NCBI GenBank assembly: GCA_018105865.1
Contig: JACLAT010000047.1
Location: 399,001 to 463,000, forward strand
Direction of reading: 5' to 3'
Source of the DNA: Metaphire vulgaris
Taxonomy: Eukaryota; Annelida; Clitellata; Crassiclitellata; Megascolecidae
Length of the DNA stretch: 64,000 nt
Shown here: positions 1 through 64,000 of the stretch, piece by piece
Position numbering within the stretch: the stretch's first letter is position 1
Layout of the letters: every line of letters starts with the position of its first letter
Made by a program: the position numbers and the translations under genes
The notes under the pieces: generated by a model
Database searches by the model: none
Seen by the model: only the letters and a program-made list of their open reading frames with translations
What the model was told of the DNA's origin: nothing

Positions 1-1113
1 AACGTTCTGCTCACTGACAGTGAAACAATGTGCGCTGCATAATATGTGCAAAACAGAGTAGCAGACGCATCGAAGAATATGGGTCCAAAGTCCACGTGAA
101 GCTGCTTGGAAGGAGCTGACTGGTAATGTAGCATAAACTCCATGGGATTCAAAGGATTGGCCGGATAACTTTATGCCTACTCGTGTCTTGCTGCAGAAGC
201 TAGGGCGTTTAATACACCATGGGTCAATTGACGCACTCCGCCGTTTTAGGTTGATTGAAATCGTTGTCGTTCTAGAGTTGAAGAATAAAACGTTAGGAAA
301 GTTCGAATTGAATCTGATGAGAGAGAAAACAACGAGATACTTTCAAGATAACTCAGCTTACGAAATAACTGATGCAGACGAAAATTCGACTCGTTGTGCA
401 TATGCGTCGAATGAGAGATGACGGAAAGATTAGGTCTCTATTGTTGGGAGCAGAAAAAAATGGCGTGATGAAAAATGAGGGGATTAAAGGCAGTCTAAAG
501 TATAAGAGTTAAGCCAAAGAGCTCTAAACAAAGAAGAATGGGAACAAACTGTCAATAGCGGACCTGCATATTAAAATTCTTTCTTCAAAGCACAAAGTTC
601 CAAAGAATATTAAGGTTATTCGCAAGGGGTTCCAAAGGATATCCAGAACTCTGATCATTACCAAAACTTCTTTCGGATTATCACTTTGAACTCCTTCATA
701 GAAATGTAGTCTACTGTGGTTGCCTGTTGGACACAAATTGCGTCTAAAGCCTACCTATTGCAGCTTGGCCAAGACCAGCAGATAAATTCCATGTTTAATT
801 GCCCAAAACGTTCTCACCCAAAACGAAACTAAACCTAAAACTGTTAAGAGTGGATTTTCTATTGTAGGTCTGATATTCTCCTCCTCTGTCAGATCCTCTA
901 ACGAACTGATTGCCTTCTAAACTAGACTTAAAACGCATCTGGTTGGCTTTTGCTGCATGTATTGCTAATACTGTTTGAAATGAACAGTTTCTAAATAGAA
1001 TTCATCTATATATCAGAAATGTATTTTAAACAGTATTTATTTAAAATTCTATGATAATTCAAATGTATCCTAAAGTTGCATTTCTCCATAATTTTATTTA
1101 TATGGCTTGTGCC
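1..1113. other. Gene-free stretch with a weak LINE 3' tail
   Basis: No gene is recognisable here. Around 870-960 the + strand reads like the end of a LINE open reading frame (residues resembling LRSSNELIAF then TRLKTHL), the usual C-terminal signature of CR1/L2-type elements, but it is interrupted. The rest shows no coding or repeat signal I can support. Confidence 0.3.
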
Positions 1114-1285
1114 CAGTGGCGGCTCCACATGGAGGGGCTGGGTGCCTTGCCCCCTTATTGAGTGACTGCCCCCTGTTGGGACCCTATACTTAATACTACA
1201 TACCTAACAACAAATGGTTGGCCCCCATGATTAGAAGTTGCCACCCCAACGACCCCCCACTTGCCAAATCCTGGAGCCGCCACTG
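1114..1285. mobile_element. hAT-type MITE, CAGTGGCGGCTCCA family
   Basis: A 172-bp non-coding element bounded by inverted ends CAGTGGCGGCTCCA and TGGAGCCGCCACTG. The flanking 8-mers (cttgtgcc and tttgtgtc) match at 6 of 8 positions, as expected for an old 8-bp hAT target duplication. Relatives lie at 40039-40441, 47035-47216 and 62809-62987. Confidence 0.8.
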
Positions 1286-1626
1286 TTTGTGTCATCTAAA
1301 TTAGATGTTGCTTGAAGAATGTTTTGATTCTAACATAATATAGAGACATCTGAATGTCTACTGACAATACTCGTGTTTGACAATTGTCATAAATCCGCTT
1401 GACATTCTACGATTAAGAACAAAACACAAAGTCGTAAATTAATATAACATAAGCGACGCATTCACTTTATTTGAAAATACCAAAATCATACAGAGAAAAG
1501 ATCTTTAAGATTTATGAAGAAGGGCTTCACATTTTATCATTTTAGTCTAAAATTTATTTCAGAGCAACTAATTTAGGCCTAATTTTTCGATTTTCATTAT
1601 TTCTCTATGGATGGAGACAGGGGGCC

Positions 1627-1633
1627 TTTAAAG
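1627..1633 (+). promoter_or_regulatory. Possible TATA-like box of the serine protease gene
   Basis: TTTAAAG lies about 65 bp before the proposed start codon at 1696, leaving room for a start site near 1658 and a short 5' leader. This is a position-based inference only. Confidence 0.3.
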
Positions 1634-1695
1634 CAACATTTAGGCTCAATTGAACGTTCACTTGAAGGACTTGAAGACTGAAGCTGCATCAGAAC

Positions 1696-4600
1696 ATGAA
1701 GATCGTCTTCGCCTCAGCTCTTATTGTAACGCTGGAATGTAAGCCATTCCATTGTGCTTGGTTTTAATTCAGCGCCTTAGCCATATCTTAGACGCGAATT
1801 CTGAGCCCATTTGCAGCATCTTTCAGTTTCAAAATGTAATATAAATAACGAGATTAGATGTGATTTGTGAGGGTACAATTACTCTCACCATTTAATCCTG
1901 TAATGTATTGTATGATAATGTAATTAATGTAATGTGATTTCTCGTGAAATTATGTAGCGCACGTGATGCTGAATTTCTAGGAATAGCCTAAGCTTTTTCT
2001 CATCCTCAATCAATTTCTCCTATTTCCGTGTGTTCATGGTTGTTGGCACGTGTTTTGGTAGCTGTGTTCAGCTACACTGTCAGGTATTTGTTATAGCAGC
2101 CCTTCTTGGCAGATAGCTAGGACTACTACAGCTTCACTCTTATCGACGCTAACACATCTTAGCACTTTGAAACTCGACACCGTAGAAAACCATTCTAATT
2201 TGCACTCCGTGTCGGCCAACATGTGACGCCTGCTGAGAAATGGAGTCACTGAGACCCGCTGTCAGACCCCGATATAAGAGCGGCGTTGTTTAGAGCACGA
2301 ATCTTTTCGAAAATTATTGAGTTATCAACAATAGGTTACAGTATTTGCATAACTGATTTTTATTGGCTATGCTTGCATTATTAGTCATCATTTACTTGTC
2401 ATCCATTCTAATATTCATTATCAATGTTTTAATTGCCGTCTTCTTCTCTGATAAGCAGTTCATAGTGATTTCAATGCGCTTTCAGTCATTGAAAACAAAA
2501 CGTAGTCAAGTATCGCAAGATAAATATTATTAACGCCAATACGACTATAATATGTATGCTGTCAAATGTCACTTCCAAGCAATATTAAGCGAAGGCTAAA
2601 TATAGGATTGCATCAGAGACTTCCTAGTAACCTATATTTAGAGATCCTAAGGCAATAGAAACATACATGTACAAGTAAATGAATATTGTTTTTACTTTTG
2701 CAGCCGTTGTTCCTGTTTGGTACAGTGAGTAGAAGGAGATGATTATTACATTGAATTACATATGACTATTGTGATTTCTTGATGACTATGATTATGATGT
2801 TGTTGCTGGTGGTGGTGATGATGAGGGCGATGATGGTGAGTCATGGTGACGACGAAGATGATTAACAACGCGGCGAAGATAATGATCTTGATGATGGCGA
2901 ATATGATGATAATTTTCAATCGGATATTGACGATGATGCTGATGGCACGATGGCGAGTATGTCATGATGACGATGATGATGTCGACGACGACTATATTGA
3001 TGATGATCATAACGCCGTTTGTTGTTGTTGTTAATGATGAAGTAGATCAATTAGTTTAGTAGAGCGTCTGTTTATACAGACGGGACTCTCAGATGTGGTG
3101 TCAGCAAATATCCAGATGCTGGTAGACAAGGGGAATTTTCTTCGTCGATGGAGGAGACGTTCGGAATTATCGGTGGCAGCATTTCTCGACGATGGGAGTT
3201 CCCGTGGATGGTAAGAAAACCTATTTCCAAAGACTGATAAAGTTCTCCAATTATCAATTAATTTAATTTGCAGTAGCAATTTCGGTAAAATTCGCTCTAC
3301 TTTACGACCAAATAATAACGCCGAATATTAGTACGACCGAGCAGAAATATTAGTACAAATGAAAACTAGATACTTGTTCATAGCGGATTTTAAAATAATA
3401 AAATCATCAAATATTGTTTAAAAACAAATATAGAAGTTTTGGTTTCAATTATAAAAGTAATTTATATTTCAAATATAGGCCTAATGTTGTATTTATCACT
3501 GAAAAACTTAGGGAAACTTCTGATTTCACACCATATAAGCCTATGTTCTTTAAATTGATCATTTTCTATGTCTGTTCGCCCCATGGCATACAAGCCTTCT
3601 TTAATGAAAAGTAGAACCTCTCTGCCTCATGACATTTGATACTCTGATTTTCTCTGACTTTTCTAAGCTTAACATATCCCAGTAAATGTAGTTCAATATG
3701 CAGCACGTATTTATAGTTCAAAGTCTGTTGTTAATGCTCTTTAAGGCAGGACTCGAGGAAACAAGCTACGTGGGCTTTATCTTTTGCGGAGCGACTATCA
3801 TCAGTCACAGATGGGTCTTGACAGCGGCTCACTGCATTAATCAAAGCAGTAATACTTGGTAATGGAGCACACTTTCGTCTAAAGTTATGCAATGATGTTT
3901 CGCCGCTTACAGTATCACGAGTTCTGGCTTGTTTAAATATAGCGTCTAACGACTATTTTTGTAACAGAGATTTGGAGATCAGGAGATATGACTCATCATC
4001 ATCATCATCGTCATCGTCGTCGTCGTCATCGTCATCATGACGGTCATCGTCATCGTCAATTTCTTTTTCTTCGATAGGCATTGGTTTAATGCTCTTTGCT
4101 GTTTTATCATGGATCCTGAAGTCTAGTATGGAGTGACATGTCGTGTTCCATTCCACAGTCTGCTGTGCTCCGTTCATTCCATGTGGAGTGATGTGTGTTA
4201 CTAAAATTATTAAAATGGAAGAAAGGGCGATACAGTCTGTATTCGCTCAGTGGCGTAGCTAGAATTTTTAGGCCCTAATGCAAAATTATTAATGGGTCCC
4301 TTCAACTTAAAAAGTCACAACAAGACGAACAGTGCACTAAGGGAAAGGTCCCTTCGGCCTGTGAGGCGATAGGTTTATTTTCAATTTTTTATCCAAAATG
4401 TCTTGATACATGGTGAAAAAGTAAAAATTGGACCCCTTTATGATATATAATATCTCGGGCCGCGTGTGTAGCGATTTAAATGAAATTTATAGGCCATATA
4501 CCTGGGAATGTTTCTGATGAAATCCCCAAACCTCATGCTGATATCTTTAGTATTTGCTGAAATATGACCAAAATACTAAAGAGACCCACATTTTGAAATT

Positions 4601-7600
4601 GACAACGGAATATAACGTTATAATAAAGTGATAAAAAATTATTTTATAAAAAGTGATAAAGTGATAAAAAAAATTATTATTTTTATTGTTGGCCCTAAAA
4701 GGGCCGTTTTAAAGGGGGTTCCAGACGATTTGCTACGGGAGCAGGTGCTCAAAATGCCCCCTCTAGCCTTCACACATGCCGACAAGCGCTTCTTCACTGA
4801 CAGTATCGACTTCTTGATCTGGTTCTCAGGCAGACTCTCCCAGATATTTATTCTTCAGCACCGTCTTCAACTCCGTGATGTTCTGTGGCTTTGGCTGATT
4901 ATTTTGATATCTGATAACTGCATCATCAGTATTGTCTGTAGACTCTGTACGTAATTGTTCAGCGTTGCTGGTGTCGAGAGTTACGACGGTTACGTCCACA
5001 GTAACCGATAGTGCTTTAGCAGCTTTACCCGCTGGCGCTGGGACGGCTGGGTCTGTACTTCCGTCACAGCTAGGCCACTTGAGAAACTTGTTGAAGCAGT
5101 ATCATTAGTTTCATTGCTTTTCTAACAAAGAAGTCGAGTTTCGGCAATTTCATTAATTCATATTCTTTTTGTCTCTTAAGCTTTCGTTTCTGTGACCCAC
5201 TCATTGCATTTGATTTCTTTGCTTCATCCATAATTATAATTAAATTAGCCTACGTTAATTATTACAGTTAATATTTTTTTATTTAAAACCTTCGAACAAT
5301 AATACACAGGAGAGAACATGAGCCTAAGCAGACCTGCTTAACAGCTGAAGGAGAGTTGAATCTGTCAATGCTGTCTTGACGCATATTTCCACTTATGGGC
5401 GTGTGGGCGGAGCCTATCCGCCATATGGTTTTACGCAAAACATTGGAAAAAGCCCAGATTGCGTTTTAAAAATGCTCAGAAAAGCCCGGATTTGAAAACG
5501 GGCTCAAAAATTCAAAAGTTGCGAACATTTTCAATCTCGCTGGGATGATTCAGCAAACGTTAGACGATTATTTTAATCAATTATTTCATTATAAATTAAG
5601 TGAAACAGTATTGGTTTCGAATGCTATCACCTTTGGATGTCGCCTATCGCAAACGCAATGTTGCACAAGCACCTCAAGACAGAGCAGCAGAAAATGGCGC
5701 CGACCAATGAAAAAAGTCTCATGAATATTCATGTTCAGTATACAGAATTTTGATTGGTGAGCGCCATTTTCTGCTGCTCTGTCTTGAGGTGCTTGTAGTG
5801 TTGCGCGTTAACAAATCCACAGCGTCCACAGCTTGCTTCAACAGACAGGCTTATGCTGGACGCATGTTTAAAACACATTTCGCAAATTTTAACACTTAAT
5901 AATAACGCATCATCTTTCACCGGAATCCGGAAGCTGAAAACTGTAAAACGGCTTTGCTTTTGTAGCGCTGTCTTATTTAATACATAGGGCCTACCAAATT
6001 TATCTGATTAAGACTGATTTTTAATGTGTTTTTAATTATTTACTTTTGTTATTATTTACTTTCTTTTTTTACATTGGTGGTCATGAAGGGTCACAGTTAT
6101 TCTGGGCCCTAATGCCTTGCTTATTCTTGCTATATGGTAGCTACGCCTCTGTATTCGCCATTATCGATCGGGCAGTGTATCTATTTTGAGATATCACACA
6201 TTCTATTTTGAATCACCTGGGTATTTCTAATTTAGGCGCTCCAAGCTGCATGCCATCAGTGGAAAACCGTTTCATTAGCCTATATTTGCTTGTTTAGGAT
6301 AAACGACACACGCGTCGTTGTCGGCGAACACGATTTGTCGGAAGAAGACGAAGCCAATGCATACCGCGAATACCACCAAATCACTCATTACTTCATTGCT
6401 CCTGGCTTTAGGGCGAATGAAACTGCCACACGTAGCGACATGGCTTTGTTGAGGTTGGAGAAAAATGTCAGAATAAGACAAAATGTTCGACCAATATGTC
6501 CTCCGGACACGGAACAGCTGTACGTGTATTGGCAATGCGTAATGGCAGGATGGGGCAGGATTGAAAGTAAGGCAACGATATTCAGTGCGTCTGCCTTTCT
6601 ATTGTCTGAGATGAGTACTGTAGGTTTATGTTTGACTCCAATGTTTAAGAAAACGTGTTCTGCAAAATGTGAACATGTCGTTTTCTATAGATTTTGAACT
6701 TAGTAGAAATCTAGGAGTTGAACCATTGAATTTGTCTTATCCTAGTGTAGATTATCGTCAATTGTATGTTGTCGCCTATATGATATATCTAATGCAGCTA
6801 ACTAACTTAGCACAGTATATGAAACGAGTCGACTGAAAATGCAGAACAGGAAAATGCAAGACTGAAAAATGACGGACCAATTAGCAGGAGGGGAAAATGC
6901 AGGACTAGAATTTGGCTGACAAGACTTGTAGCAGGGCGTACGTGAATCTTTCGGCGTGCGTGTCTGTGCGATCTTATAGCTATAAATTTAAATCTGAAAT
7001 ACAGTTAGCTGTGTAAACAAAATCAATATTATTCTTTTAAAAGCGCAATAGTTACCAAGACACGTACAGTCGTACATCCATGTAGGCCTACTTCACTACT
7101 TCAATAAAGTTCAGCAATAAATCAAGCATTAATCAAGCAGTCTACATAAACGATGAAGCAATGCTATGTTGTCAGTTCAAAGATGCAAACGATAAACGTA
7201 TAGGCCTACTTTTAAAAAACACTCATAGTTAGTCCCCCTACAAACGTATTTAATCTTATTACTAGAAAGATGCTCGCTTCGCTCGCGCTCGCTTCGCTCG
7301 CAGTGCAGGATAATACTAAAACCCAATCATTGAATTCATGCTGCTGAACAACGTTTCAATGACGTACATACGCCAAGTAGCCAAGCTCTGACGCTGCAAC
7401 GTACGCTTCGTCAAACGCTTCGCGTGGCCGTTCGCTTCGCGTGGCCGTTCGCTTCGCGAGTTGTAGGCCTACACACTATGACGCTGCAACGTACGCTTCG
7501 TCAAACGCTTCGCGTGGCCGTTCGCTTCGCGTCGCCGTTCGCTTCGTTGTAGGCCTACACACTATGACGCTGCAACGTACGCTTCGTCAAACGCTTCGCG

Positions 7601-10600
7601 TGGCCGTTCGCTTCGCGTCGCCGTTCGCTTCGCGTCGCATTTCGCTTCGCGAAGCCTAAGATTCCAGAACGACCAATCAGAACGCTCACCCAGCCAACCA
7701 ATCAGAACGCTTGAAGGTAACGAATGAGAACATCACACAGCCAACCAATCAGAACGCTCACACAGCCAACCAATCAGAACGCTTGAAGGTAACAGACATA
7801 CAGAGCAAGGATCTTAATATTATACTAAAAAAAATGCTCGCTTCGCTCGCACTCGCTTCTCTCTTCGCTCGCAGTGCAGGCTCGCTTCGTTCGAGGTAAC
7901 GAATATTCCAACAAACAAATTAAACATTAACTGCTTACACAAATCGGGCCTAAATGTGCTCTATAAAATTAGCTTTAAGCGAAGCGTAACCGCGTCTTTC
8001 TAACGTTTATAACCGCTGAGATATAGGTGCTATACGAATCTCCTATTCACCATTCAGCGCTGCACAAACATGCATTTAATTTAACTAATAATCGATGAAT
8101 AATTAATTCCTTTGCAAGATACCCGGGGATAAAAATTTCAGGAATCGATAGAAACGTAAGGAATGATAAAAGGGACCTTTAAAGTTTAAAGTACTAAACG
8201 GAACATTTGAAACTCATAATGCTAATCTATAGGGCATGACGTTGCACATTTGCGTCAAATTGCGGTAGATTTCCGTAGCTATGCAAAAATCTCATAATGT
8301 TAATCTATAGGGCATGACGTTGCACATTTTCATGAAATTGCGGTAAATTTCCGTAGCTATGCAAAAATCTCATAATGCTAATCTATAGGCATGACGTTGC
8401 ACATTTGCGTCAAATTGCGGTAGATTTCCGTAGCTATGCAAAAATCTCATAATGTTAATCTATAGGGCATGACGTTGCACATTTCCATGAAATTGCGGTA
8501 AATTTCCGTAGCTATGCAAAAATCTCATAATGCTAATCTATAGGGCATGACGTTGCACATTTGCGTCAGATTGCGTTAGATTTCCGTAGCTATGCAAAAA
8601 TCTCATAATGTTAATCTATAGGCATGACGTTGCACATTTCCATGAAATTGCGGTAAATTTCCGTAGCTATGCAAAAATCTCATAATGCTAATCTATAGGG
8701 CATGACGTTGCACATTTGCGTCAGATTGCGGTAGATTTCGTAGCTTACGCAATTTCGCTAGAATATACACTGGCTTGTAGTGCAGGCTCTAGAGAGATGG
8801 GGAGAGGGGTGGAAGAGGGATGGGGAGAGGGGGTGGAGGGAACGGGTTGGTGGAGGGTTGGGAGGGGAAGGGGTTGGGAAGAGGGGTGGAGGAAGGGGGT
8901 TGGGAATGGGTTTGGGGCGGTTGGGAGGAGGGAGGAAGGGGTTTGGAGTGGGATGGTGGAGGGTTGGGAGGGGAAGGGGTTGGGAAGAGGGGTGGAGGAA
9001 GGGGTTGGGAATGGGCTTTGGAGAGGGATGGTGGAGGGTTGGGAGGGGAAGAGGGTTGGGAAGAGGGGTGGAGGAAGGGGGTTGGGAATGGGTTTGGGGT
9101 GGTTGGGAGGGGAGGAAGGGGTTTGGAGAAGGATGGGGAGTGAAAGAGGGTGGGGAGGGGAGGGGGGGGTTTGTTTGGGAGAAGGATGGGGGAGAGGGAA
9201 AGGAACGGGGTTTGAGCTGCAATTAAGACGCTTCGAACGCTCCGTTGATTAGAAAATAATAGACAATGGTTGTCAATGGCAACAGCCTCATGCACAGCCC
9301 AGGACAGAGGTTACGCAATTCGATTGTTACACAGTTTTGATTAAACAATAGACAATGGTTGTCAATGGTAACAGCCTCGTGAACAGCCCAGGACAGAGGT
9401 TACGCATTCGACTTCGCAACGTCGATTGTGACCAATCAGAACGCTTGAAGGTAACAGACAAACTGGACAAACAGAGCAAGAATCTTAATATTATAAATAA
9501 AAATGCAACGGCGAAAGTAACACGATGAAGCAATGTTATTCATTCATTCATTCATTCCTAGACAATTTCTATAGCGCTGTAACAAGGCTGAGGCCCACAA
9601 CAAAAGCGCTTTAACACCTCAATGTTAGACCAATGTTATCAGTCGGTAAACGTATACTTTAAAAAACAGCATAGTTACAAACGTATCGCGTGTCAAAAGC
9701 CTATTCCTTGATGTAGTTTCGCTGACCCATCACAGATCTCATTACAGCATTAGAAGCAGATAACGCATCCGTGCTTTTGACTTGTTTGCACGAATAATTA
9801 TTGCAAGCGTATACGAAAAGGAAATGACACAACTAATGGGAAAAGAAACCAAGGCACATTCAGGACTAGATGGACTGATAGCAGCATGCAATGGACTGGA
9901 AAGACAATGGAAATGGTAACCCGAATGAGAGACCTTCTTTCATGATGCGGTCTACCCTCGAGGCGAGGATGTTTGAACCAAAGACAAGACAAGAAGATTC
10001 CATCTTTGTTGATTTACTTCAGTTCCATAGCAGCGACCTACAAGCGGTTATGTTGCCTGCCCTTATGCTTTGCTGCAAATAGATTTATTTTTAAAATTTA
10101 ATAAACAGTCAGTCAATCAATAATTTATTTCCAAACAAACCCATTAGGCCTACATATTGTTGCAGGTTACATGTTGTTTCAAATTATTACAATACAGAGA
10201 AAAGCGCGTAACTTATGATATTTCAAACTTCATTGCAAAGTATATTATTGGAAATAACATGCTACAAAGGAACGTAAGTTCCCGCATGACAGTAGCATGC
10301 AAGTAATAATAAGAAGAGAATTTGTCTTTTGTTAATGTAGATGGAACAAATCCTTCCGTTCTTCGTTACGCGAGATTGAACATCTCGAAGAATGAAGAGT
10401 GCCATAAGCCCATTAATGTAAAAGAACCTTTATCGGCAAACATGATGTGTACCACGGACAACCAAGGGGACAACGCGCGGGGCGCGTATTTTGTGAGTAA
10501 CTGAATATTCAGTGTGGAACCAATAGTTGACTAGACTATTTCAATAGTATTGCCAATAGTTGAACTTAAACTTAACTTTAGAATAGTTTTTTCGATAGCC

Positions 10601-12259
10601 AATAGTTCACATCTATTTAAATAGTATTTAAATACTATTTAATTTTTCAATGTTAAATGAAAACTGTATTATCATTTATCACTGGCGAATGTTTTAATCT
10701 AAAAGCACTGTCATTAGTTATCTGCATGATGAGTAATACAGTCTCCTGTCAGGCTATTCACCGAAAGTCTTGATTAATCTTGAGGAGCAGCAGTATCTCG
10801 AATGTTTTGTCACTTAGGCGATTTCTACGCTTTGAGAGTATGATAGCCCAGTACTAAAGTTTCTCTCGACGGGAGCACTCGATGGAACTGTAGAGTTGAA
10901 GAGCAAGAAAACTGGTTTACAGGTGGATGTTTATTGAGTAGTCTATGCCGATTTTACGGGATGAGTCTTGAAGATATATCAAGTGTGGCTGGTCTGCCTG
11001 TTCAGCATTGAGGCCCCTGAGAAAGTCGCTAGAATATGTATCATCACCTGCATCAGTTGTGCTGACTGTAGGCGTGGACTGAACTGGTGCAGCTGTACAC
11101 TCATCTGAAAACATTTGTATGGCATTTAATAACAGCATGGAACACCTCAGTTTCAATTCCGGATCATTTGTCCATGATGTCTTAAACTTGGGATGTGACA
11201 CAGACGCCAGTAAGAACTCAGTGTCGTCAAACAAGTGACCAAACCGCTCATCTCAACGTTTCTTGGACATAACTTGCATTTACCAACAGCCTTTTCATCT
11301 TTGTTTACGTTTCATTCATTCGTACTATTCTGCCCTTAGGCAGGTTTTGTATTACAATTTCGCCATTCATTCCTGTTCATAGTTTTCTTCTTTAGGTCTT
11401 TATAGTCCTTTTCCAGCATCCAGTCAAGTAGCATCTCTCGTGGTCGTCCTTTGGTCTGTCCCCCATCTAGTTGCCCTTCTATTATTTCCCTTAGAAGTGA
11501 GTCTCCTCTCATTACATGTCCCAACCAGGTGTTTTATCTTTTTCTTATCGTGTTGATTATCTCTTTCCTTTCCTCCACCTGTTTCAGCACTTCCTCGTTT
11601 GTCTTATGCTCTGTCCAGCTGATCTTCCCAATTTTTCTCCATACCCACATTTCTAAGGCCTCTAGTCTTTTTATTTCCTCTTTACGTTTAAGCTACTGAA
11701 ATTAAAATGTTTAATAGCTCCGTCTTCATGCCACGCTAACGCCATATTTGTTTGCACACCAACAAAATCAACATCCGGTTAGCACTATACAGTACTGTTA
11801 TACAACTAACAGCCATTATGGATGTATGGACATCTAATCATGGGACAGTTAATCACGCGACACTTAATCAACGACACTTAATCACGCGACAGTAATCACC
11901 GACACTTAATCACGCGACACTTAATCACGCGACAGTTAATCACGCGACAGTTAATCACCTCGAAGTGAGCTCAATATCTCAAAAGACTAACGCGTAGGTT
12001 TATTCATCGTGACAATTTCTTTCTTCACGTATTTAAATATCAAATGTCGCAGTCCATTTCACTTATTTTGAGTTAAGTTTGCCGTTGATTACAGGGTGAC
12101 TCTGGGAGTCCTGTTGCTGTCCAGGACGCAAATAAAACTTTCAGTATCGTAGGAATTGTATCGTATTCATACGCTGGCGGTTATCCTGATGTTTCTACAA
12201 GAGTCAGCCGTTTCGCCAACTGGGTCACAGATACCATCAAGAACGACTCAAGAATTTGA
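1696..12259 (+). CDS. Secreted chymotrypsin-fold (S1A) serine protease, seven exons, non-tryptic
   Basis: Proposed exons: 1696-1738, 2704-2724, 3080-3210, 3746-3858, 6298-6566, 10341-10492 and 12095-12259. All junctions are GT-AG, the phases match, and the join gives 297 aa. Residues 1-15 are a hydrophobic signal peptide; C27 is the usual cysteine tethering the propeptide to the catalytic chain (partner C170). The mature chain would start at IIGG (51-54). The triad is H94 (TAAHC), D150 (DMALL) and S246 (GDSGSP). Oddities: the residue before IIGG is Gly, not Arg/Lys; the S1 base equivalent to chymotrypsin 189 is G240, arguing against trypsin-like specificity; the cysteines equivalent to 191, 220 and 201 are missing; and the usual GDSGGP reads GDSGSP. 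The family cleaves peptide bonds extracellularly; the substrate is unknown. Introns are full of transposon debris but every exon is open. Confidence 0.85.
2783..3012. repeat. Degenerate GAT/GAC trinucleotide tract in protease intron 2
   Basis: About 230 bp dominated by gat, gac and gtt triplets, ending 68 bp before exon 3. The ORFs on both strands are low-complexity products of the triplets. Confidence 0.8.
3987..4062. repeat. CAT/CGT trinucleotide microsatellite in protease intron 4
   Basis: A run of atc, atg and cgt triplets, which read from the other strand gives an artefactual poly-aspartate ORF. Confidence 0.85.
4248..6151 (-). mobile_element. hAT element remnant, 1.9 kb, inside protease intron 4
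   Basis: Inverted ends CAGTGGCGTAGCTA (left) and TAGCTACGCCTCTG (right) are flanked by near-identical 8-bp target copies, tattcgct and tattcgcc. On the minus strand, starting at about 5231, a reading frame opens with MDEAKKSNAMSGSQKRK followed by a KLPKLDFF stretch. This is the N-terminal signature of the TTF/ZMYM1-like hAT transposase group (MSG.QKRK...LPKL..FF). The frame then breaks. A smaller palindromic element is nested at 5652-5809. The element is defective. Confidence 0.8.
5652..5809. mobile_element. Nested palindromic MITE
   Basis: A 158-bp fold-back. Both arms carry CAAGCACCTCAAGACAGAGC and continue through agcagaaaatggcgc; the outer arms (aacgc...ttgcacaagcacc) also pair imperfectly. 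It lies inside the hAT remnant at 4248-6151 and so inserted later. Confidence 0.75.
6567..7254. other. Protease intron 5 sequence without recognisable feature
   Basis: AT-rich and non-coding. It includes the palindrome TAGGCCTA near 7087 and 7201. No gene or defined element was recognised. Confidence 0.5.
7255..7905. repeat. Dispersed repeat with CGCTTCGCG minisatellite and CCAAT-box array
   Basis: The left part has three copies of an 84-93 bp unit (starting near 7386, 7479 and 7563) built of cgcttcgcgtggccgtt subunits. The right part (7668-7790) has four copies of CCAATCAGAACGC, each with a full CCAATCAG NF-Y-type box. It ends in a ttaatattata border beside gctcgcttcgctcgc stretches. A second, shorter member is at 48357-48690, and pieces lie at 8758-8795 and 9425-9495. 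Transposon class not determined. Confidence 0.7.
8213..8743. repeat. 78-bp satellite, seven copies, alternating A/B variants
   Basis: Units begin at about 8213, 8291, 8369, 8446, 8524, 8602 and 8679 (steps of 77-78 bp). Odd copies read aatgcta with a gcgtca(a/g)attgcg core; even copies read aatgtta with catgaaattgcggtaaat. The array is therefore a 156-bp dimeric higher-order repeat in the order A-B-A-B-A-B-A. It lies in intron 5 of the protease gene. Confidence 0.9.
8785..9215 (+). repeat. G-rich purine minisatellite
   Basis: About 430 bp almost without C on the + strand, built of gttgggaatggg, ggaggaaggggg and gggaggggaagg words in units of roughly 100-110 bp. Dense GGG/GGGG runs give G-quadruplex and triplex potential. 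Long ORFs on both strands are low-complexity artefacts. Confidence 0.85.
9255..9410. repeat. Two-copy direct repeat
   Basis: The segment starting agacaatggttgtcaatgg and ending gaggttacgcaattcg occurs at about 9260 and again at about 9350, with a few substitutions. Confidence 0.75.
9535..10085. mobile_element. LINE 3' tails, degenerate
   Basis: A (CATT)n start followed by a block around tttctatagcgctgtaac marks a minus-strand LINE tail also seen at 25315-25370 and 35377-35450. The + strand block at 9830-9990 matches 25495-25610 (shared MMRSTLEAR-like translation), the end of another LINE. Only tails remain. They lie within protease intron 5. Confidence 0.55.
10760..11240 (-). pseudogene. hAT transposase C-terminal fragment
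   Basis: The minus-strand frame from 11234 reads DDTEFLLASVSHPKFKTSW, and a following stretch in another frame reads FNSTVPSSAPVERNFS, the conserved hAT dimerisation motif. A stop and frameshifts separate them, so this is a dead transposase piece. It lies in protease intron 6. Confidence 0.75.
11336..11700 (-). pseudogene. Jockey-like LINE reverse transcriptase C-terminal fragment
   Basis: Minus-strand translation contains MGHVMRGDSLLREIIEGQ and KGRPREMLLDWM, the terminal LGH..R....GRPR signature shared by many insect- and marine-type LINEs. The upstream part in other frames reads like KIGKISWTEHKTNEEVL. Truncated and frameshifted. It lies in protease intron 6. Confidence 0.75.
11836..11957. 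repeat. Short tandem repeat of (gcga)cacttaatcac words
   Basis: About eight imperfect units of ttaatcacgcgaca(c/g) in 120 bp, just upstream of the last protease exon. Confidence 0.8.
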
Positions 12260-12600
12260 CAAATTACTCAGTTTAACATAATTTAAATAGATTGCATTTG
12301 ACTTTATATCTTGTTTGGTAAGCATTCACCGACACTGAATGACCTGAAATTAATTTTTTTAAATGTCTAAGAATGTATTTTGGCCATTTTTTTAAAGTAA
12401 AACATCGCGAAAAATTATTGATAACTTCAGAATATATGTGCGTACGTACAAATTCAGTCGTGACTCCTCCCCGTACGCTTCCGTAGGCAAAAACGCCTAA
12501 ATCTCAAACCCCTCTCCTCGGTGCGTACCTACTATATGGACGGCCCCAACCTATTTTTCTCTTGGATAACTCCTGAATTCATTTAAAACAAAACAACAAA

Positions 12601-12601
12601 C

Positions 12602-12690
<89 letters not shown>
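12601..12690. repeat. (AAT)n microsatellite
   Basis: About 30 near-perfect aat units. The leucine-run ORF on the other strand is an artefact. Confidence 0.95.
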
Positions 12691-12694
<4 letters not shown>

Positions 12695-12699
12695 CTTAA

Positions 12700-15680
12700 T
12701 AATAACAAACCAGTTCTAATGCTACAAGGAATCTGGCAATGGCCGCACTGGTAGTCCAAAAGATGTTCACAAGATATGTCAGAGTGGGTGGGAAAAGCAC
12801 CAACTGTAAGAAACACGTTCTAAGCCTAGATTTTATGGTACACCGAGGAACAAGTTTCAGATGTAAAGCTACTAAAGAAAACACTCACAACAAGTCTGCA
12901 AACTAATCAAACTGTTTAGAATACTAAAGCTGGAGTATAGAATAAACAGAAAAAGATACAATGCACATTAAAAGTCAATAAACACATTCTAGCCGTCCGA
13001 ATACCTCTCAAAAGAAGGGTTTCATCTCACCTCTTGGAGAATGACCAGGGGTTAATTTGAGCCGGATCTTGCCGGATCTGCGATCCGGGACGTCGGGTAA
13101 GAGATTCTGAACGTACTTTATTCGTTGTAATCTTTTACTTTTTACTTTAGCACTTTACATGCACGAACGGGAAAGAAAAGACGTGAACTGTACTCTATAT
13201 GTTCGTTTAAAATTAATAAAAAAATTGTGAAGAAATTCTGCGACCGGAGGGAAAATAAGGAGATCCGGTACCTCTGGAAAAGTAATTACGACTGGTAGAC
13301 AATAGGAATAATAGTAAGATCTTTTCGTGGATTTTGATAAATAGTTCATGGTGTTATAATTCAGTACACTATACACTCGAAAATAGCAATGGCAAGTGAT
13401 GTTGAACGTACAAGATTGCTGCAGTAGTGAGTTTCAATGAACACTTTCTTTAGGTGCTTGAATGAAGTTCATTTTTGAAAACTTTTGGTTACCACAAAAA
13501 TTGAACGGTGGGTAATTACCAGACATCGGTTTGAATATATGTATGTTTTTAAAACGGCGATTGTAATTTCACGCTTTCGTCGGGTCGGGTCGCGATGGGT
13601 TGGGTTGGGTCCGCAGACACAAATTATGTGTGGGTTGTGTTGGATTAGGACGTGGGTGGGTTGGGTTTGGGTTCAAAAACCGACCCATGGACAACTTTGC
13701 GTAGACTACGTTTCTTTTATCTACCGAGTGCTAATTATTAGGTGTTATTGCGCAACGAGACCTCTAAATAGGTCAACACACTCGAATTACCAGTCAAGCA
13801 TGTGTACTGGCTAAGGATTGGGAAGCCGTTAAATTCAAAGAGTCTGCAATAAGTATATCTGAGCACTGGAACTTCACGCGAATTTACCCTAAATTTAAGA
13901 CAAATAATTATTGATGGTGTCCCTATTCTGAAACCTCGGCACTGTAACTACGCCAATGCTATGCGCAACAATATCACGAAATTATTACTAGTCACTCACT
14001 GGCATTACCATGAAATGTTCACAAGAATGACACGATGTTAATAATATCGCGATATTATCAAAAACTTTTAACGCGGACAAGAAATATTTATCAGCGTCCG
14101 TTATCTTCATCTATTGATTTGAATCTAAACTTCTACAGAACCACTTCATAACGCATAGGCCTACATTATACTCACACACATACATACTGTACATACATAG
14201 GCTAGATAAAAATGGCACACGAAATCACAATCACAGACGGTCCAAGTCAAATCCAACATTTCAGACCGAAGACAATCAAATCTACAGTCTACGGTGGATA
14301 AGGTAAGTGAATAAATAAGTTTTGAATCTTGTTCTAAAATTTGACTAGATTACCTGGATGCACTGGCGTCTACTTGCATAAAGAAGTGGGGGATTGAACT
14401 CATATACCTTTTTCTTTCCTGTGATAAGCTTACAAACAGTGAGAAGGTCCTCGACTGCTCGAGCCTATTGGCCAAATAGAAGTTTACGTCTATACGTAAA
14501 TGATTCTCTTAAGACAACGATAAGATCAAAAGCCACTCGATGCTGAAAATTTGTGTATGTGCTAAAGGTAACCTCTGTGTTTGTGTTTGTGTGTATGCGT
14601 ACCTTCTGCTGTATCTCTTGACTGAGCTCTGGTGGACACAGTATGTTTAACTTCTGAGCTGCAGTCTTTGTCGTTTCCCATTCAACACGCCAGGTTTCGA
14701 AAACGGATAATACTGCAGTAGCGGAATAGAAACAAATTTTCTGGAAATCTGATTTTTTTTTCTTTAAAAGTCGATTGGTAATTGGCCGGATAAAAGAAGC
14801 GAGAGAAAGAGAAAAGGGTGAGGAGGAGACCTGAGAAGACGCCACGTGACCTAGGGTGAAGCCGCGATTGAAGAACCAGACGTTACTTGGGTTTTTGTAG
14901 AAAGATCAACCGCGACCCTTTTCCCAAAGTCATCATTTTACCGGTTCAGCAATTAGCGGAGAAGGAGGATGACTGAATCGCTATTATAAAGGAAAACCAC
15001 GACGCTATTATAAAGGAAAACTCAACTAAGGTGGGTCAGACCTCATTTAGTAACAATAAAAAGGTTATAAGGAGCGCTGCACTAAAGCATGTGCAGTGTA
15101 CCAGGGATATTATTTACAAATTTTGAGAGATGACGCTCAACACATGTGAAGAGGATCTAGTGATAATGGAATTATCAGATTTCTTAGGTAGACTATGTAT
15201 GGAGTGAGTTATAAGTCATCGATATTATTTTATATTCAATGCGTTCTGTTATTTTGAGCCAGTGGAAAGATCCAGAGTAACAATAAAAAGGTTATAAAAG
15301 CGCTGCACTAAAGCATGTGATAGTCAACGCTCAACCTGGGTAAAATCCAGTCTGCAATCCAGAGTTCGTGATAATCAAGTAAGTAGATCCAGGTAGTCAA
15401 CGGCGTATACATTAAGAAGTTCTGTCGCTGTAAAAACGGCGATGTCCTCTGATCAGAATTGCTAGAACCTCTCGATGAAGCTTTATTAACGCGTGTTCAA
15501 TGTATTCATACGAAATTAGTAATTTTATCATGTGCGCAGACGAAACAATAATCAAAGAATGGAAGTTAATCATTAAGAAAATGAAATTTGTTCATCTGTT
15601 TGTTGCACAGCAGCTGTTTTGTCTTTTGCGATGATGTCCCTAACTGCTACAGTGAATACCACGGTCAAATTACAGTGAAA
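12700..15680. other. Non-coding stretch with one possible minus-strand exon
   Basis: A GGGTTGGG-type pentamer run lies at 13575-13690. On the minus strand about 14606-14715 is flanked by a good acceptor (pyrimidine tract, ctactgcag) and a GTACGC donor; it is open and would encode SVFETWRVEWETTKTAAQ followed by a Pro-Glu-Leu stretch. I do not recognise it. A roughly 45-bp direct repeat (aacaataaaaaggttataa...) occurs near 15050 and 15276. Nothing else is supported. Confidence 0.3.
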
Positions 15681-15689
15681 CACTTTTGA

Positions 15690-16010
15690 ATTAGAAAATT
15701 TCCATTTTCGCCTTGAAAACCTGGATTTGCCGTAAAATGTATAAGCTTAATCTTCTAATTTCAATTGGAATAAAAAGAAGTCTGACGGCAACCATAAAAA
15801 GGCAGCTTCCACCTTCCTCAGACACATAACGAGGAAGGAAACCCTGGAGCATTTGGCAATATAGGGGGGAAATGGAGGAAAATAGCTCAAGAAAGACAGA
15901 GAAACACATATGTATACTGCCTGCGAGAAGGAAATGAGGGAACAAAGAATAATAGGCCTATTGAATTAATTATATATCAAAGTGAAAATGAAAGTCGCGA
16001 ACGTAGAAAC
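15690..16010 (+). mobile_element. LINE 3' fragment (family also at 53690-53960)
   Basis: The stretch from aagtctgacggcaaccat to ctggagcatttggcaata closely matches 53697-53785, where the translation reads like a LINE C-terminus. It ends with a cgaacgtagaaacacacaac tail shared by both copies. Truncated. Confidence 0.65.
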
Positions 16011-16166
16011 ACACAACATTTAATGAAGAAAAGAAGTATAATATTCACATACATGTTCATTTATTTTAAATTCATGTATTTTCAACATCAGTTCTCACTG
16101 TGAAATACGCATACATTTTCGTAGTACGTGCAATCACCTATCTCGAGATGTCACGAGTGTTTTGAA

Positions 16167-16721
16167 TTACTTGTATGCGATCTCGCACAGACTTGCGATC
16201 AATAGTTTTCGATCAAAACGTTCCCAGAGTGGATCTGGAGCTGGCAACTGGTATGAAGACTCGGAAATATCATTTGATGTGCAGCGATATAGCGAACAAG
16301 CTTCTTTACATAAACTGAGAAAGGTAGATCTGTCATCAGCAATCCATTCAACGGAAACTTGTTTAAAATAATTATTATTAATTATTGGAGAACTGAAATT
16401 CGGCAGAAAATAGCACGGACAGAAATCCTGTGCAACAAACTCAAGACGACATTTCAAAAGGCACTTCAACCACAAATAACGATCCATTTGATGGAATTTG
16501 GATTTCATTTCTTCAAGACTCAATCCCAGTTTAGATGCTTTCTCAGAAGAAGGCGATAATGCTTCAATGCAATACAATAAACAATTCTTCAAAATGTATT
16601 GGGAAACATCATGCTTCAACAGTTTAGTCACCATCTTCGCGATCATATAAGCTTCTCTTGCATTGTCACAACTCTTTTTAATGATGTCGCTCTCAGCTTT
16701 GGAAAATGAAATCCTAGCAAT
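16167..16721 (-). CDS. C-terminal half of the Mab-21/cGAS-like domain (separate block)
   Basis: An open minus-strand block starting near 16721 translates as ARISFSKAESDIIKK, then KSCDNAREAYMIAKMV and YILKNCLLYCIEAL, and stops at 16167. This is the standard second half of a Mab-21 domain (the rISFs.aE segment followed by the helical lobe). It continues where the 16924-21069 frame breaks off: that frame ends with ARISFSNAM plus six residues. So it is either the last exon of the same gene or its severed 3' end. A 247-bp intron (16943 down to 16697, donor ATGC|GTGTTA, acceptor CCAAAG|CT) would restore frame, but the donor is weak. Confidence 0.6.
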   Translation of the reverse strand: MARISFSKAESDIIKKSCDNAREAYMIAKMVTKLLKHDVSQYILKNCLLYCIEALSPSSEKASKLGLSLEEMKSKFHQMDRYLWLKCLLKCRLEFVAQDFCPCYFLPNFSSPIINNNYFKQVSVEWIADDRSTFLSLCKEACSLYRCTSNDISESSYQLPAPDPLWERFDRKLLIASLCEIAYK

Positions 16722-16789
16722 ATTTCGTTGTTATGGCAACAGCGTCTTGCAATGTATATATCGAGAATTATATAATAAGATTGAGAACT

Positions 16790-16970
16790 GACCGACAGCA
16801 ACAAACTCAAGACGACATTTCAAAAGGCACTTCAACCACAAATAGCATCATTTGATGGAATTTATATAATAAGATTGAGAACTGCAATACAATAAACAAT
16901 TCTTCAAAATGTATTGGGAAACATCATGCTTCAACAATAACACGCATTGCATTGGAAAATGAAATCCTAG
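16790..16970 (-). repeat. Deleted partial duplicate of the Mab-21 3' coding sequence
   Basis: This stretch repeats pieces of 16360-16720 (the tgatgtttcccaatacattt block, the cttttgaaatgtcgtcttga block and others) with internal deletions. At two junctions it carries the filler gttctcaatcttattatata (near 16770 and 16865). It introduces the stop that ends the long ankyrin frame. It looks like a templated, multi-switch local rearrangement rather than a simple tandem duplication. Confidence 0.75.
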
Positions 16971-19900
16971 CGCAAGATTCCGAATATGGAACCCAGGGAT
17001 ATAGTTCTTGAGAACCAGCAAAGATCAAATTGCAACCGAACTTCTTTATGTCATCGCTCACATTGGATATGGCTTCATCCGGCCACCAGTCATCAATATG
17101 AATACAAGGAACAATGTCTACTGAAATTTCATCGACAGTAAAAAAAATTAGAGGCTTAATCATTTTAATGCTAAACACTTTCTTTATATCATCATAAATA
17201 CAGCTGTCTTTTTCCGACAATCCAAAAATCCACTCGAAATTCTGTTGCCTCTCAATATTAACCAGGGTGTCACATAAAATTGTTGTAAATTGCCTATTAA
17301 TTTTTACAGTATTTAATATTCCATTTTTTCTAAAGAAACTGTCAAAATCACTTGTTTCGTCTGCTTTTGTTGGCCTTCGCTTTAGACGAACAAATCCAGT
17401 GGGAAGTTCTGGAGACAGAGAAACTTCGCAAAGTTCACTGATCTTTGTAAGAAAAAAACAAAAATCGAATTCATCTGGTTTGTCAAGTCTTGTTCCTTCA
17501 TTACAGCTCCCAACAAGGATTGGTTTGATTTCAAATCTCGGATCCAGTCTTTTAATTTCTTTGGCAATGGCGTCCATGAAACTAATCACTTCTTTGGTTA
17601 TTTCTTCGACTAAAGGATGACGAAATGCATATTTGCCATTTTCCCATTGTGCTTCAACTTCAGTTTTGAGATTAACTTCAGATGCTCTATTTTGAGAATC
17701 AGGCCACAAAACACTTATATTCATTTGCCTATTATTCATTAGTCGAACAAAATACGTCTTATCTTTTTCATCTGTGATGGTTGTAACTGCACCAGACCCC
17801 TCTGATGTTTGGTGAATCGCATAATTTCCGTCTTTATCTTTAATTGAGGCATCGGCTCCTTTAGATATAAGTAATTCCCAAAACGTTTTGTTTGCGTAAT
17901 GCAATGGAGTGCGTCCGAAATTGTCAGTTTCGTTGACACTGCAACCGAGCGAGATCAACTTATCAACAATTATTGTTTTCATCAAATCCATTTCGTAAGG
18001 ATAACGCGCTGTCGGAACATCATAGAAAGAAATGGCAACCAAATGCAAAGCTGTTCTTCCCTGTTCGTCTTTGCCTGATACTATTTGCTCTTTAGATGCT
18101 TCGATTAAACTCTGAAATTTGCCTTTATCGAAACTTGAATGTAAGCTACCAAATGTCTTTACCATTTTAAAGATTTGTTTCAGAGTCAACTTGCATGTAA
18201 AATCCAGATGAAAATAATCACTTGTTGACGGCGATTCTGTCTCTCGGAAAGCGTTCAAGACAGCTCCTTTCTTTTTCAAAGAATCTTTAATTGATGACGG
18301 AATTTCTGAATTCTTTCCTTCAACTATATCCAACGGCGAAAATTTTTCAAAGCTTAATGCATTCACATCTATATCTGATCTTCCAAGCAACATTTCAACT
18401 ATTTCACTTCTCTCATCGCTCCAATCTGTATCTCTCCCGATATAGCCTTCATGCCTTTCTGCTTCGAATAAAATGACCATTTGTTTTATATTTTTTATTT
18501 TCTTCAATTCTTCATAATTCCGCGGAAATTCAAAATCTTCATTAATATTTATATGTAAAGCATAATGGAGGGCAGTAAACCCAAGATGATCTGATAAATT
18601 CACTGATGCGCCTTTATCTAGGAGCAATTCAACATCATGCGAACGATGTAACAATATTGCATGCATTAAGGCCGTTCGACCATCACAATCCACAGCGTCC
18701 AGACTCACCAACGTTCCCGCCTCTTCCAATATTTTCTGCAAAGCTGGAGATCTTGCTCTACCCCATTTTTTGGAAATAGGCATTAAGGCTGTCCTTCCTT
18801 CATTGTCTTTTCTATTGACATCTGCACCATAATGAATGAGTAATGAAATTAATTTCCCCACTTCAGCCCAATTTATCTCTTGAGCCCAATGTAGCGCTGT
18901 TCTCCCATTTTTATTTCTAGCATTCACATCAATGTTTCCAGATTTCAAAAGTAGCTCGAATAAACGCAGCCTTCTATCATCGCCGACTTTCGATCCGTGA
19001 ATGAGCCGATAAAATGATAAATGACCTGTTTCAATCTCTTGACTTAAAAGAATGTCATAATCCAAAAGAAGTTTTAGAATTTCGTCTGAATGATTTGTAT
19101 CATTTCCCATTGCTATGTACACGGCCTCTAACCAGACATCAGATTTTTTTTCCCAATTTACTTTCAGTGATAAAGATTTGCTATCGATGGTTTGATCCGT
19201 GTTCCACGATTTCAAAGATATATCTAATGTATTACAGAACTCGGGCAGTATGGATTTGACAATGTCTGAAATTTTATCTTTAACTGCCGATATAAATTTA
19301 AATTTTAGCAAAGCCAAAACAATTTCATACAAATTCTTTTCTTTCGCTTTCATCAAAGCCGTTTTACCAGAATTATCTACAGCTTCGATGTTAAGAACAA
19401 ACCCATGTGAAGCCAAATCTAATAAACTGCGAACAATGTCAATATGTTTATATTTGCATGCAAGAATCAAGAATGTTTCTCCATTTTTGTTACTACCATT
19501 TAAATCAAGTCCATTTTGGAGAAGTATCTGCAGAAGACCGTCTATTTTGTAGTTGTATTCGGGCTTTATTTTACAAACGATTTCAAAAATGGTCTCATTC
19601 TGCAAATTCAAAACTTTTGCATTGAATTTCCAGAATTTTAATAAAATTTCAGCTCTTTTCATATTTCCGACTAAAATACTATATTCCAAATATTCTGCCA
19701 CAACTTCATAAAAAGTAGTTATCTCATATTCATTAAATTCCAGAAGATAATGATCATCTTTCAGCATTGCGTCTTCGTTTTCATCTTTAACAGCTGATAT
19801 TATTGTCTTTCCTAACAAAGCCCCAACAATTTTTGAATCATTATTTCTTTTCGCTTTCATTAAAGCAGTTTCACCAGAATTATCTACAGCGTCGATGTCA

Positions 19901-21069
19901 AGAACAATTTTATCTTCAGCAGATCTTAATAAACTGCGAACAATGTCAACACGTTCAATTTCTGCAGGGGTCATAATGAATTGTTCTCTGCTGTTGTTTT
20001 CGTCGAAGTCCAGAAAGAGTTTATGTAAATCCAATTTTAATAAGCTGCGAACGATGTCATAGCGTTTATTTTCACAAGCAAGCATCAAAAATGTTTCTCC
20101 GTTTTTGTTTCTACTATTTAAATCAATACAATTTTCGAGAAAGATCTGAAGAAGTTCGTCTATTTGGCTGCAGTGTCTTGGCTTTATTTTACAAACGGTT
20201 TCAAAAATTGTCTCATTCAGAAAATTCAAAACATTTGCATTGTATTTAATGGATTTTAATAAAAGTTTTAGTGTTTTTGTCTTTTCTGAAGAAATATCAG
20301 CTTCCAAATATTCTGCCACATTTTGGTCAAGAATATTTTGACCATCTTCATTAAATCCGCGAATAAAACGGTCATCACTAAGCAGCAGATTCTCCATTTC
20401 GTAATGATCATAGTGTTGCGCTATAGTAACAGCCTTTAACCAAACCGACTGAGTGATTAAGTCTTTTGAATGGAATTTTGTTTCAAAACCAGCTTTGAAT
20501 TCCTTTGGTGGAGGGCCTTCGATTAGATCATCCTCAGGAGATTGCATTTCCATTTGCTCGTATTTATGATTATGATGATCATTAAGAATATCGGTCTTTG
20601 CGCGACAATATAGAACTTCGAAATTGGATTCTTCTGGAGTAACATAGGCTTTGACTCTCTTAGTGTCACCCCTTTTAACTGCTCTTAAAAATAAGTTCTC
20701 TATTATTTCTGCATTGTTTGACTGTTTAGCGATCGAAAGAGCAGTTTCTCCGTTTTCATCTGCGCGACAAAGTAGAACTTCGAAATTGGATTCTTCTGGA
20801 GTAAGATAGGCTTTGACTGTTTTAGTGTCACCCTTTTGAACTGCTCTTAAAAACAAGCTCTCTACTATTTCTGCATTGTTTGACTGTTTAGCGATCGAAA
20901 GAGCCGTTTGTCCGTTTTCATCTCTAGCGTTGATGTCTACTCTTTCGCCGTCATAATCTCTCCATTGCAATATTTTACGAACAGCAGCGACGTTTCCAGT
21001 CTTACATGCAATAATCAGCGCCGTTTGTTTGGGTGAATTTCTTTCAGGCCTACTCGTTCTATTCCCCAT
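16924..21069 (-). CDS. Ankyrin-repeat protein fused to a cGAS-like (Mab-21) nucleotidyltransferase
   Basis: A single long open frame. I choose the Met at 21069 because MGNRTS fits the N-myristoylation rule (Gly2, Ser6); an upstream in-frame Met at 21150 gives a poor 27-residue extension. Length is 1381 aa. Residues about 10-1130 are ankyrin repeats (GxTAL....., DVNARNKNGRTALHWA and others), with a 54-aa repeat present twice near the N-terminus and a roughly 210-aa module present twice around 220-640. The C-terminus is a nucleotidyltransferase: GS at 1187-1188 in VGSCNEGT, E1200 and D1202 in DEFDF, and third acidic residue D1318 in SVDIVP. These match the G[S].. E.D ... D metal-binding set of cGAS and cGAS-like receptors, so catalysis is possible in principle. 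The domain is cut after ARISFS by a local rearrangement; its remaining part is at 16167-16721. By family knowledge these enzymes make cyclic dinucleotides on sensing nucleic acid; ligand and product here are unknown. A decayed paralogue is at 28965-29898. Confidence 0.8.
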   Translation of the reverse strand: MGNRTSRPERNSPKQTALIIACKTGNVAAVRKILQWRDYDGERVDINARDENGQTALSIAKQSNNAEIVESLFLRAVQKGDTKTVKAYLTPEESNFEVLLCRADENGETALSIAKQSNNAEIIENLFLRAVKRGDTKRVKAYVTPEESNFEVLYCRAKTDILNDHHNHKYEQMEMQSPEDDLIEGPPPKEFKAGFETKFHSKDLITQSVWLKAVTIAQHYDHYEMENLLLSDDRFIRGFNEDGQNILDQNVAEYLEADISSEKTKTLKLLLKSIKYNANVLNFLNETIFETVCKIKPRHCSQIDELLQIFLENCIDLNSRNKNGETFLMLACENKRYDIVRSLLKLDLHKLFLDFDENNSREQFIMTPAEIERVDIVRSLLRSAEDKIVLDIDAVDNSGETALMKAKRNNDSKIVGALLGKTIISAVKDENEDAMLKDDHYLLEFNEYEITTFYEVVAEYLEYSILVGNMKRAEILLKFWKFNAKVLNLQNETIFEIVCKIKPEYNYKIDGLLQILLQNGLDLNGSNKNGETFLILACKYKHIDIVRSLLDLASHGFVLNIEAVDNSGKTALMKAKEKNLYEIVLALLKFKFISAVKDKISDIVKSILPEFCNTLDISLKSWNTDQTIDSKSLSLKVNWEKKSDVWLEAVYIAMGNDTNHSDEILKLLLDYDILLSQEIETGHLSFYRLIHGSKVGDDRRLRLFELLLKSGNIDVNARNKNGRTALHWAQEINWAEVGKLISLLIHYGADVNRKDNEGRTALMPISKKWGRARSPALQKILEEAGTLVSLDAVDCDGRTALMHAILLHRSHDVELLLDKGASVNLSDHLGFTALHYALHININEDFEFPRNYEELKKIKNIKQMVILFEAERHEGYIGRDTDWSDERSEIVEMLLGRSDIDVNALSFEKFSPLDIVEGKNSEIPSSIKDSLKKKGAVLNAFRETESPSTSDYFHLDFTCKLTLKQIFKMVKTFGSLHSSFDKGKFQSLIEASKEQIVSGKDEQGRTALHLVAISFYDVPTARYPYEMDLMKTIIVDKLISLGCSVNETDNFGRTPLHYANKTFWELLISKGADASIKDKDGNYAIHQTSEGSGAVTTITDEKDKTYFVRLMNNRQMNISVLWPDSQNRASEVNLKTEVEAQWENGKYAFRHPLVEEITKEVISFMDAIAKEIKRLDPRFEIKPILVGSCNEGTRLDKPDEFDFCFFLTKISELCEVSLSPELPTGFVRLKRRPTKADETSDFDSFFRKNGILNTVKINRQFTTILCDTLVNIERQQNFEWIFGLSEKDSCIYDDIKKVFSIKMIKPLIFFTVDEISVDIVPCIHIDDWWPDEAISNVSDDIKKFGCNLIFAGSQELYPWVPYSESCARISFSNAMRVIVEA

Positions 21070-21379
21070 GTCAAAGCCTCTCCGTTTACGATATCGTTTA
21101 TATTGGAAGTCGGCGCAATTCGTGTATTTTATATTCGTTGCAACGTACAAGTGAAGACCCGATCTTTAAAAAATATTTAGATATTACATAATATAGGCCT
21201 ACACAAATATTTTACTTTACAAAAAGAATATTATTTAACAGAATACGATATTCAAAACTGTGTATTTTGCGTTTTCCTCCCAATACCTTTTAGCTACTTG
21301 AATGAATTTAACGTATTTTAGATTCTTTAGAAAGTAAACTTCTTTGGGATACTACAGAAAGCACAAGAAGTTCAGAATC

Positions 21380-21760
21380 CAGTGTTTATGCACCCTATTC
21401 CCTTTAAAATGCATTTGTTTCTGTCACACAAAAAGACTACAGATAAAATGCTAGAAATTGGATACCCACCACATTTAGTACATCTTCTACTTCAAATGCA
21501 CAAGAAACAACAGGCAAAAGTTAAAGTTGCAGGTACACCATCCGAACAGTTCAAGATAACAAAAAAGATGTCAGACTAGGTCGTGCAATTGCACCATAGC
21601 CTATTTGTTCAATATACTGGCTGAAATGGAAACCTGAGAAGAATTTGACGGAGGAATCGCATTATCATGGAGTAGAATTACAAACTTCAGATATACAGAT
21701 AACATCATTCTTCTGGCTGAAACTGCAGAAAAGTTACAGGAATTACACTGTGTCTAGAAA
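21380..21760 (+). pseudogene. LINE reverse transcriptase fragment
   Basis: Reads MLEIGYPPHLVHLLLQMH then AKVKVAGTPSEQFKI in one frame. After a frameshift come residues like IALSWSRI and RYTDNIILLAE, a mutated form of the F.YADD..L.A catalytic motif. Frameshifted and truncated at both ends. Confidence 0.75.
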
Positions 21761-22049
21761 TAACTGGTTCCCCTAAACTGTTTGTAATAACAGGCGTAAA
21801 CCTGCATGGAATTACATAAAAATTATATGCTAAAACTAGCAAAACTGAGCAGTTTCATGTGATTATGAAGCAAGATGTCTAAGAAAGTTCTAAATGACGT
21901 CACTCAAATATTCCAGTTGCCTTTTCGTTTACGTCAATTCTGGAAATAAAGGCGTTCGAATGAGATATTCAAAGTGTTTCAAACTGTTTCGCATATGAGT
22001 GTTGTAAAGTGCTCTTGACTTTGACCTCCTGTCATGCTTATTGCACTAT

Positions 22050-22560
22050 ATAAGTTGTCAATTATAAATAGATAAATAAAGTGTCCTCCTTTCGCTCGCA
22101 TGCATTTGCACAGTCGACACCGTCACTGGCAGCCGCGTTAGACGCACTCCTGCTAAATTCCCAAAATTTCGTAATCCGCAGGAATGAGATCTGGACTATT
22201 TGGAAGCCAATTTGCAGGACCAATGCAGTCTGGTGTCTCAGCTGCCAGCAGTGCAACCATATCACGAGCACGATGGGCTGGTGCGTTGTCCTGCTGGAAG
22301 GTTAAGAATTGTTCGAACACAGAATTAATGACCGGCAGGAGATGCTCTTTCAGCAGCGTGTTTCGGTAGTACTCACCATTGATCTTTATACCAGGGTCTA
22401 TGAAAATCGATTTGGGGACCCAAGTGCCGAAACACCGACAGATACCATGAGGGATTTGGAAAACGTCGGACGTGTACGCAGAGGACGTGGGCATCAATAA
22501 CGACGTCATTTTCCGTCACATATATACGTCGTAATGGACAAAGAAAGTTTTGACCGCTTT
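22050..22560 (-). pseudogene. Mariner-type (DD34D/E) transposase fragment
   Basis: Minus-strand translation contains INGEYYRNTLLKEHLLPVI, FQQDNAPAHRARDMV and LPNSPDLIPADYEILG. These are the second catalytic Asp (QQDNAPAH) and third catalytic block (NSPDLxPxDY) of mariner transposases. Only about 120 residues remain, without terminal repeats I can identify. Confidence 0.85.
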
Positions 22561-22689
22561 GGGGAAAAAGTAAAATTTCTTAAACGGCTTTATTGATTCA
22601 AGTGAATTGAAGCATCCTTAACAGTAACAGATGTTAGTACATGCCGATAGAATGTTGTGTAAATCCATTCATGTTTACGCCTGTTATTA

Positions 22690-23460
22690 AAAAATATTTA
22701 GGGGCCAGTTATTTCTGGACACAGTGTAGTAGATCTGTGGCGATCCCGGCTCGCGGTCTCGTCGCGCGGCCGGCGGTCGGGCGGCCCCCAACGCTCCCTC
22801 GGTTTCCCGATCGCCATCTGCTGCCGACTCTGCCTGATCGACGGCGTCTGTACGTTTTTTCGGTTCACCGACATCAGATGAGGTGTCCGCGGCTGTCGGG
22901 CAGGCCGCATACTGAGGATGACTGCTCCTCAACATAGGGTTTTGATTTTCCTCGTCTGACGTCTCTCTGTCTGTCCTGTCTCCTGCCTCGTCCGAGAGAC
23001 CCTTTATCTGGCTCCCCTTATCGCTGGCCACCGCTTGGTCTCGGCGCCTTAAGCGATTTCTGTACGTATTTTTCGTCACCTGTTTCGACTTGGTGCCACG
23101 TCTCTTCATTCTCGGTAATATAACCGTCTTCCGCTCTTTTAAAGACAGGCGGCATTGTCTATCCTCTGTTGCGGCTTCTTAGCACGCTTGTTCCCTTCTG
23201 CTCTCGCTTCTAGACGGGCAGCGGCGTCTATTTGATCCCTTCGCGTTTACACAAAAAACCGGGCCTGCCGTGCTTGAACGGTGGTCCACTCTCTTTCCTT
23301 GACGGTCATTTCACCCAAACTGACTCCCCGCGCCCCGACAGGCGGGCGTCTGTCTCTTTCCTTGGCTCAGAGTTGACCTCCTGGGCACTAACGCGACCTC
23401 AGGTAAGCGAGTTTCATCACAGCCAAAACTTATCTTCACTGACAGTGCGCTGAGACTCGG
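22690..23460 (-). other. GC-rich decayed coding-like block, unidentified
   Basis: GC-rich against AT-rich surroundings. Minus-strand frames give lysine/arginine-rich and charged peptides (MTVKEREWTTVQARQARFF, then DQIDAAARLEARAEGNKRAKK, then MKRRGTKSKQVTK and a DEAGDRTDRETSDEEN stretch) separated by stops. The order and composition resemble a broken transposon-encoded basic protein, but I do not recognise a family. Confidence 0.35.
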
Positions 23461-23621
23461 TCTACAGCGACTTTATAAGACACAAATGCAGCGTCCTCAT
23501 AGTTGTTGGCTTATTTATTTATTAATAAACCAAACAACAATGAAACAATGGCTACAGTGGCAACACTGGAAACACGGACAAAGACGCGTTAGCTACATAG
23601 GTTTATTATAATACACTAGAT

Positions 23622-24284
23622 GCCGTCTATCTATGGCAAAGTCAGGCCAAAGTTGAAGCCAGTTTGCATGGATGGTGTGTCAAGAAATGTTTACCCCGCA
23701 GATATCTTGAAGACCTCATAATTCTTTAGCGCTATCATATTTATTTGAGGGCAGCGCCTACTTAGATATGGACGACGTCACCGCTTTAATATGGTGTACC
23801 ATAGTTGCTTTAAATGTGTTCCGTTTGATCTTTTACTCATCTTTTCCACAATTCTTATTCGTGCCAATTAATTTCCGAATATAAATACTATAATCGTATC
23901 GTAAAAGTAGATTTTTAGGTCGATTATTAGTTGAGTTTGAAGCCGTTTTGTGCAGTGCTAATTTCTACGACTATAAGCCTATGTTACTATGTGACCTATG
24001 TCTATGTAATTTTCGAAGGCTCATTTGCGGCAGCGACTGCGCATTGCGCAATGTCGCCGCATTTCGCATAAATCGGATGATCAATTTATTCTAAACACAA
24101 TATTTAAACAACTGGTCCACATTAAATAAGTTAAACGGCTAAACGATATCCATACCAACAGTGTACCAAAATTTTAAAGATTTCTGCAGGGTAAACATTT
24201 CTTGACACACCATTCATGCAAACTGGCCTCACTTTCTGATACCATAGACTCTGTCTTGTGATATTAAAGTCTATGGTTAGCTAG
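23622..24284. mobile_element. Inverted-repeat element
   Basis: The arm at 23658-23701 (ccagtttgcatggatggtgt, then gtcaagaaatgtttacccc) is repeated inverted at 24183-24228 with few mismatches; weaker pairing extends outward to the ctatgg borders. No coding capacity inside. A non-autonomous DNA element is likely. Confidence 0.65.
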
Positions 24285-24527
24285 ACGCACTCCGGCCAGC
24301 CAAAATAACAAGCGTCAACGGAAATGCAATCGATAACCTTTTGATACGTCAAAATGAAACGATAAGCTTTTTAGCACTTTATCAAACTCCATTGCTCATT
24401 CGTTTTCAATCGCTGCGCTTTAACTCTATCGCTTCACAATATATGCAACCGGACCGCGAATACAAGATCTCATATCCATAACAGAAAAATTTTGGAGTTT
24501 GTGATCCGTTTTACATGAATTAAAACT

Positions 24528-24560
24528 TAATTAATTAATTAATTAATTAATTAATTAAGT
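24528..24560. repeat. (TTAA)n microsatellite
   Basis: Eight perfect ttaa/aatt units, self-complementary. Confidence 0.9.
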
Positions 24561-24834
24561 ACAAATATGCATTATTAATGAACGCTAATTAATTAGATTA
24601 GATTAAATTATTAACTAACAAGTTTATAAAATTAAGCAATCTTTAATAATAATAATTAGAAAATAATTAATAATAGGCTATTAATGCTTGCTATACGTGG
24701 CGTTCGCCACAGATCGACTAGGCAAAGTAGGCCTAACCCAGGAATACAATATTTGCATAAATATCTGGTACGAATTTCGGTTTTACATTCCGCGTCTTCT
24801 GTGATTACTGATACTAGATAAACAAAGCTTGTCA

Positions 24835-25240
24835 CCTGTTCTAGTTGTTTACCGTTAATATAAATGTTATGCTTCTTGTATTCGTTATCTTTGTTTTATC
24901 AGTATTTAACGGTCAACAAAGCACTGCAAAATCAATGGAAAATCCACGACATATCGATAGCCACAAAGATCAAACTATGGAAAACTCTAGTTTTGCCGGT
25001 GGCAACATACGGATGCGAGACATGGACTCTGAAAAAAGACGAGGCAAAGATCAAGGCTTTCGTGATGAAAGGATTAAGACAGATTCTGCAAATATCATGG
25101 ACACAGAAAAGATCAAATGAATGGATATTTGAGAAGGGAGGCATTGCAAGAGAATATTTAGAATTCATCAAAAGTAGAACACTGTCGTACTTCGGCCACA
25201 TCATGAGGAAAACAAGCACCTTTTTGGGAAAGTAGGCCTA
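24835..25240 (+). pseudogene. Jockey-like LINE C-terminal fragment
   Basis: Contains KLWKTLVLPVATYGCETWTL followed by an RQILQISWTQKRSNEWIF stretch and LSYFGHIMRK, the conserved region after the reverse transcriptase domain. It may be the 3' part of the element whose RT piece lies at 21380-21760, but the overlap cannot be shown. Confidence 0.8.
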
Positions 25241-25309
25241 AATGATACAAGGCAGCAAAACTAATGGAAACAAGGTAAACCCAAGATAAAATGGACTGAT
25301 AATATTGTT

Positions 25310-25612
25310 ATTGTTATTGTTCATGACAATTTATATAGCGCCGTAACATAGCAAGGGCCAAAGTCAAGGGTGCTTTACAATAAACGTGGAAACGAGATGT
25401 TGAATAGGTGCGCCTTTAACTTGTTCGCAAACTCTCCGAAGGAAGTTACGGACGACACGCAGTCCGGCAGTGAATTCCACAGTGAATTCCAATATAGTGC
25501 AATGGATTGGAAATACAATGGAAAAGGCGACCCGAATGACAAACAACAGAAAACAGTGGAACAAGCCATCTTTTATGCGGTCTACCATCGAAGCGAGGGT
25601 GGCTAAGGGCTA
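25310..25612. mobile_element. Overlapping LINE tails
   Basis: On the minus strand, residues like WNSLPDCVSSVTSFGEF then ANKLKAHLFNI are the end of an L2/CR1-type ORF, with its tail at about 25315-25370 (tatatagcgccgtaac). The + strand part near 25495-25612 matches 9860-9990. Confidence 0.6.
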
Positions 25613-25923
25613 AAGGACTAAAGGCTAAGACACTGTGGATTGACAACCTTGGAAACAATGAGAACGAGAGGGGATTTAATTGAGACTTACAAAATACTAA
25701 CAAAGTGGAATTGTTTAAGAAATGAATTGGGATACACAAACAGCACTTTTTTGTGAAATAGTTGTGGACAGGAGGAATGAATTGGACGATAAGATAGTAA
25801 TGGCTACGAGTATGAATGATTTCAAAATAAACCTCAGTAGGCTACTATAGAATACTAGATTGGAAGGGCATAACAGTGGTTCTCACACAGGGCAAACACT
25901 CTCTTGAACCACTTTAAACCTTG

Positions 25924-25985
<62 letters not shown>
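25613..25985 (+). mobile_element. CR1-like LINE 3' end with (ATT)n tail
   Basis: Closely related to the 3' end of the minus-strand element at 33030-33450: shared GDLIETYKIL, VDRRNELD and NEFKINLS coding pieces and a shared tail through ggttctcacacagggc and aaccactttaaaccttg. It is followed immediately by a (ATT)n array at 25927-25985, the usual microsatellite tail of such LINEs. 5'-truncated. Confidence 0.8.
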
Positions 25986-25987
<2 letters not shown>

Positions 25988-28330
25988 AATTTAAAAGATT
26001 CGAGGATGTTTACAGGGCCTAATTTTAGTCAACTGGTGATTGCAACTTAATATTTAGACTAGCAAATAATGAACAATAATGTTATATAAGACTCTTCTGC
26101 ATTTAGCTAAATAAGCGGACAAATAAAAATAGCAAATTACAAAATGATTTCATTCATTCATTCATATTTTGGCAACGAGGCTTTTCACCAGTTTGTCCGA
26201 GTCTTTGGAGTGCGATTGATCCGAACTTGCGCACTCCTGCAATCACCAACTCCATTATCCTCTTTCTGAAACGCTCGAAAACCTCCCCATCTGCGTCAAT
26301 TCAAATTAATAGTAGCGAGAGCACTTCTGATAACTCGTCTAGAGTAGGCGTTATATTACAATACACTTATAGACATTAATGTAAAACTTTAAGAAGTTAC
26401 TGTAACAGTTGTAATAACCGATCGAAGACAGCACTACTCGAATTGAAAATGTGCGTAAGTAAGTAAATCAGCTAAATTTCTACTGCAGTTTTAATAACTG
26501 ATGAAAGACAGATTGAAGGCAGCATAATTGGAAACGAAAATATGCGTAAGTAAGTAACTCAGCTAAATTTATATTGCGATAGCCGAAAGATTGGCTTTAT
26601 AAGTGCTAAAATCCATAATTTGTAATCCATAATCCATGGATGGCAGGGCTGTAGATGCAGATAGACATTCGCGGTGAAGTATTTCTCTAGAGGATGATAA
26701 CGAGATTTGAGGCGAGTCGAATGTAGAGCACTGGTCACCAAGCTTTTATGACGGTGGGCCGAAAACGGATTAGCTCTTTACATCTTACACCTTTATTATA
26801 AGAATGTTGTACTGTATTTAGGGCGAAAATGAAAACGAATTTCCAACTACTGCATAGTATTGGACACTTACGGTAAGTGTTGAGATAAGTTTGTTGTTTA
26901 GCCATACTTTATGTCGTGGTTTTCTGAATAAAGAGATTGTATTGTACTGAAAGAATGACGAGCGTGCGCCGAATAACCAGAACGACTGAGATTAGATATG
27001 TGTGTATCGTAAATGAGAGGCCTGTGTCAAAATGGAGACTTGGTTCTGAATGTTAGCGATCATTAAAGACCCCATTAAGTCTGATTGTTGCATTCGATAC
27101 CTTGGCAATAGTGAAACCTATCAGGGGGTAGACCGATGAATATGAACTCTGTCTCTGAAGAACTGGCGTAAACGCTTTAGACAAGTGTTCGATAGATTCA
27201 CGATACTAGGTAGACCTATAGGAGAATAATGTGAATAGCTGTCATCGGAGTAGCGGCCATGATCGCTTGAAGATGAGTTGAGACGAATATCTGAGTGCTT
27301 AAGCTGAGATACGTCGCCATTTGTCTTGACTGAACAGGTTCGAGATAATATATAGGCCCTATGATTGAAATAAAGATAGTGCTGCATTTGAAATAGGCCT
27401 ACCGAATCATACCGATAAGTGCTCTACCAAAATATGCTGATAAAGTGTATTGAATTTAGTTGATATATCGAACAGAGACAGGTGACTTGTTATGATAAAT
27501 GGCGTTACCAGTTCTGTCGCATAGGCCTCTAAGGCAACCAGAAAATTTCGTTCCAGTGATGCTTAGTTAATCAGACTGATGTGGGCTGAAAAGTGAGTTT
27601 CAAGTAAGATAGGCCTATTATCTGAAATGATAGAGAACAACGCGTTCACTGAGGTTTGAAATATTTGGCAAATTTGAAAGCACCATGTCTATTACCATGA
27701 TATGCTCTTTCTGGATAGGCAGACATTTTTGACCAGCAAATTAACATGAACCATCAGCTTACCAGACCCAAAGGATGGGAAATGTGGCTCTACTTTACTT
27801 TTCACACGGCTCGTGTGACACGTTATGAAAATCTTCCATACATACAATCGTTTCATGCGTTATCTGGTGGCCAATCATTGGGTCGAAAATCGAATCCGTT
27901 TTGGCTGTCTTAAGAATATTAGTTCCAAACGGTTAAAATCATTTTGTCACTGTTTATTGGGCTTAATTTAAACGCTAAGTGATGCGCATCCGTCTGTAAC
28001 TGAGTGTGGATGTGTGTGTGTGCGTGTGTGTATGTGTGCCCATGTGTGAGCTTTTGCCAGCGAGCGTTTTACCTGTTAATCCTCTTCTGTGGCGGTTGTC
28101 ATATGTTTGCATGTATGTGTGCTAGTATGTCTTTCTGCTCTTTGGACCCTCTTGACCGACTGTTGATTGCCGACGTTATCTTCATTAAATTACAGCTGTT
28201 GCTTTGTGTTTGCGGCGACCCAGAGATATGCATATACATCACACAGCTCCCACTAGTGCACTCTCGATGGTATAGAAACAGATAATACAAATTCTGACAA
28301 AACATCGCTTACTAAAGTACGAGAATTAAC

Positions 28331-28333
<3 letters not shown>
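25986..28333. other. Gene-free AT-rich stretch
   Basis: It holds a two-copy direct repeat of about 85 bp (26403-26575; shared gcgtaagtaagtaa and cagctaaattt) and a GT-rich run at 28005-28045. No gene is recognised. Confidence 0.5.

Positions 28334-28416
<83 letters not shown>
28334..28416. repeat. (TA)n microsatellite
   Basis: A perfect TA array of about 83 bp. Confidence 0.95.
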
Positions 28417-28417
<1 letters not shown>

Positions 28418-28964
28418 CTTATACTGTATAGGCTATAGTAGACTACTCACGGATGTGTTATTCAGTATTCTCCTAACTTCCTACTTCCCAGATGCACGGC
28501 TTCGCGGCGTTTCTTTCCGGAACACGAAACCCTACTCGTGGATTACTGTACTAGGTAGCTGGACAGTCAACTGAGGCTAGCAGAATTTGACCCGAGCAAT
28601 AATTGCAAGCTGAAAAATCCAAAATTACGTGAAAATACACAGAACGCTGTATTTCTTCGGCCCTCTGATGTAAGGTACCATAGACAGTGTGCAGTCCACT
28701 TCATTTAGTAGTCCATGCCCTGCTTCACCTCGACTGTCTCACAACGACGAGTTGCTGCGAATTGTCTTACTCTTAACACGCCGCTTAACTCAACTGCTAG
28801 TGGCCGTTATCGACGTTTTCTGTGCTCAACATCGTTATCTAATCTCTAAAACGATTACCTCGCTTGGACCAATGCCTTGGGCGTAGCCAGGAATTTGATT
28901 TTGGGGCATAATGTGATTTTTTGAGGGGGTATAAATCTTAATTGAACTGCTTTTAAAATCGGAA

Positions 28965-29898
28965 AAAATAAATGCGAACGATAGAGATGCAGATGGGAGA
29001 ACAGCACTTCATTGGGTTGAAGAGGAACAATTAATTTCATTACCCATACGCTATGGTGCAGATGTCAATAGAAAAGACAACGAAGGAAAGACACCGTTAA
29101 TTTCTATGTCAGACAGGCTGAACATAGAAACATTTCCAGTTTTTAGGACACTATTGGAAGAGGCGGGTACTATGGTGAATCTGGACGAAATGGATTGTAA
29201 TGGTCGAACGGCCTTAATGCATGCGGTAATTTTGCATCGTTCGCATCATGTTGAATTGCTCTTAAAAATAAAGGCGAATCAGCCAATTTATCCGATTATC
29301 TTGGGTTTACTGCCCTCCATCATGCCTTAGGCCTAAGTGGAAGTATTAAGGAACATTTCAAGCATCCGCGAAATTTTGAAGAATTGAAGATAATGAAAGA
29401 AATGATAATTTGCTTCAATGCAGAACACCATGCAAACCGTGTCTGGAGAAATAAAGAAAAGACGGAAGACAGAAGGAATATTGTTGAAATTTTGTTGCAG
29501 AGACAAGATATTGATATGAATTTATTCAGCATTGACAAATTTTCACCTTTGGATATAGCTGAAGTTCATATTTTAGAAATTCCGTCTTCAATTAAAGAAG
29601 CTTTGAAGGAGAAAGAAGCGGTTTTAAACGTTTTCCAGCAGACAGAATCGCAGCCAACATGCAGGTTAAATTTTAAAAATCACTAAAACGGTAACATATC
29701 ACGAATGTTTATATTTTAATAAAGAGAGATGGATTGCTTTATTCGAGACATTTAAAGATCAAAACGACCAGCATGGAAGATCAGCTCTGCATTGGGCTGC
29801 CATTTCTGTATATTATTTTGCTTGCACACGTTTAATAATAGATTTGTCTACAAAAATAGTGGATAAGTTGATCTCACTCGGTTGCAGTGTCAATGAAA
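28965..29898 (+). pseudogene. Truncated paralogue of the ankyrin/cGAS-like gene
   Basis: Starts inside ankyrin repeats (DADGRTALHW, then YGADVNRKDNEGKTPL) and follows the order of the 16924-21069 protein: EEAGTMVNLDEMDCNGRTAL, LSDYLGFTALHHA, FSIDKFSPLDIAE, IPSSIKEALKEK, GRSALHWAAIS and KIVDKLISLGCSVNETD. There is a frameshift near 29268 and another break after 29686. It is cut off at NETD, before any nucleotidyltransferase sequence. Orientation is opposite to the long gene. 5' and 3' truncation plus frameshifts make it a pseudogene. Confidence 0.85.
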
Positions 29899-30129
29899 CT
29901 GACATGTTCACATCCTTTATTGAGTTTGTAAAAAAAGTAAACATGTGAACATGTCAAATGACACAAACACAAGTACTGTACAGTATACTGGTTTTAAAAG
30001 CCAAAACAAATGTATTATGAATGTCTATCACAATATTCATGCAATGCAACATATTAAAATCTTTAGTATTACATTAGGAGAAAATATTATGAAACACTAA
30101 CAACATACAGTAATCCATTAATTATCTGT

Positions 30130-43370: not shown

Positions 43371-43931
43371 TAATTAAGTACTAAATAATACTTAGCTTTA
43401 TGTTGCGATTTTTGAGTATATTTAATTGGAGGCACTATGCAACTGAACACAAACCCACTACCCCTTCTTCAACCAAGAGTCAACGGATTGACATAAATTG
43501 TGTTCGTTATATTTTTTGAAATGGGGTTGTTTGAACAACCCCAAACAACCCCGTGGCGGCGCCACTGGCCTATACATCTTAAGAGATCGCAAAACTCAAT
43601 ATTCACAAGTTTAGAGGTTTACCACCAAAATATTCGATTTTTTAACATTTTATCTTAAAATCTTAAAAATCTAATTGTAGCGATTTACGCATGTCAGAAG
43701 TACGCCTACGTTATGAAATTATAGCAGCAAAACATTATTCGAAAGAAATGTGTTCAGAATGTTCTCTAAATTATATAGACGGAGAACTAATCAACTACTG
43801 TATATTGGAGCATTATACCTTAGAGCTCCACGCAAATAGACGATCTTCCACCACGAGGTCTGACACATGTTGATCCCTTTGGACAATCGGCATCAGATTT
43901 GCAAAACCCATGCAACTGAAAATGAAAAAGC

Positions 43932-43932
43932 A

Positions 43933-43970
<38 letters not shown>

Positions 43971-43976
43971 TGCTTT
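43932..43976. repeat. (TA)n inside an AAAAGCAG...CTGCTTTT palindrome
   Basis: aaaaagcag, then about 17 TA units, then ctgcttttt. The copy B equivalent near 59450 has the same arms with only four to five TA units. Confidence 0.85.
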
Positions 43977-44073
43977 TTGGCGCAATATAGTCCTACAGTA
44001 TAGTGAGTATGGACAAATAGTAATTATAGCATATATTGTAAGCATTGCATTTATTGTCGAATTTATTGTTAGG

Positions 44074-44079
<6 letters not shown>

Positions 44080-44140
<61 letters not shown>
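44080..44140. repeat. (TA)n microsatellite
   Basis: Perfect TA array, matched by 59574-59628 in copy B. Confidence 0.9.
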
Positions 44141-44143
<3 letters not shown>

Positions 44144-44322
44144 AAATGTTTGAAAAATAGGTGGACAGATCTGACTTATTGAGTCAAAAGCCTTCATGAC
44201 CCCAAATGTCTTAATAAGACTTAGACCTACTCGGTAAGGTTCTACACTAAGGTTTTTAGGATATAGGCCTATTATTGACATACGGTCGTTAGACTGTAAA
44301 CAAAATCTGGATTAAAAGAAAA

Positions 44323-44463
44323 GACCTGAATTACCGATTCATATAATTCATTTATTCATTTATTCATTCTTATTTCATTCAAATGAAATCGGTAATTCAG
44401 GACAGATTGTAAAGTCATTTGAATGAAATAAGAATGAATGAATGAATAAATGAATTATATAAA
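44323..44463. repeat. Interleaved inverted repeats
   Basis: cctgaattaccgat pairs with atcggtaattcagg, and the longer arm atataattcatttattcatt pairs with its complement ending at 44463. Copy B has a more degenerate version at 59813-59941. Confidence 0.7.
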
Positions 44464-44763
44464 TGTATGAAGTTTTAATGAATTTCAAAGCGACATTGAT
44501 TTTTTAAATAATGAATGCATTCCGGAGACAAAAGTGACTTGCTTGTCAAAGGAGAGGATCATGTTTATGTATAGAATTGACAGCAAAATTTTTCAAACTA
44601 TTCGCCGCGAATAATTATTCTGCGTATACGATAAGTTCATAATTGAAACGCCGCCGCCAGTATTAGAGAGCTACCAAATCGGTTTTCATCAAAACATAAT
44701 TTTGACTTCTGTTATTTTATTAAATTAAAATTCGAAATGTGTTCGTCAGTATTTAAAACTTAG

Positions 44764-44842
44764 CCTGCATTGCAATCAGCTGAAACAGAAGAATGATCAC
44801 AATGAGAATCATCAACCAAAGACGATTGAGTCCGTTCATCAT
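44764..44842 (-). pseudogene. Signal-peptide first exon, copy A, broken donor
   Basis: Encodes MMNGLNRLWLMILIVIILLF plus QLIAMQ and ends in phase 1. The identical exon in copy B (60247-60325) is followed by GTAAGT; here the donor reads CTAAGT. The upstream TATA found in copy B (TATATAG) is shortened to TATG here. So this copy is probably not correctly expressed. No downstream exon was identified. Confidence 0.55.
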
Positions 44843-44983
44843 TGTGGATCGCTGTCAGTTCAACCAACGGACGAAGAGAGAGATGTTCAGAGTCCCAAGC
44901 TTTCTACGTCGACAGTCAATGAATTCACGCAACAGCCGTACAAGCCGTCAACTGAACATACAATAGAACACACGTAAAAACGT

Positions 44984-44987
<4 letters not shown>

Positions 44988-45063
<76 letters not shown>
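44988..45063. repeat. (TA)n tract, unoccupied counterpart of the copy B LINE insertion
   Basis: (TA)n interrupted by tttatttattta near 45018. The flanks (cacgtaaaaacgtt... and ...gctgcctttcgtagtaactc) are the same as those around the LINE at 60536-61967. Confidence 0.9.
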
Positions 45064-45067
<4 letters not shown>

Positions 45068-45349
45068 AAAGCTGCCTTTCGTAGTAACTCGTCATCCCGT
45101 TAGTAATTCAAAAAGTAACTAACCCGTTGTAACTAATGTGTAGCTTTTGCGCCTGTGCGATCAGAAGTTCACAATCTTCAAATGAAACCAGACGACTGAT
45201 GGTGAATCGCTCTTCTTCCCTTGATTAAGTCAAGATAGTATCTTGCGAATACTTATTCAAATCGCGTGAAATCAAACTGCGCAATTTCTAAAATGTTTAA
45301 TGTAAATTTATTACTCACTTAATGTAATAATAACTTCATCTAAACCAGA

Positions 45350-46553
45350 TGGACACGGAAGATGGCAGAGTGGGTTACGTGCTGGAGCGTCAGGCTGACG
45401 GAGCGGGTTCAAGCCCCGTCACAGAGATGGACATGGGTCCATTTTTTAGAACCCAACCCAACCCGACCCATCAAATCTCCAACCCAACCCAACCCAACCC
45501 ATGCCGGCAATTGCAAGTATTCACCCAACCCAATCCAACCCACCCAAGCTTCAAGTAAACATATTCAACAAATTTATTGCTAAACAACAATTTGTCAATT
45601 ACTGCATACAAATCATTTTTAAAAATTACCTCTCATATGTCGCTGTAGGGCCTATGTTTTCCGCCATTATAATTATCATTGGCGTGCAAAGGAAGGTAGA
45701 CGCCCGTGTTATAATTTGTACTTATACTCTCTAAAATTCAGCTTCAAATGTTGAAAGACTAACGAATAAGAAACCCTAGAGCCATTATAGCATTTGCTTA
45801 GCAAGTTCGCACGCACTCCCACGCAGTAGCTCATAAGTGTTATTGGAGTCAATAAGGGGATTAAGATGGATTTACAGTGGATGGTTCAAAGAAAGTTACT
45901 TCGTTCAAAGAAAGTTACTTCCTTCTTTCATCAATTTCGACTCTCGATTCCAATGCCTTGAATTATTTACTTCCACCGGTCTTATGCAAATATCTCGTGG
46001 CTGCGGATCAACATTTACCTATAGGCATATGACGCTGCACAATATCGAGAAAGCAACGGTCACAACGGCGAGGGGGGTTTTATGTATCAAAGGAGATAGA
46101 CTTATGCCTTTAATGCTTTATTATATAGGAACAACTGTGTTTAGATCAATAGAACCAGGGGCTCAAGACAGTCCTGAATATAACCCCCCACCCGCCAATC
46201 GCTTAACTAAGAGCCGTCATAAGCCAGTATTGCCAGCGACAGTTCGGCGGCAATTTGTTACGTGAAAATGCGGAAAACGATAACCATTTTTTTATAACCA
46301 ATATATGGTGTGTGCACTGTGCCAAGTGCAAATCAGCGTTTTGCAACCCAACCCAAACCAACCCACCACAACTGCCTAAATTTATGACCCAACCCAATCC
46401 AACCCAACCCAACCCAACCCAACCCATGGGTTAACCCAACCCATGTCCATCTCTGCCCCGTCAGTGCCCCTAGTGGCTTTCACGCAGGCAGTAATGCCTC
46501 CTAAGCCACTTTAAATCATGCTAAGTTAAAAAGTTAATAAAAGTTAAAAGTTA
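45350..46553 (+). mobile_element. tRNA-derived SINE, split by a hAT element
   Basis: Starts with a tRNA-like head: A-box-like tggcagagtgg and B-box ggttcaagccccg, resembling tRNA-Leu/Ser. It continues after the inserted element (45422-46455) with cccctagtggctttcacgca and ends in a gttaataaaagttaa tail. Absent from the same place in copy B (62305), so it arrived after the duplication. Confidence 0.75.
45422..46455. mobile_element. hAT-type non-autonomous element with CCCAA arrays
   Basis: Perfect 17-bp inverted ends CAGAGATGGACATGGGT and ACCCATGTCCATCTCTG; exact 8-bp target duplication ccccgtca (45414-45421, 46456-46463). Subterminal cccaa pentamer arrays lie at both ends in the same orientation. 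No transposase seen. Confidence 0.9.
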
Positions 46554-47034
46554 ATATTGTTTATTGAACAGTTTATTCATGCTTATGAAATTCAGATGAG
46601 GCTCATTTCAAATCGTGTAATCTACTGCTTCATTTATGCGCGTCCTGTTTAGGCTTATTCTGCATATAGGCAGTTTATTTGTAGCCTATATTGATCAACT
46701 ATAGGGACCTTCTGTAGTACTATTCGAGAAATGTTGTTGAAATTCAAATCAAACGATTGTTATTTATTTTGTATTTTAAGCGTTTCAACTAGAAACGAAA
46801 ATTTCAGTCTTCATGCATAATAATATTACAGTATTATACACATTTACGAAACAAAAATTATTACGGAATCCCATCGCAATACATCGCGTCTTTATGAGTC
46901 TCGTGTACACCTGCAGAGTGCAGAGTTATATTGTACCTGTGTTTACAGGAAACATCAATCGAATATCGAATTCCCATCGGTCTTCGGTTCGTTTGAAATT
47001 CGAATTCACAGACGTTATTCTGTGTATAAAGGCA

Positions 47035-47216
47035 GTCAGTGGCGGCTCCAGGTTCTGGCAAGTGGAGGGGGCGTTGGGATGGCAACTTCTATAAGCATGG
47101 AACAACCATTTGTTGATAGGCGTGTAGTAGTAAGCATAGGGTCCCAACAGGGGTCACTGGGAGGAGCTGTCATTCAATAGGGGGCATGGCCGCCCCGGGC
47201 TCCCATGCAGAGCCGC
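47035..47216. mobile_element. hAT-type MITE, CAGTGGCGGCTCC family, in copy A
   Basis: Left end CAGTGGCGGCTCCAGG, right end degraded (agagccgccaat), flanked by aaggcagt on both sides. The orthologous copy sits at 62809-62987, so it predates the duplication. Confidence 0.8.
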
Positions 47217-47246
47217 CAATAAAGGCAGTTAGCATCTGCATTAGAG

Positions 47247-47987
47247 CAACGGTGGCCAAACCGCGGCTCGCGAGCCGCATGCGGCTCTTCTGTGTTCAAA
47301 TTGCGGCTCTCGAAAAATTTGAAAATCAAAAAAAATTATGGTTGTAAAATTTTCAGTAAATTTTCTCATAAATCCATTCATGATATAGACGGACTCAAAG
47401 ATGGTTTTCAGCTTCCCAAGAACATTGTTATGGAAACATCTGCTGCAGAAATGGAACTGCTGGAGTTACAGGAAGATCAGGGTTTGGCCATGATACACAA
47501 ATCACATTCTGTAAAGAATTTCTGGAAACTCGTGCTGGAAGTCAGCTTAATAAAGGTAGTTGTCGACTTATTTCTATTCTCGGAACAACCTACTGCTGTG
47601 AATCTTTGTATTCCACAATGAAGTTAATCAAATCAAAACATCGAGTTGTAACTAGGCCAAGTAACCAACATCTGACCGAACTTCTTCGCACCACAACTAC
47701 AAGCTACCAAACAGATCTAAAGAAACTTGCCTGTTCAAAGGCTTCTCAGCAGAAACACAACAATTAATGTTCACCATCATTATAAATTTTATATGGGATT
47801 GATTACTAAATTTCATATATTAAACTTTAAATAATTAATTGAGAATGATAATAATTTCTTTAAATAAATGAATAAAATAATTTTCCATTGCGAGTTGGGT
47901 CACGACCCATAGTGAGTCAATGCGGCTCTCAAGATTTGGAAAATTTGCAAAAATGGCTTTTGGTTACTGCAGGTCTGGCCACCCCTG
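47247..47987 (+). mobile_element. hAT element with decayed transposase C-terminus
   Basis: Left end caacggtggccaaaccgcgg, right end ctggccacccctg, exact 8-bp target duplication cattagag. The interior reads ELLELQEDQGLAMIHKSHS, VKNFWKLVLEV and VVDLFLFSEQPTAVNLC, then in another frame KLIKSKHRV and NQHLTELLRTTT, the hAT dimerisation region. Frameshifted. It lies directly upstream of the first exon at 48053, where copy B has a TATA box. Confidence 0.85.
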
Positions 47988-48052
47988 CATTAGAGACGTC
48001 TTGCGCTTTGAAAAAACAACTCATCAACTGGTTTCAGTGAAAGCAATCTGCA

Positions 48053-48140
48053 ATGGAGAAAAGAGTCTTCTTCGTACGTCGTTGTCTAAAGATACTCTTT
48101 GTGATTGTTCTTCTAGTTCACCTGAGCGAAATGTGCGGAG
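48053..48140 (+). pseudogene. Signal-peptide first exon, copy A
   Basis: Encodes MEKRVFFVRRCLKILFVIVL plus LVHLSEMCG, phase 1, with an intact donor GTAAGA at 48141. The matching exon in copy B is 63091-63178. The TATA segment of copy B (ctatatatag) is missing and a hAT element sits 66 bp upstream, so expression is doubtful. No second exon recognised. Confidence 0.5.
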
Positions 48141-48269
48141 GTAAGAATGAATTTTGCCATTAAGGGAAGACTATAAACATAGTCATTCCGCACGAGATAG
48201 GCCTACCTTGTGACTTTGTAATGTGTTCACGTAGTTCACTTGAACGAGTTACCACAATAATCAGTACGT

Positions 48270-48271
48270 TG

Positions 48272-48356
<85 letters not shown>
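48270..48356. repeat. (ATA)n microsatellite
   Basis: About 28 perfect units. Confidence 0.95.
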
Positions 48357-48357
<1 letters not shown>

Positions 48358-48690
48358 TAGAAGGCTGCTCGTTTCTGCGCGTGCAGGATACTACTAATAT
48401 CTATCCACATCGCGCAATGCGAAGCAGGCTCGCTTCGCTTCGCTAGAGGCAATGAATTTTCAAGAACGACCAATCAGAACGCTCACCCAGCCAACCAATC
48501 AGAACGCTTGAAGGTAACCAATGAGAACATCACACAGCCAAGCAATCAGAACGCTCACATAGCCAAGCAATCAGAACGCTCGAACGCTTGAAGGTAACCA
48601 ATCAGAACGCTCACACAGCCAACCAATCAGAACGCTTGAAGGTAACAGACATACAGAGGAAGGATTTTAATATTATAGATAATAATAATA
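48357..48690. repeat. CCAAT-box dispersed repeat, second member
   Basis: Closely matches 7265-7820: actagaag-gctgctcg start, then six to seven copies of (c/g)caatcagaacgct, four of them with a full CCAATCAG box, and an end at ttttaatattata. The cgcttcgcg minisatellite of the other copy is absent. Confidence 0.75.
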
Positions 48691-48974
48691 ATAATAAGCA
48701 TCATAATAATAAGCATCATAATCATCATAATCATAATTATTATTATAATAATAATAAACTGTTTTTGCATATCTTGCGACGTGTACAGATGTTTCTTATC
48801 GTCAGGGGCATTTTATCGTTCGTCTGCTCATTTCGTACTTAGCATTTTCCCCGCAAAGACCGTATCGTAATTTATGCAAACCAAAGCTCGATGAAACGCG
48901 TATGACAAAATAAAATACGTAAAACACGTGTGTATGAATACAAAAATTAAAATACGCTTATGATACGCTTATTT

Positions 48975-49070
48975 TATAAGTTTATTATTTATTATTATTA
49001 TTTATTTATTTTTATTTATTATTATTATTATTATTATTAAATTCAATAAATTATTGTTATTGTTTTCATG
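48975..49070. repeat. ATT/ATTT-rich simple repeat
   Basis: Degenerate tta and ttta runs downstream of the MetAP2 retrocopy. Confidence 0.8.
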
Positions 49071-49079
49071 AAAGATCTG

Positions 49080-52770
<3,691 letters not shown>

Positions 52771-52777
52771 CGGCGAG

Positions 52778-52785
52778 TATATAAA
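52778..52785 (+). promoter_or_regulatory. TATA box of the cystatin-like gene
   Basis: A perfect TATATAAA 74 bp before the start codon at 52852; a start site about 30 bp downstream leaves a leader of about 45 bp. Confidence 0.7.
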
Positions 52786-52851
52786 CTGTATTCAGGCTGC
52801 GCAGCTGATGTTGAGCCGATCTTAAGTTTCAGTACGAGATACGTTTCAGAA

Positions 52852-55800
52852 ATGATGTGCAAACGGTCATGTATTCTGCTGATGGTGGCGACTCTGTTCG
52901 TCCTGGTGGCAGGTGATTGCATTGAGGACGCCATCGAAAGCGCGTCTAAGGGAAACCTTGGTGGATATCAACTCATCGAAGATCCGGAGAAAGATCCAGT
53001 CGTAAAGAAGATCGTGGCTGATAGTATTGAGTTCCAAAGCAAGGACGCACCGATTGGGTTCATTTACGTTGATGGCGGTAACTACTTGGCCTACAGTAAG
53101 GTAAGAGAATGTAGAGTTTCTCTATTCAGTATTTCCAGCGAAAGAGGGCGAACTTGTGTTGGGAAACATTACACTGTTTAACTTATCGGTTGTTGCTGAC
53201 TTTATCTGTTGGCTAAGGGTTGAATGTATTATTAACAGGGCCTAGGACAGGATTTTGAGGCCCAGGGCCACAACTAACAGGCCAGCCGGAACGAATTTTT
53301 AGCAGGGGGCGCAGATTTTCTCCAGGCAAAAGCAGTAGCGTCATTTCACACTTTTGCATGGATAATTAATTTGCTCCAGCAGTATGAATCTGGCAGTTAT
53401 ATCAATCAGAATCATTCGTATCTTGTGGTCAGGATATGGATGATTGTGGTCTGATTAGGATCAGAAGAAGCGCCCTGATTCCCGAGCATCCAATAGAAAC
53501 CGGTTTTGGCAGTAGCACAGCCTCAAAATCACACTGAATCAAGAACTTCAACTGCATCTCATCTTAATCCTACCCAAATGACCAGATACAAGACTTCTTC
53601 TGAGCTGTGTGAATGAGATGTTGCTCAATAATGATTGATAACTATAATAAGTGATAGCGAACTCAGAAGAGATATTGAATGAAATTGGAATAGAAAGAAG
53701 TCTGATGGCAACCATTAAAAAAGGCAGCTTTCCATCTTCGGACATGTAATGAGGAATGACGGACTGGAGCATTTGGCAATAACCGGAAAAGTGGTGGGAA
53801 AAAGAGCCAGAGGAAGGCAGAGAAACACATATGTAGACTTTATTCGAGAAGGAATTGAAGGAGTAAGGACTACCATCGAATTAATAAGAGGATGTCAAGA
53901 TAGAACAAAAGTGGAAATCCATGGTCGCTAACGTAGAAATACACAGCACCTAAAGAAGAAGAAGAGGAAGTCAGAACACCATATAAATAGCCTATCTGTA
54001 ATTTACGTCAGCTGTAAAAGTCGTAAGATGTACAGTACTGTATGTCTGATAACTAAATTGTCTTTGGTAGGTATTGTCATTTGAATATCTTTATGGGTCT
54101 TACGACTTGGCTGAAACTGATGAAAAATCTGCAATTTTCTAAACATTGCTATTTATATAAATTGAATGAACAGATAAAGTGATTTGACATGTTTTCGTTA
54201 TTATCATACTTGCTTCTAGGTTGTCAGAGGAAGATATTACTGTTGCCAATTCCGAATCATGATGGAATGTGGGGAAGATTGTCCAGTAGAAGTAAATTCA
54301 AACACACTGACAATCTTTGTTTTTATGGGTGACTGAGGTGTAAATCCCACGCCACATTGGTATAGCCTACACTTCATATTAGTTGAAGAATTTGGCTCTC
54401 ATCTGTACTACCGAAGTTGTAAGTAGTATTAACAGTTGGATGCAGGTAGTCCAAATGCCCACTACTTTTTAAAAATTCCTCTACCGTACACCCACTAATA
54501 TATATGATGCTTATGAAAGTGATCTTAGCATGCATAATGAATTGAAGCAAACAGACTCAACTGAAGAACTATGGAGTGATAATGATAGTAGACAACGATG
54601 ACCAAATGACTTAGATAGAATCAGATCAATGGCGCAGTCAGGGTTCCGTAATATAGGGGGCACGTAGAGACACTTTGAGTGAATAATGTCCAAAAGCATA
54701 AAAAACGACTTCAGGAAATCCGTTTCACATGTCAATGTACAGTATATGGATTCCATTCTGACCCCACTCAGACTTAGAAAAAATTCTTAAAGGTCGTCTG
54801 CGCAAATGTTACGACCGATCGCAGCCAAAATAGGGGCCGTCCATTCTCGTGTCCCGTCCATATGTAAATAAATCCGACTGAGAGCGACATATCATTATCT
54901 ACATCAGTGGCGGTTCCAAGATTTGATTTTTTGGCGGGGAATGCAATGAATTCATAGGAAGTTGGTGGGTGGATGAAGATAGAAGGAAAAAAGCAATAAA
55001 CTTTACCGATAAAGACTGACAGAAGGAATTTTATCCCACATTTTACTACACTTCTGCGGTTCTACCGCGAAAAATAGGTCGAAAAGCAAAAAAGGTCATC
55101 CACCGTTTCCCATTAATTTTACTAGACTTTAACCCAAAAATAGGTTTCACAAGCCAAAAAAACCTAAATCCGGAAGTCCGGTAGGGGATGCATCCCCACT
55201 CATCCCACACTGGAACCGACGCTGATTGACATTAATAAATGAATGACTAATAATAACATGACCTAAATATTCAAAGATCAGATATTCTGGGACAGGAGAA
55301 ACAATGACATTGGAATGCTCATGAAACCATTGTATGTTGACTGCAGTTAAAATGAAGCGCCCAGCGTATATAAATGAACATGATTCGACATATTACTGTA
55401 TTCTCTTAGATAAATCATGAGTGAAGACAAGGCCAATTAAAATATTACCTTAAAATGGGAAGACTGAAGGCATGTGCATCATTTATGTGCCTGAAATTGT
55501 AAGACAATCAATCATATCAATATAAAGGCAGAATCCATCCTCAATTGCTACGTGTAGATGCAGGGCCATTTTAAGGAGGGGGCTGATGAGCTGTAGCCCC
55601 CCTCCGGCCCACCATGAAAAATAGGCCCACCCAATTTCCATCTTTTTTTGCTTTGCTTGTCAGCACGTTTTGGAAGCTAGATAATCTTTTTTGCTTGTCA
55701 GAGATTTTCAGTATAGGCGACGGCCTTTTTTTCTCAGCCCCAGGCCCACTCGGACCTTAATCCGGCCCTGTGTAGATGATAATGTTGTGCGGTACAGAGG

Positions 55801-56728
55801 CGTAGACGAATTCGTAGAAGATGAGATAACATATTATCAGTCCACATGTCCTTCCATGTCCCCATATTTCCCGTGCACTGGTCAGGACGTCACGGTATAT
55901 CGAGGTGACCGCAACATCCTCTTAAGATCTTCCACTGTATTTGATTCGTTCTCTTCTCGTACAGTTGATCCACGAAAACGTATTCCTTATTATCAGAGAC
56001 GTCATTTCACTGTTTTCCAGGGGGGGGCAAGACACTTCCGACCTGACAAGTTACAGGTTTGCGAAAAAGTTGACGACCTTTTTTTTGCTTGTCAGTCATT
56101 TTTCTTTCTTTGCGGCTATTTACTTCAGATTACTCGACATCAAGCGCTCCTTTAGAGCATGTAAAAACTAAATAACACACAGACATTGCCGAAAAAAATT
56201 TTTCCCTCAAAATCAGGGGGGGACAAATGCCCCCCTGCCCCCAAATGACGCCCCTGCTTATTATTCGGTGCAATCCCAGGTGGTTTCCCTCTCCAAAACT
56301 TCCCCCATCCGCCAACCGGGGACGCGCCTCTACGCCGTTGTACCCCAGCGTGAATTTCTGGGTATTTGGGTATTAGCCCCTCCCCTTCCCACTGGTCTCA
56401 CCTGGCCTATAAATGGGCTGACTCCTCTTGATTTTTAGCTTTCCTACTCCAAACTAGAATTAGTCACATATTTTCGATGTAGGCAGTGTAAATGTACTCA
56501 TCGTCAATGTTGATAGAATTATGGATTTGGACTAATAGCATATACTTTGAAATCTTCGTAATTTCTCTTATAATTTCGACAAAGATCTTCTAATATTAAG
56601 TCTATATGTTGTAGGAGCTTGTCTGCGCTGTCAAAGCTTATAAAGTTAACTCTGCCACATTTGCGACTATTAATGGAGGTTCACTGAATTGCACTGGCGG
56701 AGACGGAGACGATACAGAAACTTATTGA
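52852..56728 (+). CDS. Secreted type-2 cystatin-like protein, three exons
   Basis: Proposed exons 52852-53100, 54220-54291 and 56615-56728, GT-AG, all phase 0, 144 aa. Residues 1-21 are a signal peptide (hydrophobic ILLMVATLFVLVAG). The cystatin landmarks follow in order: the N-terminal GG wedge at 37-38 (NLGGYQ), the first hairpin KVVRG at 83-87 in place of QVVAG, and C111-C133 with normal spacing in ELVCAVKAYKV. Extra cysteines at 91, 92, 100 and 104 stand where the first disulfide is expected. The second hairpin Pro-Trp is missing (YKVNS), and there is one NCT glycosylation site at 132. Family members inhibit papain-like cysteine proteases outside cells; the altered hairpins make inhibitory strength uncertain. 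The introns hold MITEs and a LINE tail, but all exons are intact and a TATA box is in place. Confidence 0.8.
53690..53960 (+). mobile_element. LINE C-terminal fragment in cystatin intron 1
   Basis: Translates as MRNDGLEHLAITGKVVGKRA then RGRQRNTYVDFIREG, the LINE tail signature (R.GLE.L...GK..G.R.RGRQR), and ends with a ctaacgtagaaatacacagc tail shared with 15690-16010. Confidence 0.8.
54904..55224. mobile_element. MITE with CAGTGGCGGTTCCA ends in cystatin intron 2
   Basis: Left CAGTGGCGGTTCCA, right TGGAACCGACGCTG. Flanking 8-mers atctacat and attgacat match at six of eight positions. Confidence 0.7.
55561..55770. mobile_element. MITE with CAGGGCCATTTTAAGG ends in cystatin intron 2
   Basis: Left CAGGGCCATTTTAAGG, right CCTTAATCCGGCCCTG, exact 8-bp target duplication tgtagatg. 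Two tttttgcttgtcag motifs inside. Confidence 0.9.
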
Positions 56729-57004
56729 AACTGCACTCCTCTGGACTCAACCATCTTCAATTTTATGCCTTTGATCTCTGATGCATTTCCTCAATAGGCC
56801 TATTAGATATTTAAAAATTGAAATGACTTGCTTGGATAATAGATATTTTATTTAGCTTTGGTTAAATTGGTTTAGAATAATTCTGCTGGTGCAAGCAAAT
56901 GAAATGATAATGCTGACAGTGATTTGTCTATTGGAACGACAGTTTACATTAATTTTACGTTAATTAATAAACAGACGTTTTTAGGAGAATCGGAGTCCTC
57001 GATG

Positions 57005-57195
57005 CCTTGGCCTTGGCCTCGAGGCGCCTCGAGGCGCCTCGAGGCGCCTCGAGGCGCCTCGAGGTCAAGTGACGCTGTTCTTGGTCTCGGTCTTGGCCTC
57101 GGAATACAAGTCCTCGGTCTTGGCCTTGGCCTCGGACCTGATATCCTTGGCCTTGGCCTCGAAAGTAAAGTACTTGGCCTTGTACTCGGGGCCAA
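57005..57195. repeat. GAGGCGCCTC palindromic decamer array plus CTTGGC repeats
   Basis: Five direct copies of the 10-bp unit GAGGCGCCTC, itself a perfect palindrome, at 57018-57065, flanked by imperfect cttggcctcgg/cttggtctcgg hexamer-type repeats to 57195. Confidence 0.9.
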
Positions 57196-57481
57196 GCTCT
57201 CACACCATGGAATTAAACGAGAAAATCGCGCATTTGCACTGTTGTGCCATCAGCTTGTAGTGTGCATCAGCCCTCTTGTCATTTATAGAGGAGACGAATA
57301 ATACTTGAACACGTATACGACGTCCGCTGTTCAAATGAAACCGTACATCCAGAGGACTCTGATAACATGTAATTATGTTGCCTGCATTGTCAAGGCTTCC
57401 ATTGTGTAAAGCGAACATTGCCTCGGGGAGTGAAAAAGGCATTTAGACCAGATAATTGAGTTTCTTACAAATTAAAGGCTA

Positions 57482-57483
<2 letters not shown>

Positions 57484-57541
<58 letters not shown>
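57484..57541. repeat. (TA)n tract at 5' side of LINE fragment
   Basis: Perfect TA array abutting the 5'-truncated LINE at 57545. Confidence 0.9.
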
Positions 57542-57544
<3 letters not shown>

Positions 57545-57545
<1 letters not shown>

Positions 57546-58024
57546 TATAAAGATGGTATAAGACCGGACGGCCTCACTCTGATCCTGTGGCACGCCGGTC
57601 GTAGTCTAATTTGGGACGCAACCGTGGCAGACACAGTTGCTGCCACCCATCTGCCCACTACATCTTTGTCAGCAGGCGCGGCTGCTGAGGCAGCAGCAGT
57701 TCGCAAAACAGCCAAATACGCAGACCTAACAACCGATTACATTTTCTTGCCATTGGCCTTTGAGTCCCTCGGCCCCATTAGTCACGACGCACAGCTCTTC
57801 ATAAAACAACTAGGTCGTCGCATTTCCGAGTCTTCCGGAGACATTAGGGAAGGGAGTTTTTTTTTATTTCAGCGTTTATCCATAGCTATCCAACACTTCA
57901 ACGCAGTATCTGTTCGAGGAACGTTTCCCGTTGCAAGCTTTGAAGAACCACACGAGAGTTGTCGCACACACTTTTTGTCTCCGGACAATTTTTTTCATAA
58001 GACCCTCGGGAATTAAGTACTGAG

Positions 58025-58027
<3 letters not shown>
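57545..58027 (+). pseudogene. LINE fragment with putative restriction-like endonuclease C-terminus, inserted in (TA)n
   Basis: Reads RPDGLTLILWHAGRSLIWDA, then AAAEAAAVRKTAKY and LPLAFESLGPISHDAQLF, homologous to the C-terminal third of the element at 60536-61967. The 3' end is ggacaatttttttcataaga then a short tract ending gagggca and (TA)n. The order P-D, W-D, E-x8-K in this region suggests a PD-(D/E)xK-like nuclease (inference). The 5' end is truncated and both sides are (TA)n. Confidence 0.75.

Positions 58028-58028
<1 letters not shown>

Positions 58029-58087
<59 letters not shown>
58029..58087. repeat. (TA)n tract at 3' side of LINE fragment
   Basis: Perfect TA array directly following gagggca. 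Confidence 0.9.
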
Positions 58088-58089
<2 letters not shown>

Positions 58090-58917
58090 CCTTTCTTCCT
58101 GCGCAGTAATTTCCAATGTTATTGCTTTGCATTCTTGACCCGTCTGCATAATTATATTGCGAATGCAGTCATGTCAGTTTTTCTTTCAAACCCGAAGTGC
58201 AGCGGTGCCACCTAGCGAAAACCAAACTAAAACTAGGACTCGTTCATCAAAACTATGAATCACGCACTGTAGTTAGAAAGATTTATTTTAAACCATTTTC
58301 TAAAGTTTTGTGAGTAACCACTAGCAAGAAATATGCTTATGTTGTTACCTCATATTCCATGTAATGGCTCGCTATATACAGTATAGTGAGTACGGACAAA
58401 TAACAATCATGACATTTATTGTAGGCCTAAGCGTTAGGCCTATTACCTATGAAGCATTTTAGCATAAGCAGTGCTTTTGACTTTTGTTGGCATATAATTT
58501 TTAAGCTTCGGTTTTTTCTTTGAAAACCAGATTCTCTTGTTCTTAAACCTTTTCGCGGAATCCCTGACGATGTTCCGCGGGGAACTCTTGGGTTCCGCGG
58601 AACAATATCTTATAGATCATACAGAAATCACAATATGTCTGTAATAAAAAATATTATATTGACGAGCAATATAGCAGTATTCGTCAAAAAAGTTGACTCT
58701 TTGCATAAGAAATGGCATAGGTCTACGACAGATTTTGTGACTGACTGAGTGATGAGAAAATAATGAGATCCTAAAAATCAATTGCTCAATTAATTGAATT
58801 AATTAATATGAATTCATTTGCTCACGAAGACAATTGAAGAGCAATATCAAGAATTTTCTAAATTTGATAATGCACTTGCAGATGTTAATTGTTTGTCTTT
58901 GGGCCTATAGGCCTACC
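58088..58917. other. Non-coding stretch
   Basis: Two TAGGCCTA palindromes near 58422-58440 and one near 58904. No gene recognised. Confidence 0.4.
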
Positions 58918-59095
58918 AGTGGCGTAGCCAGCTTATGCAAAGTGGGGTTGTTAACTGGAGGCACTATGCAACTGAACACAAACCCACTACCCTTTCTTCA
59001 ACCAAGAGTCAACGGATTGACATAAATTATGTTCGTTATATTTTTTGAAATGGGATTGTTTGAACAACCCCAAACAACCCCGTAGCCGGGCCCCT
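58918..59095. mobile_element. hAT-type MITE at the left edge of duplication copy B
   Basis: Left CAGTGGCGTAGCCAG, right end ggggttgtt...aacaacccc palindromic region then gcccctg. Copy A retains only the part from 43427 on. Confidence 0.6.
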
Positions 59096-59569
59096 GGCCT
59101 ATACATCTTAAGAGATCGCAAAACTCAATATTCACAAGTTCAGAAGTTTACCACCAAAATATTCGATTTTTTAACATGTATCTTAAAATCTTAAAAATCT
59201 AATTGTAGCGATTTACGCATGTCAGAAGTACGCCTACGTTATGAAATTCTAGCAGAAAAACATTATTCGAAAGAAATGTGTCCAGAATGTTCTCTAAATT
59301 ATATAAAGGGAGAACTAATCAACTACTGTATATTGGAGCATTACACCTTAGTTCTCCACGCAAATAGACGATCTTCCACCACGAGGTCTGACACATATTG
59401 ATCCCTTTGGACAATCGGCATCAGATTTGCAAAACATAACTGAAAATCAAAAAGCAGTATATATATACTGCTTTTGGCGCTCTATATAGGCCTACACGCC
59501 CTACAGTATAGTCACATAGTGAGTATGGACAAATAGTAATTATAGCATTTATTGTAGAATTTATTGTTA

Positions 59570-59573
<4 letters not shown>

Positions 59574-59628
<55 letters not shown>
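59574..59628. repeat. (TA)n microsatellite
   Basis: Counterpart of 44080-44140. Confidence 0.9.
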
Positions 59629-59631
<3 letters not shown>

Positions 59632-60246
59632 AAATGTTTGAAAAACAGGTGGACAGATCTGACTTATTGAGTCAAAAGCCTTCATAACTCCAAATGTCTT
59701 AATAAGACTTAGACCTAATCGGTAAGGTTCTACACTAAGGAATTTAGGATATAGGCCTATTATTGACATACGGTCGTTAGACTGTAAACAAAGTCTGGAT
59801 TAAAACAAAAGACCTGAATTACCGATTTATATAATTCATTCATTCATTCTTATTTCATTCAAATGAAATCGGTAATTCAGGCCAGATTGTAAAGTATATT
59901 GGAATTAAATATGGATGAATGAATTAATAAATGAATTATATAAGTTTATGAAGTTTTAATGAATTTCAAAGCGACATTGATTTTTTAATAATGTATGCAT
60001 TCTGGAGACAAAAGTGACTTGCTTGTCAAAGGAGTGAGCCATGTTTATGTATAGAAAGACAGCAAAATTTTTCAAGCTATTCGTCGCGATGTCCAATAAT
60101 TATTCTCAATACGATAAGTTCATAATTGAAACGCCGCCGCCGGTATTAGAGTGTTACCAAATCGGTTTTCATCAAAACATAATTTTGACTTCTGTTATTT
60201 TATTAAATTAAAATTCGAAATGTGTTCGTCAACATTTAAAACTTAC

Positions 60247-60325
60247 CCTGCATTGCAATCAGCTGAAACAGAAGAATGATCACAATGAGAATCATCAGCC
60301 AAAGGCGATTGAGTCCGTTCATCAT
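60247..60325 (-). CDS. Signal-peptide first exon, copy B
   Basis: Encodes MMNGLNRLWLMILIVIILLF plus QLIAMQ: a short polar start, a 14-residue hydrophobic core and a small C-terminal stretch. It ends in phase 1 before a consensus donor GTAAGT (60246-60241). A TATA-like TATATAG lies about 120 bp upstream (near 60443-60449). The second exon should lie at lower coordinates on this strand but I could not identify it, so the product is an unknown secreted or type-II membrane protein. Confidence 0.55.
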
Positions 60326-60442
60326 TGTGGATCGCTGTCAGTTCAACCAACGAACGAAGAGAGAGATGTTCAGAGTCCCAAGGTTTCTACGTCGACAGTC
60401 AATGAATTCACACGCAACAGCCGTACAAACCGTCAACTGAAC

Positions 60443-60449
60443 TATATAC
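60443..60449 (-). promoter_or_regulatory. TATA-like box of the copy B minus-strand gene
   Basis: Minus-strand TGTATATAGTTCAG; the copy A equivalent reads TGTATGTTCAG. Confidence 0.5.
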
Positions 60450-60470
60450 AATAGAACACACGTAAAAACG

Positions 60471-60471
<1 letters not shown>

Positions 60472-60535
<64 letters not shown>
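60472..60535. repeat. (TA)n tract at 3' side of the LINE
   Basis: Perfect TA array adjoining the LINE 3' end. Confidence 0.9.
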
Positions 60536-60538
<3 letters not shown>

Positions 60539-61963
60539 CCCTCGGTACTTCATTCCTGAGGGACTTATGAAAAAAATTGTCCGGAGACATATAGAAATAG
60601 TGTGCTAACTCTCGTCCGGTTCGAGGCGTGGAAACGATCCTCGGAAGGCGATTACGTTGAAGCGTTGTAGTGTGACTGACAAACGCTGGAAGAGGAAACT
60701 GCCATCTCTTTTGTCTTCGGATTGTTGAGCTAACCGTCGACCCAGCTCGCGAAGAAAACAGAGAGCGTCGTTGTTGATGGGGCCTAGCGTCTCGAATGCA
60801 ATGGGCAGGAAGATGTACGTGGCTGCCAGATTTTGATATTTGGACGTTTTTCTGACAGCAGCGGCTTCTGCGGCGGCTCCTGCAGCGAGCGAAGTGGTGG
60901 GTAGGTATGTTGGAGCAACGGTGTCTGCTACCGTTGCGTCCCAGACAAGGCTTCGGCCGGCTTGCCAGGGGATCAGGGTCATGCCGCCTGGCCTTTTCCC
61001 ATCGGATCTAGAGAGACCATCCGGCTCCTTAATGGAAGGGATCCCTGCCCTGACTAAAGCCCTCTGGATCAGGTCATTCAACATGGAATGTCGAGGGACA
61101 CGGCCTAAACCAAGATGACTCGACAGCCCGTGCGAACCGTCTTCCGATACCTGGACGCCGCAAGGACAAAGATGTATCTCGCACAAGTTGACTCCGAGAC
61201 GGAGGCCAACGACGACTCTAACAGTCTCGTCATCCATGCGCAGGCCGCAGGCGGTTAATGGCAGCGCGTGCAGGCAATCGCTGGCGTGGTTTGCCGAGAC
61301 TGCTTTGAGTCGCGCTTGGTGATACTGTCCTTGGACTGTTTGGGACAAGGTGTTTATGTCCCTCTGAATTAACGGGCGGTCCCAGGTGTATTGCTTATGT
61401 AAGGAGTCGGAAGACGGTCTTGACTGCTGACTCAGGGAGCACCAATCATTCCTAACTCGGGCTTCATGAGTATCCATGCTCAGGCCTGCCTTTTCGAGGA
61501 TGGAGGACTGGAGAGGACGGGTGTGTGCAGCAGAAGCCAAGAAGGCAGAAGGTGCAAGCATAGACACCCGTCGGATCCCCAGGCCGCCGTCCCTGATTGG
61601 GAGTGTCGACTGAAGCCACTGACTGTCAGAGAGCTGGATTTTGAGCATCTTGTCTAGGCCTTCGCGCATGGTTGCGTCGAAGCGCTCTAGCAAAGGATGA
61701 CCAGCGCAGGGGGTGCAGCGCAATAGATAGAGCAGCTTCGAGTGGCTCAGAGAGCTCCTTAGAAGAATGAGGGCGTCCTGTCTTGGGATTGAACTTAGGC
61801 GACTGAAGGCCGTCTGTAGTTCATCTAAGCGACAGGACATGAGCGCCTCGAAAGCTGCTGCTACCTCTAGAGTTGCGCCTAGCAAAGTGGCGTCCTTGAT
61901 CTGGATCTCAAAAACTGGTCCAATACAGTCTTGGTCTTTGGTATTGGTTCCTGCATATAGCTT

Positions 61964-61967
<4 letters not shown>
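60536..61967 (-). mobile_element. LINE with putative C-terminal restriction-like endonuclease, inserted in (TA)n
   Basis: The minus-strand frame is open from the 5' truncation at about 61966 (LYAGTNTKDQDCIGPVFEIQ) to the stop at 60605, about 450 codons of the region after the RT domain. Recognisable blocks: STLPIRDGGLGIRRVSMLAP, the CPCGVQVSEDGSHGLSSHLG block with Cys and His that could form a CCHC-type knuckle, then KRPGGMTLIPWQAGRSLVWD, AAAEAAAVRKTSKY and GSFLFQRLSVTLQRFN. The Asp of the RPDG motif seen in the 57545 copy is Gly here. It lies between (TA)n tracts, whose uninserted counterpart is 44988-45063. R4/Dong-type LINEs are known to use such nucleases and microsatellite targets; family assignment is inference. 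Confidence 0.8.

Positions 61968-62017
<50 letters not shown>
61968..62017. repeat. (TA)n tract at 5' side of the LINE
   Basis: TA array between the truncated LINE 5' end and the cgagaaaagctgcctttcgt flank. Confidence 0.9.
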
Positions 62018-62021
<4 letters not shown>

Positions 62022-62808
62022 GAAAAGCTGCCTTTCGTAGTAACTCGTTATCCCGTTAGTAATTCAAAAAGTATCTAACGCGTTGTAACTAATGTGTAGC
62101 TTTTGCGCCTGTCCGATCAGAATTTCACAATTTTCAAATGAAAACAGATGTCTGATGGTGAATCACTCTTCTTACCTTCGTTAAGTCAGATTGAACCTTC
62201 CGAATGCTTATTCAAATCGTGTGAAAGAGTGAAAGAAAGCTGTGCGATTTCTAAAGTGATTAATGTAAATTTATTACTCATTTAATGACTTTCATTCAAA
62301 CCAGATGCATATTGTTTATTGGTCAGTTTTATTCATGCTTATGAAATTCAGATGAGGTTCATATCAAATCGTGTAATCTGCTGCCTAATTTATAGGCGCC
62401 CTGTGTATAGGCCTACTGCAATTAGGTAATTTATTTGTAGCCTCGTCAACTCATTGCAAATACATCGCGTCTTTATGAGTCTCGTGTACACCTGCAGAGT
62501 TATATTTTACCTAAATTTGACCCTAAATTTGTATTTTGAAGGGAGGCCCGGTACCGATGCACCACCTGGTACCGTGGTAGATCCGCAATAATACATCGCA
62601 TTCACAATTACGAAACAATGACGGAATTAAACTCATTGCAATACATCGCGTCTTTATGAGTCTCGTGTACACCTGCAGAGTTATATTTTACCCGTGTTTA
62701 CAGGAAACATCAATCGTCCCAATCGAATATCGAATTCCCATCGGTCTTCGGTCTTCGGTTCGTTTGAAATTCGAATTCACAGATGTTATTTTGTGTATAA
62801 AGGTACTC

Positions 62809-62987
62809 AGTGGCGGCTCCAGGGTCTGGCAAGTGGGGAGGCCGTTGGGGTGGCAACTTCTAAGGATGAGGCCAACCGTTTGTTGATAGGTGTGTAGTAG
62901 TAAGTATAGGGTCCCAACTGGGGCACTGGGAGGAACTGTCATTCAATCTGGGGATACGGCGTCCCGGGCTCCCATGCAGAGCCGCCA
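62809..62987. mobile_element. hAT-type MITE, CAGTGGCGGCTCC family, in copy B
   Basis: Left CAGTGGCGGCTCCAGG, right AGAGCCGCCACTG, flanks aaggtact and aaggcagt. Orthologous to 47035-47216. Confidence 0.85.
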
Positions 62988-63021
62988 CTGAAGGCAGTTA
63001 GCGTTTGCATCAGAGAGTAGG

Positions 63022-63030
63022 CTATATATA
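63022..63030 (+). promoter_or_regulatory. TATA box of the copy B plus-strand gene
   Basis: ctatatata 61-69 bp before the start codon at 63091. Absent from copy A. Confidence 0.65.
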
Positions 63031-63090
63031 GAGACGTCTTGCGCTTTGAAAATGCAACTCATCAACTGGTTTCGGTGAAAGCAATCTGCA

Positions 63091-63178
63091 ATGGAGAAAG
63101 GAACCTTCTTCGTACGTCATGGGCTAAAGATCCTCATTGTGATTGTTCTTCTAATTCACCTGGGCGAAATGTGCGCAT
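63091..63178 (+). CDS. Signal-peptide first exon, copy B
   Basis: Encodes MEKGTFFVRHGLKILIVIVL plus LIHLGEMCA, phase 1, donor GTAAGA at 63179. Substitutions relative to copy A (48053-48140) keep the frame and the hydrophobic core. Later exons would lie beyond the window edge. The leader (tcaactggtttc... then agcaatctgcaATG) resembles that of the opposite-strand exon (tgaactgacagcgatccacaATG), suggesting head-to-head paralogues. Confidence 0.55.
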
Positions 63179-63487
63179 GTAAGAAAGAATTTTGCCATTA
63201 AACGCAATTTAGGAAGATCTTGAATACATCACCCTTCGATTTGAATTAAAGCATGGTGTATCATTTTCTCGATGCCAATGCCGAGAGAAGGACGCTTGCA
63301 AGTTGCTATATCATGCCTACCAATGTCATCGCTGAAATCATTACATTTCAAGTTACATCTCAATAATGTGATGATCCTTTTTATAACCATAACATGCTCT
63401 CAAATTCTTGCATGGAACAACTACTAATCTTCATAGAACACTTAAACTAATTTATTATCTTCTTCGTATTAAATTGCTATACAGACT

Positions 63488-64000
63488 CATTCATTCATTC
63501 ATTCATTCATTCATTCATTCATTCATTCTTCTCCATGGGTGCAATATCCGTTTGTGTCTATTGCATTTTGAGTTCGCCTTCTCCATTCGTCTCTGTCTTG
63601 TGTGGCTTTGCAAGTTTCATGTATGTCCATGCCGCATCATTCCTTAAAATTGTCTATCCATTCTTTTCTTGGTCTTCCTCTGATGTTTTCGCCTTCCATT
63701 ACTCTGAGCATAGTTCTTTTGATCAGACTTTCGTCGCTCATTTTGCAGGTATGGTCGAATAATTAATTAATCGGAAATTCGGAGTTTCTTTTCAATGACT
63801 GTTTGGATTATGTCTTTCGTTTACCTTTCTGTTGTTGATCTTGCCAAACCATCTGATCAATAGGATGTTTCTCTTGCACTGCATTTCAAATGTATGGAGT
63901 GTACTGTAACTTCTGGCTAATTTGTCTTGTTAAAAGTCGAAGTCTCACATGCATGTAAGGCCTACATGTAATACAATGCTTAGTATGGATGTTATGCATG
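63488..64000 (-). mobile_element. LINE C-terminal fragment with (GAAT)n tail
   Basis: Minus-strand residues MEGENIRGRPRKEWIDNF are the GRPR..W.D signature of Jockey-like LINEs; the 3' tail is a (CATT)n/(GAAT)n array at 63488-63530. The element continues beyond the window edge. Confidence 0.75.

Follow-up and report, generated by a model that had tools for sequence, protein, structure and literature searches.

A gene copy in Metaphire vulgaris that joins an ankyrin array to a cGAS-like catalytic core and is apparently interrupted by an insertion within its enzyme domain

The window, that is, the whole stretch of 64,000 nucleotides of Metaphire vulgaris DNA that was analysed, carries on its minus strand a reading frame in which a long ankyrin array is followed by the catalytic core of a cGAS-like receptor (cGLR). 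The frame is open over positions 16924-21150 and its first in-frame ATG lies at 21069, giving the start MGNRTSRPERN; an extension started by TTG would add 27 residues upstream of this ATG. The parts of the gene copy up to its first stop are as follows.

16927..21069, minus strand: open reading frame with ankyrin array and cGLR catalytic core, 1,381 codons; stop at 16924-16926
21064..21069, minus strand: Met1-Gly2 of the first in-frame ATG (MGNRTS), from the frame reading and a pattern check
17821..21045, minus strand: ankyrin array, about residues 9-1083 (Pfam, NCBIfam, core-motif count, fold comparison)
20599..20923, minus strand: tandem in-frame duplication within the array, a 162-nt unit in two copies, 92.6% identical
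20023..20384, minus strand: older in-frame internal duplication, copy 1, pairing with 19405-19766, 76.5% identical
19405..19766, minus strand: the same duplication, copy 2, pairing with 20023-20384
17617..17811, minus strand: stretch connecting the array to the cGLR domain, about residues 1087-1151, predicted, pLDDT below 50 in the window model
16948..17658, minus strand: Mab-21/cGAS-type nucleotidyltransferase core, residues 1138-1374 (Pfam, PDB match, tblastn, fold match)
17506..17511, minus strand: GS motif, residues 1187-1188, from the alignment, with coordinates calculated from 21069
17464..17472, minus strand: metal-binding acids E1200 and D1202, from the alignment with relatives
17116..17118, minus strand: third metal-binding acid, D1318, from the alignment with relatives

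Pfam finds both Ank_2 (E 9.5e-66) and Mab-21 (PF03281, residues 1190-1378, E 6.1e-10, 39.9 bits against a curated cut-off of 24.1) in this one frame, and the fusion of ankyrin repeats to a cGAS-like domain that the preliminary description had claimed is thus confirmed. Its figure of more than 1100 residues of repeats is about correct: ankyrin core motifs can be recognised 12 times between residues 53 and 1052, after which comes the low-confidence connecting stretch. The NCBIfam matches, which were of ankyrin type apart from a few unrelated ones, all lay under the cut-offs, some far under, and were disregarded. Note that the model of residues 640-1381 has a pTM of 0.44, so that the placement of the array relative to the enzyme was left uninterpreted.

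Besides the recent tandem duplication, the array holds two older ones (76.5% identity over 366 nt and 77.5% over 178 nt). The dN/dS values among the internal copies are 0.84, 0.67 and 1.11, which is near neutral, and neither these repeats nor the comparison with a decayed paralogous fragment (0.50, 0.66 and 0.57) show positive selection in the array by this measure. The fragment lies about 8 kb away, inverted with respect to the gene, and is the second broken copy of the family in the window.

28938..29909, plus strand: decayed paralogous array fragment, corresponding to about residues 703-1051, 70% nucleotide identity over 1,051 columns, with shifted frames

Elsewhere in the window we see an apparently ordinary animal zinc-finger gene, coding for a C2H2 array protein of 486 residues with 11 zf-C2H2 stretches in Pfam (30130-31590, minus strand). 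Two further minus-strand stretches are presumably of mobile origin, judging by resemblance: a Tc1/mariner-type transposase-like fragment (22153-22509) and a frame of 426 residues that looks like the C-terminal end of a protein from a non-LTR retrotransposon (60605-61885). Neither has a Pfam match up to E 0.01. A 25-nt unit, perhaps carried by a mobile element, occurs in two separate arrays 41 kb apart (7672-7783 and 48469-48636), and a satellite-like array with units of 78/155 nt and matches of up to 97% (8213-8745) adjoins the strongly G-rich stretch 8791-9139. Rfam at gathering thresholds has no match within the window.

The catalytic residues named in the preliminary description, GS at 1187-1188 together with E1200, D1202 and D1318, are all present, and the same residues align in the relatives. 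Likewise, the assignment to the Mab-21/cGAS family is borne out by the Pfam score and by structural homology to cGLR and CD-NTase proteins in the fold match. A search of the PDB with 205 residues of the core gave one sequence match up to E 1, the cGAS-like receptor 8gjw (E 2.7e-4), and the structures that come closest belong to nucleic-acid-activated cGLRs and to cGAS. The Mab-21/cGLR superfamily (PF03281) is defined by its clade and the Mab-21 domain (PMC10732462). As a family criterion we dropped the literal cGLR motif of Li et al. 2023, h[QT]GS with the third acid 50-90 residues further on. The window has VGS and a distance of 115 residues; Cv-cGLR1 and Sp-cGLR1, which are both active, also depart from motif and spacing (SGS and KGS, 99 and 104 residues), so the criterion has no discriminating value.

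At the N-terminus, MGNRTSR satisfies what we take to be a loose PROSITE-like N-myristoylation pattern, as the preliminary description had noted. The membrane attachment drawn from it is a weak proposal, however, with Gly2 in none of the 19 retrieved proteins, the seven long fusions P0001-P0007 included, although many of their N-termini are possibly incomplete. N-myristoylation is a possibility for this one sequence alone.

In nine relatives compared with the window part by part, the ankyrin part is mostly less similar than the core: 27-33% against 41-50% identity in P0001-P0004, 26-28% against 33-39% in P0005, P0010 and P0013, and 25% against 29% in P0007. P0006, with 26% and 25%, has no such difference. 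The ankyrin part is co-linear with that of P0004 over 736 alignment columns (33% identity). Note that the divergent P0019 was omitted from alignment A2, and P0006, P0007, P0011, P0012, P0014, P0016, P0017 and P0019 from A3. A search of viral contigs with P0001 alone, a query which reaches close relatives only, gave no match, and the search may omit records near the host.

Six of the 19 retrieved proteins (P0002, P0003, P0004, P0006, P0008 and P0012) end in a short similar tail, for example SEVIYSRI, YEVIFRR, SEIIYKRC or DEVVYQRK, by a pattern that was fitted by eye. The tail is possibly a docking motif of the family. It is absent from the window's piece, and also 3' of the last stop in the three minus-strand frames of 14500-16166.

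The stop at 16924-16926 ends the frame of the core, and the helix bundle that should complete the enzyme domain is found only from about 16721 on, in another frame. By tblastn, 16739-16188 aligns to residues 920-1101 of P0001, the helix bundle, with 39% identity (E 1.1e-29). In the fold match to Cv-cGLR1 the window core stops at chain residue 521, whereas that of the relative extends to 633. In its present state the copy is therefore missing the second lobe of the enzyme. The features of this region are listed below.

16696..16971, minus strand: insertion region with 23-nt direct repeats, 253-nt spacing and copied coding fragments; frame shifted by one
16883..16936, minus strand: copied 54-nt fragment, identical to 16568-16621 in the downstream coding piece
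16798..16844, minus strand: copied 47-nt fragment, identical to 16432-16478 of the downstream piece; when extended, 95.6% over 68 columns
16167..16721, minus strand: separated helix-bundle (C-lobe) piece, 184 codons, in the other frame and with its own stop
16019..16065, minus strand: two AATAAA/ATTAAA-type signals, starting at 16065 and 16024, past the stop of the helix-bundle piece

The direct repeats (16949-16971 and 16696-16718, 96% identical) set the period of 253 nt. Of the 230 nt between them about 120 correspond to sequence of the downstream bundle; among the others is a 23-nt unit, present twice inside the insertion. About 49 nt of the insertion (16719-16767, minus strand) match the remainder of the window over 13 nt at most. 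We infer from this pattern that the insertion was probably templated, by error-prone repair that copied a nearby template. Polyadenylation-type signals are absent between 16700 and 16930. In the relatives P0001-P0005 and P0009 the frame of the conserved stretch PWVPYSxSCARISF runs on into the helix bundle, and P0009 crosses the junction without a gap on a contig of 30,378 bases.

The reading that we prefer, with a probability of about 0.53, is that the window holds a copy of an ankyrin-fused cGLR (ANK-cGLR) gene which has kept its metal-binding residues, has had its C-terminal helix bundle cut off by a frame-shifting insertion of 253 nt and likely makes no working enzyme, while the prediction for its relatives without such a break is that they release a cyclic dinucleotide once the array binds a ligand that is probably not a nucleic acid. 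The window copy is likely inactive because the insertion parts the two halves of the enzyme domain. Since the bundle lies behind it in another frame, we have filed the window as an interrupted cGLR gene copy and not as a working cGLR enzyme. Points against inactivity are the 1,381 open codons, the open C-lobe piece of 184 codons and the polyadenylation-type signals behind it; a copy that is otherwise intact would be in keeping with a functional gene, or with a lesion that is very recent. The alternatives to inactivity are an intron that escaped notice, an allele without the break, or an error in the assembly.

A rival reading is that the gene is functional and that the 253-nt region is an intron or lies within one, in which case the transcript would join the core to the helix bundle, as the preliminary description proposed with its 3' exon. 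The description was right that 16167-16721 supplies the missing part, the helix bundle. Furthermore, P0013 (632 aa, on a contig of 3,407 bases) loses homology just before the junction, where an exon could end, and an exon end there would be relevant to whether an intron is ancestral; together with the polyadenylation signals behind the bundle, this leaves a spliced transcript some probability. A clean join of the residues up to 1381 with 16167-16721 is not supported, however, as the insertion, its copied fragments and the frame shift intervene. A scan with consensus splice-site matrices found 28 GT-AG pairs that keep the frame open, and the best-scoring donor, at 17061, lies in the 99th percentile, but it would delete the residues from about 1337 on, PWVPYSxSCARISF included. 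The donors that spare this stretch (16943, 16941 and 16935) are in the 23rd, 60th and 9th percentile of 215 GT sites, so that no convincing splice pair keeps the conserved residues. The matrices were general ones, not trained on the host organism. Given also the copied coding fragments inside the insertion and the gap-free passage in P0009, we consider an intron unlikely.

Potentially, there could instead be a problem with the assembly or the sequencing reads, and the true gene could be uninterrupted and active. The copied fragments of 54 and 47 nt show 100% identity to their source (95.6% for the one extended to 68), they lie within 0.6 kb of it, and no other lesion was seen in the 1,381 and 184 codons. 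Yet just the 120 or so of 230 nt match the downstream piece, the remainder being the twice-present 23-nt unit and the 49 nt without a counterpart, and the pattern seems to resemble templated repair more than a simple assembly duplication. An artefact thus appears somewhat less probable still than an intron. Least probable of these readings, and in our view improbable, is that the truncated protein of 1,381 residues has a function of its own, either as a scaffold made of ankyrin repeats or as a dominant-negative partner without enzyme activity. The long open frame and the co-linearity with P0004 would agree with this, as would the end of P0013 near the same point, which is perhaps due to the end of a contig or exon; the catalytic residues, on the other hand, have been kept, and a pure scaffold does not need them.

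Returning to the preferred reading, an interrupted copy with predicted working relatives, a mechanism can be proposed for the latter. By means of its long ankyrin array the enzyme would be kept inactive or directed to its target. Once a ligand is bound, the GS activation loop would become ordered, and two nucleotides would be linked within the two-lobed cage, for a STING-type receptor. The suggestion that the array is the recognition or scaffold part is plausible. We are not aware that a product has been measured for any protein of the family. From the cGLR literature an immune role would be expected.

What the relatives might sense can be approached through the charge of their domains. In 11 of the 19 retrieved proteins (P0001-P0010 and P0013, the last cut short at its C-terminus) the cGLR domain is acidic to neutral, with a pI of 5.09-7.32, although the pI of a whole domain is a crude proxy. 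The window core alone has a pI of 4.84, whereas the separated C-lobe piece alone is basic (8.26). According to the text of the preprint by Li et al. 2023 (PMC9980059), cGLRs that sense dsDNA or dsRNA have a pI above 8.5, and some acidic cGLRs, whose pI can be as low as 5.0, show activity with no ligand added and may respond to ligands other than nucleic acids. Note that the stretches of Cv-cGLR1 and Sp-cGLR1 taken here gave 8.93 and 8.07, so that the dsRNA sensor Sp-cGLR1 falls below 8.5 in our calculation. The family might also sense nucleic acid through its cGLR domain as cGAS does, with the array merely positioning the enzyme. That the closest structures are nucleic-acid-activated cGLRs and cGAS speaks for this, but the pI values of the 11 relatives, set against the sensors in Li et al., speak against it, and we regard it as possible but doubtful. 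Likeliest, given the long array, is that a protein-type cue acting via the array would switch on the enzyme and lead to a cyclic dinucleotide.

Compared with Cv-cGLR1 (8gjw) and Sp-cGLR1 (8gjy), the family has the same fold and catalytic layout and a similarly long spacing between the second and the third acid (109-129 in eight proteins measured, against 99 and 104), with 20% identity to 8gjw over the fold match. Those two receptors are activated by dsDNA and dsRNA, respectively, and have basic domains, in contrast to the acidic to neutral domains of the ANK-cGLRs. To our knowledge, vertebrate cGAS and MAB21L1 have no ankyrin array. RNase L binds 2-5A through ankyrin repeats, but its catalytic part is a kinase-like/RNase module and not a nucleotidyltransferase, and ankyrin matches of such a kind are generic. 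Mab21L1/2/3 are without a predicted functional active site (Li et al., PMC9980059), whereas the ANK-cGLR family retains the active-site residues.

The architecture itself had been thought undescribed. This could not be upheld, and we rejected a new architecture, because ankyrin-fused animal cGLRs are already in print: the preprint of Li et al. 2023 (PMC9980059) has ankyrin and death-domain fusions among three Stylophora pistillata cGLR proteins. As described there, these share with the window ankyrin repeats and a cGAS-like nucleotidyltransferase with its active site kept, in one protein; the window copy differs in that it is interrupted, and its array is about 1,080 residues long. The comparison was made by description; the set of Li et al. 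comprises 3,020 enzymes, among which the family may already be listed. In the literature searched, with the supplementary tables of Li et al. outside its scope, we did not find a description of the charge pattern of ankyrin-fused cGLRs as a group or of the window's interrupted copy.

It is tempting to see the ANK-cGLRs as guard-type immune sensors. In such a scheme a fast-changing, internally duplicating array would read a protein cue, for example an effector from a pathogen or a protein of the host that is under guard, and would switch on the fused cyclic-dinucleotide synthase, which would have lost nucleic-acid sensing, at the cost of frequent broken copies like the two in the window. This is a tentative proposal, and we would not bet on it. 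As the window copy is interrupted, its uninterrupted relatives are the better basis for experiments. Activated cGLRs have so far mostly been found to detect foreign nucleic acid, and the sensing of other cues by acidic cGLRs was raised as a possibility by Li et al. (PMC9980059). The ANK-cGLR family is conserved and combines a long array with an enzyme domain that is acidic to neutral, and it offers a concrete starting point in the search for such receptors. If the proposal is true, a repeat-based recognition array would be tied directly to the synthesis of a nucleotide second messenger in one chain.
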